Shown here one piece after another: positions 1 to 64,000 of a DNA stretch of 64,000 nucleotides. The first letter of the stretch is position 1. Every line of letters starts with the position of its first letter. The DNA is from Halogranum rubrum (GTDB taxonomy: Archaea > Halobacteriota > Halobacteria > Halobacteriales > Haloferacaceae), in contig NZ_FOTC01000004.1 in NCBI RefSeq assembly GCF_900114455.1, positions 151,964 through 215,963 on the forward strand. Direction: 5' to 3'. The notes beneath the pieces were generated by a model. The model had not been told where the DNA came from. It saw only the letters and a program-made list of their open reading frames with translations, and made no database searches. The position numbers and the translations under genes are program-made.

Positions 1-1008
1 TCGTTCATCGTTCAGGACAAAATCGACTTGGCCTTCGGTGACTACATCACCGAGTCCAAGCGGGACCGGTACCCGGACAACCTCGAGAATCAGTACGAGT
101 TGGAGTGGTTCCGGACGCAGAAATTCACGTTCAACTACAAGAACGAACATCTCGCGAAGCGGAACGTCCGACGAGCGGTCGCCTGCGCGGTGGACCTCAA
201 CTCCATCGTCGCGGCCGCGAACCAAGCCGGCATCGTCGGGACGCCGACGCAGGTGCAGACGGGTCTCCGGTCGTCGATTCACGACCGGTATCTCGGCGAC
301 GGGTTCACCGACAAACTCATCCAGTATCCGGTCGGCAAAGACCTCGAACGGGCGACGCAGTACATGGAACAGGCCGGGTACTCGAAGTCGAACGGGCAGT
401 GGGTCGACGACAGCGGGTCGTCGTTCTCGTTCACCATCATCGCCGACTCGAAGAACGCACAGACGCAGGCGACGAAGGTGTTCTCCGACCAGTTGAACGC
501 CTTCGGTATCGGCACCGAAGTACAGTCTATCGGGCTGGACTACTACACGAAACTGCAGGAGTACGAGTTCGACATCGCGTGGATTTGGCATGTCGCGAAG
601 GCGCTGTGGCATCCGACGGCGTACTACTCGAACAACTTCTACGGTGTCGAAGTCGGCGACCCCGCCAGCGACGACGACACCGGACCGACCGGCATCCCCT
701 TCGAGACGACGATTCCGAACCAAGTCGGTGCAGAGAAGACGTCCGGCAGCGGCCAGACGATTCAGCCGGCACAGTTGATGACCGACCTCCCGGTCGCTTC
801 CTCCACCGACGAAGTGACGGAGATGACCCAGACGCTCGTCCAGTGGTTCAACTACGACCTTCCGGCACTCGTCTACGTCCAAGAGAACAGCGGGTACTGG
901 GGCGATACGGCCAACTTCTCGTTCGAGATGCCCGAAGACGAGACGCTGATGTCGCGGACGAAGCCCGGCCGCGTCGCGTGGCTTCACGGCTGGGTCAGCA
1001 GCAAGTAA
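1..1008 (+). CDS. ABC transporter substrate-binding protein, peptide/oligosaccharide type (SBP_bac_5), 5' truncated by window
   Basis: The reading frame is open from base 1 (SFIVQDKIDLAFGDY) and ends in TAA at 1006-1008, so only the C-terminal 335 residues are present. It is a close paralogue of the complete binding protein at 8892-10727: both share the blocks WFRTQKF, NEHLA.RNVRRAV, TQVQTGLRSSIHD, AKALWHPTAYYSN and NSGYWGD. Extracytoplasmic lipoproteins of this family deliver oligopeptides or, in haloarchaea and hyperthermophiles, oligosaccharides to an Opp-type importer. No permease follows (the next gene is a stress protein), so it is either an orphan receptor for the importer at 10.8-15 kb or has partners upstream of the window. 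Confidence 0.9.
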   Translation, partial: SFIVQDKIDLAFGDYITESKRDRYPDNLENQYELEWFRTQKFTFNYKNEHLAKRNVRRAVACAVDLNSIVAAANQAGIVGTPTQVQTGLRSSIHDRYLGDGFTDKLIQYPVGKDLERATQYMEQAGYSKSNGQWVDDSGSSFSFTIIADSKNAQTQATKVFSDQLNAFGIGTEVQSIGLDYYTKLQEYEFDIAWIWHVAKALWHPTAYYSNNFYGVEVGDPASDDDTGPTGIPFETTIPNQVGAEKTSGSGQTIQPAQLMTDLPVASSTDEVTEMTQTLVQWFNYDLPALVYVQENSGYWGDTANFSFEMPEDETLMSRTKPGRVAWLHGWVSSK

Positions 1009-1140
1009 TCGTCGGTTCGTCGGACAAGACGGGAAACGACGGGGCGAACAGTATCGGGGGTGGAGAGCGGTCGGTGCGTCGCCTTCTCTTCGTAGCGCCG
1101 TCGATGGCTTTATACCGACTCGAGAGGTGGTTACGCTAAG

Positions 1141-1590
1141 ATGAAACAAGGATTAGTCGTCGTCGAAGAGTCCGACCGTTACCGCAATCTCCTCGAAGAA
1201 GCCGCCGAACACGCCGCAGGGGCCGGGTCGGACCTGCTCTTTCTCGTGACGCTCACGGACGAAGAGTACGAAGCGGACGCCGAGACACTCGAGTCCGTCA
1301 AGTCGGTCGAGGACGTCAGCTACGACGTCTTCGCGACCACCGAAAACAGCGTCCGCGATACGGTCGACGAAGTGCTCTCGGCCTACGACGTCGACTACGA
1401 CGTCCTCGTCCGAGTGGTCGACGACGACAAACGCGCCCGAGCGGTCGTCGAAGTCGGCGACGAACACGGCTGTGACCACGTGTTCATCCTCGGACGGCAG
1501 CGGTCGCCGACCGGGAAGGCGCTGTTCGGGGACTTCGCACAGAAAGTCATCCTCAACTTCGACGGGTTCGTGACGATCGCGACCGCCTGA
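1141..1590 (+). CDS. universal stress protein (UspA family)
   Basis: A 149-residue single Usp domain with an alternating beta/alpha pattern. It starts KQGLVVVEESDRYRNLLEEAAEHAA and ends in the family's usual nucleotide-binding loop region (FILGRQRSPTGKALFGDFAQKVI). The C-terminal G-x2-G-x9-G spacing typical of ATP-binding Usps is only loosely kept. A TATA box (CTTTATACC, 1108-1116) lies 25-33 nt before the ATG, so the transcript is probably leaderless and separate from the preceding binding-protein gene. The role in this island is unknown; Usp genes often sit beside haloarchaeal transporters. Confidence 0.85.
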   Translation: MKQGLVVVEESDRYRNLLEEAAEHAAGAGSDLLFLVTLTDEEYEADAETLESVKSVEDVSYDVFATTENSVRDTVDEVLSAYDVDYDVLVRVVDDDKRARAVVEVGDEHGCDHVFILGRQRSPTGKALFGDFAQKVILNFDGFVTIATA

Positions 1591-1895
1591 GTTCGACCGA
1601 AGTCCCGCGACACACTTGTCGTCTGGACCGCCGCCGACGTTCTCGGCGCGGGCGACGACACGAGAACACCACCGTGTGCGTCACCGGCAGTCGTATCCGA
1701 ACTCGTGTGAGGCGGCCCGTGACGCAGGCATTCACCCGCTACAGCCCCGAGCGTCGAGATAACGCGCGTCCGACTCTACTGACGCTACAGAACGCGGAGC
1801 CGACCGTCTGCCTCGCTGTCGGGTCTTTCTATCACGCTACTTTCGAGACTCGGACGCACGCGTGTAGAGGTCCGGACAGGCATCTCAGAGGTCCA

Positions 1896-1910
1896 TCCGA
1901 CATTATCGGA
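1896..1910. promoter_or_regulatory. putative operator, TCCG-N7-CGGA palindrome copy 1
   Basis: Sequence TCCGACATTATCGGA, with perfect 4-bp arms and an AT-rich 7-bp centre. It has the same geometry as copies at 2119, 2231 and 21047. No start codon lies close by on either strand. Confidence 0.5.
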
Positions 1911-2118
1911 CGCACGAATAGACTCCGCCGAGAACGGTCGAACGGCCGTCTCAGTCCGTAATACGCCTCAATACGCCGAATACTGAGCTTGCCGCTCGGC
2001 CCGACGGCCGCTCTCGCACAGGACGAGAGCAGTGAATTCTGACTCAGCCACACATCCATTACAAGTCTAATTGTGTAATTGGCCGTTCTTCCAACGAATA
2101 CGAGGGTAGACGCAGTTG

Positions 2119-2133
2119 TCCGGCAATATCGGA
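2119..2133. promoter_or_regulatory. putative operator, TCCG-N7-CGGA palindrome copy 2
   Basis: Sequence TCCGGCAATATCGGA, followed after 3 nt by GATTAACC, a plausible TATA element. The arrangement (palindrome, then TATA) mirrors the IclR promoter at 21037-21061, which suggests a promoter pointing rightwards with no recognisable gene behind it. Confidence 0.55.
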
Positions 2134-2230
2134 CGAGATTAACCAGGATATCGAGAGACGGGCGGTAGAGGGTGTCGGTAAGGTGAATTCGCCGTTCCAG
2201 GGTGGCGCTGCGAGGCCGGAGAGATACCCG

Positions 2231-2245
2231 TCCGGTGATACCGGA
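2231..2245. promoter_or_regulatory. putative operator, TCCG-N7-CGGA palindrome copy 3
   Basis: Sequence TCCGGTGATACCGGA (perfect 5-bp arms, TCCGG/CCGGA), 27 bp beyond the 3' end of the alpha-L-rhamnosidase gene. The offsets to copy 2 (112 bp) and from copy 2 to copy 1 (223 bp) are nearly 1:2. Confidence 0.5.
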
Positions 2246-2271
2246 CAAAATGCGAACAGAGTTCCCTCTCG

Positions 2272-4986
2272 CTACTCCGACGAGAGGACGAAAGTCCCTG
2301 CATCGACGAGGACGGTGGCCGTGTGCCCGGTTGTCTCGGTCTTCCGAACACCCGCTACCGGCGGGTCGTCAGATGCGGCCGAGGGGACCACCGTCTCGCC
2401 GTCGACGCTGAGTTCCCCGTCGGGGCCGAGGGGGAGTGAGAGAGTCGCGCCGGCGTTCCACGGAACCGTCACAGTCATCTCGAAGCGGTCACCGTCGCGT
2501 CGCCACGCGGTCTTCAGCGGGCCGTACTCGGTTGGCACGCGCCCCGTCGCCGAGTCGAGAGCCTCGTGGGGCGGGGCGACTCGAAACGTGCGGTCGGTCG
2601 GTCGGCCGTACCGCACTCCGAGGAGCGCTCGTTGAACGTAGGTGAACATCGTCGCACCCATTGCGTGCGATTCGCTTCGGTTCCGTCGCTCGTCGTCCGG
2701 CATCTCTTCGTCGCGGCAGTGCCACGACTCCCACGTGAACGTTCCCCCCTGTTCGAGGATGTTCGCCCAACCGTCCTGTGACGGGTCCGTGAGGAGGTCC
2801 ACTATCGCCTCCGGGCGATCGCTCGCTTCGAGCGCCTCGAGCAGCCACGGAACCATCATCGGCCCCATCTGCATCCCCATCTCGGCAACGTGAGTCGCCA
2901 CCCGCTCGACCGACCGCTCCGGGACGACCCCGAACGCCAACGCGAGAGCGTTAGCGTGCTGCGAGGCGTTCGCACTCCGATTCTCGGCGTTACAGCCGTC
3001 GACGAACAGTTCACCGTCGTGCAATCGGTCGACGACAGCGGCTTCCAACTCCCGGCGACGTGTTCGGAAGTACGCCAGTTCCGGTTCCGGTCGGTCGAGT
3101 GCCGCGCCGATGTGCTCCGCCCGACGTAGCGCGTTCACGCCCAAGAGGTTGACCGTCGTCCGGGCGGGCCACTCGCGGTCGTAGCCGTACCGCATCTCTC
3201 GTGGCCAGTCGACGATACCCTCCTCGTACGGGCCGCCGTCGCCGCCGCTGAGATTCGTCACGAGACCCGTCTCGTCGTCGACGTGGCGGACGACGTAGTC
3301 TACGACTCCACGGACGACCGGGTACGCAGTCTCGAGTATCCGCCTATCGTCGGAGACGAGGTAGTAGCGCCAGATCCACTCGGGGAACGACTCGGTGAAA
3401 TCGGGGATGTCTCGTCTCCCGTCGCCGTTCGGGTAGACCGCGTTCAGACGACCGTCTTCCGCCCAGTACCGGTAGTGCGACTGGACGAACTCGTCGATAG
3501 CCTGTCGACTCAGTCGGCGCTCGCCGAAGGCCCGAGTCGTCACCTGCGAGATGTTGAACGCGTCCATCAGGAACTGACCTTTCTCTCGGGTCGGAGTGTC
3601 GACGAACTGCTCTTGACAGCCGTACAGTGCCGAGTGGCGTGCGAGTTCGACGACGTCGTCGACCGTCTCGTTCGAGGACTCGAACGTGCCTGCAGTCGGG
3701 TTCGGAACCTCGTTGTGACGAGCGACCATCGACACCTGTTCCAGGGAGAGATGCTCGCCGGGGTCGTCGATCTGGAGGTAGCGGAAGCCGAGGTAGTTGA
3801 ACGGGCGGAACGTCTGTTCGCCGTCGCGCTGGAGGTACGCGTAGCGCATGTCTGTCCACTGCGTTCCTTCGTCCGCCGAGACCGTTCCGTCGTCTTCGCG
3901 ACGGTATCCGGCCCGGAGTTCGACGCGGTGTCCGTCGGTCCCCGACTCGAACGAGACGACGGGGACGCCGGCGTAGACGCGGCCGAAGTCGAACACGAGC
4001 GACCCGTCGTCGAGTCGGTTGACCGCCTCGGCTTCGACCGTCTTGCGGGTAATCCCTCTCTGCTGTGCGATTAGTCGGTCCCACGGGTCGGTCGGGTGGA
4101 TGCCGACGACTTCGACGGGGTCCCAGTCGGTGTCGTCGAAAGCCGGGGTCGCCCACCCGCACATCTCTCGTCGGGCGTCGACCGTTTCGACCGGTTCTGC
4201 GATTTCGCCGTTTCGAAGCGGTGCCTCGACCCACGGTGCCGAAGCGGTCCGCCACGACCCGTCGGTCACCACGACACGGGTACTGCCGTCGGCGAGGTCT
4301 GCGACGAGTCGGAGGATGAACCCCGGTTCTCCCTCGGGTCGGCCCTGCCCCTCGCCGTTCCACGTGTGTAACGCGCCGACGACGTTGTCGCCCGCGTCGA
4401 GTGCGTCGGTTACGTCTACAGTCTTGTAGTAGTGGTAGTCGGGGTACGCGAACGACTGTCCGCGGTCGACGACGTCGCCGTTGACCGAGAGAGCGTACTG
4501 GTGGCTGGCCGAGACGTACGCGCGAGCACGTTCGACGTCCGCTTCGAGCGTCATCTCCTTCCGGAAGTGCGAGAACCGGCCTCGCTCGAAGTCGCCGTCC
4601 TCCGGTCGTCGAATCCACGACGCCTCCCAGTCGTCTGCGTCGAGAAGTCCCGTCTCCCACGTCGCGGCGTCGCTCCACTCGCTTTCTGTGCCTGATTCGT
4701 CCCAGAGGCGAACCTTCCAGTGGTAGCGTTCACCCGACTCCAACGGGACACCGCCGTAGTCGGTCGCGGGTCGGTCCGACACGCGCGTACCGGAATCCCA
4801 GAGGTCGCCGTCGTCGGCGTCGAGTTTCGCTCGCGTCGAGGCGACGAGCACGCGAAACGCGGTCTGTCGGGCGCCGCGTCTGTCCGTGTCGACGCGCCAG
4901 CGCAGACAGGGGTTCGTCTCGTCGACGCCGAGCGGGTTCGACGCGTACTCGGTTCTCAAGTCAATCGGCTGCTCCATCGCGGTCAT
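2272..4986 (-). CDS. alpha-L-rhamnosidase, GH78
   Basis: 904 residues from the ATG at 4986. Further upstream start codons would overlap the divergent GH28 gene. A TATA element (GATAAACG on the plus strand, 5013-5020) 27-34 nt away supports a leaderless start. The N-terminal part has the GH78 jelly-roll features (TEYASNPLGVDETNPCLRWRV, the family opening, then the sugar-binding beta domains). The middle is the (alpha/alpha)6 catalytic barrel (TPTREKGQFLMDAFNISQ, FPEWIWRYYLVSDD), followed by a C-terminal beta domain. There is no signal peptide, so it should release L-rhamnose from imported oligosaccharides in the cytoplasm. It is divergent from the GH28 gene at 5096, matching rhamnogalacturonan breakdown. 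Confidence 0.93.
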   Translation of the reverse strand: MTAMEQPIDLRTEYASNPLGVDETNPCLRWRVDTDRRGARQTAFRVLVASTRAKLDADDGDLWDSGTRVSDRPATDYGGVPLESGERYHWKVRLWDESGTESEWSDAATWETGLLDADDWEASWIRRPEDGDFERGRFSHFRKEMTLEADVERARAYVSASHQYALSVNGDVVDRGQSFAYPDYHYYKTVDVTDALDAGDNVVGALHTWNGEGQGRPEGEPGFILRLVADLADGSTRVVVTDGSWRTASAPWVEAPLRNGEIAEPVETVDARREMCGWATPAFDDTDWDPVEVVGIHPTDPWDRLIAQQRGITRKTVEAEAVNRLDDGSLVFDFGRVYAGVPVVSFESGTDGHRVELRAGYRREDDGTVSADEGTQWTDMRYAYLQRDGEQTFRPFNYLGFRYLQIDDPGEHLSLEQVSMVARHNEVPNPTAGTFESSNETVDDVVELARHSALYGCQEQFVDTPTREKGQFLMDAFNISQVTTRAFGERRLSRQAIDEFVQSHYRYWAEDGRLNAVYPNGDGRRDIPDFTESFPEWIWRYYLVSDDRRILETAYPVVRGVVDYVVRHVDDETGLVTNLSGGDGGPYEEGIVDWPREMRYGYDREWPARTTVNLLGVNALRRAEHIGAALDRPEPELAYFRTRRRELEAAVVDRLHDGELFVDGCNAENRSANASQHANALALAFGVVPERSVERVATHVAEMGMQMGPMMVPWLLEALEASDRPEAIVDLLTDPSQDGWANILEQGGTFTWESWHCRDEEMPDDERRNRSESHAMGATMFTYVQRALLGVRYGRPTDRTFRVAPPHEALDSATGRVPTEYGPLKTAWRRDGDRFEMTVTVPWNAGATLSLPLGPDGELSVDGETVVPSAASDDPPVAGVRKTETTGHTATVLVDAGTFVLSSE

Positions 4987-5095
4987 CTGACTCGCTTTTG
5001 AGCTGTGCGGGTGATAAACGTGTGTCATCGTCGTGGTGGCGTGTCGCACGGAGACCACCGTAATCTCTATCCGGACCCCTCGTGAGACACTCGCT

Positions 5096-6727
5096 ATGGA
5101 CGCGCAGTCGACTGTCTCGGTTCGGCAGTACGTCGACGACAGCACCGACACCGACACAGCGGCGTTTCAGCGAGCGGTCGATACGTGCGCCGAGTCGGGT
5201 GGCGGAACCGTCGTCGTTCCGGCCGGCGAGTACGTTATCGGGACGCTCCACCTCCGGAGTCACGTGACCCTCGAACTCGTCGCCGGTGCGACGGTCTTCG
5301 CCGCAGTCGACGAGGCGGCTTACGACGACGACCGTATCGGGCCGGACGGAGAGCGGCCGTTCGTCGTCGCCGACGGCGTGAAGAACGTCTCCATCGAGGG
5401 TCGAGGGACGTTCGACGGCCGTGGGACGGACATCATGCTGATGGAGACACCGATTCAGGGTCACTCCAACGAGAGCGGTGCGCACCCGCTCGTCTCGAAC
5501 GGTCGACACCGGGCGCGACAGGGTGAGGCCTACCTCGACCGCTCGGCGGGAACCGACGGGTGGCCAGTCGCTAAACCTGACTTCCGCCCGGGACCGATGT
5601 TCCTCTTCGAGGGCTGCGAAGACGTGCTGCTGCGCGGAATCACGCTCCGAGACATGCCCGCGTGGACGGTCAGCGTCCACGACTCGGCGGAGGTAGATAT
5701 CAGTGGAGTCGACATCGACAACCACATGCGGATTCCGAACTGCGACGGTATCTCCGTGATGAACTCGCGGAACGTCCACATCTCCGACTGTACCATCCGC
5801 GCGTGCGACGACGCAATTACGGTCGGCACGCTGGCCGAGAGCGACCGACCGACCGAGGGAATCACCGTCAGCAACTGCACGCTCTCTTCGAGTGCGTGTG
5901 CGATCAAGTTCGGGTCGGAGACGGCCCGCGACATCCGAAACTGCACGTTCGAGAACTGCGTCGTCACCGAGTCGAACCGCGGACTCGGCATCCAACATCG
6001 CGACGGCGGCGACGTCGAAAACGTCCTCTTCTCGAACGTCGTCGTCGAGACGCATCTGTTGCCCGGCCCGTGGTGGGGAAAAGCCGAGCCAATCTACGTC
6101 ACGTCCGTCCCCCGAGACGCCTCGACGACCGTCGGGTCGGTCAGAAACGTCCGCTTCTCGAACGTCGTCGCTCGCAGCGAGAACGGGGCGCTCGTCTACG
6201 CCCACGAGGAGGCGGACGTCAGCCGCGTCCGGTTCGACGCCGTCGATATCGAGATTCGAGACAGTCTGCACGCCGATGCCGTCGGTGGAAACTTCGACCT
6301 ACAACCGACGTCGGTCTTTCCGCCGATACAGAAGCGAGCTATCGCGGCCCTCCACGTCGAGAACGTCGAGGACGCCGAACTGTGCGACGTCTCGGTGCGC
6401 TGGAGTGAGACGGTGCCGGACTACTACGAAAACGGACTTCGCTGTGTCGGCGTCGACGGTCTCGTCGTCGACGGGTTCTCCGGTCGGCAGGCCCACGACG
6501 GCGCGACGGCGGCGGCGATAGACCTCCGAGAGACGGCGACGGTTAGCGTCCGGAACTCGCGTGCGCAACCCGGGACGGAGGTGTTTCTGTCGGCGACGGA
6601 CCTCGGCGACGCTCGACTGTTCGCTGGAAACGACCTCGGAGACGCGACGGTCGGAATCGAGGGCGAGGCTGGATTCGAGACGAGCGGAAACTACCCCCTG
6701 AGCCGTCCGACTGACGAACTTCTGTAA
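5096..6727 (+). CDS. GH28-family protein (polygalacturonase/rhamnogalacturonan hydrolase-like)
   Basis: 543 residues from the ATG at 5096. It is a right-handed parallel beta-helix: the N-terminal pectate-lyase-3-type segment (DTAAFQRAVDTCAESGGGTVVVPAGEY, residues ~20-46) is followed by many PbH1 coils. GH28 acid motifs are seen as NCDG (215-218) and CDDA (237-240). The usual GHG histidine motif is not evident; the equivalent strand reads AIKFGSETA. No signal peptide is present, so it should act on imported oligogalacturonides or rhamnogalacturonan fragments. The gene is divergent from the GH78 gene. Exact specificity cannot be read from sequence. Confidence 0.85.
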   Translation: MDAQSTVSVRQYVDDSTDTDTAAFQRAVDTCAESGGGTVVVPAGEYVIGTLHLRSHVTLELVAGATVFAAVDEAAYDDDRIGPDGERPFVVADGVKNVSIEGRGTFDGRGTDIMLMETPIQGHSNESGAHPLVSNGRHRARQGEAYLDRSAGTDGWPVAKPDFRPGPMFLFEGCEDVLLRGITLRDMPAWTVSVHDSAEVDISGVDIDNHMRIPNCDGISVMNSRNVHISDCTIRACDDAITVGTLAESDRPTEGITVSNCTLSSSACAIKFGSETARDIRNCTFENCVVTESNRGLGIQHRDGGDVENVLFSNVVVETHLLPGPWWGKAEPIYVTSVPRDASTTVGSVRNVRFSNVVARSENGALVYAHEEADVSRVRFDAVDIEIRDSLHADAVGGNFDLQPTSVFPPIQKRAIAALHVENVEDAELCDVSVRWSETVPDYYENGLRCVGVDGLVVDGFSGRQAHDGATAAAIDLRETATVSVRNSRAQPGTEVFLSATDLGDARLFAGNDLGDATVGIEGEAGFETSGNYPLSRPTDELL

Positions 6728-7075
6728 CAACGTCTCGGTCGGCCAGGTCGTGAGTCGAGACGGGATGAAGGAAATCATGTTGCTCACCGCTCGCAACGCG
6801 TCCATCGCGAGGTTAACAACGTCGGCGACGGCGAAGCCAGCGGCACGGCGACACTCGTCCTCCGGTCGAAGGCGGTAGACGGGCCGGACGCCGCGTTCGC
6901 GTGGGAACACTACTTCGAGTGGAAACCGAGCGGGGAGGGGTGGGACCTCGTCTTCGAGTGGCGGTCCGACCCCGGTAGCGACCTGACGGTAGACTACCTC
7001 GTCGACCGCCCGCAGGCAAACCTCGACAGGCGGCAGTTCGAGGATACGTGGGACGACTTCGCGCGAATGGAGTGA
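6728..7075 (+). pseudogene. 3' remnant of a truncated gene, product unknown
   Basis: Directly after the GH28 stop, a frame without ATG or GTG runs to a TGA at 7073-7075. From about 6815 it has clearly coding character: acidic, with codon use like the neighbours, and strings such as GTATLVLRSKAVDGPDAAF, AWEHYFEWKPSGEGWDLVF and DLTVDYLVDRPQANLDRRQF. No start is available in frame, so it looks like the C-terminal end of a gene whose 5' part was lost. I do not recognise the family; its position suggests a former carbohydrate-active enzyme. Confidence 0.5.
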
Positions 7076-7117
7076 CGAACAGCGTACGGAGCGTGGCCAG
7101 ACGAGTCGACGAAGGCG

Positions 7118-8335
7118 CTACGACTGACGCTTGACCCCGTCGTCGAGTATAGGGAGCGTTGACAGGTCGTCGTACACTGGAAGGTCCGAGAGGTCGTCGG
7201 GAATCTCGACGAGATAGACCTCGGAGCCGTCTCCGGCGCGCGTGCTGTCGAACGCGACCGCGTCGCCGTCGGGGCTGAGACGCGAGTGGGGGTGCGCGTC
7301 GGCGTCGCCGCTCCAACCGTGCGAGACGAGTTTTCGCGGCGTCTCGTAGGCGTTCGAGTCGTCGTCCCATCGCCAGACGAGGTCGGACGGAAGCCCACGA
7401 TAGGTCCCGTCGCCGACGACTAACTCCCGGGTGTTGCTGTGAAAGTGCGTGTAGATGTCGGGTGCAGGCGCCTCTCGTCGGTCCGTGTCGTCGTAGCGGA
7501 CCTGACCGAAGAACGCGTCGGGGTCGTCTCGGTCGCCGCGCCATCCGTGGTACCCGACGTACTCCCCGTCGGCCAGCCAGTACTCGTGTCCGACGGCCGT
7601 CCCCACTTCTGTCGGCCGGATTCGCCACGTCTCGTTCGTCTCCAAGTTCAGTCCCCAGATACGGTCGACCTGCTCCCAGATTCCCTCCTCACAGTAGGTG
7701 ACGAGTTCGGGTCGCGTCGGAGACGCGTTGACGTGGTTGAGCCATCGATTTTCCTCGATGTGGACGGTCGGGTCACCGCCGTCGACCGGCACGGAGATGA
7801 CCCGCGACGTGGCGTCGGCGTTCATCCGGGCTTCCATCCACCGCTCTCGATTCTCGTCGTCGCGTTCCAGTTCGACCGTCTCCGACATCGCCGTGACGAC
7901 GCGTTCGCCGTCTGCGGTCACCGCCGCGTGGCTTCCGCCGTAGCCGTCGGGCAGGTCGTACAGTGCCGTGAGCGTCAACGTGTCGAGGTCCAGTGCGGCG
8001 AGCGTGCGACCGACCCAAAAGTACGCGTCGCCGGCGTCGGGGTCGCAGGTCACCCCGGTGACGTCGACGGGGAGGTCGGTCAACTGCCGTATCTCGCCCG
8101 TCGCCAACTCGATGGAGTAGAGGTCGATGCCACCCTCGCCGCGCGTCGAGCGGACGAGGAGGCGTCGGTCGTCGTCGTACCACGACGGGTCGGTGAAGTA
8201 GAGGTGCCAACTCTCTCCGTCGGAACTGTCGGTGAGTTGGGTGACTCGGGCGCCGGTTTCGGGGTCTTCGTAGCTTCGCCACTCGGCCGGGAACTCTCTT
8301 CCGGCGCCGGGTCCTTGAACGAGGTCTTCGGACAT
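7118..8335 (-). CDS. oligogalacturonate lyase (PL22)
   Basis: 405 residues from the ATG at 8335; the TATA element (8359-8369) sits 24-34 nt upstream. It opens with GREFPAEWRSYEDPETGARVTQLT, the hallmark start of PL22 enzymes, and continues as a seven-bladed beta-propeller. Histidines expected to hold the Mn ion and act in catalysis are visible in GESWHLYF, GGSHAAV, NHVNASP, VGHEYWL, THFHSN and HPHSRLSPDG. The enzyme splits unsaturated or saturated digalacturonate in the cytoplasm. It is convergent with the GH28 gene and remnant. This is the clearest evidence that the island handles galacturonan as well as rhamnose. Confidence 0.9.
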   Translation of the reverse strand: MSEDLVQGPGAGREFPAEWRSYEDPETGARVTQLTDSSDGESWHLYFTDPSWYDDDRRLLVRSTRGEGGIDLYSIELATGEIRQLTDLPVDVTGVTCDPDAGDAYFWVGRTLAALDLDTLTLTALYDLPDGYGGSHAAVTADGERVVTAMSETVELERDDENRERWMEARMNADATSRVISVPVDGGDPTVHIEENRWLNHVNASPTRPELVTYCEEGIWEQVDRIWGLNLETNETWRIRPTEVGTAVGHEYWLADGEYVGYHGWRGDRDDPDAFFGQVRYDDTDRREAPAPDIYTHFHSNTRELVVGDGTYRGLPSDLVWRWDDDSNAYETPRKLVSHGWSGDADAHPHSRLSPDGDAVAFDSTRAGDGSEVYLVEIPDDLSDLPVYDDLSTLPILDDGVKRQS

Positions 8336-8471
8336 CGATCGTGTGTTTTTCCCACGGATACATAAAGCCGAGTCGATCCGAGGAGTCCTCTCGCTCGCCG
8401 AGTCCAAAGAGGGATCGTCGAACTCCCTCGCCGGTCGCACCTTTGATAACCACCCGCGATGAAAGAGAGCT

Positions 8472-8696
8472 ATGACCGAGACGCAATTCGTCGACCTGCT
8501 GTGTGAGTATCGAACGAAGTTCCGCCTCTTGGCGATGGTCTCGACGCTCTCGATTCTCGTCCTCTCGGCCTCGCTTTTCTACGTCGAGTCCGGCACCGCG
8601 ACGTACGTGATTGCGGTCGTCCAGATAGTCACGTTCGCTGCGATACTGCTGCTCTCGGGAGGACTCATCGTCGTGTGCGAACGCCGGAGCGTATGA
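8472..8696 (+). CDS. small membrane protein, two predicted TM helices
   Basis: 74 residues with hydrophobic segments at about residues 20-40 and 45-66 (FRLLAMVSTLSILVLSASLF and YVIAVVQIVTFAAILLLSGG). A TATA-like CTTTGATAAC (8441-8450) lies 22-31 nt before the ATG. It has no recognised domain and is divergent from the oligogalacturonate lyase. It could be an accessory to uptake, but nothing in the sequence proves this. Confidence 0.6.
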   Translation: MTETQFVDLLCEYRTKFRLLAMVSTLSILVLSASLFYVESGTATYVIAVVQIVTFAAILLLSGGLIVVCERRSV

Positions 8697-8891
8697 GTCG
8701 GTCGGCTTCTCCGAACCCGTAATCAACTCGCTGCCATCACGTTCAACCGTCGGGTTGCGTTTGATTCACCACTTCGTAGCAGTATTGGGCGACAGTAGAC
8801 GTCGGATCAGAGTTTTTCTTGCACGAACGGTCACAATCCGTATAAACAATAAGTATATATACAATGAGTGATACCATTTGGCATAGCGGCT

Positions 8892-10727
8892 ATGAGCTAT
8901 GACAGTGAACGCTGGAACCGGCGCGCCTTCTTAGGAACCGGTGCCAGCGTCGTAACAGCAGGACTCGCAGGGTGTATGGGTGGAAACAGTTCCGACGGTG
9001 GGGCTGGGAACGGCTCCGGAAACGGTTCTGGTGGCGGCGGCGGGGGAGGTGGCAGCGGAGGCGAAGAACGACTGGACTTCGTCGGCGGTCGGCCGCCGAC
9101 ACAGATACAGTTCAACAAGTGGAACCTCGCCAACTTCGGTCACTCGTTCAGTACCTACTTCTGGACCCCGGTTGCGACGGCGTACTCCGACGGGACCATC
9201 AGTTCGGACTTCTTGGAAGACATCTCTATCGACGGCAAGGAGATGACGCTGACGTTCCCGACGGGATGGACCTACTGGAACGGGCGGGACGTGACCGCCG
9301 AGGACTACTACGTCGGGTCGGAAATCGACCGTCTGCAGGACCCAGAGGCGTCGAACTACGCCGGCCACGAACTAGTCGACGACCGGACCATCAAACGGAC
9401 GTTCAAGGGTGCAGTGACGCCGACGCTGATGAAAGCCAGTCTCGTCGGCACCGCCGTCAACACGCCGCGGTGGATCTTCCGCGACTACCTCACCCGATAC
9501 GAAGAGGCGTCGGGGGCAGACGATCGCGACGCGGTCACTCAGGAGCTCCTGAAGATGACCATCTCGACGGACCAGTTCATCGACGAGGGGCTGGGGAACG
9601 GACTGTACAAGATCACGCAGTACAACTCCGCGGAGACGATCACCGAGAAGTACGAAGACCACCCGTACGCCGACCGAACGGACGTCGCCGAGACGCGAAT
9701 CGTCCCCGTCGGCGACAACACGGATTCGCTCGCGACGAGCGACAAGTTGGACATGGCCCTCTTCGGCTACATCAAGGAGCCGGAGCGGTACCCCGACAAC
9801 ATCAAAAACCAGTTCGAGCTGAACTGGTTCCGCACACAGAAGTTCATCCTCAACTGGAACAACGAACATCTCGCGAACAGGAACGTTCGTCGTGCGGTCA
9901 TCAGTGCTATCAGTCTCAACGATATCACCGACTCCGCCGTCCGAGCGGCGTACACCGCGGAACCGACGCAGGTGCAGACGGGACTCCGCTCGTCGATTCA
10001 CGACGAGTTCCTCGGTCAGGAGTTCGTCGACAGCCTCATCAAGTACCCCGTCGACGCCGACACCGACACCGCCGCCCAGTACATGGAACAGGCGGGATAC
10101 TCGAAGCAGGGCGGGACGTGGACCAGTTCCGACGGGAAGAAGGTCAACCTGAACATCCTCACGCGGACCAACATCGGACAGGCCCAACCGACCAAGATTC
10201 TCAGCGACCAGCTGAATCAGTTCGGAATCGAGACGTCGCTGAACGCGGTCGGCGACAACTACTACACGAAGCTCCAAGAGTACGAGTTCGACCTCGGGTG
10301 GGTCTGGCACGTCGCGAAGGCGCTGTGGCATCCGACGGCGTACTACTCGAACGACTTCTACGGCGTGCTCGCGGGCGACCCCTCGTCCGGCGACGACGTC
10401 GGGCCGACGGGCGTGCCGTTCGAGACGACGATTCCCAGTCAGGTCGGCGCAGCGGAAGTCTCCGGAAGCGGGACGACCATCCAACCGGCGCAGTTGATGA
10501 ACGACCTTCCCGCGTCGACGTCGAAAGAGCAGACGAAAAACCGGACGAAACAACTCGTCCAGTGGTTCAACTACGACCTTCCGGCCATCGTCTACATGCA
10601 GGAGAACAGCGGCTACTGGGGTGACGAGGCGAACTTCGACTTCCCGACGGGAGAGGGAGACAGGAAAATCGACGCCAACAATCCGGGACAGCACGCTTGG
10701 ATGCGCGGCTGGGTAAGCAAAAAGTAA
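8892..10727 (+). CDS. ABC transporter substrate-binding lipoprotein (SBP_bac_5), Tat-exported
   Basis: 611 residues from the ATG at 8892. The N-terminus has a Tat motif (NRRAFLGTG), a hydrophobic stretch and a lipobox ending AGC, then a long Gly/Ser linker typical of haloarchaeal lipoproteins. The mature part matches the dipeptide/oligopeptide-type binding fold. An AT-rich promoter (AGTATATATA, 8852-8861) precedes it. It is the first gene of a five-gene importer operon. Given the island, the substrate is likely pectin- or rhamnose-derived oligosaccharide rather than peptide; that is inference. It is a paralogue of the protein ending at 1008. Confidence 0.92.
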   Translation: MSYDSERWNRRAFLGTGASVVTAGLAGCMGGNSSDGGAGNGSGNGSGGGGGGGGSGGEERLDFVGGRPPTQIQFNKWNLANFGHSFSTYFWTPVATAYSDGTISSDFLEDISIDGKEMTLTFPTGWTYWNGRDVTAEDYYVGSEIDRLQDPEASNYAGHELVDDRTIKRTFKGAVTPTLMKASLVGTAVNTPRWIFRDYLTRYEEASGADDRDAVTQELLKMTISTDQFIDEGLGNGLYKITQYNSAETITEKYEDHPYADRTDVAETRIVPVGDNTDSLATSDKLDMALFGYIKEPERYPDNIKNQFELNWFRTQKFILNWNNEHLANRNVRRAVISAISLNDITDSAVRAAYTAEPTQVQTGLRSSIHDEFLGQEFVDSLIKYPVDADTDTAAQYMEQAGYSKQGGTWTSSDGKKVNLNILTRTNIGQAQPTKILSDQLNQFGIETSLNAVGDNYYTKLQEYEFDLGWVWHVAKALWHPTAYYSNDFYGVLAGDPSSGDDVGPTGVPFETTIPSQVGAAEVSGSGTTIQPAQLMNDLPASTSKEQTKNRTKQLVQWFNYDLPAIVYMQENSGYWGDEANFDFPTGEGDRKIDANNPGQHAWMRGWVSKK

Positions 10728-10794
10728 CAGATATAGATAGCAGTCCAATTTCAGTAATAGTTTTACAGTACCACAGAAAAGATTGTGTAAATCA

Positions 10795-11814
10795 ATGGCA
10801 ACACACTATTTGGTAAAACGGTTCGGGCAGGCGGTGTTGACGCTCGTCGCGACCGTCACGCTGTCGTTCTTCCTCTACCACGCGATGCCGGGGAGCCCTG
10901 CGGAGTCGCTCAAGAACGTCATCCTCTCGCAGGCCGCCACCGGCGGGACGACCGTCGACATCGAACGGCTGAACCAACTCGTCGCGCTGTACACGAACGT
11001 CCAGCCCGACCAGCCGCTGTACGTCCAGTTCTACCAGTACTTCAGTAGCATCATCCTCGAACAGGACCTCGGGACGTCCATCTACGAGAGCAAGCCAGTG
11101 ACGACGCTCATCTTCGAGCGTATCCCCTGGTCGATGTTCATCAGCGTCTACGCGATGGTCATCGGTTACTCGCTCAGCATCCTCATCGGTGCCGTGATGG
11201 CGTTCAAAGAGAAGTCTCGGTTCGACTCGGTGAGTTCCAGCATCCTCATCGCACTCAACTCCATCCCCTACTACATCGTGGGGATCTTGCTCATCTACTT
11301 CCTCGCCATCCAGAACTCGTGGTTCCCCTACGGCGGGCGCGTCTCTTCGAGTGTCACGGCCGGGTTCAACATCCCGTTCATGCAGAGTATCGTCTACCAC
11401 GCGGCGCTTCCCGTTCTCTCGATGAGCATGCTGGGACTCGGCGGTGCGCTCACCATGCGCGGGAACTCGGTCCGCATCCTCGGAGAGGACTACCTCCGAG
11501 TGGCGCAACTCCGCGGCCTCCGCGATTCACGAATCGCCACGCAGTACGTCGGTCGGAACGCCATCCTTCCGATGTACACCCAGTTCATGATCGGCATCGC
11601 CGGCATCTTCAGCAGCGCCGTCATCGTCGAGCAGATCTTCTCGTATCCCGGCGTCGGGTTACTGATGTACAGCGCCATCCAGACCCAAGACTACCCCCTA
11701 CTGATGGGGTCGCTGATAATGTTCACGACGGTCACCGTCATCGCCATCTTCATCGCCGACATCACCTACGGTTTCGTCGACCCACGAATCTCCGCAGGAG
11801 GCGACAATGAGTAA
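10795..11814 (+). CDS. ABC transporter permease, DppB/OppB type
   Basis: 339 residues from the ATG at 10795, with about six membrane helices. The BPD transport motif is seen in VAQLRGLRDSRIATQYVGRNAILP, the cytoplasmic EAA-type loop that docks to the ATPase. A TATA-like AGTTTTACAG (10759-10768) in the 67-nt gap after the binding protein may drive extra transcription. The stop overlaps the next permease by 8 nt (ATGAGTAA), indicating translational coupling. Confidence 0.93.
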   Translation: MATHYLVKRFGQAVLTLVATVTLSFFLYHAMPGSPAESLKNVILSQAATGGTTVDIERLNQLVALYTNVQPDQPLYVQFYQYFSSIILEQDLGTSIYESKPVTTLIFERIPWSMFISVYAMVIGYSLSILIGAVMAFKEKSRFDSVSSSILIALNSIPYYIVGILLIYFLAIQNSWFPYGGRVSSSVTAGFNIPFMQSIVYHAALPVLSMSMLGLGGALTMRGNSVRILGEDYLRVAQLRGLRDSRIATQYVGRNAILPMYTQFMIGIAGIFSSAVIVEQIFSYPGVGLLMYSAIQTQDYPLLMGSLIMFTTVTVIAIFIADITYGFVDPRISAGGDNE

Positions 11815-12811
11815 TCAAGAACCCGACGACAAAGTCGACCTCGAAGAGTTGTTCAACTCCAGCGGCGGACACGAACCGACCCCGCTAAAAGAGCGACTGA
11901 AGCGCACCGCCGACCTCACGCTCGTCGCACCCGCACGCGTCGCGCTGACCGACTGGCGTGCCGTCGTCGGGACGGTCATCCTGTTCGGGTTCTTCATCGC
12001 CGGCACCGTCGGCGTCATGCTCGTCGACCGGCCGACCAGCGGGGACGCGCCCATCCTCGCCCAACCGTTCGAGAACCCCAACTACATCCTCGGAACGGAC
12101 ACGTTCGGTCAGCCTATCGGCGCGCAACTCATCCACGCGACGCCCGACATGTTCAAGATGATCTTCGCCGGTGCCGTCGTCAGCGTCGGCCTCGCCGCGC
12201 TCGTCGGCCTCCTCTCGGGGTTCATGCGCGGGACGGCCGTCGACACGGTACTGATGTCCGTGACCGACGTCGTCATCACGATTCCCGGCCTGCCGTTGGT
12301 CATCGTCCTCATGGCGATTTTCGCGCCCGAGAACCCTTACATCGTCGGCGTGCTCCTCGGTCTCGACAACTGGCCGGGACTCGCGCGGACGGTGCGCTCG
12401 CAGGTACTCAGTATCCGCGAAGAGTCCTACGTCGAGGCGTCCCGCATCATGGGTCTCTCGACGGGGACGATTCTTCGTCGTGACCTCCTCGGGCAACTCA
12501 TGCCGTACATCACCATCAACTCGGCACTGGCCTCCCGACGCATCATCTTCGAGTCCGTCGGGCTGTACTTCCTCGGAATCCTGCCCTTCACGACGTTCAA
12601 CTGGGGCGTCCTGATGAACCTCGCGTACAAGGGCGGCGCCCTGACCCGTCCGGAGATGCTCCACTGGCTCGTCTTCCCGATGGTGACTATCTTCCTGATG
12701 TCGTTCGGCCTCGTGCTCTTCTCGCAGGGCATGGACAGCGTGTTCAACGTCCGACTCAGAGCGCGTCACGCGTCGACGACGAAGAACGACGGCGGCGCGG
12801 GGGACGCGTGA
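11807..12811 (+). CDS. ABC transporter permease, DppC/OppC type
   Basis: 334 residues. It has a soluble N-terminal tail, a first helix (VVGTVILFGFFIAGTVGVML) and then the five-helix BPD domain with the EAA-like loop VEASRIMGLSTGTILRRDLL. It forms the heterodimeric channel with the preceding gene, with which it overlaps by 8 nt. A 62-nt gap separates it from the first ATPase gene. Confidence 0.93.
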   Translation: MSNQEPDDKVDLEELFNSSGGHEPTPLKERLKRTADLTLVAPARVALTDWRAVVGTVILFGFFIAGTVGVMLVDRPTSGDAPILAQPFENPNYILGTDTFGQPIGAQLIHATPDMFKMIFAGAVVSVGLAALVGLLSGFMRGTAVDTVLMSVTDVVITIPGLPLVIVLMAIFAPENPYIVGVLLGLDNWPGLARTVRSQVLSIREESYVEASRIMGLSTGTILRRDLLGQLMPYITINSALASRRIIFESVGLYFLGILPFTTFNWGVLMNLAYKGGALTRPEMLHWLVFPMVTIFLMSFGLVLFSQGMDSVFNVRLRARHASTTKNDGGAGDA

Positions 12812-12873
12812 GAACAAATGACGATGACGATACTACTATCTACGACCGTCCGAATGGACAGCTTAGGTGACCG

Positions 12874-13920
12874 ATGAGTACTTCAGACAGAATATTCGAG
12901 GTTCGTAACCTCGACGTGTCGTTCGAGTTGAACCGCGGGGCGTCTCGCGTCGTCCGTGACGTCGATATGGACATCTATCGAGAAGAGACGCTCGGTATCG
13001 TCGGCGAGAGCGGCAGCGGGAAGTCGATGCTCGCGTCGTCGCTTCTCAACGCCGTCGTCGAACCCGGTATCTGTAGCGGTGAGGTGACGTACTACCCGCG
13101 GAACGGCGAACCGGTCTCCGTCTTAGAGCTCTCCGAGGCCGAACTGAAGCGGTTCCGCTGGGAACAGGTCGCGATGGTGTTCCAGGGGGCGATGAGTTCG
13201 TTCAACCCCGTGATGCGAGTTCGGACGCACTTCAGAGAGACGCTCCAGGACCACAACCGCGACATTCCGGCGGGGATGGACCGTGCCCGTAGCCTGCTCG
13301 AGAGCGTCTATCTCGACCCGGACCGCGTGCTCAGCGCGTACCCGCACGAACTCTCCGGCGGGATGAAGCAGCGGGCGCTCATCGCGCTCAGTCTCATCCT
13401 CGAACCGGAGGTGCTCGTGATGGACGAACCGACCGCCGCGCTGGACTTGCTGATGCAGCGGTCCATCGTGTCGCTGCTGGACGAACTCCAGGCGGAACAC
13501 GACCTGACGATTATCTTCATCACCCACGACCTGCCGTTGCTGACGAAAATCGCCGACCGTCTCACCGTGATGTACGCGTTCGGGCTCATCGAGAGCGGGA
13601 CGGTCGACGAGATTCTCTACAACTCGTCGCACCCGTACACGCGCGCGCTGCTCGCGGCGACGCCGGACCTGGACGTTCCGGTCGACGAGATGCACGCCAT
13701 CGAGGGGTCGAAACCGGACCCGGTCGACCGCATCTCGGGCTGTTCGTACCACCCGCGATGTCCGATGGCGGATATGCACTGCGAGAACAACGACCCGCCG
13801 ATGGAACAGATCAGCTCGACGCACAGGGCGGCGTGTTTCTACCACGAGGAAGCAGCGGAGGCGATTCCCCTGCGTGGCGACGGCAACAACCCGAAGCAGA
13901 AAGGAGCGGTTCATGAGTAG
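12874..13920 (+). CDS. ABC transporter ATP-binding protein, DppD/OppD type
   Basis: 348 residues. Walker A is GESGSGKS (near residues 48-55), the signature is LSGGMKQR, Walker B is VLVMDEP and the switch histidine is in ITHDLP. The C-terminal oligopeptide-type zone carries CSYHPRCPMADMHC, the cysteine cluster that binds Fe-S in some DppD proteins. It powers the importer together with the next gene, whose ATG overlaps this stop by 8 nt. Confidence 0.93.
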   Translation: MSTSDRIFEVRNLDVSFELNRGASRVVRDVDMDIYREETLGIVGESGSGKSMLASSLLNAVVEPGICSGEVTYYPRNGEPVSVLELSEAELKRFRWEQVAMVFQGAMSSFNPVMRVRTHFRETLQDHNRDIPAGMDRARSLLESVYLDPDRVLSAYPHELSGGMKQRALIALSLILEPEVLVMDEPTAALDLLMQRSIVSLLDELQAEHDLTIIFITHDLPLLTKIADRLTVMYAFGLIESGTVDEILYNSSHPYTRALLAATPDLDVPVDEMHAIEGSKPDPVDRISGCSYHPRCPMADMHCENNDPPMEQISSTHRAACFYHEEAAEAIPLRGDGNNPKQKGAVHE

Positions 13921-14980
13921 CAGCGACTCCGTCGTCTCGCTAGAAGACGTCACGGTCGAGTTCGGCAACGACGGTGGCGTGTTCGATTTCTTCGGCGAGT
14001 CGAATCCCGTCCGAGCGGTCAACGACGTCTCGCTCGATATTGGCGAGCGCGAAATCGTGACGCTCATCGGTGAATCGGGCTGTGGAAAGTCGACGCTGGG
14101 GAAAACGGCTATCGGTGTGCAGAAACCGACGTCGGGGTCGGTGAAGTACCGTGGGCAGGACATCTGGGAGGCGCGCAACAACGGAAAGAACGCCTCCATT
14201 TCGTTCTCGGAGATTCGCCACGCGTTGCAGATCATCCACCAAGACCCCGGAAGCGCGTTGAACCCGAACCAGCGGGTCATCACGTCGCTGTCGCTGCCGT
14301 TGAAGAAGTGGAACCCGGACATGAGCCGAGAGCGCCGCGAAGAGCGCATCTACGCGCTGTTCGAACGCGTCGGCATGACGCCGCCCGGCGACTTCCTCAA
14401 CCGATATCCGCACCAGCTATCGGGCGGAGAGAAACAGCGGGCAGTGCTGGTCCGAGCGATGCTCCTGAATCCGGACCTCATCTTGGCCGACGAAGCTATC
14501 AGCGCACTCGACGTGTCGCTGCGCGTCGAGATGATGGACCTGATGTTGGAACTGCAGGACATCTTCGACACGTCGTATCTGTTCATCAGTCACGACCTCT
14601 CGAACGCGCGGTACATCGCCGAGAAATCCGGCGGACGCATCGCGGTGATGTATCTGGGCGAAATCGTCGAAATCGGGACCGTCGACGAGATTATCGACAA
14701 CGCCCAACATCCCTACACGAAGGCGCTTCGGTGGGCGACGCCGAATCTCTTCGACGACAGGGACGACAGCGACGAGTTCCCGATTCGAGAGATCGACGTG
14801 CCGGACCCGACCGACCTGCCGAGCGGTTGTAACTTCCACCCCCGATGTCCGGAGGCGCGCGAAGTCTGTCAGCGCGAACATCCGGGCGTGTTCCAATCGG
14901 AGACGGGCGGCCACCAGTGCCGGTGTTTCCGCGCGGACGACAGCCACGAGTACTGGAACAGTTCACCTCTCTACGACTGA
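13913..14980 (+). CDS. ABC transporter ATP-binding protein, DppF/OppF type
   Basis: 355 residues from the ATG at 13913 inside the end of the previous gene. Walker A is GESGCGKS, the signature is LSGGEKQR, Walker B is LILADEA (the usual DEP proline is replaced by Ala) and the switch histidine is in ISHDLS. The C-terminal cysteine motif CNFHPRCPEAREVC is present. It completes the SBP-permease-permease-ATPase-ATPase operon. Confidence 0.93.
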   Translation: MSSSDSVVSLEDVTVEFGNDGGVFDFFGESNPVRAVNDVSLDIGEREIVTLIGESGCGKSTLGKTAIGVQKPTSGSVKYRGQDIWEARNNGKNASISFSEIRHALQIIHQDPGSALNPNQRVITSLSLPLKKWNPDMSRERREERIYALFERVGMTPPGDFLNRYPHQLSGGEKQRAVLVRAMLLNPDLILADEAISALDVSLRVEMMDLMLELQDIFDTSYLFISHDLSNARYIAEKSGGRIAVMYLGEIVEIGTVDEIIDNAQHPYTKALRWATPNLFDDRDDSDEFPIREIDVPDPTDLPSGCNFHPRCPEAREVCQREHPGVFQSETGGHQCRCFRADDSHEYWNSSPLYD

Positions 14981-15104
14981 CCTCCCGAAACCGTCTGTCC
15001 CTTTCGTCGTATCGTAGAAAACACGGCCGTAGCGCCCGCTTCGAGAGCGTCGAGAGTCGCGGGAGGCGCAATAATTATATACGGTGTGTCCGCATATCAC
15101 GAGT

Positions 15105-15335
15105 ATGGCGAGTGTGACTCAATCACAATCAGAGTCGAGTGGCAGAGCCGTCTCGATTCCGCAGAGCATGCTGTTTTGGACGTGTATCGTGCTGTCCGTC
15201 GTCCTGTTTCTGCTCGGGATGTTCGTCTTCACGGGGCCGATGTCCGGCATCGCCGGCGTCTGGGCGGCGAGTCTGTTCGTCGGAGCCATCCTCGGTTACC
15301 TCGGCTACCTCGTGTGGTACCGCTTCGAGGCGTGA
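15105..15335 (+). CDS. small membrane protein, two TM helices
   Basis: 76 residues from the ATG at 15105. A strong AT-rich promoter (AATAATTATATACGG, 15070-15084) precedes it. The hydrophilic Ser/Gln start is followed by helices at about residues 26-46 and 50-70 (SMLFWTCIVLSVVLFLLGMF; GVWAASLFVGAILGYLGYLV). No family is recognised; small proteins of this kind are common beside haloarchaeal transporters. Confidence 0.65.
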   Translation: MASVTQSQSESSGRAVSIPQSMLFWTCIVLSVVLFLLGMFVFTGPMSGIAGVWAASLFVGAILGYLGYLVWYRFEA

Positions 15336-15449
15336 ACGCGACTCGCCAATCGCAGACGGCTCACTTCGACGGCTGACAAGAGCGGAGTACGGCAATCGAC
15401 AGCACAGTTTCTCCAGTACGTACAAGTAGTGCTCACCCGCAGTGGGAGT

Positions 15450-16247
15450 ATGGGAACAGCGAGCTACTCGTTTACTGACGAGACGGTCATCGTCACCGGC
15501 GGCAGTTCGGGTATCGGTCGAGCGGTCGCACGCAGATTCGGCGAGGCAGGGGCGAACGTCGTCGTCGCCGACATCAGAGAGACGCCGAAAGGAGAGGGTG
15601 AGTCAGACGAACAGCTACCGACACACCTTCGCATCCGTCGCGCGGGCGGGACGGCTTCGTTCGTGCAGACGGACGTCAGCGACCCGGACGAACTCACCGC
15701 CGTCGTGGAAGCCGCGCGCGAGTTCGGCGGCGTCGACGTGATGGTCAACAACGCAGGGGCCTACCGCGGCGCACCGCTGCTCGATACCGACGCGGAGACG
15801 CTCGATGCACTCTACGGAATCAACGTCAGGAGCGTACTCGTCGGGACTCGTGCGGCCGCACGCGACATGCTGGAGCGAGACGCGACCGGAACGATACTCA
15901 ACACCGCCTCGATCAGTTCGCAACTCGCACAGCCGAATCACGCGGCGTACGACGCGACGAAAGGAGCGGTGATGATGTTGACACGAGTCGCCGCACTCGA
16001 ACTCGCACAGCGCGGGATTCGCGTCAACGCCGTCGCACCGGGCACGATCGACACGCGAATCAGCGACGGAGACGGCGGAGACAGTTCCTTGAGTGGCGCA
16101 GCAGTCGACCTCGGCAAGGACATCCCGATGGGTCGTCAGGGCGACCCCGAAGAACTCGCCGGGAGCTACCTCTATCTCGCCAGTGACGACGCGTCGTACG
16201 TGACGGGACATCTCCTCTACGTCGACGGCGGATACACGATACTGTAA
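15450..16247 (+). CDS. short-chain dehydrogenase/reductase, probable L-rhamnose or 2-keto-3-deoxyrhamnonate dehydrogenase
   Basis: 265 residues from the ATG at 15450. The Rossmann nucleotide motif TGGSSGIG, the NNAG motif, the catalytic Ser region (NTASISS) and the YDATK active site are all present, so it should be an active NAD(P)-dependent SDR. In oxidative L-rhamnose pathways SDRs catalyse either oxidation of L-rhamnose to its lactone or 4-oxidation of 2-keto-3-deoxyrhamnonate. Only one SDR is found in this cluster, so the step is uncertain. It has its own promoter (TATA-like ACGTACAAG near 15419-15430) and is convergent with the dehydratase operon. Confidence 0.85.
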   Translation: MGTASYSFTDETVIVTGGSSGIGRAVARRFGEAGANVVVADIRETPKGEGESDEQLPTHLRIRRAGGTASFVQTDVSDPDELTAVVEAAREFGGVDVMVNNAGAYRGAPLLDTDAETLDALYGINVRSVLVGTRAAARDMLERDATGTILNTASISSQLAQPNHAAYDATKGAVMMLTRVAALELAQRGIRVNAVAPGTIDTRISDGDGGDSSLSGAAVDLGKDIPMGRQGDPEELAGSYLYLASDDASYVTGHLLYVDGGYTIL

Positions 16248-16343
16248 GCTGTCGAGTGAGCAGTAGCGCGAGACGAGAACGCGAAAATCCGAGCGAAACG
16301 AAAAGTAAGACAGCAGTGTTGGTTGACGGTGACGGGGATGTGG

Positions 16344-17363
16344 TTAGAACTGAGACATCACCTCGTCGGCGAACAGTTCCATCCCGCTCGTGTCGGGGAA
16401 GTCGACGAACCAACACTGGAACTTCGTGACACCGACCTCGATTCTGCGCTCGATGGCTTCGGCGCACTCCTCGGGCGTCCCCATGACGAAGAACTCTCTT
16501 GCGTCGGCTTCCGTCTCGATAGGCGCTTGGTCCTGATACTCCTCTTCGAACTGGATGGGAGTCATCAAGTCGAGCAGTCGGTCGTACTTCTCCTCGTCGC
16601 GAGTGCAGATGACGTGGCCGTCCCACGAGTACTCGATGTCGTCCGGGTCGCGCCCGACCGTCTCACAGTGGTCTTCGATGACGCCGATCTTGTGTTCGAG
16701 CGTCTCGACGTCGCCGTTGAACACGTCCGTGTTCCAGATGTCGGCGTGTTTGGCGACCAGTTTGAGCGTGACCTCTTCGCCTTGCCCGCCGACGAGGACC
16801 GGCGGATGCGGGTCCTGTACCGGTTTCGGCTCGCAGTAGGCGTCGGCAATCTGGTAGTGCTTCCCGTCGAACGTCGGTTCGTCGGCGGTCCACATCTCCT
16901 TCATCAGCCGGATGCCCTCGTCGAGTCGCATGAGTCGCTCGAAGCCGTCACGCCACTCCCAACCGTAGGCTTCGTACTCGGGTTTGTGCCACCCGGCACC
17001 GAGTCCGAGTTCGAGTCGGCCGTCGGAGACGACGTCGAGCGTCGCCGCCATCTTGGCGACGAGCGCGGGATTGCGGTAGTCGTTCGAGAGGACGAGCGAT
17101 CCGAGACGGATGTCTTCGGTCATACCGGCGAGTGCACTGAGCAGCGTCCACACCTCGTACTCGGCGTGGTCGCGTCCGAGCAAGAGGTGGTCCGGTGCCC
17201 ACGCGGCGTCGAAGCCGAGTTCCTCGGCTTTCAGAACCCCGTCTCTGGTCGTCTCCCAGTCCAACGACTCGTAACACGGGGTATCCCGGTGAGTGGGTTC
17301 GGTCCCCTGTTTCGGTGCACCTGCGAAGACGGGCACGTTGTACTCGAAACTAATATCGGACAT
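16344..17363 (-). CDS. LLM-class flavin/F420-dependent oxidoreductase
   Basis: 339 residues from the ATG at 17363, two nt after the dehydratase stop; a GTG two codons earlier would overlap that stop. It shows the bacterial luciferase-like TIM barrel: LGFDAAWAPDHLLLG near the start, DIRLGSLVLSNDYRNPALVAKMAATLDVVSDGRLELGLGAGW in the middle and PPVLVGGQGE later. The last match the F420-binding members (methylene-H4MPT reductase and F420-dependent sugar or alcohol dehydrogenases). Tight coupling to rhamnonate dehydratase suggests a step in sugar-acid oxidation; the substrate is unknown. Confidence 0.82.
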   Translation of the reverse strand: MSDISFEYNVPVFAGAPKQGTEPTHRDTPCYESLDWETTRDGVLKAEELGFDAAWAPDHLLLGRDHAEYEVWTLLSALAGMTEDIRLGSLVLSNDYRNPALVAKMAATLDVVSDGRLELGLGAGWHKPEYEAYGWEWRDGFERLMRLDEGIRLMKEMWTADEPTFDGKHYQIADAYCEPKPVQDPHPPVLVGGQGEEVTLKLVAKHADIWNTDVFNGDVETLEHKIGVIEDHCETVGRDPDDIEYSWDGHVICTRDEEKYDRLLDLMTPIQFEEEYQDQAPIETEADAREFFVMGTPEECAEAIERRIEVGVTKFQCWFVDFPDTSGMELFADEVMSQF

Positions 17364-17365
17364 CG

Positions 17366-18571
17366 TCACTCGATTGCGAAGTGTTCGAGTGCCTCACGGT
17401 TCAGCTGCGTGCTGACGCCGGGTTCGTCGGGGAGCGGAATCGACCCGTTCTTGGGAGACGGTGGATTCTCGAAAATCGCGTCTGCGTAGGTCGACTCCCG
17501 TTTCTCCTGTCTCTCCTCGAACCACTCGGGGGTCGGGAAGTATTCTGCCATCGGCATATTTGTGTGCCCGGCGATGGCGTGGAGTGTCGGGTTCGTACCG
17601 GCGTGGGGAATCACGGGCACGTCGTGGACTTCGGCCATGTCTGCGACCTTCTGAAGTTCGGTGATTCCGCCGACACGGCCCACGTCGGGCTGGAGAATGT
17701 CGACGGCGCCCTCCTCGAGGAGGTCCTCGTGACCCCAGCGAGTGAACTCGTGCTCGCCACCAGAGATGGGCATCGGTGCAGCCTCGCGAACCTCGGCGTA
17801 CCCGGAGATGTCGTCGGCGATGACTGGCTCTTCGACCCACGCCATGTCGTACTTCCCGAGTCGCTGGGTCATCTCTTTGGCGTACTTTACCGACCAGCCC
17901 ATGTAGGCGTCACCGGCAATCTCGATCTCGTCGCCGACGGCGTCGCGGACCGTCGCGACGATCTCCTCGTTCTTCTTCATCCCCGCCCGTCCGTCCTCGG
18001 GACCGTGGAGGAAGCGGAGTTTCATGGCGTCGAACCCCTCCTCGACGTACTGGATAGCCTCGCGTTCGAGTTTCTCCATGTCGACGGGGTGGAGGTTCGA
18101 CGCGTACGCGGGAATCTCGTCTTTGGTGGGGCCGCCGAGCAGTTCGTACACCGGCTTTCCGGCGTCTTTGCCAGCGATGTCCCACAACGCCTGGTCGACC
18201 GCGCTAATCGCCATGACGGCGACACCCTTCCGGCCGAACGGGAGCGTCGCACGGTACATCTGCTCCCAGAGGAGTTCACGCTGCGTGGGGTCTTTGCCGA
18301 TCACGATCTTCGACAGCGTCTCTTCGACGACAGTGGCGATCGCACCGGTGCCCCAGTTGCCGACGCCGATACCGGTGATACCGGCGTCGGTTTTCACTTC
18401 GACGACGACGTCGCCGACTGGACCCATCCACTTACGACGGGCCTGCGGGTTCTCGCCGTCGACGTTGCGGTACTCGTCGTACTTCGACATGATTGTGACG
18501 AGAGGGAACTCGATGAACTCTCCCCACGACTCATTGCTGATTTTCGTCGCTGAGACGTCTGTGATTTCCAT
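17366..18571 (-). CDS. L-rhamnonate dehydratase-like enolase-superfamily enzyme
   Basis: 401 residues of the mandelate-racemase/muconate-lactonising type, most like RhmD. The N-terminal capping domain is followed by a barrel with EIAGDAYMGWS and WVEEPV (metal acid ligands), GGEHEF and QPDVGRVGGITE, the PHAGTNPTLH histidine region, and the RhmD-like tail NPPSPKNGSIPLPDEPGVSTQLNR (C-terminal lid). It should dehydrate L-rhamnonate to 2-keto-3-deoxy-L-rhamnonate. The promoter has a TATA element at 18622-18631 and a 19-bp palindrome at 18601-18619. The gene heads a two-gene operon with the LLM oxidoreductase. Confidence 0.9.
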   Translation of the reverse strand: MEITDVSATKISNESWGEFIEFPLVTIMSKYDEYRNVDGENPQARRKWMGPVGDVVVEVKTDAGITGIGVGNWGTGAIATVVEETLSKIVIGKDPTQRELLWEQMYRATLPFGRKGVAVMAISAVDQALWDIAGKDAGKPVYELLGGPTKDEIPAYASNLHPVDMEKLEREAIQYVEEGFDAMKLRFLHGPEDGRAGMKKNEEIVATVRDAVGDEIEIAGDAYMGWSVKYAKEMTQRLGKYDMAWVEEPVIADDISGYAEVREAAPMPISGGEHEFTRWGHEDLLEEGAVDILQPDVGRVGGITELQKVADMAEVHDVPVIPHAGTNPTLHAIAGHTNMPMAEYFPTPEWFEERQEKRESTYADAIFENPPSPKNGSIPLPDEPGVSTQLNREALEHFAIE

Positions 18572-18600
18572 GGTAGGTAATCGCTGTTAGCGTAGTGTGG

Positions 18601-18619
18601 TGTGGGTTCAACACCCACA
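18601..18619. promoter_or_regulatory. palindromic operator at the rhamnonate dehydratase promoter
   Basis: TGTGGGTTCAACACCCACA has perfect 7-bp arms around a 5-bp centre. It lies between the TATA element (18622-18631) and the start codon at 18571, over the expected transcription start. That position suits a repressor or a downstream-bound regulator. Confidence 0.6.
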
Positions 18620-18660
18620 TAAGTGTTTATCCAAGTCGTGCCGTGTCGTGGACGTCGGGA

Positions 18661-18963
18661 CTACACCATCCGGTACACTTCGTCCATCCAGATGTCGTCG
18701 TCGTCGACGAGAATCGGGTCCATGACCACTTCCCACTCGGACTGTGCGTCGCTCGCTTCCATGACGGCGCGAATCGCATCGGGGTCTTCGACTTCCATGA
18801 ACCCGAAGACGTGGCCGTCTTTCTCGAAGACGCTGTAGGTTTCGAGTCCGGCGTCGGAGTCGAGATACGCTCGCTCCAACGCCTCGGGAACGGCTTCGTG
18901 GTGTTCTCGATACGCGTCGCGCTGTCCGTCGGCTATCCGGTGATGAAAGGCGATTCGTGCCAC
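18661..18963 (-). CDS. rhaM: L-rhamnose mutarotase
   Basis: 100 residues from a GTG at 18963, giving VARIAFHHRIADGQRDAYREHHEA. This start matches the ~104-residue family length and lies 20-31 nt from the TATA box GATTATCTATCC (minus strand, 18983-18994), so it is likely leaderless. The family's N-terminal His/Tyr pocket (YREHHEAVPEAL), the central TYSVFEKDGHVFGFMEVED strand pair and the C-terminal MDEVYRM end are all present. It interconverts the alpha and beta anomers of L-rhamnose, feeding the dehydrogenase. Confidence 0.88.
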   Translation of the reverse strand: MARIAFHHRIADGQRDAYREHHEAVPEALERAYLDSDAGLETYSVFEKDGHVFGFMEVEDPDAIRAVMEASDAQSEWEVVMDPILVDDDDIWMDEVYRMV

Positions 18964-19016
18964 AGTTCGTACTCGAAGTGCGGATAGATAATCATTTGCC
19001 ACACCGGCCGCTCACC

Positions 19017-19081
19017 GACGACTCTGGACGACTCTGGACGACTCTGGACGATTCACGAGAGTGAGAGTGAGAGTGAGAGAC
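19017..19081. repeat. two short tandem repeat tracts
   Basis: A 10-bp unit (ACTCTGGACG) is repeated three times at 19021-19050, followed by a 6-bp unit (GAGTGA-type) repeated about three times to ~19080. They lie upstream of the mutarotase promoter, between it and the 3' end of the hydrolase gene. Confidence 0.8.
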
Positions 19082-19220
19082 TCACGACACAAGGGGAGAG
19101 ACGTCTGACATCGAACGCCCACATCGTTCGGTGTCTGTCGGGGTGGTCGACCTCTACGGCAGACACCCACTCGCCAACTGTCGAGACGGACACGCTGGGA
19201 GTGCCGACTGGACGAACAGC

Positions 19221-20066
19221 CTACTTCGAGACGACCGGGTTGGTGAGCGTCCCGATAGCCTCGATTTCGGCCTCGCACACGTCGCCGGGTTCGAGAAGGT
19301 CGACCGGTTCGCGGAAGATACCGACGCCGCCGGGCGTACCGGTGGAGATGACGTCACCCGGTTCGAGCGTCATCGACTTGCTGATGTACGAGAGGAGGTC
19401 CTGCACATCGAAGATGAACTGGTGCGTGTTCGACGACTGCTTGACCTCGTCGTTGACGCGGAGTTCGACGTCGAGAGAGTTGGGGTCGATGTCGTCGCCG
19501 GCGACGAGCGTCGGTCCCATCGGCGAGAACGTGTCGTAGCTCTTCCCACGGAAGTACTGACCGTCGGAGAACTGCGCTGCACGGCCGCTCACGTCGTTCA
19601 AGACGGTGTAGCCCGCGACGTGGTCGTCGACTTCCTCCGGTTCGATGTCCTTCGCCGTGCGCCCGACCACGACGCCGAGTTCGACCTCGTAATCGACTTC
19701 CTCGTCGTTTCCGGGGTGGACGATCGGGTTTCCGGGGTTGGTGACCGTCGTCGACGCCTTCGAGAACAGTATCGGATTCTCGGGGATTTCTTCGTCCTGT
19801 TCTTCGGCGTGGTCGCGGTAGTTGAGTCCGGCACAGATGATCTTGCCCGGATCCGGTACCGGTGCCAGAAGCGAGACGTCGTCGACTGCGAGTTGCGTGA
19901 GACTGCCGTGCTCGACGAGGGTCGCGACCTTCGACAGATAGCTGGGGTTCGTGAGGTCTTCGACGGACGGTTCACCCTGTGGGAGGCCCGCCAAGGAGTG
20001 AATCGTCTCGTCGGTCTGTACTCCCCACGCTGTGCTGTCTCCGCTATTGTAGCGTACGAACTGCAT
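19221..20066 (-). CDS. fumarylacetoacetate hydrolase-family protein, probable 2,4-diketo-3-deoxy-L-rhamnonate hydrolase
   Basis: 281 residues from the ATG at 20066; TATA ACTTAAATCT (plus strand, 20091-20100) sits 25-34 nt upstream. The FAH fold is plain: CAGLNYRDHAEE, metal-binding acids in VDYEVELGVVVG, GYTVLNDVSGR, and the TGTPGGVGIF loop near the C-terminus. In the diketo-hydrolase route described for Haloferax volcanii L-rhamnose catabolism, an FAH enzyme cleaves 2,4-diketo-3-deoxy-L-rhamnonate to pyruvate and L-lactate. The assignment here rests on the neighbouring mutarotase and rhamnonate dehydratase. Confidence 0.85.
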   Translation of the reverse strand: MQFVRYNSGDSTAWGVQTDETIHSLAGLPQGEPSVEDLTNPSYLSKVATLVEHGSLTQLAVDDVSLLAPVPDPGKIICAGLNYRDHAEEQDEEIPENPILFSKASTTVTNPGNPIVHPGNDEEVDYEVELGVVVGRTAKDIEPEEVDDHVAGYTVLNDVSGRAAQFSDGQYFRGKSYDTFSPMGPTLVAGDDIDPNSLDVELRVNDEVKQSSNTHQFIFDVQDLLSYISKSMTLEPGDVISTGTPGGVGIFREPVDLLEPGDVCEAEIEAIGTLTNPVVSK

Positions 20067-20240
20067 CAACAGAACCAGTTTCGCCCGTTCACTTAAATCT
20101 TGAGTCCGAGTCAGTTCGTGCTCGACGAGAGCGCGGCGGTTCCTCGTGAGGGGAGTGGTACGTCGCCGCGAGACGGCTGGTACAGCCGTCGTCGGCCCGG
20201 TGAAACCGAACGACCGAGAGTTCGCTGTTGGGAGACCTCC

Positions 20241-21002
20241 TCACGAGTAGGTCATGTTGACTTCGATGACGTTGGCCGTCCTGAGGACGTGGTCGGGGAT
20301 TTCGCTCTCGAACCGTTCACCCTGCATCCGACTCGCAGGACCCGAAACGCTGATTGCACCCAAGACTTCGTCGTCACGCAGAATCGGCGCTGCGACACAT
20401 CGCATCCCTCTCACTCGTTCCTCTAAGTCTCGCGCGAACCCCTGACTGCGAATCTGCGCTAACTCCTCGAACAGTTCTTCCTCGTTGTCTACCGTGTGTT
20501 CCGTGACTGTCGGCATGCCGTGGCGGTCGAGGATGGCTCGGACTCGTTTCTCGGGGAAGTGTGCGAGGATCGCCTTTCCCATCGCCGTCGTATGAAGGTG
20601 AACACGATAGCCGTTGTAGGTGTCGAGTTGAACGGCGTTCGTCCCCTCGGCTTTGTAGAGAAACACTCCGCGTCCGTGTTCTTCGACCATGAGGTTCGAA
20701 TGTTCGCCCGTCTGCTCGGCGAGTTTCCGAATCTCCGGTCGCGCGACGTTGTAAATCTTCATCTGCTGTCGAGCGTAGCCACCGAAGTCGAGAAACCTCG
20801 TTCCGGTTCGGTATCGTCCGTTCTCGTTGACCACTAACTCCAACTGTTCGAGCGTTCTGAGGTGGTCGTGAGCCGTGCTCTTCGGGATGCCGAGGTGGTT
20901 CGAAATCTCTGCTGCACCAGCCTCGTCTAGCTCTTGGAGCGCCTCTACGACGTCGAAGCTTACCCGCGTCGCCTTCACTGGAATCGTTGTCGAGTCTGTC
21001 AT
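20241..21002 (-). CDS. IclR-family transcriptional regulator of the rhamnose island
   Basis: 253 residues from the ATG at 21002. It has an N-terminal winged helix (ALQELDEAGAAEISNHLGIPKSTAHDHLRTLEQLELV) and a C-terminal IclR effector domain (GKAILAHFPEKRVRAILDRHG; RGMRCVAAPILRDDEVLGAISVSGP). It sits between the FAH hydrolase and the second GH28 gene. The promoter has TATA ACTTAAATCT (plus strand, 21037-21046), identical to that of the hydrolase gene, abutted by a TCCG-N7-CGGA palindrome. It is the natural candidate for rhamnose control, comparable to RhcR of Haloferax. Confidence 0.88.
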   Translation of the reverse strand: MTDSTTIPVKATRVSFDVVEALQELDEAGAAEISNHLGIPKSTAHDHLRTLEQLELVVNENGRYRTGTRFLDFGGYARQQMKIYNVARPEIRKLAEQTGEHSNLMVEEHGRGVFLYKAEGTNAVQLDTYNGYRVHLHTTAMGKAILAHFPEKRVRAILDRHGMPTVTEHTVDNEEELFEELAQIRSQGFARDLEERVRGMRCVAAPILRDDEVLGAISVSGPASRMQGERFESEIPDHVLRTANVIEVNMTYS

Positions 21003-21036
21003 GGTCGTTCCCACAGTTAGACTGCTGCCGAGATTA

Positions 21037-21061
21037 CTTAAATCTGTCCGATAATACCGGA
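21037..21061 (-). promoter_or_regulatory. IclR promoter: TATA box with adjoining TCCG-N7-CGGA operator (copy 4)
   Basis: On the plus strand the TATA is ACTTAAATCT (21037-21046) and the palindrome TCCGATAATACCGGA (21047-21061) abuts it on the upstream (BRE) side of the leftward gene. Read leftwards the palindrome is TCCGGTATTATCGGA, close to copies 1-3. Binding there could block or recruit TFB. It also lies 130 bp before the divergent GH28 gene. Confidence 0.7.
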
Positions 21062-21192
21062 TGGGCAGCGAAACCAGCCGCCGGTCCGGTGGGAGGCGGT
21101 CACCGGTCCGGGTCGACGAAACGGAGACGCAGTGCGGACTGGTGATAGTCACTCCCGAACAGCTTTATCCAGACTGAGCCGAGAAGAGAGTC

Positions 21193-22596
21193 ATGAGCCC
21201 ACCGCAGCGAGAGCGCTCCGAACTGGTCGGAGACCTCGAAGAGACGTTTTACGACGGCGAGTTCGCGACAGTACCCGACCGTGAGTTCGACGCGGCGGAG
21301 TTTGGAGCAGAAGGCGACGGACACACTCGCTGTACCGAGTCGATTCAGGAGGCTATCGACGAGATAGCCGCCGCCGGAGGGGGAACCGTCACACTCTCCG
21401 ACGGGACGTACCTCAGTGGTGCTCTCTTCTTGAACTCCGACGTCGAACTTCGAATCGCGGAGAGTGCGACACTCAAAGCGGTCACCGACGAGAGCGCATA
21501 CCCCAGCCAACAGACTCGCGTAGCCGGAATCGAGATGGACTGGCCGGCCGCACTGCTCAACGTCTACGGCGAGACGAACGTTCGCATCACCGGCGATGGA
21601 ACCATCGACGGCAACGGAGAGCACTGGTGGGAGAAGTTCGCCGACATGCGAAGCGAGTACGAAGCGCGTGGTTTGCGGTGGGCAGTCGACTACGACTGTG
21701 AACGGGTTCGTCCGGTCGTCGTCTACGATTCCACGGACGTACTGCTGGAAGGGTTCACCGTCGAGCGACAGGGGTTCTGGGCAGTGACGATGACCTACAG
21801 CGACCGTCTCCACGTCGACGGCGTCACCGTCCGTGGCAACGTCGGAGGGTACGGGCCGAGTACGGACGGAATCAACACGGACTCCTCACGCAACGTCCTC
21901 GTAGAGAACTGTGACATCGACGGGAACGACGACTGTCTCTGCATCAAAGCCGGTCGCGATGCCGACGGGTTACGCGTCGGAGAACCGACCGAGAACGTCG
22001 TCTATCGCAACTGTATCACTCGGGAAGGAGGTGGACTCGTGACGATTGGAAGCGAGACGGCAGGCGACGTGCGGAACGTCGACGTCTACAACATCCGCGG
22101 AGAGGGAACCAACACAGGGATTCGGTTCAAAGCTGCGAAAGTTCGTGGTGGCGTCGTCGAAGACGTCCGCTTTCGTAACCTCGAGATGGACGGTGTCCGA
22201 ACGGTGTTCGAGTGGGAACTCGATTGGCACACGGACTACAGCTATCCGACGGTTCCGGACGGCGTCTCCGAAGACGAACGTCGACCCCACTGGGAGACAC
22301 TGACGACGCCCGTCGAACCACCCGAGCGAGGGATACCCGAGTTTCGCAACGTGACCGTCGAACACGTCAGAGCGCGAGAGACGACAGACCGAGCGTGGGA
22401 CGTCAACGGATACGAGGAGCGACCGATTCACGACGTTCGCTTCGAGGACGTCGCCATCGAAGCGCCCTCTGCGGGTGAGATACGTCACGCCGAGAACTGG
22501 ACGATGGAGAACGTCACAGTACGGGTCGAAGATGGGGCCCAAGTAGAGTTGACCGACTGCCAGAACGTGCAACTGCCCGAGATAGAGCGTATGTGA
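21193..22596 (+). CDS. GH28-family glycoside hydrolase (second copy)
   Basis: 467 residues from the ATG at 21193, with TATA CTTTATCC at 21163-21170. The protein is a beta-helix with a classic GH28 layout: AAEFGAEGDGHTRCTESIQEAIDEI at residues 36-60, DGTIDGNGEHWWE, then STDGINTDS (223-231) and GNDDCLCIKAG (244-254) carrying the three catalytic aspartates. GGGLVTIGSETAGDVRNV follows in place of the usual GHG, and RFKAAK is the RIK-like site. It is more canonical than the copy at 5096. No signal peptide is present, so it should cleave galacturonic linkages of imported fragments. Confidence 0.9.
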   Translation: MSPPQRERSELVGDLEETFYDGEFATVPDREFDAAEFGAEGDGHTRCTESIQEAIDEIAAAGGGTVTLSDGTYLSGALFLNSDVELRIAESATLKAVTDESAYPSQQTRVAGIEMDWPAALLNVYGETNVRITGDGTIDGNGEHWWEKFADMRSEYEARGLRWAVDYDCERVRPVVVYDSTDVLLEGFTVERQGFWAVTMTYSDRLHVDGVTVRGNVGGYGPSTDGINTDSSRNVLVENCDIDGNDDCLCIKAGRDADGLRVGEPTENVVYRNCITREGGGLVTIGSETAGDVRNVDVYNIRGEGTNTGIRFKAAKVRGGVVEDVRFRNLEMDGVRTVFEWELDWHTDYSYPTVPDGVSEDERRPHWETLTTPVEPPERGIPEFRNVTVEHVRARETTDRAWDVNGYEERPIHDVRFEDVAIEAPSAGEIRHAENWTMENVTVRVEDGAQVELTDCQNVQLPEIERM

Positions 22597-22716
22597 ACGG
22601 CAGCAGATCCGGTGTGGAGAGTCGACTGGAGAGTACGGAAACGTGGCAGCGCCACAACCAGTCCACGAGGGTAGCGTCGGGGGCAAATTTATACCGGAAC
22701 CTGAAGAGCCTACACT

Positions 22717-24117
22717 ATGGACCTCAACGAGACTCGAGATACGCTCGTCGTCCCGGAAGCGTCGATACGTGATGCCTGTGGGGAGACGCCGCTTCCCGAC
22801 TTCGGCGTCATTGAGCAGGTGTGGGAGACAGACCCGATTCCTCGCGACGAGATAGCCGACCGCGCCGGCGACGCCTTCGGCACGCTCCCACTCGACGACG
22901 TCCCTGCGGGTGGGGAAATCGCTCTCGGCGTCGGGAGTCGCGGTATCGGCAACCTCGAACAGATCGTTGCCGGTGTCGTCGCAGAAGCGAAATCACGTGG
23001 ATACGAGCCGTTCATTTTTCCGGCGATGGGAAGTCACGGCGGAGCGACGGACGAGGGACAGCGCGAGATGTTGGCCGACCTCGGCGTCGACGAGTCGACA
23101 GTCGGCTGTGAGATTCGGTCCAGTATGGAGGTCGTCGAAGTCGGTCGAACGGCCGACCGAGACGTGCCAGTCGTCGCCGACGCCAACGCCGTCGAAGCCG
23201 ACGCCATCGTCCCGATCAACCGTATCAAACCTCACACGGACTTCGACGGGACCGTCGAGAGCGGTCTCTCGAAGATGCTCGTCATCGGGATGGGGAAGCA
23301 GCGCGGCGCGAAGATTGCCCACGACTGGGCCGTCAACTGGTCGCTCCGGAACATGATTCCCGAGATCACCGAGCAGCTACTCGCCGAACTCCCTGTCGTC
23401 GGCGGCGTGGCTATCCTCGAAGACCAACGCGACGAGACGGCGCTTCTCGAAGGCGTCCCGCCGGAGGGCTTTCTCGACCGCGAAGCCGAACTGCTCGAAA
23501 CCGCCTACGACGTCATGCCGAAGCTCCCGTTCGAAGACATCGACGTACTCGTCCTCGACGCCCAAGGCAAAGAGATCAGCGGGCAGGGGATGGACACGAA
23601 CGTCATCGGTCGACGCCCGTTCGCGATTCAGGAACCAGAGCCGGAGTCACCCGACATCAAACGAATATACACGCGGTCGCTGACCGAAACGACTCACGGA
23701 AACGCGATGGGGATGGGGTCGGCCGACTTCGTCCACGCGAGCCTCCTCGGAGAGATAGAGATGCCGACCACACTCATCAACGCCCTCACGGCGAGTACGA
23801 CGAGAGGGGTTCGCATCCCGCCCGTCGTCGAGACGGACCGGGCAGGGATGATCGCGGCACTGTCGACGATCGGAATCGTCGGCACCGACGACGTCCGAGT
23901 ACTCCGTGCGGCGGATACGATGCATCTCCAGCGACTGTACGCGTCGACGGCACTGGTCGAAGAAGCTCACGAGCGTGACGACCTTCGCGTCGTCGAAGAA
24001 CCAACACCGATCGAATTCGAATCGGGTGACTTCGTGGCACCGTCACTACACACGGCAGACGAGCACGAAGACGAGACTCGAACTGACGAGAACGGTGGCG
24101 GATGCAGCGGACCGTAG
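22717..24117 (+). CDS. LarA-like (DUF2088) protein, nickel-pincer racemase/epimerase family
   Basis: 466 residues from the ATG at 22717, with TATA AATTTATACC at 22685-22695. Family features are GSHGGATDEGQ (105-115), INRIKPHTDFDG (167-178) and GMGKQRGAKIAHDW, equivalent to the regions of lactate racemase LarA that hold the nickel-pincer nucleotide. Known relatives racemise or epimerise 2-hydroxy acids. In this island the substrate could be lactate from rhamnose breakdown or an aldonate or hexuronate derivative. The C-terminus ends in an unusual Glu/Thr/Cys-rich tail. The substrate is inference. Confidence 0.7.
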   Translation: MDLNETRDTLVVPEASIRDACGETPLPDFGVIEQVWETDPIPRDEIADRAGDAFGTLPLDDVPAGGEIALGVGSRGIGNLEQIVAGVVAEAKSRGYEPFIFPAMGSHGGATDEGQREMLADLGVDESTVGCEIRSSMEVVEVGRTADRDVPVVADANAVEADAIVPINRIKPHTDFDGTVESGLSKMLVIGMGKQRGAKIAHDWAVNWSLRNMIPEITEQLLAELPVVGGVAILEDQRDETALLEGVPPEGFLDREAELLETAYDVMPKLPFEDIDVLVLDAQGKEISGQGMDTNVIGRRPFAIQEPEPESPDIKRIYTRSLTETTHGNAMGMGSADFVHASLLGEIEMPTTLINALTASTTRGVRIPPVVETDRAGMIAALSTIGIVGTDDVRVLRAADTMHLQRLYASTALVEEAHERDDLRVVEEPTPIEFESGDFVAPSLHTADEHEDETRTDENGGGCSGP

Positions 24118-24183
24118 ACCGACGTCTGCCACATCTTCACCGCTTCAGTTCACTCGTTCCGACCGAGGGTCGTCACTGAATCG

Positions 24184-25332
24184 TCAGAGCTCTAGTTCGT
24201 CGAGCGTGACCCGTTTCCCTTCTTCCGAGGACCGATAGCTGGCCTCGGTGAGTTGGACACCGCGCGCACCGGAGGTGAAGTCCCACGGGAACGGCTCGTC
24301 TGCAACGACGTGACGGATGAATTTCTCCCACTGGAGTTTGAACGCGTTCTCGAACTCCTGGTTGTTCGGAACTCGTGTCCAGTCGTCGTAGAAGTCGTGT
24401 TCCTTCGGTGTGTCGGGGTTCCACTCGGGTTTCGGCGTGTTCGAGTGGTGCTGGGTCTTACAGTCGCGTAAGCCCGCGACAGCGGTTCCGTCCGTCCCGT
24501 CGACTTGGACCTCCAAGAGGTCGTCACGGTTGACGCGAACCGTCCACGAAGAGTTGAGTTGTGCAACGATGTCGTCTTCCAGTTCCACGATTGCATACGC
24601 CGCGTCGTCTGCAGTCGCGTCGTAGCGGTCACCGGACTCGTCGACTCGTTCGGGGATGTGGGTCTTCTGTAGACACTGTACCGATTGGATGCGGCCGAAG
24701 AGGTTCTCCAGGACGTAGCTCCAGTGTGAGAACATGTCGTCGATGATGCCGCCACCATCTTCTGCACGGTAGTTCCACGACGGTCGCTGTGCGGCTTGGA
24801 CGTCCCCGGTGAACACCCAGTAACCGAACTCGACTCGAACGGAGAGAATCTCTCCGAAGAAGTCCTGGTCGATGAGTCGCTGCAGCTTCATCAAGCCAGG
24901 GAGCCAGAGTTTGTCCTGAACGATGCCGTGTTTGACGTCGCTCTGTCTAGCTGTCCGTGCGAGGTCACGTGCCGTCTCGAAGTCGCCTGCGAGCGGTTTC
25001 TCGCAGTAGACGTGCTTTCCGGCTTCGATCGCTTTCTTGACACCTTCGGGACGCCGTGTCGTTATCTGGGAGTCGAAGTAGATCTCGTCGTCGCCGTCGA
25101 GACACGTCTCTAAGTCCGGGTCTGCGCTCCAGCGCTCGACGCTGTACTCTTCGCTCAGTTCCCGGAGTTTGCGTTCGTTTCGACCGACGAGAAGCGGATT
25201 CGGCATCACCCGTTCGCCGCTGGGTAGTTTCACGCCGCCTTCGTCTCGTAGCGCGAGAATCGACCGGATGAGGTGTTGGTTCGTCCCCATCCGCCCGGTC
25301 ACGCCGTTCATAATGATGCCTATCTCTTGCAT
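24184..25332 (-). CDS. Gfo/Idh/MocA-family oxidoreductase
   Basis: 382 residues. The N-terminal Rossmann fold starts IGIIMNGVTGRMGTNQHL, the family EKP motif is in GKHVYCEKPLAGDFETARDL, and the C-terminal alpha/beta domain has GGGIIDDMFSHWSYV. Such enzymes oxidise or reduce sugars and sugar acids, inositols and related compounds with NAD(P). The gene is convergent with the LarA-like gene and divergent from a second Gfo/Idh gene, with a shared 176-bp intergenic region. The substrate is not evident. Confidence 0.88.
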   Translation of the reverse strand: MQEIGIIMNGVTGRMGTNQHLIRSILALRDEGGVKLPSGERVMPNPLLVGRNERKLRELSEEYSVERWSADPDLETCLDGDDEIYFDSQITTRRPEGVKKAIEAGKHVYCEKPLAGDFETARDLARTARQSDVKHGIVQDKLWLPGLMKLQRLIDQDFFGEILSVRVEFGYWVFTGDVQAAQRPSWNYRAEDGGGIIDDMFSHWSYVLENLFGRIQSVQCLQKTHIPERVDESGDRYDATADDAAYAIVELEDDIVAQLNSSWTVRVNRDDLLEVQVDGTDGTAVAGLRDCKTQHHSNTPKPEWNPDTPKEHDFYDDWTRVPNNQEFENAFKLQWEKFIRHVVADEPFPWDFTSGARGVQLTEASYRSSEEGKRVTLDELEL

Positions 25333-25508
25333 GGGCTGCTCCGTTGCTCACAACTCTTGGTGGGGGCATAATAACTGTTTGGTCGGTCGAGCTGACGTCT
25401 CGAGTGTGAGTTCGGCTTCACGTTGGGGCTCCGGAGTACCCACGGTCGACGAGATAGATTCTTGCCGGTTACCGTACACATATATAGTGAATTGCTTGAA
25501 TCCGAAGT

Positions 25509-26615
25509 ATGGGAGTCAATATTGGATACGTCGGTATCGACCATCACCACCGTGACCCGTACTTCGCTGTGGCGAGTGAACTCGATGTAACCGTCACCGC
25601 GGTCTGCGAACCCGGACGGCAGGTCGACATCAGGAACATTTCCGCGATGGACGAGCGGCCAGACGAAGTGACAACAGAAGGGCAAGACGCCTCCGAACTC
25701 GTCGCTGGCGCATCGGTGTACGAAGATCCACACAACCTCGTCGCCGACGAGACTATCGACGTCGTTTGGATCACGTACCGAAGTGACGAGACACCGTCGA
25801 TCATCGAAAGCGCCGTCGAGAACGGTGTTCACGTCATCAGTGAGAAACCGATCGGACGGACTGCCGCCGACCTCGAAGGGATTGCCGACCGAGCCAACGA
25901 GTTGGGAGTCACGGTCTCACCCACGATGTACTACCGGCGTAATCCCGTCGCGATGGAACTCCGGAACCGAGTTGCCGACGGATTTTTCGGCGACGTCTGG
26001 ACGGTTGACGGCCGATTCAACGCGAGTCAACTCTCGTACCGAGACACCGACCACTACATCTACGACGCGGAGACGAGTCGCGGCGGCGCACTCCAGTGGG
26101 TCGGCCCCCACTGGGTCGACATGATGCCGTGGATTCTCGACGATCCGATCGCTCGGGTGAACGCCAGATTCCACGATGCGGACGAAGCAGACGTCGAAGC
26201 AGGGGCCGTTCTCCAGTTCGAGACACGTGACGGCACCCTCGGAACCTACCACACTGGGTACTATCTGAGTGACCGTGGAAAAGACACACATCTCGGTCTC
26301 TACGGAACGGATGCGCAGGCGCTGACACCGCTACATCACGACTCGCTTCAACACGAACCGACCGTTCCGCTCGACATGACGTCCGAAGACTCCGAGTGGA
26401 CTGCTGCGCCGAAGCGAACGATCGAATTCGAGTTCACCTACGACCGGTTTCCTGCCTGGGGGGACTTCGTACAAGACTACTTCGAGGCATACTTCGACGG
26501 GTACGAAACCGGAGACGTGCCCGCTACAGTCGACGACGCTGTACAACTCCTCAGAGTGCTCGATGCAGCGTACGAGTCCGGCGAACGCGGTGAGTGGGTG
26601 GAAGTAGCACGCTGA
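25509..26615 (+). CDS. Gfo/Idh/MocA-family oxidoreductase (second)
   Basis: 368 residues from the ATG at 25509; TATA ACATATATAG at 25478-25487 is 22-31 nt upstream. The Rossmann motif is IGYVGIDHHHRDPYF (the last Gly of GxGxxG is altered), the EKP motif is HVISEKPIGRTAADL, and the C-terminal domain has GGALQWVGPHWVDMMPWIL. It differs enough from the neighbour to be a separate enzyme rather than a recent duplicate. Together with the LarA-like gene it probably works on sugar acids other than rhamnonate. Confidence 0.88.
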   Translation: MGVNIGYVGIDHHHRDPYFAVASELDVTVTAVCEPGRQVDIRNISAMDERPDEVTTEGQDASELVAGASVYEDPHNLVADETIDVVWITYRSDETPSIIESAVENGVHVISEKPIGRTAADLEGIADRANELGVTVSPTMYYRRNPVAMELRNRVADGFFGDVWTVDGRFNASQLSYRDTDHYIYDAETSRGGALQWVGPHWVDMMPWILDDPIARVNARFHDADEADVEAGAVLQFETRDGTLGTYHTGYYLSDRGKDTHLGLYGTDAQALTPLHHDSLQHEPTVPLDMTSEDSEWTAAPKRTIEFEFTYDRFPAWGDFVQDYFEAYFDGYETGDVPATVDDAVQLLRVLDAAYESGERGEWVEVAR

Positions 26616-26777
26616 CTCCGAGTGTTCTGGTCGTTCGCGCTCTTCTTTCGTTCGCTACGTACTATCGCGCCGTTCTCTGCGCGGCAAAACACTCGGTAAG
26701 TCGAAACGTCGTGCCGGCCTGGACAGGTCTCGTTCGGCCATAGTGAACTTTATATGTGTAGAGGCGAGTTACGAGTC

Positions 26778-27545
26778 ATGACAGCCGAGGACGACCCGAA
26801 GATGCTCAAGACGACTGCCACGTCGATTGCGGTCCTCGAGTACCTAGAAGAGACCCACGGTGCGAGAGTCTCCGAAATCGCAGAGAGCATGGGGCTACCC
26901 AAGAGCACCATACACGGCCATCTGACTACGTTGAAACACAAGCAGTTCGTCATCCAAGAGGGTGATTTCTACTCGCTCGGACCAGAGCTACTCAGATTAG
27001 GAAACAAGGTCCGAACACGTGACTCCGGGTACGTCTTGGCACGGAAGTTCACCGAGCAACTGTTCGAAGAGACCGGCCTCAGATCGATTTTTGCCGCCGA
27101 GATGGACGGCAAAGCCGTCTTTTTACACACGGCGTCGGGGAACAAGATGGGATGGGCACACGAGCAACTCGGAAACAGGTTGTATCTCCATAGCACCGCT
27201 GTGGGCAAGGCGATATTGGCCGAACTGCCGGAGCAGAGAGTAGACCAGATCATCGAGAAGTGGGGACTACCTGCGGAGACAGAGAGTACGATTACGACGC
27301 GTGAGGGTCTGTCTGCCGAGTTAGAGGAAGTGCGGAACCGTGGATATGCCGTCAACCGAGGTGAGAACTTCAGGGAACTCTACGCGATTGGCGACGCAGC
27401 GGCTCGGCGTCCGGGAGACGTAATTGGAGGCTTTAGCGTTACAGGGCCAGCACACGCTATCGTCGAAACGGGAAAAGAAGAGGAACTCGCACGGCAAGTG
27501 ACAGACATCGTCAGGGAGTTCGAGTTAGAGCTGTCACTCGTGTAG
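26778..27545 (+). CDS. IclR-family transcriptional regulator (second)
   Basis: 255 residues from the ATG at 26778. The longer frame beginning at 26754 would start inside the TATA box CTTTATATG (26748-26756), so the leaderless ATG is preferred. The winged helix is LEYLEETHGARVSEIAESMGLPKSTIHGHLTTLKHKQFV and the effector domain has STAVGKAILAELPEQRV and VIGGFSVTGPAHAI. It directly follows the second Gfo/Idh gene and likely controls that pair. I see no clear palindrome in its promoter. Confidence 0.87.
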   Translation: MTAEDDPKMLKTTATSIAVLEYLEETHGARVSEIAESMGLPKSTIHGHLTTLKHKQFVIQEGDFYSLGPELLRLGNKVRTRDSGYVLARKFTEQLFEETGLRSIFAAEMDGKAVFLHTASGNKMGWAHEQLGNRLYLHSTAVGKAILAELPEQRVDQIIEKWGLPAETESTITTREGLSAELEEVRNRGYAVNRGENFRELYAIGDAAARRPGDVIGGFSVTGPAHAIVETGKEEELARQVTDIVREFELELSLV

Positions 27546-28672
27546 CCGCATCAGACACGTCTCAACGTGAGAGGGTCGTTTTGTTATCTCGAACATTATA
27601 TCGAAAAGTGTGGCGTTACATAGATAGAAGTGTAATGAAAATCGCGAATATCGTCGAACAACCCTATTCGGAGCGAATCACTATTCGAGATATGCGAATT
27701 ATATATGTCGCGTCGGTCAGTGACTCTCTTCTCACTCAATTTCGTGTATGTTCTGCACTCGAACCGCTAGTTTCGGGTCAATTCATCGTCGCCTGTTCGT
27801 CGTGAGCGCTGAGACGCTGAGTGCGCGAACGTCGGTGCTACAGAGCAGAGACGAATTCGGTCCAGTCACGGTTGAATCGCCGGTGTTCGTCGGTTCGTCG
27901 TGCTCGTAGATGAGACACTCCACGTCGCGAGCGGCGGCAGACAACCCTGGATGTCCACGCTACCGTGGCCGATCTCACGGAGACCCCTCAAACAAGCTTA
28001 CAGGTACTCCATATGAACCCTCTCGAGATTGGAGAGTAACTGTACAGTACGGTGTTCGTCTGCGCCAGTGGAAAGATGTACAACAAGAACTGTGACGAGT
28101 AGTTTCCAGAACGTTGTCTGGATCGTAGAGAGCGAGTGAATCGACTTCGTCTGAGAGACCATAGGAGAGTCTAGCGAGATTTCTGAGACACGAGTTCAAG
28201 TTTGGGTGTTTGTAAGGATATATCGAGAGAGTATCACTAGTACGACGAAGTGGGAGGGTCTTAAGAGGAATAGAACGAGTAGCACGAGGCTATCAAAAGA
28301 ATACGAGAGAAAGCTAGAGGACCGATCGCGATAACTGATTGGATTCGAGAAGAGAAAGCAGACGTAAAGTCTCAGAGAAAGTGCGTACAGTTTAAGTAGG
28401 AATCCACGCTAAATTCCACGGCGAGAAACAAGACAGTGCTCTGGTATATTTCCCAACAATCGACAGTAGCGAACAGATAGATTCATTATTACACCGTAGA
28501 GTACATAGAACGCCCGAGAAAATAGTCACCACATCACGCACTGTGACTGACCAAGACGGGCATCACGACGGGAGGCGTCAGTTCGTCTGTCCACAACATC
28601 CTACTCCTCTCGTTTCCTGAGAATCAGTTGTGGAGACAGACCACACGACGGACGTCACGGACCTCGTCTACG

Positions 28673-28692
28673 ACCCCTAGTTGTAAGTGTAA
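28673..28692 (-). repeat. ORB-like element 1
   Basis: GTTGTAAGTGTA on the plus strand with a C-run (ACCCC) before it. Read on the minus strand: core TACACTTACAAC then GGGGT, matching the elements at the origin. It lies downstream of orc. Confidence 0.6.
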
Positions 28693-28782
28693 CTCTTCAG
28701 TAATCGGCCTGTAGTCGTCGATATCAACAAAAGACCGGGTAAGCGAAGCAAAGCGAGGCTGTCGCTAGCTTCTCGGTGGCTC

Positions 28783-28802
28783 CCCACCGAATTGTAAGTG
28801 TA
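28783..28802 (-). repeat. ORB-like element 2
   Basis: ATTGTAAGTGTA preceded by CCCCACCG on the plus strand. It has the same core and G-string order as element 1 when read on the minus strand, 110 bp further on. Confidence 0.6.
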
Positions 28803-28923
28803 TTCAGGTCTCTCAATCGTTATCGAGCGCTAATTCTGCCAGCGTGAGCGAGAAGACGAATTTTCGGAGTAAGAGTCGGTCGATAAACTACTGAGAGTCT
28901 TCTCGTAGAGAGGTCGAAACCTC

Positions 28924-28942
28924 ACCAGGTTGTAAGTGTATA
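28924..28942 (-). repeat. ORB-like element 3
   Basis: GGTTGTAAGTGTATA on the plus strand, just beyond the orc stop codon (28949). The core is conserved but the G-string is weak. Confidence 0.55.
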
Positions 28943-28948
28943 TGCCTG

Positions 28949-30211
28949 TCAGAGGTCTAGTTCACTTTGAAATCCCGACTTCGAGGATTCCTCGTACTGA
29001 GATAGAAGCTGGTCTGTCGACGCCGGGAATCCAGCCTCTAGTTGGGCATCCTCTCGGAATGTGTCAAGTACGATACGTGGTTCGTCGACGAGCGAGTAGA
29101 TGAACGTTCGGCCACCACGTCGACCGAGGTTCTTCTCGGAGGATTCGATCAATCCGAACATCTCCAGTGTGCTAATGTGATCACGGATTCGGCTTTCGGA
29201 GAGCGTATCGGTTCCGATCTTCTCACAGAGATTCTTGTATAGTGAATAGATGTGTTTGATCTTCGTGTCGGTTCCCTCGTCGAGGACTAAAAACGTAGTT
29301 GCCATCAACGTCAACTGCATCTGTGTCGTCAATCGTTCGGTGATGATATCGCGGGTGTTGGCACGGTCGACCTCACTCCGGGCGAGACGAACGTGTTCCT
29401 CGTCGACGAGTTCGGAATTCTCGTGACGAGCGATATCACCTGCAGTTTCGAGTAGATCGAGTGCCATTCGTGCATCACCGGTGTCTTGAGCAGTGTACGC
29501 AGCGCAGAGCGGAATGACATCGCTAGAGAGAACATCGGGTTTGAACGTCAGATCAGCGTAGTAGTTCAAAATAGTCTGCAGTTCGGTCGCATCGTACGGT
29601 GAGAACTGGATTTCTTTCTCACAGAGGGTACTCTTGACACGGCCAGAGAGGTTCTCTCGGAATTTGAAGTTGTTACTGATGCCGATGATTCCGACTTCGG
29701 CGTTCTCTAGTTCACCCATCGAGCGTGAACGGGGGAACTCGTACAGTAGTTGTTCGTCTTCACCAAGCTTGTCGATTTCGTCGAGAATAAGAATGACATC
29801 ACCACCGATACGGTCGATTTCGGAGTAGATGACCGACCAAATCGTGTCAGGGTGTGTCCCCTGTTTGATCTCACGGCTCGGATGAAGTTTGTTTGCTACG
29901 TGCGAGATAACTTGGTAGGTCGATGTCCGTTTGTTACAGTTGACGTTGATGACAGTGAGACTCTGGTTTTGTGCACCTGCTTCGGCGTTTAGATACTCCA
30001 TCATCTTCGTGGTCGTCGCTGTCTTGCCGACACCCGTCTGTCCATAGATAAACACGTTGGGAGGGCCAAACCCATCGAGTACGTCCTGCAGCGATGCAGC
30101 GTACTCTTCTATGATATCGTCCCGTTCGAGGATCTCCTCGGGAGTATACTCTTCCTTGAAGGGGTCTTTGTCCTTGAAGATTTGATTTGGACCTTTGAAC
30201 GGGGATTCCAT
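28949..30211 (-). CDS. orc: Orc1/Cdc6-family replication initiator
   Basis: 420 residues. AAA+ features are in order: Walker A GQTGVGKT (57-64), Walker B LILDEIDKL, sensor 1 GISNN, and sensor 2 arginine in TGDARMALDLLE, followed by a C-terminal winged helix (SLYKNLCEKIGTDTLSESRIRDHISTLEMFGLI). It binds origin recognition boxes and loads MCM at the adjacent origin. TATA GGTTTATTATCTC (minus strand, 30234-30246) lies 25-35 nt before the ATG. ORB-like elements start 60 bp upstream, so autoregulation is possible. Codon use is more AT-rich than in the sugar genes. Confidence 0.95.
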   Translation of the reverse strand: MESPFKGPNQIFKDKDPFKEEYTPEEILERDDIIEEYAASLQDVLDGFGPPNVFIYGQTGVGKTATTTKMMEYLNAEAGAQNQSLTVINVNCNKRTSTYQVISHVANKLHPSREIKQGTHPDTIWSVIYSEIDRIGGDVILILDEIDKLGEDEQLLYEFPRSRSMGELENAEVGIIGISNNFKFRENLSGRVKSTLCEKEIQFSPYDATELQTILNYYADLTFKPDVLSSDVIPLCAAYTAQDTGDARMALDLLETAGDIARHENSELVDEEHVRLARSEVDRANTRDIITERLTTQMQLTLMATTFLVLDEGTDTKIKHIYSLYKNLCEKIGTDTLSESRIRDHISTLEMFGLIESSEKNLGRRGGRTFIYSLVDEPRIVLDTFREDAQLEAGFPASTDQLLSQYEESSKSGFQSELDL

Positions 30212-30268
30212 TTCACGCTGAACGTTACACTACGAGATAATAAACCCTCGGTTGAAAGTGTTCTAACT

Positions 30269-30283
30269 GTTGTAAGTGTTGTC
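30269..30283 (-). repeat. ORB-like element 4
   Basis: TGTTGTAAGTGTTG on the plus strand; the core matches but there is no G-string. A degenerate partner, GTTGAAAGTGTTC, occurs 20 bp before it, upstream of the orc TATA box. Confidence 0.55.
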
Positions 30284-30289
30284 GGCTGT

Positions 30290-30324
30290 TTATAACCCAC
30301 CCCCCCTCCAGATTGTAAGTGTTC
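30290..30324 (-). repeat. ORB-like element 5 with long G-string
   Basis: On the minus strand the core GGAACACTTACAATCTGG is followed by a run of eight or more G residues (plus-strand ACCCACCCCCCCTCC). This is the strongest G-string in the set and marks the left side of the unwinding region. Confidence 0.8.
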
Positions 30325-30384
30325 CACGTTTCTACGAGAGAGGTTGTCATTCTCTGGTAAACCTAGGTAGAGAGAACGTTCTTC

Positions 30385-30480
30385 TCCGATTGTTGTTGTT
30401 GTCGACTAACTAGTTACTAGTCATAACTATATTATATACCTTATGCTAAAGGAAATATAGGAAATGCTCTATTAGAGATA
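30385..30480. other. AT-rich core, candidate duplex-unwinding element
   Basis: The stretch is dominated by A and T (for example ACTATATTATATACC near 30426-30440) in an otherwise GC-rich genome. It is enclosed by inverted ORB-like elements. Confidence 0.7.
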
Positions 30481-30498
30481 GGGCGTCTATAGCACGAC

Positions 30499-30525
30499 TT
30501 TACACTTACAATCTGGCGTGTCTGA
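30499..30525 (+). repeat. ORB-like element 6
   Basis: TTTACACTTACAATCTGG followed by CGTGTCTG; the core is intact and the G-string is weakened. It faces elements 4 and 5 across the AT-rich core. Confidence 0.7.
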
Positions 30526-30595
30526 CGGTAGTCGGCCTATATATTTATATACTCAATTCTACTAACCGACTGAGGCACCATCTCGCAGAGTGGAA

Positions 30596-30621
30596 GAACA
30601 CTTACAATCTGGGGTGTGGGT
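30596..30621 (+). repeat. ORB-like element 7
   Basis: Core GAACACTTACAATCTGG followed by GGTGTGGGT. All 26 bases are identical to element 8, 158 bp away. Confidence 0.85.
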
Positions 30622-30753
30622 GTTCTGACGCCGAGAAAGAAGTTGGCAGATTCACATTTCCCGCGCTTCTTGGTTCCGACATCACGTCTCTACCATTCAT
30701 CTGAAACAGCATAACGCTGCTACGCATGGTACCAGGAGTCTTGTGAGCGTCGA

Positions 30754-30779
30754 GAACACTTACAATCTGGGGTGTGGGT
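30754..30779 (+). repeat. ORB-like element 8
   Basis: Identical over 26 bp to element 7 (core GAACACTTACAATCTGG, then GGTGTGGGT). It forms the right flank of the origin. Confidence 0.85.
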
Positions 30780-31023
30780 CTCATCGTCGACTCCGAGTTC
30801 TCTTCTTCTGTCTCTGTAGTTGATTCTCGTTTGTCGGTGAGTCCAGACTGGGTATAGTTATACACTATAGTTATTTGGTATAGGTAAAGTGGGTCCTTCG
30901 GGAACCTGCTACGATTTGCCGCTCAGGGTATGCACCGCCTCAGTGACAAACGAGACTGCGTACGACGAACAGACATTATTCCTCGAAGTAAGAATTATGT
31001 ACTCAACCGTGTAATCGTACAGT

Positions 31024-31554
31024 ATGCCCAACAGCGAGTCTCCGGATAGTCCACCGCCGTTCGAGGATGCCTTTCGTGGTGACGACGTCGAGCAGCGTAT
31101 CTACGGTACGATTCTCCAGACTCGTGAACCGACGGCGGCAAGCACCATCGCCACGCGGGCCGACTGTGACCCGAAGACTGCTCGGAAGTATCTGGGCTGG
31201 TTCACCGACCTCGGTATCGTCACACGTCACGACGGTCATCCAGCCACGTACGAGCGCAACGACGCGTACTTCGAGTGGCGCCGCATCAACCAGCTTGCGG
31301 CCGAACACTCCGTCGAAGACCTCCAGCAGCGCGTCCAAGAGTTGATGGCGCAGATCAACGACTACGAAGCGATGTACGAGGCGTCGACGCCTGCTGCCGT
31401 CGACGCCGTCGCCATCTCGGAGACGACCAATCGAACGATAGACGACGTGTACAGCGACCTCGCCGACTGGGCGACGGCGCGCGAAGAGCGCACGCGCTAC
31501 GAGCGAGCTCGCCAACAACTCGCTAGTGGCGAGACCGAGCAAGCATCCGGGTAG
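31024..31554 (+). CDS. haloarchaeal winged-helix protein with coiled coil (DUF7342-like)
   Basis: 176 residues. The N-terminal half reads as a helix-turn-helix (VEQRIYGTILQTREPTAASTIATRADCDPKTARKYLGWFTDLGIV), and a helical region follows (EDLQQRVQELMAQINDYEAMYEA). Proteins of this kind are frequent on haloarchaeal plasmids and mobile regions and are usually paired with the type of gene that follows here 8 nt later. It probably acts as the DNA-binding, antitoxin-like partner; that is inference. TATA at 30991-31000 suggests a leaderless transcript next to the origin. Confidence 0.7.
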   Translation: MPNSESPDSPPPFEDAFRGDDVEQRIYGTILQTREPTAASTIATRADCDPKTARKYLGWFTDLGIVTRHDGHPATYERNDAYFEWRRINQLAAEHSVEDLQQRVQELMAQINDYEAMYEASTPAAVDAVAISETTNRTIDDVYSDLADWATAREERTRYERARQQLASGETEQASG

Positions 31555-31562
31555 CTGTATCG

Positions 31563-31997
31563 ATGGTCCCACCAGCAGGAGACGGAGCGAGCCCTGCACC
31601 TATCGATCTCCCGACTCTCGAGTTTCTTCAGACGCGTCTCCGAGCGACGGCGCAGGTTGCACAGGCGATAGTTACGGACGAGAGCGGGCATCTCGAACTC
31701 AGCGTCACACTCACACCGTCGTACTATCCGGAAGCCGTCGAGGAGGCGAGTCTGACCGTCCGCTGGTACACGAACGACGACTTCAAAATTCACTATCGAG
31801 AGGTCCATCCAGAGTCGAGCTGGGAGTGTCGGTGGGACCGTCACCCGAACCCTCACAATACTCGAGACCATCTCCATCCTCCACCCACTGCTCCGACGCC
31901 CGGCGACGATGCCTCGTGGGCAACTGACTATCGGGACGTGCTTCGGCTCGTCCTCGACGAGATCGAAGAGCGCGTCGCAACGCTGTGGGATGAGTAG
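31563..31997 (+). CDS. TumE-like (DUF6516-type) protein, putative toxin partner
   Basis: 144 residues, 8 nt after the winged-helix gene. A beta-rich core (LELSVTLTPSYYPEAVEEASLTVRWYTNDDFKIHYREVH) is followed by a conserved-looking aromatic/His motif, WECRWDRHPNPHNTRDHLH. This resembles the RYDNAPHH-type motif of TumE toxins and their haloarchaeal relatives. The C-terminal helix is DYRDVLRLVLDEIEERVATLW. Toxin activity has not been shown for the haloarchaeal version as far as I know; the pairing and motif are the evidence. Confidence 0.6.
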   Translation: MVPPAGDGASPAPIDLPTLEFLQTRLRATAQVAQAIVTDESGHLELSVTLTPSYYPEAVEEASLTVRWYTNDDFKIHYREVHPESSWECRWDRHPNPHNTRDHLHPPPTAPTPGDDASWATDYRDVLRLVLDEIEERVATLWDE

Positions 31998-32083
31998 ACA
32001 AGATACCTTTCGCGTGTCTAACGAAATTTGCCTGCCAGTAAGACGGTGAGCGCTCTGTGTCTTGGTCGATGGCCGTCGACGTT

Positions 32084-32302
32084 TCACCCGGTGAGTCGAA
32101 GCTCATCTGTCGATTCGTCGATGTACCCTTTCAGTAACAACTGTTCGAGGAGGTCCCATGCTTCTGGTCGCTCGAAACCGCCTGCAGCGAGGAGGTCGGT
32201 TGCTGTCTCGTGCGTGATCGTCTCGTCGCCATCGGCACCTTGCATGACAAGCCCAAGTGCAGCCTCTTGTGACGGCGTTAGTGGAGTCGACGAGTTCTGC
32301 AT
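32084..32302 (-). CDS. small acidic helical protein
   Basis: 72 residues, strongly acidic. The pattern (LTPSQEAALGLVMQ, HETATDLLAAGGFERPEAWDLLEQLLLKGYIDES) suggests a compact winged-helix or DprA/DNA-processing-type helical fold ending in a beta hairpin. It is common in size and composition to haloarchaeal accessory proteins. No function can be assigned. It precedes no obvious partner. Confidence 0.55.
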   Translation of the reverse strand: MQNSSTPLTPSQEAALGLVMQGADGDETITHETATDLLAAGGFERPEAWDLLEQLLLKGYIDESTDELRLTG

Positions 32303-32435
32303 CGGTTCAAGTGCCGTGGGCGACCACCGAGACTGTTGGGACTGTGTCGGTCCCTCGTCTCTCGAAGCTCGTCCGATTTGACGCAGTTATCCTTTCACAC
32401 CCTGTTCGGCACACGCTGTTTCACAGTTGTCCTGG

Positions 32436-32645
32436 CTACTCGTCCGTCCGAATCTGCGTCATCGGCGGCTGATCGAAATGAACGTGACAAGGCATCCCCG
32501 GTACTCTCGATATCTTTCGACAAGGCGTTCCGTCTGCGCACTTCCGATAACAGAAGTAGTTTCCGTCGGCATCTTGCGGTGGTCTCGTCTCCGTATCGGT
32601 CCACTGGAGCATACCCCTTTCTTGTGCCGTCCTCTCAATAGTCAT
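32436..32645 (-). CDS. small putative zinc-binding protein
   Basis: 69 residues with FCYRKCADGTPCRKISR and VPGMPCHVH, that is C-x3-C-x5-C-x11-C-x-H spacing suited to one zinc site. A TATA-like TCATATATTTTC on the minus strand lies about 25 nt before the ATG at 32645, which supports this start; an internal ATG at 32612 is the alternative. Function is unknown; it may be a nucleic-acid-binding finger. Confidence 0.55.
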   Translation of the reverse strand: MTIERTAQERGMLQWTDTETRPPQDADGNYFCYRKCADGTPCRKISRVPGMPCHVHFDQPPMTQIRTDE

Positions 32646-32975
32646 TTTGGCACACTGCTTGAAAATATATGATCGAAAAAGTGTCCACTGTACTCACCGA
32701 TGTGACGCTACCAACGACGATTCGAGAGCAGAGATGGTGCCAAGAGTCTACTTCTTGTCTGAGGGGGTGACTCCCGACGTGAACTACACGGCGTACTTCT
32801 ATCTCGTTTCGCTTCACTCTTAGATAGAGCTAAACTCGCAGGTTTCTGAGCCAGACCTCCGAGGCAGCTTACCAAATAAATCGAGACAGTAATCGAAAAA
32901 CGAGATGTTTACCCACTCTTGACAGATGTGCAACATTCCGTAACAACCATAAGAAAGAGCATCGTCCAACTGAGC
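32646..32975. other. 330-bp intergenic region
   Basis: It separates the leftward small-protein gene from the rightward surface cluster. Apart from the leftward TATA element near 32665-32680 I see no gene, repeat or clear operator. Confidence 0.5.
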
Positions 32976-34118
32976 ATGACTCTCTCTCTTGCGACCAGCG
33001 GGTCGAACCGAGCGACTTCGTTCGTGGCCGGGTTCGCTCGATTGTTCGGCGGCGGCGAGTCGGTGGAATACGGCCACTCTGTCACCGAAGTTTTCGCCGA
33101 CGCATCACCTACTGCGGACTACTGTGGGGCTGGAAAGGTTATCGTTCGAGCGATACTCGACTCCCTGGGTGGCAACCCCGGTGACAACGTCGTCCTCCCC
33201 GCGGCGGTCCCTCACGGCCTCGTCGAACCATTCCGTGAACGCGGTGTCGAACCACGATACCACCGTATGACTCAGCGGTTCGGGGCCGACCTTGACGACC
33301 TCATAACTCGTATCGACGAAGACACTATCGCCGTCGTACTCGTCCACTACTTCGGGTTCGAGCAACCGGACGCCGCGGCGATTCGAGAGATAGCGGCCGA
33401 CGCTGGCGTGCCTGTCGTGGAAGACAACTCTCATGCGGCGTTGAGTGCCCCCGGCGGCCGACTGCTCGGCACGACTGACGCGTTTGGGTTCACCAGCCTC
33501 CACAAGAGCCTCCCAGTTCCGAACGGAGCGGTGGTGTTCTCGGAATCGACGACAGCACTCGACGACTCGTCGTTCGGCGTCGCAGACCGACCCTCGCTCA
33601 CCGACGCATGTTTTCTCACTAACTGGATTACCAACCCCTCACTCCAACAGTCCGAAACCACCCACGAGCCTCGACCAGAGATAGCTCGATCGAACCCCGC
33701 GTCCGGTGACTGTGAGGAGACGACGTGGCCGGCCCCACCGACACCGTACGAGTCGATGCGGGCCTACGCGGCCGACGACGAACCACTGTCGTGGTTGACC
33801 GCCAAACTGCTCTCCGTTCTCTCGGCCGAGTCGATCGTCCATCGTCGCCGCGACGGATACGAACGGTGGTCGGCGACGCTTGACACCGCGCCGATGTACG
33901 ACCTCACGCCCGGTGTCTGCCCGTGGATATTCCCGGTGGTCGTCGACGACGCTTTGCAACGCGCACGAGAAGTTCCCGATGCGTTCGTGTGGCCACGACT
34001 CCCGCGTGACGTGACGCCCGACGACTTTCCCGTCGCTACCGACCTCGCACGTTCGGTTCTCGCCCTTCCCGTCGATCGTCCGAACCAAATTGCCCGACTC
34101 GCCAGCGCAGTAGAATGA
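32976..34118 (+). CDS. DegT/DnrJ/EryC1/StrS-like PLP-dependent aminotransferase
   Basis: 380 residues from the ATG at 32976. The type-I fold is visible: YCGAGKVIVRAIL for the phosphate-loop region, TIAVVLVHYFGFEQPDAAAIREIAADAGVPVVEDNSH with the PLP-ring aspartate region, and SLHKSLPVPNGAVVF with the Schiff-base lysine. Such enzymes add amino groups to nucleotide-linked keto sugars for surface glycans. The N-terminal substrate loop diverges from ordinary members, so a different amine acceptor is possible. It overlaps the flippase gene by 4 nt (ATGA). Confidence 0.78.
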   Translation: MTLSLATSGSNRATSFVAGFARLFGGGESVEYGHSVTEVFADASPTADYCGAGKVIVRAILDSLGGNPGDNVVLPAAVPHGLVEPFRERGVEPRYHRMTQRFGADLDDLITRIDEDTIAVVLVHYFGFEQPDAAAIREIAADAGVPVVEDNSHAALSAPGGRLLGTTDAFGFTSLHKSLPVPNGAVVFSESTTALDDSSFGVADRPSLTDACFLTNWITNPSLQQSETTHEPRPEIARSNPASGDCEETTWPAPPTPYESMRAYAADDEPLSWLTAKLLSVLSAESIVHRRRDGYERWSATLDTAPMYDLTPGVCPWIFPVVVDDALQRAREVPDAFVWPRLPRDVTPDDFPVATDLARSVLALPVDRPNQIARLASAVE

Positions 34119-35539
34119 GCGTCTCGTCTTCGTCGGTTCGGCTGTTCGTGGGCCGTATCGCGACGATGGTCCTGAACTTCGCGGCGCTGGCGTACTTTGC
34201 CCGCGCACTAGGGAGCGCCGACCTCGGCGTATTCTTCCTGTTTCAGGCGGCGTTGTCGATGCTCGTGTTGGTCTCAGACATCGGTCTTTCGACCGCCGTC
34301 GAGAAGCGCCTGAGCGCGGGCAGCGGCCGAAGTGTCTTCTGGACGGGGGCGATGTTGATGGGCGGTATCGCCAGCGTCCTCTCGCTCGGCCTCGTCCTGT
34401 TTCGAGACGTCGCCGCAGGGTTTCTCGGGGCCGACCTCGCACTCACACTCGTCGTCGCTCTGGGTCTCTCTGTCGCCCAACGACTCCTGAACGCCGCACT
34501 TCGCGGAGAACTCCGAACCGGCGAACTCGCGAGCCTCACTATCGCCGAGACTGCGGTCCAATACGGCGTGGCCGCAGTCCTCGTCTGGAGCGGATTGGGT
34601 GCCGAAGCGCTCGTCGTCGGGGTGCTTCTCGGACTGACCGTTTCGGACCTCTGGGCGCTGGTGAAGGTTCGTCCGGCACCTGCGACCCCGACGAAGGACG
34701 ACGCCGACTCGCTGTTGGAGTACGCGAAGTACAACGCGATACCCACCGTCGGTCTCCAGGTTCACAACTGGATGGACGTACTGATCATCGGGGTGTTTCT
34801 CGCCCAGAGCGACGTCGGAGCGTACGAGGTGGCTTGGCGTGTCGCCGGGGCGACGACGCTGCTCGCCGGCTCTATCGGTCTCGCCATCATGCCACAAGCG
34901 AGCGCGTGGGACGCCGAAGGAGCCGGAGACCGTGTGGGCCGACTGGTGAGTGCGACGTTCGTGCCGGCGTTACTGTTCGTTATCCCCGCCGTCGTCGGGG
35001 CGCTCGTCATCGGGGCCGACGGTCTCCGGCTCATCTTCGGTAGCGAGTTCGAGCGAGCCTCGCTCGTCCTCGTCGTCCTCATTGCAGGGCAGGCGCCCGC
35101 GGCGGTGCAGTCAATCGTCGGCCGGACACTGCTCGGACTGGACCGTCCGAACCTCGTCGCCCGTGCGACTATCGTCTCGATTGTGCTCAACCTCGTGTTG
35201 AACGTCGTCCTGGTCGTCCAGATCGGTCTCATCGGTGCGGCGTTGGCGACGACGCTCTCGTTCACCGTCGGGACGATTCTCCGGGTCTGGTATCTCGATG
35301 ACCTCGTTCCGTTGACGGCTCCGACTCTCGAACTCGGCTGGTGTGGGGTCGCTGCGACGGTGATGGGCGTAGTTCTCTTCGTACTCGACAGATTCGTTAC
35401 TATCGAATCGATTACTGTTTTACTCGGGTTCGTCCTGCTAGGAAGCACGATATACGGACTCGTCTTAGTTGCACACCCGTCGGTTCGTCGTACACTCCTC
35501 CGATACGCACGGTCTGTCGTTCCTGGAGTGGCTGGATAA
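34115..35539 (+). CDS. polysaccharide/lipid-linked glycan flippase (Wzx/MATE-type)
   Basis: 474 residues with about 12-14 membrane helices, starting VRLFVGRIATMVLNFAALAYFARALGSADLGVFFLFQA, the classic opening of the polysaccharide biosynthesis (Wzx-like) family. Polar residues lie mid-membrane as expected for the transport cavity. It should flip a lipid-linked saccharide across the membrane. It is translationally coupled to the DegT-like gene. No glycosyltransferase gene is present in the window. Confidence 0.88.
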   Translation: MSVSSSSVRLFVGRIATMVLNFAALAYFARALGSADLGVFFLFQAALSMLVLVSDIGLSTAVEKRLSAGSGRSVFWTGAMLMGGIASVLSLGLVLFRDVAAGFLGADLALTLVVALGLSVAQRLLNAALRGELRTGELASLTIAETAVQYGVAAVLVWSGLGAEALVVGVLLGLTVSDLWALVKVRPAPATPTKDDADSLLEYAKYNAIPTVGLQVHNWMDVLIIGVFLAQSDVGAYEVAWRVAGATTLLAGSIGLAIMPQASAWDAEGAGDRVGRLVSATFVPALLFVIPAVVGALVIGADGLRLIFGSEFERASLVLVVLIAGQAPAAVQSIVGRTLLGLDRPNLVARATIVSIVLNLVLNVVLVVQIGLIGAALATTLSFTVGTILRVWYLDDLVPLTAPTLELGWCGVAATVMGVVLFVLDRFVTIESITVLLGFVLLGSTIYGLVLVAHPSVRRTLLRYARSVVPGVAG

Positions 35540-35708
35540 CACTTACAGCGTGTCGGAGGTCTGTGAATCACGTCGATTACACCGCCTCCGAAATCCTCTC
35601 TATATCGAATCTGTTCTCCCACTAAGTCGGTAGAAGCGAACGAAACAGTGGGGAACGGTTCTATAAGAGACGTATAACAAAGCCTCTCTTGGTGGTTGTC
35701 GGAGAGGT

Positions 35709-37652
35709 ATGGTAGACAGCCTCTCAACTGCTGTTGTCGGAGACGTAGGCTTGTGTGGGTGCTTCGGCACCGAAGACCCTATCGTCCGAGACTCGCTCTC
35801 GAGTCCGAGGTGGACGGGTGCCACACGGACCGCGACTGATGACGGCGAACTCACCGTGGCGAGCACGACTCATCGGAGGATGGAGACTGACCCCCCCGCC
35901 ACCACAGCCGACGACACGGCTTCACTGTGGCTCTGGGGGACGGTCTGGGGCTACGAAGCCGAGCGGTACGTCGCGACGGACCCGTCGCGTTCGGTGGAGG
36001 TGTGTGCGGACCTCTACGACAAATACGGCACCGAATTCGTCGACCGTCTCAACGGTCGGTTTCTGGTGCTGGTCTACGACCATCTCGACGGTGATTTCCA
36101 CGTCGCCACGGATAACCTCGGCAGCCATCCTCTCTACACGGCGTCGAGTGGCGACGGCGTAGTGTTCTCGACTGACCTCCAGCATCTCGCTCGAATCGCG
36201 GACGCCCCGGTCGACGGGCGACTGATGGCGGAGTATCTGACGACGGGCCGTGTCAGTGGCTGTCTGACTCCTTTCACCGGTATCGAGGAGGTCCCACCAG
36301 GAACTGTCGAGACGTACGTCTCTGGGGAGCAGCCGACACGCCGGCGCTACTGGAAGCCTCGGTACCGACCGCTCGACAAGCCGTTCTCGTGGTTCGTCGA
36401 CCGATTCGTCGAGCGATTTCAGACGGTGATGGACGACTACAACCGCCCGGACAAGCGACACGGCGTCCTCTTGAGCGGCGGCAGCGACTCGCGCCTCCTG
36501 GTGGCGTCGCCTCCGTCGTCCGCCACCGCTTATCACATGTCCGACTGGGAGGGCCCCGAGACGCGAGTCGCAAAGCAGTCCGCAGAGATCGCCGGCGTCC
36601 CCTACGTCTGGTTACGTCGTGAACGCGACCACCACCGTCGCGCACTCGACGTCAACCCGGCGATGATGAACTTCTACGGTCGATTCGACCAGGCACACAC
36701 GACCGGCTTTCACACCAAACTCCGCGAGGAGTGTGACGTGTTGGTCTCCGGGCTGTACGCCGATACGTTCTTCAAAGGCGGGGCGATTCCGAAACAGTCG
36801 GTTCAGTTCGGCCCCCTGGGTGACTTGGACCTTCCAGTAGAGACATCCATCGAGAGCATCGAGGATTTCCTCGACGTCGTCGATCAACCGTTTCCCGAGT
36901 ACCTCTCGGAGAGCGGGTCGCTCGCAGACGTGATCCGTCCGGACCTCCGCAGGACCAGCGAGGGAATCGAGTACCGAGGCGTGTGCTACCCCTCGTTGTC
37001 GGAACTGGCGGCGTGCTGGGAGTTCTATCCGATGTCGAACGACCCCGACCTGTTCTACTACGGGTTGACGAAGACGATGCCACACTGGACCCCGTTTCTC
37101 GACAACCGTCTCATCGAACTCTCGCTGGCGATGCCGTGGCGCTACCAACTTCGACGGAACATTATCAACGCCGCACTCAGCCGTATCGCGCCGGACCTCG
37201 CCAGTATCCCCAACGCACGAACCGGTATCGCAGTCTCTTGGCCGTTCCCAATTCAGTACGCCGCTGCCCGAGCGACATCGCTCCGTCGCCAACTGCTGCC
37301 CGGCGAACCGCCGAAGCAGTACCTCGGCTACGGTCCGTGGACACCGCACGCCAAACTCCTCCAGACCGAGAGTTTCGGCATCGAGACGCTCGTCCAGAAC
37401 TGGGCGGTCATCGAGTCGCTCCCGTATCTTTCCCGCGAGGGGGTGTTGGAGTGCTACCGCGACCACATGGTCAACGGGAACCGACAGTTCGAGCTATACA
37501 TCCTCCTCGGCATGCTTCGGATGCCGCTCACCACGCATCTCGCTAAACGGTACGCCGGTCAGACATCGGTCCTCGACGACGACCACGACGGGATAGAACG
37601 GTTGCCCGAGAACTTCTCGAATATCTCTCTCGACAACGTGGAGGACCAGTGA
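35709..37652 (+). CDS. asparagine synthase-like protein with degenerate glutaminase domain
   Basis: 647 residues; TATA CGTATAACAA at 35671-35680. The N-terminal half resembles a class II amidotransferase domain (RLNGRFLVLVYDHLDGDFHVATDNLGSHPLYT) but there is no Cys at residue 2, so glutamine hydrolysis is unlikely. The C-terminal synthetase domain has the PP-loop SGGSDSR (256-262) and PFLDNRLIELSLAMPWRYQLRRNI. It should adenylate a carboxylate and add free ammonia or another amine. Homologues occur in exopolysaccharide and natural-product clusters. The stop overlaps the next ATG (TGATG). Confidence 0.82.
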   Translation: MVDSLSTAVVGDVGLCGCFGTEDPIVRDSLSSPRWTGATRTATDDGELTVASTTHRRMETDPPATTADDTASLWLWGTVWGYEAERYVATDPSRSVEVCADLYDKYGTEFVDRLNGRFLVLVYDHLDGDFHVATDNLGSHPLYTASSGDGVVFSTDLQHLARIADAPVDGRLMAEYLTTGRVSGCLTPFTGIEEVPPGTVETYVSGEQPTRRRYWKPRYRPLDKPFSWFVDRFVERFQTVMDDYNRPDKRHGVLLSGGSDSRLLVASPPSSATAYHMSDWEGPETRVAKQSAEIAGVPYVWLRRERDHHRRALDVNPAMMNFYGRFDQAHTTGFHTKLREECDVLVSGLYADTFFKGGAIPKQSVQFGPLGDLDLPVETSIESIEDFLDVVDQPFPEYLSESGSLADVIRPDLRRTSEGIEYRGVCYPSLSELAACWEFYPMSNDPDLFYYGLTKTMPHWTPFLDNRLIELSLAMPWRYQLRRNIINAALSRIAPDLASIPNARTGIAVSWPFPIQYAAARATSLRRQLLPGEPPKQYLGYGPWTPHAKLLQTESFGIETLVQNWAVIESLPYLSREGVLECYRDHMVNGNRQFELYILLGMLRMPLTTHLAKRYAGQTSVLDDDHDGIERLPENFSNISLDNVEDQ

Positions 37653-39262
37653 TGGATACGTTACTCGTCGGTATCGACGCCGCCTGCGGACCGGTGTTGG
37701 ACCCGCTGTTCGAAGCAGGTGCGCTGCCTGCTCTCGCATCGCTCGTCGAGGACGGGACGAGCGGTCCACTCGAATCACAGTTGCCACCGTGGACGCCGAG
37801 TGCCTGGCCCTCGCTCTACACAGGGACAAACCCGGGACGCCACGGCGCGTACAGCTTTCTCACGTACGACGGCTACGATTGGGACGTCGTCGACGCCCAC
37901 GCCGTCCGTGAACCGTCGCTCTGGGAACTCCTCGATGCACACGGTCTGTCGAGTGTCGTCGTCAACGTCCCCGTCACCTGTCCGCCTGCCACAATCGACG
38001 GGGCGGTGGTTCCGGGGTTCACGGCACCGGAAGACCCGCCGTGCCACCCCGAGGGCATCCTCGACGACGTTCGGGAGGCCATCGGTGAGTACACCGTCTA
38101 CGGGAGCACCGAGTTCGCCGACGCCGACCGCGAGGAACGACGTGCGGAGTACACCGCACTCGTTCGTTCGCGAGGGGCGGCGTTTCGATATCTCGCCGAC
38201 CGATTCGACCCCGACTTCGGATTCGTCCAGTTCCAACAGTCCGACACCGTCGTCCACGACTTCCCCGGTGACCGTGACCTGTTGGAGACGGTTTATCGCG
38301 CCATCGACGACGAACTCGGCGAGACGCTCGCCGCCTGTGACCCGAACCTCGTCGTCGTCGCCTCCGACCACGGCATCGGTCCCTACGACGGTTACGAGTT
38401 CTGTGTCAACGAGTTCCTCCGGCGTGAGGGATACGTTGAGACGACTCGCGAAGGGGACTCGCCGTCGTGGGTCCCCATCTGGCGAGACAACTTGCGTGCC
38501 GACGCGGGCGAGTCGACGACGTCGGTGGACCCGAGTCTCACCACACGGGCGCTCGACACGGCCGGTGCGGTCGGTCTCTCGCCGGCACGAGTCGCCACCC
38601 TTCTCGACCGTGTCGGCTTACTCGAAGCGGCGATGCGGGTCGTCCCTGACAGCGTCCGCCGACAGACGGGCGCGAACGAGACTGTCGACTTCGCGGCGTC
38701 GACGGCGTACTGTCGACTTCCGGTCGAACTCGGCATTCGACTCAACGTCGCCGGCCGAGAACCCGAAGGTGTCGTCGACCCCGCTCAGTACGAGTCTGTC
38801 CGTGCCGAGTTGATGACGACGCTCCGAAACGTCGAGACGCCGGACGGAGAGTTAGTCTTCGAGTCGGTTCTCCCTCGCGAGGAGGTGTTTCACGGTCCAG
38901 AACTCGACGACGCGGTGGACATCGTCACCGTCCCGAGTGAGTTCGACCACCTCGCGAGTGCACGAGTCGGGGGCGACGTGTTCGTCCCACCACACGAACC
39001 GTGGAATCACAAGCGCTACGGCTTCGTCGCCGTCGGTGGCCCCGACGCTCCCGCGACCAATCTGACCGACACTCACCTCCTCGACGTTGCGCCGACGGTG
39101 TTGTCGTCGCTCGGTGTCCCGTTGTCGGACCGGATGGACGGCGACGTCCTCCCCGGGTTCACCGCTCCCGGCACCGAGACGTACCCACGGGCGGCCCACG
39201 ACTCACACGGACGGTCGACGGCCCACGTCAAGAACCGACTCGCCGACCTCGGTTATCTATGA
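37652..39262 (+). CDS. alkaline phosphatase-superfamily protein (phosphodiesterase/phosphotransferase type)
   Basis: 536 residues from the ATG at 37652. Metal and nucleophile motifs are visible: LLVGIDAACG, the PWTPSAWPSLYTGTNPGRHG nucleophile region (Thr), SDTVVHDFPGDRD, VVVASDHGIGPYDG and PHEPWNHKRYGFVAVGGPDA. They match type I phosphodiesterase/nucleotide pyrophosphatase relatives found in archaeal glycosylation clusters. It may transfer or remove phospho- groups on a surface glycan. It is translationally coupled to the asparagine-synthase-like gene. Confidence 0.85.
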   Translation: MDTLLVGIDAACGPVLDPLFEAGALPALASLVEDGTSGPLESQLPPWTPSAWPSLYTGTNPGRHGAYSFLTYDGYDWDVVDAHAVREPSLWELLDAHGLSSVVVNVPVTCPPATIDGAVVPGFTAPEDPPCHPEGILDDVREAIGEYTVYGSTEFADADREERRAEYTALVRSRGAAFRYLADRFDPDFGFVQFQQSDTVVHDFPGDRDLLETVYRAIDDELGETLAACDPNLVVVASDHGIGPYDGYEFCVNEFLRREGYVETTREGDSPSWVPIWRDNLRADAGESTTSVDPSLTTRALDTAGAVGLSPARVATLLDRVGLLEAAMRVVPDSVRRQTGANETVDFAASTAYCRLPVELGIRLNVAGREPEGVVDPAQYESVRAELMTTLRNVETPDGELVFESVLPREEVFHGPELDDAVDIVTVPSEFDHLASARVGGDVFVPPHEPWNHKRYGFVAVGGPDAPATNLTDTHLLDVAPTVLSSLGVPLSDRMDGDVLPGFTAPGTETYPRAAHDSHGRSTAHVKNRLADLGYL

Positions 39263-39374
39263 CCGGGAGCGCTCACAGCATGTCACACGCCACTCGGTAC
39301 GAACCTCGACACCGTCCCCGAACTATATTAGCATCGTCTCCGAACATCGATATGTCCGACACACACAACCCACA

Positions 39375-40424
39375 ATGAGTATCTCCATCTCCCGCATCGA
39401 CGAAAGTGAATCAACGACTTGGAACGACTACGTAGACCGGTTCCCCGGTACCAACCCTTTCCATCGCTGGGAGGGATTACAGACCGTCGCGGACTACTCG
39501 GGGTGCCGACTCCATCCGCTCGTCGGTTACAACGGAAACCAACCCGTCGCGCTCGTCCCACTGTACGAACGTTCGGCGCGGGGAAGGACACTCGTCAGGA
39601 GTCCACCGCGACTCGTCGAGAGTTTCCCGCTCGGGCCGGTGTTCGCCCCACCGGGTGGGATGAAACGACGAAAGACCGAACGGAACAGAACCGAGTTCGT
39701 CGACGCCGTCCAGACGTGGCTCGACGAACACGTCGACCCATCGTACGTCCATATCCGTGCAGGACCAGTGGTTAGCGACGTACGTACGTTCCAGTGGAAC
39801 GGCTACGACGCTACGCCGTTCTACACGTACTTCCTCGACCTCACGCCGGACCCGGACGATTTGCTGGCGTCGTTCAGCCGCGACGCACGGACGAACGTCC
39901 GCGACGCCGAGGAATCCGGTGTGACGGTTCGAGAGGGTGACAAAACCGACGTCAAACGAATCATTCGGCAAGTCGAGCGTCGACATCACGAACAGGACGA
40001 ATCGTATCCGATGCCGGTACCGTTCGTCGCCGACTGCTATAGCCGACTTCCCGAGGGCGCTGTCCGCGCGTACGTCGCCGAGATGGACGGTGAGATGGTC
40101 TCGGGAATTGTGACGCTCGAGACCGAGGACGTCATCTATCGGTGGCAGGGCGGCGTCAAGTACGGTGGGGACGCTCCCACGACGGACCTCTTAGACTGGC
40201 ACATCATGCAGGCCGCCCGTGACCGTGGTATCGAGCAGTACGACCTGGTCGGAGCGAACATGCGACGCCTCTGTGGGTACAAGGCGAAGTTCTCCCCGGA
40301 ACCAGTCGTCTACTACAACCTCACACGACACGACCGTCTCCACCAGTTCCTCACCGACGCGCAGTCACTGGCCGATGGTCTCGTACACGGCTTCGAGACG
40401 CTTCGCCACCGGGTAGACCGATAG
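39375..40424 (+). CDS. FemAB/GNAT-like acyltransferase
   Basis: 349 residues from the ATG at 39375; the longer frame overlaps the preceding gene. A possible TATA (AACTATATTA) lies at 39321-39330. Motifs are NDYVDRFPGTNPFHRWEGL at the start, SFSRDARTNVRDAEESGVTVRE in the middle and MDGEMVSGIVTLETEDVIYRWQGGVKYGGDAPTTDLLDWHIMQAARDRG near the end, typical of the FemX/peptidoglycan-bridge type double-GNAT fold. Archaea lack murein, so these proteins probably attach amino acyl groups to surface glycans. With the asparagine-synthase-like gene it points to an amide- or amino-acid-decorated glycan. Confidence 0.8.
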   Translation: MSISISRIDESESTTWNDYVDRFPGTNPFHRWEGLQTVADYSGCRLHPLVGYNGNQPVALVPLYERSARGRTLVRSPPRLVESFPLGPVFAPPGGMKRRKTERNRTEFVDAVQTWLDEHVDPSYVHIRAGPVVSDVRTFQWNGYDATPFYTYFLDLTPDPDDLLASFSRDARTNVRDAEESGVTVREGDKTDVKRIIRQVERRHHEQDESYPMPVPFVADCYSRLPEGAVRAYVAEMDGEMVSGIVTLETEDVIYRWQGGVKYGGDAPTTDLLDWHIMQAARDRGIEQYDLVGANMRRLCGYKAKFSPEPVVYYNLTRHDRLHQFLTDAQSLADGLVHGFETLRHRVDR

Positions 40425-41031
40425 TCGGCACCGGTACCGGTGACGGTACCGACGCCGTTCGCTCTATCTCGTCGGTCTGCTCGAATTCACAGCAGACGTC
40501 TCATCGTTCGATAGCTTCTGACCGATTGTAGACGGCAGCGGCGAGTGAATCTCGTGAGACGGTTATTAGTACTGCTCTATACTCCACTTTTATTCGGATA
40601 AGTGTACCATTAATAACTGACAATGAAACAAGAAATTGCTCTGACTTTTGTAATTGATATTATTAAAGAGAAGAACTCTGTTCACATGATATCTCTGCTC
40701 GGACTGTGGCGTAGGCTACTAACTTACGAGAACTGGTAACAAACTCTGTAATCGACCACCGCAGACTCGCAGATAACTATACGAAATTTAACACGAATCC
40801 ACTCGTATCCGCCTGGGAGTTAGAACACATATCCCGAATGTTTACAAAAATAGGACTGTAATTGTAAATTGAAAGTCACTACTCGCTACTCGTCCGGTGC
40901 GGTCAGACTATAGTAGTCCGACTCTTATTCGGCTAGCGAAAGCGACTCAGTGTGTACTATCGGATGTCGAGCGGGTGGTCTCCTGATTGGGAAGTGACTA
41001 CGCTCGAAGAGTGAAATCGGTCGAGAGAGGC
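40425..41031. other. 607-bp convergent intergenic region, AT-rich in the middle
   Basis: A perfect 14-bp palindrome, CACCGGTACCGGTG (40429-40442), lies just after the acyltransferase stop. The stretch from about 40600 to 40870 is very AT-rich, with one tiny frame (37 codons from 40623) that I do not consider a gene. Convergent neighbours mean no promoter is needed, so the AT-rich block may be a remnant of inserted DNA. Confidence 0.5.
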
Positions 41032-42300
41032 CTACTCTACGTAGCGGTCCGCTTCACCCTCGACGGTCACGCTACTTCCACGACCCGGAATCTCTTCGAC
41101 CTTCGAAGGGTCGACGTCGGTCAGCGAGCCATCGGCCGTCGCTTTCACCGCTGTGAGGAACGCCTCGGCGACGTGCTGAATTCGGTAGAGACGATCACCG
41201 AGCGTCCCCGCAGAGACTTCGAAGAGGACGCTTCCCATACCCCGAAGACCGAAGCCGTTTCGCGCGATACCGGCGTAAGTCCCGCCAGGATACCACGTCG
41301 AGTTCGGAGTGTGCTCGTCGCCAACTGTCAGCACGTCGGTGTCGCTCTCGGTCGTTATCGCGTCGTACATCGTATAGACGAGTTGCTTCGAGAGATTTCG
41401 TGCATCCTCTGGCACGTCTTCGTTGATCGGCCAGAACAGCGACGACGTGACGATGTGACCGGCACCCGGGTCGTTAGGGTCTGGGGGGTACATCTCTTCC
41501 TCACCGAGTTCGCCGTCGATGTACTGCTGACGGTCGACGAACTTCAAGTCCTCGTCGACGACGTACTCGCCTTGACGGTGGAAGTCGATGATCCACTCGG
41601 TATCGAGGTCTTCGACCCGACTGTCGACGGCCACTGCCTCCGGAACGGGATTTTCGGGGAACTTCTCGGGATAGCTCTGGTACAAGTCGCTATCCTCCCA
41701 CTCGGGCCAGTGATACCGATTGACGTCCCAACCGACGAACGGGGTGTCGGCGGCGAAGATCCCGATATCCGCTCCGAAGATGTCGGCACCGGCCGCCGCA
41801 GGTGCGTCCGTATCGACGTTGTATCGCTGTCGAGCGACGAAGCCGTCCGGATTCACTCGAGGGACCAGATGGACCGTCAGTTCCTTCCGAACTTTCTTGA
41901 CTGCAGTGGTGTCAGCACACGCCAGATACTGCAACGCCGCGATGGTCCCCTCGGCCATTATCAACTCGTCGCCGTGCTGTTGTGCGATCACCATCACGTC
42001 GGTCGGTCCGCTTCCGACGGATGCCTCCCAGAGCGGTCGACCTTGATTCGATTCGCCGATCGTCGTGACAGAGACGTTCTCGATAGACCGTAGGAGCTTC
42101 TCGAGTTCGTCGTTGTCGAGGAGATCGTCGTTCTGGAGGAAGTCCGGATCGTACTCGGTATCACCGTCGAGGGCGTCCGGAAGAGCTGTCTGTTCGTCTT
42201 TCTCGTCGTTGTTCTCGTGACCGCTGGCCTGTGAGCTGAAGACGCTTGCGCCTGCGAGGCTTCCGAGCGTCCCCAAAAACTTTCGACGTTCTATTGTCAT
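41032..42300 (-). CDS. M14-family zinc carboxypeptidase, Tat-exported
   Basis: 422 residues. A Tat signal (ERRKFLGTLGSLAGASVF) opens the protein. The M14 zinc ligands are in QQHGDELI (HxxE) and DFHRQGEY (His), the substrate arginine and Asn-Pro-Asp are in LVPRVNPDGF, and the catalytic Glu is likely in SVLFEVSAGTLG. It hydrolyses C-terminal residues from peptides outside the cell. It stands alone in its operon. The upstream region is AT-rich (42300-42400). Confidence 0.88.
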   Translation of the reverse strand: MTIERRKFLGTLGSLAGASVFSSQASGHENNDEKDEQTALPDALDGDTEYDPDFLQNDDLLDNDELEKLLRSIENVSVTTIGESNQGRPLWEASVGSGPTDVMVIAQQHGDELIMAEGTIAALQYLACADTTAVKKVRKELTVHLVPRVNPDGFVARQRYNVDTDAPAAAGADIFGADIGIFAADTPFVGWDVNRYHWPEWEDSDLYQSYPEKFPENPVPEAVAVDSRVEDLDTEWIIDFHRQGEYVVDEDLKFVDRQQYIDGELGEEEMYPPDPNDPGAGHIVTSSLFWPINEDVPEDARNLSKQLVYTMYDAITTESDTDVLTVGDEHTPNSTWYPGGTYAGIARNGFGLRGMGSVLFEVSAGTLGDRLYRIQHVAEAFLTAVKATADGSLTDVDPSKVEEIPGRGSSVTVEGEADRYVE

Positions 42301-42527
42301 CTTACCACAGTATCATGTGCAGCACAGTTGGGTTATATCTAGGGTTATATGGTGATAATTATATTATTAACGCGGACAGTAGCTAACTCAATATTTTTCG
42401 ACCCCGAGTAACTCGTAATCGATTCTAGCCACGTGCTCTCGATGACTCTCACGAAGAAACAGGTGTGATTACTTGGTAATATTCTCAACCGATAATGCTA
42501 TTATAGTAGACCGACGAGTCGATATCC

Positions 42528-43880
42528 ATGAGCGAAGAAACGCGGTACGATGTGTGGGCCTCCACCCGTGGCAGACTCGGTCACCATCTCACCGAGATGG
42601 GTCCGTCGTGGGTTGCCGGCGCCGTCGCCGCCGGTCCAGCGACGATGGCGAGTCTCCTCACAGCGGGTGCGACGTTCGGCTACGACCTCCTCTGGGTCGT
42701 TATCCTCTCTGCGATTCTCGGTGCAACCGCACAGTATCTCGCGATGCGACTCGGGCTCCTAACCGAGTCGGGAATCGTCTCGGTCGTCGAGTCGGCGCTC
42801 GGTGGAAAGTGGGCTTGGCTTCTCGTCGCCGACGTCGTCCTTGCAGCTGGGCTCGCACAACTCGTCATCATGAAGACGGTCGCCAGTGTCTCTGAGACCG
42901 TGACCGGTATCGACGGACGACTCTGGGCCGTCGCGTGGGCGGTCGTGCTTGCAGTCGGCCTCGCTGGTCGCGGCTACCGTGTTATCGAGGTCGGCGCCAA
43001 GGTACTCGTCAGCATAGTCGTCGTCGCCTTCCTCGCTTCAGCGCTCATCGTTCCTCTCGACTCGGGTGCAGCAGTGAGCGGGCTGGTTCCGACCATCGAC
43101 GGCGGAGTCGACAAGGCACTCGTCGCAGCAGGTATCCTCGGTGGTGCCGTACATATCACGCTCGTCACGATGCAGTCGTACACGATGCGAGCGCGCGAGT
43201 GGACTCGCGAGAACTACGGTCTCGCGACGTTCGATATCGGAGCCTCGATGCTCGTCGCATTCGGCGTCTATAGCCTTGCCATCTTCCTCGTGGCTGCGGG
43301 CGTCCTCCACACGTCCGGGGTCCAAGCGGCGGAGTTGACTGCGATCTCAGCGTCGCAAGCGCTGGGGCCACTGGTCGGTGCCAACGCAGAGTGGTTGTTC
43401 CTCCTCGGTCTCTGGGGAGCGTCCGTCTCCACGCTCGGAGGTAACACCGTGGTGCCGCCGTATCTCGTCGCTGACAAACTCGGCTGGGAGACTGACGTCT
43501 CGGACTATCGATACCGGAGTCTGCTCGCCGCTGTCGCGCTGCTCAGTGCGGGCGGTGTGTTCGTCGGCGGTTCGTTCTTCCCGCTTCTCGTACTCGTCTT
43601 GGCGTTCGGACTCGTCGGGACGCCGTTCGCGCTCGTTCTCGTCCTCTATCTCCTGAACAAACCCGACGTCGTTTCAGTCCAGAACTCTCGGGCAGCCAAC
43701 GTCGGTGGTCTGGTTCTCGTCGGGGTCACGTCCGTTCTCGCAGCATCGTTCGTTCGCGAGCAGGTCGCAAGCGGGGTCGGCGACCCAACGACGCTGTTCG
43801 TCCTCGTGTTCACCGTCGTACTCGGTTCGCCCACGGTCGGTCTCGGTGTCAAGTTTGGCCAGGAGGAAGTCTTCGCATGA
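42528..43880 (+). CDS. Nramp-like membrane transporter lacking the metal-binding motifs
   Basis: 450 residues, about 11 membrane helices, 42528 start with TATA GCTATTATAG at 42497-42506. The fold signature GPSWVAGAVAAGPATMASLL aligns with Nramp helix 1, but DPGN is replaced by AGPA (about 35-38). In helix 6 the MPHN motif is replaced by HITL in GGAVHITLVTMQS (about 206-218). The transition-metal site of Nramp1/DMT1 is therefore absent and another cation or solute is likely. The stop overlaps the next gene by 4 nt (ATGA). Confidence 0.8.
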   Translation: MSEETRYDVWASTRGRLGHHLTEMGPSWVAGAVAAGPATMASLLTAGATFGYDLLWVVILSAILGATAQYLAMRLGLLTESGIVSVVESALGGKWAWLLVADVVLAAGLAQLVIMKTVASVSETVTGIDGRLWAVAWAVVLAVGLAGRGYRVIEVGAKVLVSIVVVAFLASALIVPLDSGAAVSGLVPTIDGGVDKALVAAGILGGAVHITLVTMQSYTMRAREWTRENYGLATFDIGASMLVAFGVYSLAIFLVAAGVLHTSGVQAAELTAISASQALGPLVGANAEWLFLLGLWGASVSTLGGNTVVPPYLVADKLGWETDVSDYRYRSLLAAVALLSAGGVFVGGSFFPLLVLVLAFGLVGTPFALVLVLYLLNKPDVVSVQNSRAANVGGLVLVGVTSVLAASFVREQVASGVGDPTTLFVLVFTVVLGSPTVGLGVKFGQEEVFA

Positions 43881-44440
43881 ACGACGGTCTGCCGTTTCCA
43901 CTCTCTGGGTCAACACTGGTGACCGGTCCGTCCAACGTCGGTAAGACCCGATTGACGGCTCGTGCACTCGACGAGTGGGTCTCTGCGCACTCTCCCGATG
44001 CTGTCGTAGTGTTCGAATTCGGCCCGGAGTACGAACACGGCGGGCGAATCCTGGGTCGACGGCTCTCACGATTCACCGACATCCCCGACGAAGTGTGCTA
44101 CAGCGTCTTGGACGCACGCGCACCGAGGGCCGAAAGCACGAGTGAAACAGAGCTACTTCAGCTTGCGAGAGAGAACGCCACCGGTGCCGAACGCCTCCTC
44201 GACCGTGCTCCACAGAGTCCCGTTGCCGTCTTCGTCAACGACACCACCATCGGGTTTCAACACGAAGAGAGCGACGTCAACCGGCTCCTTGCGTACTGTG
44301 CCAGGGCACGATGCTCGGTCCTCAACGCGTTCGAAAGCGACGAACTCGGCACCGATGACCCTGTGTCTCGTCAAGAACACGCTACTCTGGAGTATCTCAA
44401 AGCGTGTACCGACCGAACAGTGACGCTCGGAACAGACTGA
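43877..44440 (+). CDS. small P-loop NTPase, transporter-coupled
   Basis: 187 residues. Walker A is TGPSNVGKT (16-24); a Walker B-like strand is VAVFVNDTTI (usual DE replaced by ND). The protein is otherwise a RecA-like core (DAVVVFEFGPEYE; RARCSVLNAFESDELG, a sensor-like strand). It is translationally coupled to the Nramp-like transporter by a 4-nt overlap, so a regulatory or energising role for that protein is likely. I do not recognise a characterised family. Confidence 0.7.
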   Translation: MNDGLPFPLSGSTLVTGPSNVGKTRLTARALDEWVSAHSPDAVVVFEFGPEYEHGGRILGRRLSRFTDIPDEVCYSVLDARAPRAESTSETELLQLARENATGAERLLDRAPQSPVAVFVNDTTIGFQHEESDVNRLLAYCARARCSVLNAFESDELGTDDPVSRQEHATLEYLKACTDRTVTLGTD

Positions 44441-44874
44441 CCCCACTCGTCGCTGCATCGTCAGATGCGTCTCTAGCGAGCAACCACAGAAACAGGAGGG
44501 GCCGCTCGTCGAGGAGTGTGAGTTGTGAGGATACGATCGAAACACGCGGCGAGGGGAAGACGGTATCGCAGAGGTCGAACACGGCTACGTCGTCGTCGAC
44601 AGCGACTCGACTCAGCTTGGGGAAGCCATCGTGAATAGACACTCCTGCTACGAGACTGAAATAGTTGGACTTCTTGGGTCAGTTGTCTCTCGTTCGCAGT
44701 GGTAGGAGAGATGACCTTTCACTTACTCTCGCTACCGAGTGGCTGCACACGTGGACTACCGAACGTGGCTAGTCTCTCCGCAGACGATACCGTCCACGAT
44801 GTACTTTCGGACGACTACGAGTAGCGCGTTGCTCGAGAACCAGGTGAAACTACACTCCTACACATCTTCGCCAA
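44441..44874. other. 434-bp interval with a TRAM-like gene remnant
   Basis: The stretch lies between the NTPase gene and the leftward small-protein gene. A coding-like frame at 44529-44705 is listed separately. The rest shows no gene or repeat. Confidence 0.4.
44529..44705 (+). pseudogene. possible TRAM-domain remnant
   Basis: An open frame without a start codon reads GEDGIAEVEHGYVVVDSDST and ends at a TAG. It resembles the core of the TRAM protein 1 kb to the right (GDGIARTDRGYVLIVPDTEQ), suggesting a decayed paralogue. The match is short, so this is a tentative call. Confidence 0.35.
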
Positions 44875-45210
44875 CTACCTCTCCGACCCAACCGGTCCTT
44901 TGTACTTCGACTTGACTTTCTCTCCCTCGCGCCACTGCCAGTAGTAGTAGCGGTTGTCGTTGATGTCTTTCACCGTGATTGTCGCTTTCGAGGGAACGTC
45001 GTCGGGGAAATCGTCTGATTCCGCTTCGACGTATTCATCTTGTCCGTCCTGCCCGTCCCATTCTGTGAGTTGCGCTTCGCGTTCGCGATGCTCGGCGAAT
45101 TCGTCGGCGTATCGAGCGATATCTCGAAGCACGTTCGGAGACTGGTCGGTAAGTTTCTCGGCGATACTGCCTGGTATCTCCTCCGGAAGCGTTGGTAGGG
45201 AGTCGGACAT
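44875..45210 (-). CDS. small haloarchaeal protein (DUF6788-like)
   Basis: 111 residues from the ATG at 45210. A helical N-terminus (GSIAEKLTDQSPNVLRDIARYADEFAEHREREAQL) and a C-terminal strand region ending YYYWQWREGEKVKSKYKGP, a pattern seen in many small haloarchaeal proteins of plasmid regions. The function is unknown. The upstream region has two inverted copies of GTTAACCAAC (45222-45231 and 45255-45263), which look like an operator around its promoter. Confidence 0.65.
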   Translation of the reverse strand: MSDSLPTLPEEIPGSIAEKLTDQSPNVLRDIARYADEFAEHREREAQLTEWDGQDGQDEYVEAESDDFPDDVPSKATITVKDINDNRYYYWQWREGEKVKSKYKGPVGSER

Positions 45211-45632
45211 GGTCACGTCGTGTTAACCAACACAGACGCCGACGGCAAAGATTCGTTGGTTAAGTAGGCCGTGCCAGTGTCGACCGAACCTTCGAGTGGT
45301 CCAATTACCTCTGTCGAGCTGTTGTTGCTCGGTCAAGTGGCTCACGCCTTACAGCTGTATCGTCCGATTCCCGCGTAGCGAGGTGGGACGCCGACCCACT
45401 CGCATCGAGAGGCCTGGACGTCGACGAGGCGTACTCGCTGGTCAATTCCAGTATAGTCCCTGAAACACACGTCTCCAAGAAGAAATCGACCCATCACTCC
45501 AAGTTCATCCGTCGCGTCAGTCAGTTATCGGTTTCGTGGTGACCGTTCTTGTATCCGAATTGTACTTTCGCGTGCTGCTAATCACCAGATTAAGATATGA
45601 GAACGACAAAATTCTACGGACGAGAGTTACAG
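45211..45632. other. intergenic region with inverted GTTAACCAAC repeats
   Basis: A divergent promoter region between the leftward small-protein gene and the TRAM gene. GTTAACCAAC at 45222-45231 is repeated in inverted form (GTTGGTTAA) at 45255-45263, with the second copy overlapping the likely TATA of the leftward gene. A TATA-like GATTAAGAT lies at about 45589-45597 for the TRAM gene. The rest (45270-45580) shows nothing recognisable. Confidence 0.5.
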
Positions 45633-46040
45633 ATGCAAATTCCAGACAACTTACTCTGTCTCTTCAGTGCTCGTGTAGATGAGCAGCGAGACTCGTACGT
45701 TCTCGAAGTGCCGAAACAGGAAGTGACAACAGGCGGTGTCCAAGTGGGGGATGTTCACCGCGTGGCTGTCTTTGCGACTGACACTACCGACGACACTCCA
45801 ACATCCCACGAAACGGTGCAGAATCGGGAGCGTCTCGCACCGGTCGAGAAAGGCGACCAGCGAACTGTAGATATCGAAGATATCGGAGAACAAGGCGATG
45901 GCATCGCCCGTACCGACCGTGGATACGTTCTTATCGTCCCGGACACTGAACAAGGTGAACGAGTCACTGTCGAAGTCACTGACGTGAGCGAGTCAGTCGG
46001 TTTCGCAGACGTGGTCGAGCGAAAACCCTACTACGAATAG
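45633..46040 (+). CDS. TRAM domain-containing protein
   Basis: 135 residues from the ATG at 45633; haloarchaeal homologues begin M-x-I-x-x-x-LLCLFSA at this point, so the longer frame from 45597 is not preferred. The C-terminal TRAM beta-barrel is DIEDIGEQGDGIARTDRGYVLIVPDTEQGERVTVEVTDV (about residues 80-118). Archaeal TRAM proteins bind RNA, and one acts as a cold-shock-type RNA chaperone. It probably starts about 20 nt into its transcript. Confidence 0.85.
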   Translation: MQIPDNLLCLFSARVDEQRDSYVLEVPKQEVTTGGVQVGDVHRVAVFATDTTDDTPTSHETVQNRERLAPVEKGDQRTVDIEDIGEQGDGIARTDRGYVLIVPDTEQGERVTVEVTDVSESVGFADVVERKPYYE

Positions 46041-46505
46041 CCGAAACTGGATACCGATTTTGATACATATGTGACGCTCAGAGAGACTGTTGACTTCTTC
46101 GAACGCACTCCTCGAGAGCACTCGGTCTGTATCCTGTCAGAGTCGAATCAACGACCGCTCGCTTGTGAGGTCAGTCGTGCTTTTGAGTACCCGGTGACAG
46201 CAAATCCGTGCTCAGACCCAGCGCAAGCGGGGAGTACTTCCTGAACATCATCGGTCTACTCTATCAACCGATTACGGGGCCAGTCGTCAACGTTCGAGGG
46301 GATAACTCGTCGCACTCAGTGAAAGTAGAGCAACCAGAGATGGTGTTAGAGTTCTTCGTGTAGCCAATCTGCAAGGTTCTCTATGACGAACTGGCAACTC
46401 GAACCGCGAGGAGAGCGCACACATCGGTCCGGAGAACGACCTCAGCGAGCACAGATTGTAGTGCCGCACTGTCAGAACGCAGCGGTCGGCGTACGATGGT
46501 CGAGG
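46041..46505. other. interval with a frameshifted gene remnant
   Basis: Between the TRAM gene and the leftward HMA-like gene. The part 46071-46363 has coding character in two successive frames (see separate entry); 46364-46505 shows nothing. Confidence 0.4.
46071..46363 (+). pseudogene. frameshifted remnant, product unknown
   Basis: One frame reads VTLRETVDFFERTPREHSV and further to EVSRAFEYPVTANP. After about 46205-46235 the coding character moves to another frame (EYFLNIIGLLYQPITGPVV and on to a TAG at 46361-46363). Both parts look protein-like, and a single frameshift would join them. I do not recognise the family. Confidence 0.35.
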
Positions 46506-46718
46506 TTACTCTATCTCGTATCCAAGGTCGTGGACGGCCCTCGTGACTGCCTCTTCGGAGGTCAAATCGTGGTCGAACCGAATGGTCGTCTCGCCACTCT
46601 CGTCGTCGACTTCTATGCCCATCACTCCTTCCACGTTCTCCAACTCCGTTCGAATCCTTCGACTCTCGTCCTCGGACTGCAGTTCTCGGACGGTGAAGGT
46701 CACTTCGTTCACGGCCAT
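46506..46718 (-). CDS. heavy-metal-associated (HMA-like) domain protein without CxxC
   Basis: 70 residues with the ferredoxin-like beta-alpha-beta-beta-alpha-beta pattern of HMA proteins (VTFTVRELQSEDESRRIRTELENVEGVMGIEVDDESGETTIRFDHDLTSEEAVTRAVHDLGYEI). The metal-binding CxxC between strand 1 and helix 1 is missing (ELQSEDES instead), so it should not bind copper in the usual way. It is a stand-alone gene; the role is unknown. Confidence 0.7.
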   Translation of the reverse strand: MAVNEVTFTVRELQSEDESRRIRTELENVEGVMGIEVDDESGETTIRFDHDLTSEEAVTRAVHDLGYEIE

Positions 46719-47057
46719 AGTCTCCCTTCGTGTTCCGCTGCAATCACTCTACCTGCGGTGGCATCGGCGGACGTCCGTCGAAGGAACACCCGGTACGGGA
46801 GTGTCGAACGAATACCGCAAAGAGTCCGAAACGGAGTCGACCGGGCCCTGCGGACTTTCGGGTGGCACTTCGACACGACCCAAACACCGACTGTCCCCAT
46901 GCAAGCCGGAGGAGTCAGAAGAACAGACAACAGTAGTACTCTAGAAACGTCAACGCGCTCCGAAACCACTGTTTCCAGATGCTTCGCTTAGTCCGACAAC
47001 CGTCTAGGACGCACCGTGGCGGCAGAGCTAACTACTCACCCGACGACTGACCGCGAG
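46719..47057. other. 339-bp intergenic region
   Basis: Divergent region between the HMA-like and membrane-protein genes. No gene, repeat or strong TATA element is evident. A GTG at 47016 could extend the following gene into it. Confidence 0.4.
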
Positions 47058-47615
47058 ATGAAATCTCCACCCCACGAGGTCAACCGCTCGGACGTCCACC
47101 CCCGCGCCGACCACCGTTTCCTCTCGCCCGGAACGCTGATTCGGGCGTGTCTCCGAGGTTGCACGGGCGGCCTCATTGCTACCCTCGTGATGACGTTGTA
47201 CCGAATGCCGATATTCCGGGCACTCCCGCCCACCGCGGAGTTCTGGGCACAGTACCTCGGCGGCGGCGAGGCCGAACAGTACCCGCTCGAAGGCTTCGCT
47301 CTCCATCTTCTCTACGGCACGGCCGCAGGTGCGGTGTTCGGGCCGGTGTTTACCGTTTGCAACGCCCGAACGACGGTCAACCGCGACGCAGTGGGCGTCG
47401 CCGTCGGGTTGGTGTACGGACTCGCTCTATCAGCGTTCGGAACGCGAGTCGTCTTCCGACACGTACTGAATCAGGAACTGGAACCCGAACACGTCCTCGT
47501 CTTCCACGTCGGCCACGCCATCTACGGATTGACACTCGGGACGTGGCTGAGTTCCAGAGAGCGACTTGGCGACGTGTACGAGAAGGCGGAACCGTCACCT
47601 ACGTCCAAGCGTTGA
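47058..47615 (+). CDS. haloarchaeal multi-pass membrane protein
   Basis: 185 residues from the ATG at 47058 (a GTG at 47016 is the alternative). It has about four membrane segments: GGLIATLVMTLYRMPIF, LHLLYGTAAGAVFGPVFTV, AVGVAVGLVYGLALSAFG and VLVFHVGHAIYGLTLG. The pattern resembles uncharacterised haloarchaeal DUF6789-type proteins. No catalytic motif is seen. Confidence 0.65.
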   Translation: MKSPPHEVNRSDVHPRADHRFLSPGTLIRACLRGCTGGLIATLVMTLYRMPIFRALPPTAEFWAQYLGGGEAEQYPLEGFALHLLYGTAAGAVFGPVFTVCNARTTVNRDAVGVAVGLVYGLALSAFGTRVVFRHVLNQELEPEHVLVFHVGHAIYGLTLGTWLSSRERLGDVYEKAEPSPTSKR

Positions 47616-47712
47616 TTCGAGCGACGGGCGCACGACAGCGCGACCCTTCACCATCGCGGATAGTCACACCGCGTCGGGGCCTTCTCGAATACGTCTGTCT
47701 GTTTACGCATAT

Positions 47713-48954
47713 TCAGATATCTCCATTGATGATCTCTTCGACCCGCTGGTGGTCGAACAGCTGTTCGTCGGCAGCGAACTCCGGATAGAGGTCGCCGTCC
47801 GTATACTCCGGCCACGCGCCGAACTGCTCGGGATACAGTTCCTTGGCAGTCATTTCGAGTTGAAAGAGGTTCATGAGCGGTCCTTGCCACCGCGTTCCCT
47901 GTGGGTACACCCGGTTGTTCTGGACGGCGGCTAACTCGCTTCCGACGGGGTCGTCTTCGAGGTTTTGCTTCAGTGCACCGAAATCGAAGGTTTCCGTCAC
48001 CGTCCACAGTGCGAGTATCACGTCCGGGTCGGCTTCCAGCAACGCCTCCATATCGACTTGCTTGAACGGCCCCGAAATCTGGGCATCGCCGAACGCGTTG
48101 ACTGCGCCGAGCGGTCGAGTGTGGGAGTTCCAGTATCCGGGAGCGTTCAACCTGAGCAGATAGATGGCCGACAGGTCCGTCGAAATAGAGATGTACGCGA
48201 CAGTCGGTCGTTCTGACTCCGGCGGCAGTCCGTCTTCGATAGTTCCGAGTAAATCGTCGTGGACGGACGTGAGCGCCTCGTACCGCTCGCGTTCTCCGTA
48301 CAGCGTTGCGACACGGTCGAACAACTCCCACAGGCTGTAGTACTCGTAGCCCTCGGCCCACTCCTCTGGCGGCGAGGCGCGATAGCTGCTGTAGTAGTTT
48401 CCGAGCCACGGCCCGACGTTGTTCGCTATCTCGTCGATGTCGGATCGGGTCCAGTTGTCCTGCGACGTCACCCACGCGGGGTCCACGAGATGGAGGTCAC
48501 TGTCGAGTTCGTACAACTGTTCTTTCGCGAAGCCGTACTCTCCTGCCTTGTCCGCCCACTCGATTTCGAACTCGTCGAACCCAGCGGTGAAGTACTCGAG
48601 TCCCGCCACGGTTCCGTCCCACCAGAGGTTGTTGATGGTGTCACCCTGACCGAGTGCACTAGCCATATCCGGGAACCACGGGAAGTGGGTGAACACGTTG
48701 GTCGGTGGCTCATCCAGCGTCACCTCACCGACCGGTGACAGCTCGACCGAGTAGCTTGCCTCCGGCGTCGAGGTTTCCGTCTCGGTCTCCTCCGTCTCGG
48801 TGTCCGTCTGTTCTGTCGTCTCTTCTGTTGGTGTCGTGTTGCCCTCAGACTGCCCAGCGCACCCCGCGAGTAGTCCACCCGTGGCGACGACACTCCCGTA
48901 CCGGAGATAGTCTCGCCTCGTCGTCCCGCGACCTTGACCTGTGTCTTCTGACAT
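47713..48954 (-). CDS. ABC transporter substrate-binding lipoprotein, iron-siderophore/heme type
   Basis: 413 residues. A Tat signal (TTRRDYLRYGSVV) and a lipobox ending AGC are followed by a Thr/Glu-rich linker and a two-lobed periplasmic-binding fold of the BtuF/FepB class (PPTNVFTHFPWFPDMASALG; DPDVILALWTV; VQNNRVYPQGTRWQGPLMNLFQLEMTAKELYPEQF). Two DtxR-type boxes in its promoter indicate iron control. No permease or intact ATPase gene is adjacent; only a decayed ATPase fragment lies upstream. Confidence 0.87.
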   Translation of the reverse strand: MSEDTGQGRGTTRRDYLRYGSVVATGGLLAGCAGQSEGNTTPTEETTEQTDTETEETETETSTPEASYSVELSPVGEVTLDEPPTNVFTHFPWFPDMASALGQGDTINNLWWDGTVAGLEYFTAGFDEFEIEWADKAGEYGFAKEQLYELDSDLHLVDPAWVTSQDNWTRSDIDEIANNVGPWLGNYYSSYRASPPEEWAEGYEYYSLWELFDRVATLYGERERYEALTSVHDDLLGTIEDGLPPESERPTVAYISISTDLSAIYLLRLNAPGYWNSHTRPLGAVNAFGDAQISGPFKQVDMEALLEADPDVILALWTVTETFDFGALKQNLEDDPVGSELAAVQNNRVYPQGTRWQGPLMNLFQLEMTAKELYPEQFGAWPEYTDGDLYPEFAADEQLFDHQRVEEIINGDI

Positions 48955-48957
48955 ACG

Positions 48958-48975
48958 CTTTAGGCTCGTCTAATA
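48958..48975. promoter_or_regulatory. DtxR/IdeR-like iron box, proximal (imperfect)
   Basis: Minus strand ATTAGACGAGCCTAAAG: half-sites TTAG and CCTAAA match the DtxR-family pattern imperfectly. It lies immediately before the start codon at 48954. Confidence 0.5.
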
Positions 48976-48994
48976 CCTAATAGCTGCTTTGGAA

Positions 48995-49010
48995 TTTAGG
49001 TTGGCCTAAA
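48995..49010. promoter_or_regulatory. DtxR/IdeR-like iron box, distal (perfect palindrome)
   Basis: TTTAGGTTGGCCTAAA has perfect 6-bp arms and 4-bp centre, close to the DtxR-family consensus TTAGGTTAGCCTAA. Haloarchaea carry DtxR homologues (Idr/SirR), which fits repression of iron uptake. Confidence 0.75.
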
Positions 49011-49026
49011 GTAGAGGAGGGAACGT

Positions 49027-49260
49027 TAGCCTCTCGTCTCGTCGAGTAGCAAAACGTCCATCTCTCGTGTGAGCACTATCGCGAGTCACGCGTTGCTTCT
49101 GTCCGCCCACGAGGTTGCCGACCGCTTGGTCGCACAGGTGTTCGACGTCAGCCAGCGCCCTGGCTCCGCCGACCACTGTGCGGTCTGCGTCGTCGATGGA
49201 CTCGAAGAACCCTGAACGGAGGCCACCGTGAAAGACGCGCTTCTCGCGAGACTGAGTCGC
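49027..49260 (-). pseudogene. decayed siderophore-type ABC transporter ATPase (FepC/BtuD-like) fragment
   Basis: Read on the minus strand, the frame gives HGGLRSGFFESIDDADRTVV, LADVEHLCDQAVGNLVGGQ and KQRVT, aligning with the helical and signature region of FepC-like ATPases (the signature here is VGGQKQR). A frame change then gives EMDVLLLDET, a Walker B remnant. No start, Walker A or full frame remains. It lies upstream of and parallel to the binding-protein gene, so this was once part of an uptake operon. Confidence 0.6.
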
Positions 49261-49779
49261 TATACAGACAGTGTGTAGACCCTTTCAAAGATTTAACTCA
49301 CTCTGTTTAATTTCTCTGTATAGCTCTACCCCAAATCGAGCTATATCCTCTCCGGTTGTCATCTGCTATGTTAGGCAAATTCTTGATACTGTTTAAATTA
49401 GGTCTATATTTCTTGCTTTCGTTGATTATTCGGCACTCTATTTCTCTAACCCATGCTGAAGTCACTCTTATCTCTCTCCCCAGTATCTTGTATATATGAT
49501 ACACAACGTCATTCGTGCTCAAAAACGACTTCTGGAATTCAACCAGGTGTACAGAACTAGCTAGACTATATTTTTGTCGTGCGAAGACGGTCCTGCTAAC
49601 TCAAGGCTCCTGTTACAAACCGGACGCCCTCGAAGTTCTCTCGGCGGGTCGACAGCAGCTACTCCTGGCGCAGCGAAACCTCGGCACTCACGGTGGCGAT
49701 GATCATCGACACACCCTTCGTCAAATCGGGGTCACAGTCGCGTAACTGCTCAGGACGTTTGAGATCTCGGTACGTCTCT
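49261..49779. other. AT-rich interval without a supported gene
   Basis: The section 49270-49560 is unusually AT-rich for this genome. It holds a 71-codon minus-strand frame (49307-49522) that is basic and Asn/Ile-rich, unlike its neighbours. On the minus strand at about 49655-49740 a short protein-like string (DLTKGVSMIIATVSAEVSLRQE) may be another relic. I call nothing here. Confidence 0.4.
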
Positions 49780-50892
49780 TCACTCCTGGAAGCCATCTTC
49801 GAAGACGAACGTCCCGTCTCGTTGCACGGGTTCGCCGTCGAATTCGATGACTGAATCGTCGCTCATGTCGACGATCATGTCCATGTGAATCGCGCTGTCG
49901 TTTCGGACGTGTGCCGGTCCGACTGTCTGCTCGTATGCTTGCCCGAGTGCGAGATGAACGGTATCTCCCATCTTCTCGTCGAAGAGCATGTTGTAGGTGA
50001 ACTGTGTGATATCTCGGTTCATTCCGATTCCGAGTTCACCGATTCGACGCGCACCTGCATCCGTGTCGAGGACAGCGGCCAACACGTCTTCGTTGCGTTC
50101 TGCTGCATACTCGGTTACGACGCCGTCGACGAACGAGAGCGAGACGTCCCGCAGTTCGTGTCCCTGTGCGACGAGTGGTTTGTCGAAGACGACGGTCCCT
50201 TCGACACTCTCGACGACTGGTGCGGTCGAGACCTCACCACCAGGCATGTTGTGTTGTCCGTAGTCGTTGACCACCCGCATTCCCGCGACGCTCATCGAGA
50301 GGTCGGTTCCGTTGCCAGTCGCGATACGAACGTCTGCTGCCGCGTCGAGGAGGTCGACTAGTTGCTGCTGCTGTCGTCCCTGTTCGTCCCAGTCGCGATT
50401 GGTCGCGTCCCAGACGAACGCGCGGTGTTCCGCGGTACTCATCGACGCGGCTTGTGCGTCTGCGGGCGTCGGGTACTGTGTCGTCACCCACCGGGATGCG
50501 AGTCTGGCCTCCCGAATCGCTTGTCGTGCGCTCTCGTACGCCGCCCGTTTCGTGGGGTCGACGTCGCTCGTCTCGTGTGTGTTCGTCGCTCCTCTAATCG
50601 TGATGACGACGTCCGAGCGCTCTATCGCAGACAGGAGGTGCGGTTCCAGAGCGGGTTCACTGGTCGCAGTGAGATACGCGCGCTCGAAACGAGGGTTCTT
50701 CGTCACGGTCATCGCCGTCGCATCCCGGCGTGCGATTTCGTCGTAGAGCGCGACGACGAGGTCTTCGGCCGCGTGTGGAGCGATGATGAGGACTGCATCG
50801 CCAGCACCGATGTCGGTCGAGTGCGAGGCGAGAATCTCTGCCTGCGTCCGTAGAGCCGATTCCATCGACTGCCTCTCTTCGTGTGGTTGCAT
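49780..50892 (-). CDS. M29-family aminopeptidase
   Basis: 370 residues. The N-terminal alpha/beta domain (AGDAVLIIAPHAAEDLVVALYDEIARRDA) and C-terminal metal domain match the AmpS/aminopeptidase T family. Candidate metal ligands are the Glu in MPGGEVSTAP, the Glu in IGELGIGMN, His in DTVHLALG, His/Asp in IHMDMIVD. It removes N-terminal residues from peptides in the cytoplasm. The gene starts 11 nt after the class V aminotransferase stop, so the two form an operon. Confidence 0.87.
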   Translation of the reverse strand: MQPHEERQSMESALRTQAEILASHSTDIGAGDAVLIIAPHAAEDLVVALYDEIARRDATAMTVTKNPRFERAYLTATSEPALEPHLLSAIERSDVVITIRGATNTHETSDVDPTKRAAYESARQAIREARLASRWVTTQYPTPADAQAASMSTAEHRAFVWDATNRDWDEQGRQQQQLVDLLDAAADVRIATGNGTDLSMSVAGMRVVNDYGQHNMPGGEVSTAPVVESVEGTVVFDKPLVAQGHELRDVSLSFVDGVVTEYAAERNEDVLAAVLDTDAGARRIGELGIGMNRDITQFTYNMLFDEKMGDTVHLALGQAYEQTVGPAHVRNDSAIHMDMIVDMSDDSVIEFDGEPVQRDGTFVFEDGFQE

Positions 50893-50903
50893 GACTGTTG
50901 TGT

Positions 50904-52037
50904 TTACCTATCGAATTCGACGATAGCGTCGAGAACGGCGTCCATCTCCTCGGGCGTATTGTAGAAGTGTGGCGACAGGCGAATGCCACCGGCACGGGAA
51001 CTCACGTTGAACCCAGCGTCGAGCAGTGACGATTCGATGCGCTCGGGAGTCTCGACCTGTACGTTGACGACACCACCTCGCTGGTCGGGGTCGACTGGCG
51101 AATGGACGTCGTACCCTCGGTCGATTGCCCCATCGATCAGTTGTTGAGTGTACTCGACGACGCGTTCTCGGACTGTGTCGACTCCCACCTCCTCGATGAG
51201 GTCCATGCCCGCGCTCGCTTGATAGGCGTTCGGTGCTGGAGGCGTTCCGAGTTCGAACCGTCGTGCGCCATCGGCGAACTGTGGATTTTCCGTCTCACCG
51301 TCAAAGATGTCGTCGACGCCGAACCAGCCCATATTGAACGGTTCGAGTTCGTTGGCGAGGTCGTGGTCGACGTAGAGAAACGAGATGCCGGGCCCGCCGA
51401 GGAGGAATTTGAGCGTGCCCGCGACGAGCATATCTATCTTCTGGGCTTTGACGTCGATAGGCACCACGCCGACCGATTGGTACGCGTCCAAGAAGAGATA
51501 GCCACCGACCTCGTGAACCGCGTCGGCGACAGCCTCGACGTCCATCAGCCCGCCGGTGAACGAGTACGCGTGTGACCCGCAGACCATGAGCGTCTCTTCA
51601 CTCAGTTCTGCTTCGTACCGGTCGGTCGGGACGACTGTCCCGTCGACCGAGTTGGCGACGCGGAGTGTCGCTCCTCGCTTCGCTTGTGCTCGCCAAAACT
51701 GCGGCAGCGTCGGATACTCCAAATCGCTCGTGACGATGTCACTCCGCTCGTCGTACTCCAGGGCACTCGCCACCTGCGCGAACGCTTGCGTGGCACACGA
51801 GAGGACGGCAATCTCTTCGGGTTCTGCGTTGATGAGCGCCGCAAACTGCGCTTTCGCTTGGTTCACTTTCGCGAGCCACGTCTCCCACGGGTTTCCCGAC
51901 TTGACCCAGACGCGTTCGCACTCGCGACGGGCAGCGAGTCCTCGATACGGAATCGGCGAGGCCGAACAGTTGTTGAGGTGTGTTCGACCCTCTTCGGCGA
52001 GTGCTGGAAACTCTGCTCGCCACGCTTCGGTCGGCAT
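50904..52037 (-). CDS. class V aminotransferase/cysteine desulfurase-like PLP enzyme
   Basis: 377 residues from the ATG at 52037; TATA ACATATAACG (plus strand, 52061-52070) is 24-33 nt away, so the longer frame is rejected. PLP features are HLNNCSASPIP, VCGSHAYSFTGGL, FLDAYQSVGVVPIDV (Asp and Gln that hold the cofactor) and AGTLKFLLGGPG with the Schiff-base lysine. It is more like isopenicillin-N-epimerase or selenocysteine-lyase relatives than SufS; no desulfurase cysteine loop is obvious. It likely acts on amino acids released by the neighbouring peptidases. Confidence 0.87.
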   Translation of the reverse strand: MPTEAWRAEFPALAEEGRTHLNNCSASPIPYRGLAARRECERVWVKSGNPWETWLAKVNQAKAQFAALINAEPEEIAVLSCATQAFAQVASALEYDERSDIVTSDLEYPTLPQFWRAQAKRGATLRVANSVDGTVVPTDRYEAELSEETLMVCGSHAYSFTGGLMDVEAVADAVHEVGGYLFLDAYQSVGVVPIDVKAQKIDMLVAGTLKFLLGGPGISFLYVDHDLANELEPFNMGWFGVDDIFDGETENPQFADGARRFELGTPPAPNAYQASAGMDLIEEVGVDTVRERVVEYTQQLIDGAIDRGYDVHSPVDPDQRGGVVNVQVETPERIESSLLDAGFNVSSRAGGIRLSPHFYNTPEEMDAVLDAIVEFDR

Positions 52038-52134
52038 ACCAACGAGGTCGATTCGAGTGCACATATAACGAGCGGGTTTGTGTCTCGTTCTCACATAGCA
52101 ACTGTTTAGTCACCGACCTGAGAGAGTACTGGCG

Positions 52135-53277
52135 ATGGAAGCCCTAGTCATCGGTGGCGGCATCATCGGAGTGGCAACTGCCTGCCATTTGGCCGAGCGC
52201 GACGTCGACGTGACCGTAATCGAGAAGTCTCACGTCGGCGCCGGGAGCACTGGTCGCTCGGGAGGTGGCATTCGAGTCCAGTTCTCGACGTCCGTAAACG
52301 TCGAACTCTCGTTGGCGAGCAAGCAGGTGTGGGATACGTTCGAAGACGAGTTCCACACCGACATCCGCCGCCGCCGTATCGGCTATCTCTTTCTCGCACG
52401 GACCGAAGAGACGGCCGAACAGTTACGTCGTGACGTGGGGATGCAGAACGCCTTCGGTGCGACCACGGAGTTGTTGACACCCGAGGAGGCGGCCGAGTAC
52501 TGCCCGAAACTCTACACCGACAAGTTCGTCGCGGCGTCGTACTCTGCTTCCGACGAGTTCGTCGACCCGAACCTCGCACTCACGGGCTACGCCGACCGCG
52601 CTCGCGAACTCGGCGTCGAGTTCCTCGTCGACGAAGTCGTCGACATCCGCGTCGAAGATGGGGCGGTAGTCGGTGTCGAGACGCCGACGCGAAAACTCGA
52701 CGCGGAGTACGTCGTCAACGCCGCTGGTCCGTGGGCAGGCAACGTTGCGGCGATGGCTGGAGTCGAGTTACCGATCACACCGGAGTTACATCGGTTGGCC
52801 TTCGCGAGACCGGACGAACCGCTCCCCGAGTACGTCCCTCTGACTATCGACCTTGACTCCGGTGCGGTGTTCAGACCCGAAGAAGACGACGTCGCCGCTA
52901 TCGGCGGTCACTTCGACGACCATCCACCCGCAGACCCCGACAACTTCCCACAGAAAATCGGCTTAGAGTGGACGATGAAAGCACTCGAAGGCGTCGCCGA
53001 CGTCTGTGGATACTTCGGCCCCGACTCCGCGGTTACGAACGGACTGACCGGCCTCTACGCGATGACGCCGGACACCAATCCGATCATCGAAGAGACGCTC
53101 CCCGGGTTCGTCAACGCCGTCGGGTTCTCGGGTCACGGGTTCATGCACGCGCCCGCGACGGGCAAACTGGTCGCCGAACTCATCGTCGACGGCGAAGCCT
53201 CACTCGTCGATATCTCTACGTTGTCGAGCGACCGATTCGAGACGGCATCTCCGTCTGCCGAGCAGAACTTCATCTGA
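52135..53277 (+). CDS. FAD-dependent amine/D-amino-acid oxidase (DAO family)
   Basis: 380 residues from the ATG at 52135; TATA CTGTTTAGTC at 52102-52111. FAD motif VIGGGIIGVATACHLAERDVDVTVIEK opens the protein, GRSGGGIRVQF follows, and VNAAGPWAGNVA and GLYAMTPDTNPIIEETLPGFVNAVGFSGHGFMHAPATGKL are typical of the sarcosine/glycine oxidase and glycine-cleavage-like DAO group. It oxidises a secondary or primary amine and may yield an imine. It is divergent from the class V aminotransferase gene. Confidence 0.87.
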   Translation: MEALVIGGGIIGVATACHLAERDVDVTVIEKSHVGAGSTGRSGGGIRVQFSTSVNVELSLASKQVWDTFEDEFHTDIRRRRIGYLFLARTEETAEQLRRDVGMQNAFGATTELLTPEEAAEYCPKLYTDKFVAASYSASDEFVDPNLALTGYADRARELGVEFLVDEVVDIRVEDGAVVGVETPTRKLDAEYVVNAAGPWAGNVAAMAGVELPITPELHRLAFARPDEPLPEYVPLTIDLDSGAVFRPEEDDVAAIGGHFDDHPPADPDNFPQKIGLEWTMKALEGVADVCGYFGPDSAVTNGLTGLYAMTPDTNPIIEETLPGFVNAVGFSGHGFMHAPATGKLVAELIVDGEASLVDISTLSSDRFETASPSAEQNFI

Positions 53278-53570
53278 GCATCGTTCACCTGCTGTTTCTC
53301 CGATACGTAGTCCGGTCGTGAGCGAGCACTGGCGTGTCGTACTGTCCAGCGGTCTCTCCACGATTCACTCACAACTACTGTTCCCACTATTCGCGTGTAG
53401 GCGTCGGTACTCGTTTTCGTCGAAGGAGGGAGGATGACAGCAACGGGGACGTGGGTGCCTCTGAAACTCACCGTGGTCTCCAACTCCTGTTGGACGGTGA
53501 TGGGTGACTCGCGACGCCAACCTCGGTGGGTGGCGTGATTGCACCGGTTCGTCGGGGAAGACGACCGGTG

Positions 53571-53957
53571 CTAGTGGTTGACCGCTTCGGCCTCGATTTC
53601 GAGCAGTAGCTCTGGCCGTGGTAACGTTTCGACTTCGATGAGCGTCGTCGCGGGTCGGACGTCACCGAAGAACTCTCGATGTGCATCGCCGATTGGCTCC
53701 CAGAGGGAGAAGTCGGCGACGTAGATTCGGGTGAGGATGACGTCCTCCGGCCCGGCATCGAGTTCGGCCAGCGACTCGCCGATCGTTTCGAGGATATGTC
53801 TCGCCTGTCGGTAAGGGTCATCGACACCAACGACCTCCCCATCTTCGACCGCCGACGTCCCAGAGACGCGAATCTGGTCACCGATGCGGACGGCCCGCGA
53901 GTAGCCGAACGTCTCTTCCCACGTCGTCCCGGTCGAATACTCCCGACGGTCGTTCAT
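53571..53957 (-). CDS. RidA-family enamine/imine deaminase
   Basis: 128 residues. RidA features: YSRAVRIGDQIRVSGTSAVE, RQARHILETIGESLAELDAG, VRPATTLIEV (the conserved arginine that holds the substrate carboxylate) and LLLEIEAEA. It hydrolyses reactive imines and enamines formed by PLP or FAD enzymes, which fits its neighbours. It starts 3 nt after the binding-protein stop, so it is cotranscribed with it. Confidence 0.9.
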   Translation of the reverse strand: MNDRREYSTGTTWEETFGYSRAVRIGDQIRVSGTSAVEDGEVVGVDDPYRQARHILETIGESLAELDAGPEDVILTRIYVADFSLWEPIGDAHREFFGDVRPATTLIEVETLPRPELLLEIEAEAVNH

Positions 53958-53960
53958 GGA

Positions 53961-55799
53961 CTACTGTTCCTCGCTGAGCGTGAACTCGTTTTTCTTCTGT
54001 CGGTACGACCCACCCGACCCGAACTTGGGGAAGCTGAGTCGGTCGTAGGAGAAGAGTTCTTCACTCTCGTGGTAGACTGGAAGCTGCACCATATCCTCCC
54101 AGTTTGCCTCCTCGATGACGACGTAGGCTTCGTTACGGGCTTGCTCTGCAGCGTCGCTGGGGCCAGGGTTACTGGCGACTTTCTCGTCCCACGCTTCGGT
54201 GGCGCGGGTCGCCGCGTCTGTGCCGCCCCAGTTCGTGAAGCCGACGTTGTTGCCCGAGGACGTGTCGGTCTTCGGCGGGTAGAGCAACTGGAGGAAGTTG
54301 TCTGGCGTCGGCCAGTCGAACGACCAACCGAGCGTGTACGCTTCGGCGTTCCCGTTGACGAGTTGGTTCGCGAGGACGCTGAAATCTGTCCGCTTGATGA
54401 CGACGTCGACGTAGACGCTCGTTAGTTGGTCGCGGAGAATCTTCGCGACCGACTCCCACTCGGCGGTGTACGTACTCAGCGTGAACTCGAATCGGTTACT
54501 GTCGCTGTATCCTGCCTCTTCGAGTACTGCTCTGGCCTCGTCTAATCGCGTCTCGTCGACACCGTAGGGGTAGTTCTCGGCGTGCTTCTCGTACTCGGCG
54601 ACACCACCGGGGTAGATAGTCGGCGGGGTGAAGTGTGTCGCGGCGACGTTTCGGCTCTTGAACACCCGTTCGTTGAAGAGTTGTTGGTTCGCGACGTACG
54701 CGACGGCCTGTCGAACCGGTTTCGGGATAATCTCTGTGTTGAAACCGATGTAGCTCGAGCTAATCGTCGGCACCCGGAGATAGTTGAGCGTCTTGCCGTT
54801 TCGCGCGGGACCGTACGTGCCGACCTCGCGGCCGCGGTCGTCGGTCTCCGAAACCGAAATCTTCGCCGAGTCGTACTGGCTGGTCGGGATGTCGAACGCG
54901 TCGAGGTTCTCGTTCATCGCCGCGTTGTACTGCGCAGACGGGTCGGGGATGACCGACCACTTGACGCCAGCGACGCTCGCTTTCGTGCCGTGGTAGCCGT
55001 CGAAGCGTGTAACCGAGACCGACGTTCCAGACGTGTACGACTCGAACTCGAAGGGGCCACAGCCGACCGGATTCGTCGCGAACTCCTCTTGGCTCATCTC
55101 TCCTTCGTATCCGTCGATGTCGCCGACGACTCCTTCCGGGAGGACGGCGAATGCGGAGTACGCCATCACCTGCAGTGCAGCGTGGAACGGCTCTGTCAGC
55201 GTCACCTCCAACGTGGACTCGTCGAGTGCTTCGACCGCCATACTTCCCGGGACGTAGTTCCCCTCGTCGTCCGTCTCGTGTGCGACGCCGAGAGTACTGA
55301 GGAGATAGTAGTCTCGTCCGGAGTTCGGCGAGGCTGCGAGGCGCTCCCACGAGTAGACGACATCCGCTGCCGAGAACGTCGCATCGTTGTGGAAGGTCAC
55401 GCCGTCTTTGAGCGAGAACTGATACGTCGTCCCATCGTCAGAGATCTCGTAGTCCGTCGCGAGGAGGGCTTCGACGTTCGGCTCTCCATTCGGATAGGTG
55501 ATGAGCCCATCGAAGATGTTCACGCCGACTTCGGCGTCCGAAGACGTCGTCGCCGGAATCGGGTCGAGTGTCCGGACACCACTACTGAGGAGATTGAGCG
55601 TCTGCGTGCTCGACGTGTCTCCGTTGCCCGACGTCGACTCGGTCGTCTCTGTCTCTGACTCCGTCCCCGTGTCAGCCGTCCCACCGTCGTCGTTGCTCGG
55701 GTCGTTCTGCGAACTGCACCCTGCGAGTGCAACCGCCGAGCCAACACCACCAGTCGCGAGTAAGAAGCGTCTGCGTGTCAATTCGTCACTTGCTGCCAT
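53961..55799 (-). CDS. peptide-type ABC transporter substrate-binding lipoprotein (SBP_bac_5), Tat-exported
   Basis: 612 residues from the ATG at 55799; TATA TCTATAAATA at 55821-55830. The Tat motif (TRRRFLLATGG), hydrophobic run and lipobox AGC are followed by the family core (YQFSLKDGVTFHNDATFSAADVVYSWERLA, VAYVANQQLFNERV, WSFDWPTPDNFLQLLYP). It probably binds peptides or amino-acid derivatives for an importer whose permeases are not in the window. It shares an operon with RidA. Confidence 0.9.
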   Translation of the reverse strand: MAASDELTRRRFLLATGGVGSAVALAGCSSQNDPSNDDGGTADTGTESETETTESTSGNGDTSSTQTLNLLSSGVRTLDPIPATTSSDAEVGVNIFDGLITYPNGEPNVEALLATDYEISDDGTTYQFSLKDGVTFHNDATFSAADVVYSWERLAASPNSGRDYYLLSTLGVAHETDDEGNYVPGSMAVEALDESTLEVTLTEPFHAALQVMAYSAFAVLPEGVVGDIDGYEGEMSQEEFATNPVGCGPFEFESYTSGTSVSVTRFDGYHGTKASVAGVKWSVIPDPSAQYNAAMNENLDAFDIPTSQYDSAKISVSETDDRGREVGTYGPARNGKTLNYLRVPTISSSYIGFNTEIIPKPVRQAVAYVANQQLFNERVFKSRNVAATHFTPPTIYPGGVAEYEKHAENYPYGVDETRLDEARAVLEEAGYSDSNRFEFTLSTYTAEWESVAKILRDQLTSVYVDVVIKRTDFSVLANQLVNGNAEAYTLGWSFDWPTPDNFLQLLYPPKTDTSSGNNVGFTNWGGTDAATRATEAWDEKVASNPGPSDAAEQARNEAYVVIEEANWEDMVQLPVYHESEELFSYDRLSFPKFGSGGSYRQKKNEFTLSEEQ

Positions 55800-55892
55800 G
55801 GTGCGTACCATTCTCGCATCTCTATAAATAACTTTTCATCCGAATGAAGGTATCCCCCAGCCCCATCGCTGGAACACCGAGATGTACTCTGT

Positions 55893-57068
55893 TCAGTCGA
55901 TGACGAGGTCGGTGTGATACTCGGTGAGGTTCTCGTACCCGTCTTCGGTGACGACGACGAGGTCTTCGATGCGAACGCCGCCGACGCCTTGTTCGTACAG
56001 TCCGGGTTCGATGGTGATGACGTGACCCGCTTTCAGTTCCTCTCCACCGAGGCCGATTCGGGGTGCTTCGTGTACGTCGAGTCCGACACCGTGGCCGGTG
56101 CTGTGGAAGAAGCCGTCTTCTGTCGACTCGTCCGTCCGGAGCGTCGGATAGCCAGCCGCTTCGTAGACGTCGCAGACGGCGTCGTGAACGTCTTCGCCCG
56201 TAATACCTGCCCGAACGGTGTCGAGCGCCGCCCGATACGCGTCGTAGGTGAGTTCGTACCACTCGGTAACCTGTTCACTCGGTTCTCCTTTCACGAAAGT
56301 TCGCGTCATGTCTGCGTTGTAGCCCGTCGCGTTGTGCTTCGGGAAGATGTCGACGGTGATGTTCGTGTGGGCTCGGAGCGGACCACTGCCCCGTTCGTGT
56401 GCACGCGCAGAGTCAGGTCCACAGGCGATGATGCTGTCGTCGAGACTACAGCCGTGGTCGATGAGCGTCTTCTCGACGGCGGTTCGCGCGAACTCGCTCG
56501 TCAGCTTCTCTCCCTCGTAATAGAGAAACTCCCCGTCGATAGTCGCGTCCGTGAGTAACGCTTCGACCGTCCGAACGGCGGCCTCGTTCGCCTTCTGTGC
56601 GGTTCGAATGTGCTCGATCTCCTCGGCAGATTTAACGGCTCGAATCGTGTCGACTGTGTCTTCTGCGTCGGCGACGACAGAAATATCGAACTCACGAAGT
56701 CCGTCTGCAACCCCGGTCGGGAACGTCTCGGGGACGGCAACAGAGTCGATGTCGTATGCGGCGAGGAAGTCCACGAGCGACCGAATGCGACCTTCGGTTG
56801 GGCCAAACGCTTCGACGTTTGCTGCATATTCGAACTCAGAGAGTTTCCGTACCTCGTCCGCACTGCTGTCGGTCTTCGCACGCGTGTACTCTAACCCCGA
56901 CATGAGTAATACGACACCACGTTGCGAATACAGGGTGATAAATCGGTCCGGTGCGTGGTAGCCCGAGAGGTAGTACTGGTTCGAATCCTCACCGTCGGCA
57001 TCTAGCAAGTAGCCGTCCACGTCGAGATCAGAGAGTCGCTCGTCCAACGCGGCGTATGTCGTACCCAT
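55893..57068 (-). CDS. M24-family Xaa-Pro dipeptidase-like metallopeptidase
   Basis: 391 residues. The N-terminal creatinase-type domain precedes a pita-bread domain holding all five metal ligands: Asp in NITVDIFP, Asp in YNADMTRTF, His in HSTGHGVGLDVHE, Glu in ITIEPGLY and Glu in VRIEDLV. It should therefore be an active metal-dependent peptidase, not a creatinase (which lacks these). A minus-strand TATA lies at 57091-57100 and a TTCG-N7-CGAA palindrome at 57147-57161. It is divergent from the IclR gene. Confidence 0.9.
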   Translation of the reverse strand: MGTTYAALDERLSDLDVDGYLLDADGEDSNQYYLSGYHAPDRFITLYSQRGVVLLMSGLEYTRAKTDSSADEVRKLSEFEYAANVEAFGPTEGRIRSLVDFLAAYDIDSVAVPETFPTGVADGLREFDISVVADAEDTVDTIRAVKSAEEIEHIRTAQKANEAAVRTVEALLTDATIDGEFLYYEGEKLTSEFARTAVEKTLIDHGCSLDDSIIACGPDSARAHERGSGPLRAHTNITVDIFPKHNATGYNADMTRTFVKGEPSEQVTEWYELTYDAYRAALDTVRAGITGEDVHDAVCDVYEAAGYPTLRTDESTEDGFFHSTGHGVGLDVHEAPRIGLGGEELKAGHVITIEPGLYEQGVGGVRIEDLVVVTEDGYENLTEYHTDLVID

Positions 57069-57146
57069 ACCAGAGGCACCTATCGAGTGTATATGAATAT
57101 TTCTCCTCGTAACATCTGCCAGCGGAACGCCCGAACTGATATCCTG

Positions 57147-57161
57147 TTCGCGAGCTACGAA
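57147..57161. promoter_or_regulatory. putative IclR operator, TTCG-N7-CGAA copy 1
   Basis: TTCGCGAGCTACGAA, upstream of the M24 peptidase gene. The outer arms are perfect and the inner bases partly so. Confidence 0.5.
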
Positions 57162-57325
57162 CGACGAGTTCTGTAGCTTCGTGGCTGTGAATCGGGGATG
57201 AATTCCAGAATCCGGGATTTACGTGGCACTTTAGTTTGACTTCGTCTCTCTGCCGTGTCGTTCTGTTTGCAACTCTCTCACTATTCGATATCTCGTCAGT
57301 AAATTCGCTTCTATGCGTAACGCTA

Positions 57326-57340
57326 TTCGCACAGTGCGAA
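57326..57340. promoter_or_regulatory. putative IclR operator, TTCG-N7-CGAA copy 2
   Basis: TTCGCACAGTGCGAA is a perfect palindrome with 7-bp arms around one base, abutting the TATA of the IclR gene. The placement equals that of the TCCG-N7-CGGA site at the rhamnose IclR gene. Confidence 0.75.
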
Positions 57341-57372
57341 CAGTTAAGCTGTGAGACGAGACAGACACTGTC

Positions 57373-58143
57373 ATGGACTCCCCGACGCAACCACGTGAGG
57401 TACAGGCGACGAAAACCTCGTTCAGACTCATCGAGGCTATCCAAGAGTCGGGTGGCGCAGGGGTCAGCGAACTGGCTAGTCGACTCGACCTGGCGAAGAG
57501 TACAGTCGTCTACCATCTTACGACACTCGAACGCCAAGAGTATCTCGTTCAGGAGGGTTCCGAGTATCACCTCGGACTCCGGTTCTTCAAACTGGGACAG
57601 GATGCGATGGGTCGACGACTGCCGGACGCAGCCCGGAAAAAAGTCAAAGACCTCGCAGCGAAAACCGACGCCGAAGCGGACTACTCTGTCGAAGAGTACG
57701 GCTACATCGTCTTGCTCTACGACCAAGCAGACAGTTCCGCGGAACCCGGGTTCAAAACCGGCTCTCACCACAGAATGCACAACAACGCAGCAGGGAAGGC
57801 GATTCTCGCGACGTGGGACGACAGCCGAGTAGACGAGTACGTCACGCAGGTAGGATTACCAACACGGACGGAACACACGATTGGTTCACGTGCTGAACTG
57901 CTCGAAGAGCTCGCACAGGTCCGTGAGCAGGGGTACGCACTCAACGACGAGGAGTACATGCGCGGATATCGCTCAGTGAGTATGGTCGTCGACGACGCCG
58001 ACGGTGGTGTCTACGGTGCGCTCACCGTTGGCGGTCCAAGCTACCGAGTGAGCCGTGAGACGCTCCAGACTGAGTTCCGCGTTCCGCTCGCTCAGGCCGT
58101 AGACGAACTGCGTACGGAACTCGAATCGAGCTATCCGAGGTAA
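57373..58143 (+). CDS. IclR-family transcriptional regulator (third)
   Basis: 256 residues. The winged helix is RLIEAIQESGGAGVSELASRLDLAKSTVVYHLTTLERQEYL, and the effector domain carries HHRMHNNAAGKAILATWDDSRV and GVYGALTVGGPSYRV. A TATA box at 57341-57350 gives a leaderless start. It sits beside the M24 gene, so it probably controls the peptide/amino-acid genes at 49.8-57 kb. Palindromes of its presumed operator type flank the gene on both sides. Confidence 0.88.
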   Translation: MDSPTQPREVQATKTSFRLIEAIQESGGAGVSELASRLDLAKSTVVYHLTTLERQEYLVQEGSEYHLGLRFFKLGQDAMGRRLPDAARKKVKDLAAKTDAEADYSVEEYGYIVLLYDQADSSAEPGFKTGSHHRMHNNAAGKAILATWDDSRVDEYVTQVGLPTRTEHTIGSRAELLEELAQVREQGYALNDEEYMRGYRSVSMVVDDADGGVYGALTVGGPSYRVSRETLQTEFRVPLAQAVDELRTELESSYPR

Positions 58144-58737
58144 CGTGTTCGCAGGTTGCGAATGATGAGGGGCCACTCGTGTTACAACCCTACGTGTGTA
58201 ATTCCTACGCGTCGACATCGACTGCAATTCCCGAACTGACGTTCGACCGTCGAGCGATGGTGTGAGTTGTTGACCGACGCAGACTTGTACATTATACACA
58301 AGAATTCGTAGCTAATCGACCAGCAGGTCACTCTTCGAATGGGGATTCACGATCCATCCTTCAGCGTATGAAGCGAGCGTCTCGCTGATTTCATTCTGTC
58401 TCACTACTCTGAGTCTCAGTTCGAGAGTGACACAGAACTGTCTACACAATCAAACGTTCAACAATAATTATCGGGTCAATGCGACCGTACTTTGCAGACA
58501 CGTCGTGCGGAGAAACTGCCGTCAGTCGGTGCCGTGCTGTGTGAGTAGTGCGATGTCGAGAACGGGGTTTGATTCGGAGTTATATTGTGCTTTGCGAACA
58601 ACAATGTCTGGCAGATTTCGTCTGCCACCTCGTCGACGACGACTCGCATCGGCGCGAGAGTGATGGGTCCGAGCGCGGCCAGTCGGACAAGGTCCGAACT
58701 CGGAGCGCCCCCATCCGATTCGCGGCTTGCCGCTCTC
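58144..58737. other. 594-bp convergent intergenic region
   Basis: It holds a third TTCG-N7-CGAA palindrome right after the IclR stop (58148-58162). The remainder is mixed in composition with an AT-richer patch near 58430-58480; no gene is supported. Confidence 0.5.
58148..58162. promoter_or_regulatory. putative IclR operator, TTCG-N7-CGAA copy 3
   Basis: TTCGCAGGTTGCGAA, perfect 6-bp arms with a 3-bp centre, 4 bp downstream of the IclR stop codon. There is no rightward gene near it. Confidence 0.55.
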
Positions 58738-60411
58738 CTACGAGAGGTCGAACAGCGAGAGGTTCGCCGCGTCGTCGCTATCGGTCAGTCGCTCGACGCC
58801 GATTGCCGCATCAAGTCTGGTGTTCGATTCGTAGTACAGCCACGGCGTACCACCGTCGTCCGTCACGAGGAACGGCGAACTACACCGTCCGCCGTCGGGC
58901 GAACCGCTCGTCGCTTGGTTGAACATGCCCAAGTGGTTCTCCATGTCGATGTTCTCGCCCACCTCGGCGACCCACTGGTTGCCGTCGGAGGTGTGGAAGG
59001 CGAGACAGTACATCCCGTCATAGCGGAAGAAGAACGGCCCGGAGACGTTGCCGTCGTGCTCCGGTTGTGGCGAGATGACTTCGTCCGGGTCGACGGTCCA
59101 GTTCTTCCCGTCGGTGGATGTCGCGAAGCGGATGTGTCGGGTCCCGCCCTGATTGCTCATGAAGAACATCGTGTACCGATTCGACCGGTTCGGAATCGAG
59201 TACTCGTAGACCCGGGCGTAGGAACTCTCGGACGACCCCGAGTACATCGAGGTGTCGACGGCGTCACCGCCGTAGTCGAACGTCGCCCCGTCGTCGCCGC
59301 TGTCGTACCACCAGCGCGTGACGTGGTTGTCGCCGTGTGCGTAGAGCAGCACTTTGCCGTACTCGTCGGCGAAGATGGCGTGTGGAGACGAGATATGAGA
59401 GACGCCACTGAAGTCACTCGGGTCGATAATTGGGTTGCCCGCGTACTCGGTCCACGACCCATCACCGAGCGTGTCCGAGTAGAACAGCGCGACGCCGACT
59501 GTCTCACCGTCCTTCGTCGCTGACGTTCCGTGTGGGGCACAGTAGAGGTGGTACTTCCCGAGCGGGTTGGCTATCTTCGACGTCTCGATGATCGAGGGGA
59601 AGATGAACTCGTCGCCGGGAGAGTAGCTCTGTTGTGCGGGGTCGAACGCCAGTCCCTGATTCGAGAACGCGATGTCGGTCACGCTGTCGCTACTGGTCAA
59701 CTCGGCCGACCCCGGGTTCTCGTACAGCGTCGACACCTCCGCAGCACTGAGAGAACGAGCGTACGTTCGGACTTGGTCGAGACGTCCGTCCCAGTAGCCG
59801 TGGTCACCCTCGTCGCCCCCGAGTTGGATGTTTCCGTGCGTGGCGAGTTGCCCGCTGGCGGACGTGCTGTCGACTTCGGTTCCGTCGACGAACAGTCTCA
59901 ACGTCCCGCCGCCGAACGTCGCGACGAGGTGCGTCCAGTCACCGACCGACGGCGACCCGCCGGTCACTTTCTGTAACGTCCCACCGAGACGTGCGGCGAA
60001 CCCCCACACGTCGTCACCGACGTCGTACCACATCGACGTGTCGGCACTCGGCCAGTCGCCGAGGATGGCTTTGTCCTCGCCGAGTGCGGTGGCGTTCACC
60101 CACACCGAGTAGGCTCCGCTCGACGCACCCGAGAGTGGGTGGGGGACGTCGACGGCGTCGCCGGCGTCGAACGAGAAGCAGTCACCGGCGATACCGCTCG
60201 CCCCGGGCGACGCACCGCTGACTGTCCCGTCGTAGCCGTTCCCCGACGAGTCGGCTGCAGTCGTCCCCTCGAACTCGTAGAACGAGGCGAGTGCGCCTTC
60301 GTACGCCGACGCGACGCCCGTCAGTGACGAGGTCAGACCGAGACCCCCTGCCCCGAGGACGCCGAGTGATTTGAGTACGGTTCTCCGTTCGATGTCGAAT
60401 CTGTCTTGCAT
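58738..60411 (-). CDS. Tat-exported LamG/concanavalin-like plus five-bladed-propeller protein
   Basis: 557 residues. A Tat signal (ERRTVLKSLGVLGAGGLGL) ends at ASA. Residues ~40-225 form a LamG-type jelly roll (FYEFEGTTAADSSGNGYDG; WTHLVATFGGGTLRLFVDG; GRLDQVRTYARSLSAAEVSTLYEN). The C-terminal ~300 residues resemble a GH32/GH43-type propeller (GKYHLYCAPHGTS; WTEYAGNPIIDPSDFSGVSHISSPHAIF; HDGNVSGPFFFRYDGMYCLAFH). It is probably secreted and acts on or binds a glycan; the enzyme class is not certain. It shares orientation with the FAD gene upstream but is 153 bp away. Confidence 0.75.
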   Translation of the reverse strand: MQDRFDIERRTVLKSLGVLGAGGLGLTSSLTGVASAYEGALASFYEFEGTTAADSSGNGYDGTVSGASPGASGIAGDCFSFDAGDAVDVPHPLSGASSGAYSVWVNATALGEDKAILGDWPSADTSMWYDVGDDVWGFAARLGGTLQKVTGGSPSVGDWTHLVATFGGGTLRLFVDGTEVDSTSASGQLATHGNIQLGGDEGDHGYWDGRLDQVRTYARSLSAAEVSTLYENPGSAELTSSDSVTDIAFSNQGLAFDPAQQSYSPGDEFIFPSIIETSKIANPLGKYHLYCAPHGTSATKDGETVGVALFYSDTLGDGSWTEYAGNPIIDPSDFSGVSHISSPHAIFADEYGKVLLYAHGDNHVTRWWYDSGDDGATFDYGGDAVDTSMYSGSSESSYARVYEYSIPNRSNRYTMFFMSNQGGTRHIRFATSTDGKNWTVDPDEVISPQPEHDGNVSGPFFFRYDGMYCLAFHTSDGNQWVAEVGENIDMENHLGMFNQATSGSPDGGRCSSPFLVTDDGGTPWLYYESNTRLDAAIGVERLTDSDDAANLSLFDLS

Positions 60412-60564
60412 AGCTGGTGCTCTCCGTCAGTCTACTGTTTCGTAGACCATCTCGTCAAGTGATGGCATGGAACTTATACTCTTCGGATGAGTGATTAATT
60501 TTATAATTTAGTCTCAACTACGGAACGGTGTGTTCGTGCACCGTTTGTCCGTCGTCGCTCCTCG

Positions 60565-62634
60565 TCAGTGTGACTCCGTCGTCGACGACACCTCGACAGC
60601 GTCGCCGTCGGTAGCGTCTAGCGTTTCCGCCGGGCCGAGCAGGCGATAGACGAGTCGGCACGCCTCACCACGAGTGAGTTCGTGAGTGTCTGTGTCGGCA
60701 TCGACGTCGACGCTCGTGAAGGGGTCATCTTCGCTCTCACCGACGGGGACAGTCGAGTCGAACTCCTCACGGAGCAGTTCAACGAACGTCTCACGGTCGA
60801 CGCTTGGTGACGCCTCCTCAGCGTGCCGTGTCGACGCCGCACGCGCAGTGGCGTCGACGGTCTCACCACTTTCGAGCAGGGCCGCCGTCCGCGCCCACGA
60901 CGCAGCGACGGGTTCCGTGAGTGGGTCCTCCGGGCGCACGTCGTAGGAGTCGAAAAAGCCCTTCGCTCCGAGGAACTGCACGGCGGCGGCCCACGGGTCG
61001 TCCTGTGCGGTATCGACGTCGTTGAAGAACGACAGCGAGACGCTCGCTTCGGCGAGACGGCCTTGCAGTTCGGCCACGTCGAGCGACGCTGGAGCGACGT
61101 CTCGGTCGTCGGCTAACGACGCTGCGAACCCTGCCGCCTCGCCGATGTGCATCCACGTCGGTTCCAATCGGATGGTACCGTAGGCGACGTGTGTCGTCGA
61201 GAGCGGAACTGAGACGAGCAGGTTGTCGACGGACTTCGGGAGGAGCGCCCGATACGGAACCTGCGACGGCCGCGTCACCTGAGAGGCGTAGAAGAACCCC
61301 TCGGGTTGCCCACCTGCTTGTCGGACTTCTCGACAGGCGTGTGAGTCGAGTGGGTACTCCGCGTAGGCGATGGCGTCCTCGTGGACGGGTGCCCTGTCGA
61401 GTCCGGGTTCGAGACGCGCGTCCGACTCCGAAATCGTGTACTGTCCGTCGAGACGCCGTGCTTCGCGCACGTAGAACTGCCACGGGAAGTTGTCGTTGTC
61501 CTCGAACTCGTCGGCGGCGAGTCCCCACTGCCGCGCCTCCTCGCGCACCTCTTCGGGGACTGCGTCGTCGTTCTGGAGGAAGTAGAGCAACCCGAGTGCA
61601 TGTTCCCGGTGCCGACGTGCCGTCTCGTGACGCCGTTCCCACGACGCCTCCGGGTAGTCGTGGTTCGTCCCCGGCAGGTCTGCCGCGTTCATGTCTGCCT
61701 TGTCGTTCGGGAGATATCGGAGCGTCAGATAGTGCCGCAGTCCCGACGCCTCGATGTCCGGTAGGACGTGCACAAACTCTTCACGGTCGTACGTCGCTGG
61801 CTTCTCCGGTAGTCGGCGGTTGTCGGGGTCACGACAGAGACACAGACGGAAGTTGTACGCCTGAATCGCGTCGTCGCCGGTGCCGTCGCTGCCGGGGAAA
61901 ATCTCCGTCAACCCTGCGGGATGCGGAACCAAATCGAGTTTCCCGCGGCGTTTCTCTTCGGGGACGTCTAACGGTCCGCGCCGGTCCATCGGTGCGCTGT
62001 CGTCCTCGTTGCCGACGGCTTCACGCGGGTAGAACCGGTCGCCACGGATGCCGGTGAAGATGCGCCCGGCGAACTGCTCGTTGTACTCCGACCGTGACTC
62101 ACGGCCGATGCGATAGTCGACGCCGACTGCGGCCATGAGGTCACCCTCGTACGTCGCGTCGACGAACACTGCGGCGTCCTCGGTGAACGTGTCGTCGGCT
62201 TCGAACGCCCGGAAGGTGACGGATTCGACCGTCTCGTTGGCCCGTGTCGCCGACTCGGGGTAGTAGCCGCGGACGACGGTCAGATTCTCCTCGTCGACGA
62301 CGAGCGTCTCGAATATCTCTTCGGCGACGTGTGGCTCGAAGATGTAGCCGTCTTCGCAGTGTTCGTACTGCGTCGACGCTCGGCCGTAGGTGGTCTCGTA
62401 GTGGTCGCGAACCCGCTGGAAGAAGCCTTCGAGAAGTGGGGACCGCGGCTTCATCACGAGCGTGTCGGTGTAGCTCAGTCCGCCTGCCATCATCCCGCCG
62501 AGGTTGTCGTTGTACGTGACGAGGAGCGTCTCCGTCCCCTCTCGCGCGGCGCGAACCGCGGTTGCGATACCGCCTGCCGACCCGCCGACGACGACGGTGG
62601 TGTAAGATTCGTCTGTCTGCATTGGAGTCTTCAT
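60565..62634 (-). CDS. FAD-dependent oxidoreductase, PF12831-like
   Basis: 689 residues from the ATG at 62634 (or 685 from 62622). Longer frames overlap the metallopeptidase gene and are out of character. The FAD site is TVVVGGSAGGIATAVRAAREG, followed by GGMMAGGLSYTDTL and FVDATYEGDLMAAVGVDYRIGRES, the classic PF12831 signature. A C-terminal region (DVDTAQDDPWAAAVQFLGAKGFFDSYDVRPEDPLTEP) looks like S-layer-homology-type repeats often fused to this family. These enzymes are found with secreted carbohydrate-active enzymes, fitting the LamG neighbour. The substrate is unknown. Confidence 0.87.
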   Translation of the reverse strand: MKTPMQTDESYTTVVVGGSAGGIATAVRAAREGTETLLVTYNDNLGGMMAGGLSYTDTLVMKPRSPLLEGFFQRVRDHYETTYGRASTQYEHCEDGYIFEPHVAEEIFETLVVDEENLTVVRGYYPESATRANETVESVTFRAFEADDTFTEDAAVFVDATYEGDLMAAVGVDYRIGRESRSEYNEQFAGRIFTGIRGDRFYPREAVGNEDDSAPMDRRGPLDVPEEKRRGKLDLVPHPAGLTEIFPGSDGTGDDAIQAYNFRLCLCRDPDNRRLPEKPATYDREEFVHVLPDIEASGLRHYLTLRYLPNDKADMNAADLPGTNHDYPEASWERRHETARRHREHALGLLYFLQNDDAVPEEVREEARQWGLAADEFEDNDNFPWQFYVREARRLDGQYTISESDARLEPGLDRAPVHEDAIAYAEYPLDSHACREVRQAGGQPEGFFYASQVTRPSQVPYRALLPKSVDNLLVSVPLSTTHVAYGTIRLEPTWMHIGEAAGFAASLADDRDVAPASLDVAELQGRLAEASVSLSFFNDVDTAQDDPWAAAVQFLGAKGFFDSYDVRPEDPLTEPVAASWARTAALLESGETVDATARAASTRHAEEASPSVDRETFVELLREEFDSTVPVGESEDDPFTSVDVDADTDTHELTRGEACRLVYRLLGPAETLDATDGDAVEVSSTTESH

Positions 62635-62692
62635 CGGTTGTTGTGTCTGCTGTGTCTGTCGTGTTGTCTCGGTCGTCTCGTTCGTCTCCAGT

Positions 62693-63205
62693 TCACCTGA
62701 GTACCGCCCGTGCGTCCTTCGGGAGTTTGTCACCGACGAGTTCGAGTGCGAACCAGTGGGCGGCCCGCTCCTCGAACGCTCGGTGCCCGCTTCCGGCGAC
62801 CCACGAGAGGAGACGCTGACGCAACGTCGGTCGTCCCGGTGTCGCCTCTTCGTGTCCGTCCAGCGCGTGGTGGCCCAACTCGTGTGCGAGGACGAGGTCT
62901 GCGGCGAGCGACGCCGTGATACCGAGTCGCTCGGCGAGGTGTGGGAGTTGCGAGTCGTACAGCGTGATGACGCTATCTGCGTACGTGCCGAACAGGTAGA
63001 GTCCGTCGACGCCGTCCCACTCGCTGTGCCGAACCGTGACACCGACGGCGGCGGCGAGTTCGGAGACGTCGTCTGTCCCGTATGTTGTACGGAGTTCGCG
63101 GGCGGTGGCTTCGGCGAGTGTCTTCGCTCGTTCGTCGTCCGTGGGACCGATACCGGTGGCTCGACGCGTCTCGTCCTGTGCGCGGAGTGCGTCGCCGAAG
63201 CTCAT
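62693..63205 (-). CDS. ImmA/IrrE-type metallopeptidase
   Basis: 170 residues. The zinc motif is LVLAHELGHHAL (HExxH type) with a later acidic region FEERAAHWFALELV. The N-terminus is helical (ERAKTLAEATARELRTTYG), then DGLYLFGTYADSVITLYDSQLPHLAERLGITASLAADLVLAHE. ImmA/IrrE enzymes cut repressors, often in mobile elements or stress responses. Its ATG overlaps the stop of the upstream hydantoinase-like gene (ATGA), so the two are translationally coupled, unusual company for this family. Confidence 0.85.
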   Translation of the reverse strand: MSFGDALRAQDETRRATGIGPTDDERAKTLAEATARELRTTYGTDDVSELAAAVGVTVRHSEWDGVDGLYLFGTYADSVITLYDSQLPHLAERLGITASLAADLVLAHELGHHALDGHEEATPGRPTLRQRLLSWVAGSGHRAFEERAAHWFALELVGDKLPKDARAVLR

Positions 63206-64000
63206 GGTTTCTCCGCGACGACGACGAGTCGTTCGTCGTCGTCGACGTCCTCCAGTTCGATGTCGACCAGCGAGAGTACCTGCTCGCGCGTGGACATCCC
63301 GCTGATGTCGACCAGCCGGTTCCCCTGTGCGATGTAGATGTTCGGCAGTTTCGTCGCAGAGTTGCTGAACACCGACTCGCGGTTCAACACCTGCTCGACG
63401 TTCCGTTCGAGGTTCTCACCTTGTGCTTCGTAGACGGCGGCGTCTTCGAGTTTCAGTTTGACGACGCCCGCGTTGTCGACGATAGAGAGCTTCGTCCGCT
63501 TCTTCGACAGGAGGCCGAACAGGCGTTCGGTCGTCGCCTCTGCCGTGTAGACGTGCAGGCCGTCTGTCGACGCACTCGCTTCGATCTCTGTGGTGTCTGC
63601 ATCGAGTGCGGCGGCGGCCGCTTCGATTCGTTCGTCGCCACTCACCGCTCCCTGCGAGAGGTCACGCGTCTGCAGTTCGGTCGACCCCTCGGCTTCGGCC
63701 CGGAGCAGGTTCCGAGAGGCGTCGTACTCGACTTTCGCCTCGACCGTCTCCTGATTCGCGCCCATCCCGATGACGGAGTCGACTGCCTCACGGCGGAGTC
63801 GCTCTATCTCTTCTTCCGTTGGGTCCATCACGTTCCGCTCGACGACGTCGCGAACCATCGCGAGAGCGACGCCGATGGTACTGATTGTCTCGTGGTTCGT
63901 CGCCAACCGCACGTCGTAGTCGGTGTTCTCTGCGAGATACGGGAGGAGTGTGGCACTGCCACCGCCACCGCCGACGAGTTCCAAGAGGTCGGCGTTGAGG
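63202..64000 (-). CDS. hydantoinase/oxoprolinase-like (ASKHA-fold) protein, N-terminus beyond window
   Basis: 265 visible codons (C-terminal part); the frame is open at the window edge. VGGGGGSATLLPYLAENTDYDVRLATNHETISTIGVALAMVRDVVERNV resembles the ATP-binding glycine loop and following helix of hydantoinase A or diol-dehydratase-reactivase ATPases. PTEEEIERLRREAVDSVIGMGANQETVEAKVEYD resembles the hydantoinase C-terminal extension. A further domain follows (TTERLFGLLSKKRTKLSIVDNAG). The family call is moderate. It is cotranscribed with the ImmA-type gene. Confidence 0.55.
   Translation of the reverse strand, partial: LNADLLELVGGGGGSATLLPYLAENTDYDVRLATNHETISTIGVALAMVRDVVERNVMDPTEEEIERLRREAVDSVIGMGANQETVEAKVEYDASRNLLRAEAEGSTELQTRDLSQGAVSGDERIEAAAAALDADTTEIEASASTDGLHVYTAEATTERLFGLLSKKRTKLSIVDNAGVVKLKLEDAAVYEAQGENLERNVEQVLNRESVFSNSATKLPNIYIAQGNRLVDISGMSTREQVLSLVDIELEDVDDDERLVVVAEKP

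Follow-up and report, generated by a model that had tools for sequence, protein, structure and literature searches.

The locus upstream of an orc/cdc6 gene in the haloarchaeon Halogranum rubrum carries G-string boxes in two orientations around an AT-rich stretch, which raises the question of whether it is an origin of replication and, if so, of which kind. A first-pass annotation of the window (the whole stretch of 64,000 nucleotides analysed here) had taken it for a compact origin next to orc. Judging from its sequence, the locus is very probably a replication origin of a haloarchaeon, of a known general kind and with a recognition sequence of its own. More specifically, we favour, with a probability of about 0.82, an orc/cdc6-linked origin that would form one movable module of ~2.1 kb (roughly 28.67-30.78 kb), with autoregulation and titration of Orc. 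The family membership of Orc, the co-occurrence of boxes and Orc, the kept geometry and the published criteria (PMC3528665) agree on the orc-linked origin initially proposed.

The protein encoded by the gene (Table 1) scores 389 bits against TIGR02928 (cut-off 181) and possesses intact Walker A (GQTGVGKT) and Walker B (LDEID) motifs, a lid and a C-terminal winged helix; its PDB matches (2qby_A, 2v1u_A) mark it as sequence kin of the Sulfolobus and Aeropyrum Orc1 proteins with known structure. An adjoining orc/cdc6 gene of more than 300 amino acids with AAA+ and winged-helix domains, one of the features asked for in such origins, is thus in place. Upstream of it, the exact 10-mer ACACTTACAA occurs at 30270-30279(-), 30313-30322(-), 30502-30511(+), 30598-30607(+) and 30756-30765(+), and three more exact cores lie downstream, at 28681, 28792 and 28930. 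With at most one mismatch allowed, this 10-mer has 11 matches in the 64-kb window (1.1 expected), a number equalled in none of 100 shuffles, and the 15-mer ACACTTACAANCTGG has nine matches with at most three mismatches (1.9 expected). All five exact matches to ACACTTACAANCNGG in the genome (4.57 Mb) sit at the orc locus. The array exceeds chance by far. The genome's other orc genes, of which there are at least a dozen, are all located off this contig and most have repeat families of their own; the idea that the boxes are common to them was consequently rejected.

Table 1. Features of the orc locus and its surroundings, with positions in the window; functional designations are putative.
Feature	Positions	Strand	Remarks
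Box D3, downstream, ACACTTACAACTAGG	28676-28690	-	10-mer and 15-mer matches
Box D2, downstream, ACACTTACAATTCGG	28787-28801	-	10-mer and 15-mer matches
Box D1, downstream, ACACTTACAACCTGG	28925-28939	-	9 bp past orc stop codon
orc, orc1/cdc6 family initiator, 420 aa	28949-30211	-	TIGR02928, Pfam Cdc6_lid and Cdc6_C
TATA-like box TTTATTATC of orc	30236-30244	-	from sequence; similar AT element likewise placed in relatives
Promoter tandem, 3 half-boxes of 9 bp, AACACTTAC-AACAGTTAG-AACACTTTC	30254-30280	-	stops 9 bp before TATA-like box
Box U1, proximal, long G-string	30298-30324	-	105-111 bp before orc ATG in compared loci
CTAG cluster, sites 30363, 30410, 30417	30363-30420	.	densest 60-bp CTAG window of the contig
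AT-rich core, putative unwinding element	30385-30480	.	between opposed boxes; stability profile
Box U2, distal	30499-30525	+	15-mer matches, kept geometry
Box U3, distal	30595-30621	+	96 bp from U2 (96-102 bp in compared loci)
Box U4, distal	30753-30779	+	same 27 bp as U3
DUF7342 protein, weak TrmB regulator family match	31024-31554		points away from origin, far intergenic side
DegT-type aminotransferase, polysaccharide flippase, asparagine-synthase-like genes	32919-37652		beyond origin

Five G-string elements had been described upstream of orc, two leftward and three rightward. Four of these hold as full boxes, one leftward and three rightward, while the second leftward element proved to be part of a tandem of half-boxes in the orc promoter; the pair regarded as identical, U3 and U4, does match, over 27 bp. 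The epithet 'compact' fits the upstream boxes and overlooks the promoter tandem and the three boxes downstream, so that the module, with boxes also in the orc promoter and behind the gene, is larger and better organised than first described.

This layout was compared in nine loci, namely the window, L033, L034, L035, L036, L067, L085, L086 and L090, some of which come from the same genus. In all of them the distal box pair is 96-102 bp apart, the gap between distal and near boxes is AT-rich and of variable length, the near box lies at -105 to -111 from the orc start codon, with the promoter half-sites between roughly -69 and -47, and two to four boxes of the same sense follow the gene, the first ~9-11 bp after the stop; the distance from stop to D1 is accordingly nearly equal across these loci. 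Among the loci compared, only that of Halogranum amylolyticum has, like the window, a third distal box in the orientation of U4. Order, orientation and spacing of the boxes are kept across several genera while the neighbouring genes vary, and the arrangement recurs in several archaeal families. When the window is set against H. amylolyticum, only orc and the boxes show DNA similarity in this region and the flanking genes are unlike, which led us to reject the idea that the sugar genes belong to the module.

The linkage of the boxes to their Orc was surveyed in 392 genomes of Halobacteriales. Eight of these contain the 16-mer box AACACTTACAATCNGG, and seven of the eight are exactly the seven genomes coding for an Orc of ≥65% identity (Fisher P ~3e-14, for genomes that are related and not independent). 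The box sequence is hence specific to the linked Orc family, as in published origins; an Orc found in all haloarchaea, as is typical of oriC1, is not what we see, with a ≥65% identical Orc in only 7/392 genomes. The eighth genome, G029, yielded no Orc match under the strict E-value cut-off applied, and since its boxes are spaced exactly as on the plasmid of Halobacterium sp. DL1, it is probably the same case of a split orc. On that plasmid (CP007061; L068, 4877-7540) an ISH3 transposase gene splits the cognate orc and leaves the boxes close by undamaged, which amounts to a natural knockout of the initiator right next to its origin; with orc broken and the boxes nevertheless kept, the module seems dispensable in DL1. 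A viral origin of the module was considered and dropped, as no related Orc turned up in viral contigs or phage records.

The AT-rich stretch that the first-pass annotation placed between the two box orientations is confirmed: its AT content is 70%, that of the contig 40%, and the 80 bp of lowest stability (30401-30480) in the intergenic region 30212-31023 fall within it. Counting the core itself, just four places on the contig of 253 kb reach this instability. At least two inverted G-string boxes around an AT-rich element, a further published criterion, are thus present.

The same core harbours a cluster of CTAG, a tetranucleotide that is scarce on the contig (184 observed vs 353 expected). 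In the family, 14 genomes together have 30 places with CTAG triplets, counted by hand; six of these places lie near orc genes (≤1.5 kb), where 0.36 would be expected (P ~1e-6); four of the orc-near places have three overlapping matches, and one orc-near cluster, in G249:C5, lies behind the orc gene. Inside origin cores, CTAG is in modest excess (40 vs 28 +/- 4.5 in dinucleotide shuffles); such shuffles account for most of the CTAG enrichment, and we rejected the latter as strong on its own. In three genomes of the same family, five CTAG within ~25 bp were observed ~390 bp upstream of orc matches (G000:C10:60123-60147, G389:C12:17971-17995, G326:C2:2104-2127). Some haloarchaeal origins have been reported earlier to be dense in CTAG, with its role left open (PMC5867850, PMC6471742). 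In one study of H. volcanii, CTAG enrichment was confined to a single origin, and loss of the methylase caused no growth defect (PMC5867850). Candidates for N6/N4-family methylases are present in the genome and might have CTAG as their target. That CTAG clusters in the cores of orc-linked origins act as a methylation switch gating unwinding or access of Orc is an idea we hold to be improbable; under it, m4C would be set by a conserved orphan methylase of haloarchaea and the hemimethylated state after replication would control the core. We know of no reader of hemimethylated CTAG.

The promoter of orc adds a second set of sites. The distance from the TATA-like box to the ATG suggests a near-leaderless transcript, and the tandem beside it, degenerate in sequence, includes the leftward cores at 30270 (exact) and 30252 (one mismatch). 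Two to three such half-sites, spaced by 9 or 18 bp and built on the clade's own core, occur in 14 of 14 loci, and we propose the tandem as a putative operator for Orc. No description of initiator autoregulation in haloarchaea was found in the literature searched.

The half-sites acquire particular weight from a sister clade of Orcs that share ~50% identity with this one and are encoded on plasmids of Halorientalis and Haloarcula; there the box core ACACTCGAAA replaces ACACTTACAA, both in the origin boxes and in the promoter tandem. Like the window, five of six sister loci possess a distal pair, an AT-rich gap and opposed boxes, the pair being spaced by exactly 90 bp, with the first opposed box ~210 bp further on; in all six, promoter half-sites 9 bp apart stand next to a TATA-like box. 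A change of Orc thus goes along with a matching change in the boxes and in the promoter repeats, and this is our strongest argument for recognition of both by Orc. Among the fixed differences that separate the Orcs of the two clades, the highest density is reached at residues 335-352, within the winged-helix domain (permutation P ~0.013, a modest value). Unlike the window, the sister loci have extra boxes upstream and none downstream of orc, so that the downstream part is not universal. As a separate observation, a (CTA)n-ACTAGCTAGTAG-like element lies ~48 bp inside the distal inner box of the sister origin cores L070, L071, L092, L093 and L094 and is followed by an A/T stretch; it is degenerate in L070 and L092.

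From this arrangement we infer Orc binding, unwinding, autoregulation, titration and replication activity at the locus. Orc would bind G-string boxes of its own type, of which two or three far boxes and one near box, opposed to each other, would flank the AT-rich core and lead to DNA opening and MCM loading. Earlier work states that Orc recognises boxes of this sort and shows that Haloarcula hispanica oriC1 requires G-strings (PMC3936714, PMC3528665). By binding the tandem half-sites next to its own TATA-like box, Orc would also regulate its own expression; the three downstream boxes would titrate Orc and damp initiation. The last step has a precedent in oriC2-cdc6E and oriC2D of H. hispanica (Wu et al. 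2013, PMC3936714), where, like here, the origin lies upstream and a box-rich region directly downstream; according to genetic evidence, the latter restrains oriC2, most likely by titration, and negative control by such a region has been demonstrated only for oriC2 (PMC3936714). The cognate box cluster directly downstream of orc (28676-28939) is what an oriC2-type origin should have, with three boxes here against 11 in 722 bp at oriC2D and three in the Halorubrum lacusprofundi homologue (PMC3936714). Initiator sites in the initiator's own promoter with titration sites close by also recall dnaA autoregulation and datA of E. coli, and the grouping of a methylase target within the core, should CTAG matter, recalls Dam/SeqA; the likeness to E. 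coli oriC is one of logic only, as the proteins are unrelated.

The first-pass annotation further suggested an autonomous origin that may drive the whole replicon. The contig comprises 253,319 bases, and orc is the only such gene found on it; neither tRNA genes nor a ParA-family match nor a terminal overlap was found on the contig. A single orc, no tRNA and no ParA-family match are as expected of a secondary replicon or an island, and the contig may be a megaplasmid. GC skew shows no clear extremum at the origin on the contig, and its inversion was discarded as origin evidence. On the left, the origin is flanked by oxidoreductase and IclR-type regulator genes, and the left part of this flank resembles haloarchaeal plasmid regions for sugar degradation and ABC transporters; on the right, polysaccharide genes follow. 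Acquired haloarchaeal origins often adjoin polysaccharide genes and mobile elements (PMC3528665). The module is also found on chromosomes of 3.2-3.3 Mb. Between G175:C1 (~1,928,000-1,932,000; L090, L138), a chromosome-sized contig of 3.33 Mb from the window's family, and the DL1 plasmid CP007061 (~87,000-95,000), identity is 100% across 3.9 kb of the ori-orc segment and 96-97% in adjoining stretches; the full identity over 3.9 kb shows a recent transfer. Long identical regions common to different genera are known from Antarctic haloarchaea (PMC6011602).

A rival reading is a genuine but dormant or relic origin, retained from an integrated plasmid while the replicon is replicated from elsewhere. 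Orc-linked origins with good boxes that are dormant all the same are documented; in H. hispanica, two of seven predicted origins lacked ARS activity despite good boxes (PMC3528665), which makes dormancy conceivable here. The dozen or more other orc genes of the genome, most with their own repeats, the chromosomal copies of the module and its persistence beside the broken orc of DL1 point the same way, as does the third of the three genomes of the genus, which has no close Orc homologue (best match 39%). Against this, orc is intact, boxes, promoter tandem and spacing are conserved, and the 253-kb contig has no other orc; we regard dormancy as rather unlikely.

Very unlikely, in our view, are regulator operators with an Orc acting mainly as a transcription factor, as known for Sulfolobus Orc1-2, which binds its own promoter (PMC9738581). 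The conserved half-site tandem adjoining the TATA-like box of orc would suit that role, but the exact 15-mer boxes of the genome are all at the orc locus, so that no regulon is visible; moreover, opposed full boxes on both sides of an AT-rich core, at 110-550 bp from the start codon, go beyond an operator's need, and the Walker motifs are intact. Least credible is a partition or incompatibility site of a megaplasmid with centromere-like iterons. Repeats do flank a replication gene and the 9-bp tandem is iteron-like, yet the contig is devoid of a ParA-family match, the boxes co-occur with Orc, and the layout fits published origins.

An orc-linked origin thus remains the preferred reading, and its closest counterparts are the origins of Wu et al. 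2012 (PMC3528665), which like ours have halophile-specific G-string boxes in intergenic regions beside orc, opposed around an AT-rich element and tied in sequence to the Orc family. By sequence, the locus meets the published criteria for haloarchaeal orc-linked origins, with a box family of its own. The ACACTTACAA-TCTGG-G-string core was not found in the accessible text of PMC3528665, supplementary box lists apart, and none of the genera with an intact module here is among the 15 genomes covered there; Halobacterium is, but the module copy here belongs to strain DL1, not to theirs. A literature search with the 10-mer core ACACTTACAA returned only unrelated papers among the matches listed.

For the biology of haloarchaea, the CTAG cluster touches on the function of the conserved CTAG methylase, a question that is still open (PMC6471742), and a CTAG switch, if true, would be the archaeal equivalent of Dam/SeqA. 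From the conserved promoter tandem it would seem that haloarchaeal initiators regulate their own genes. Finally, ACACTTACAA and ACACTCGAAA represent two naturally matched pairs of Orc and origin, with a common layout and a different core and winged-helix stretch, so that initiator-origin specificity may be tested by swapping a few residues between the Orc clades.
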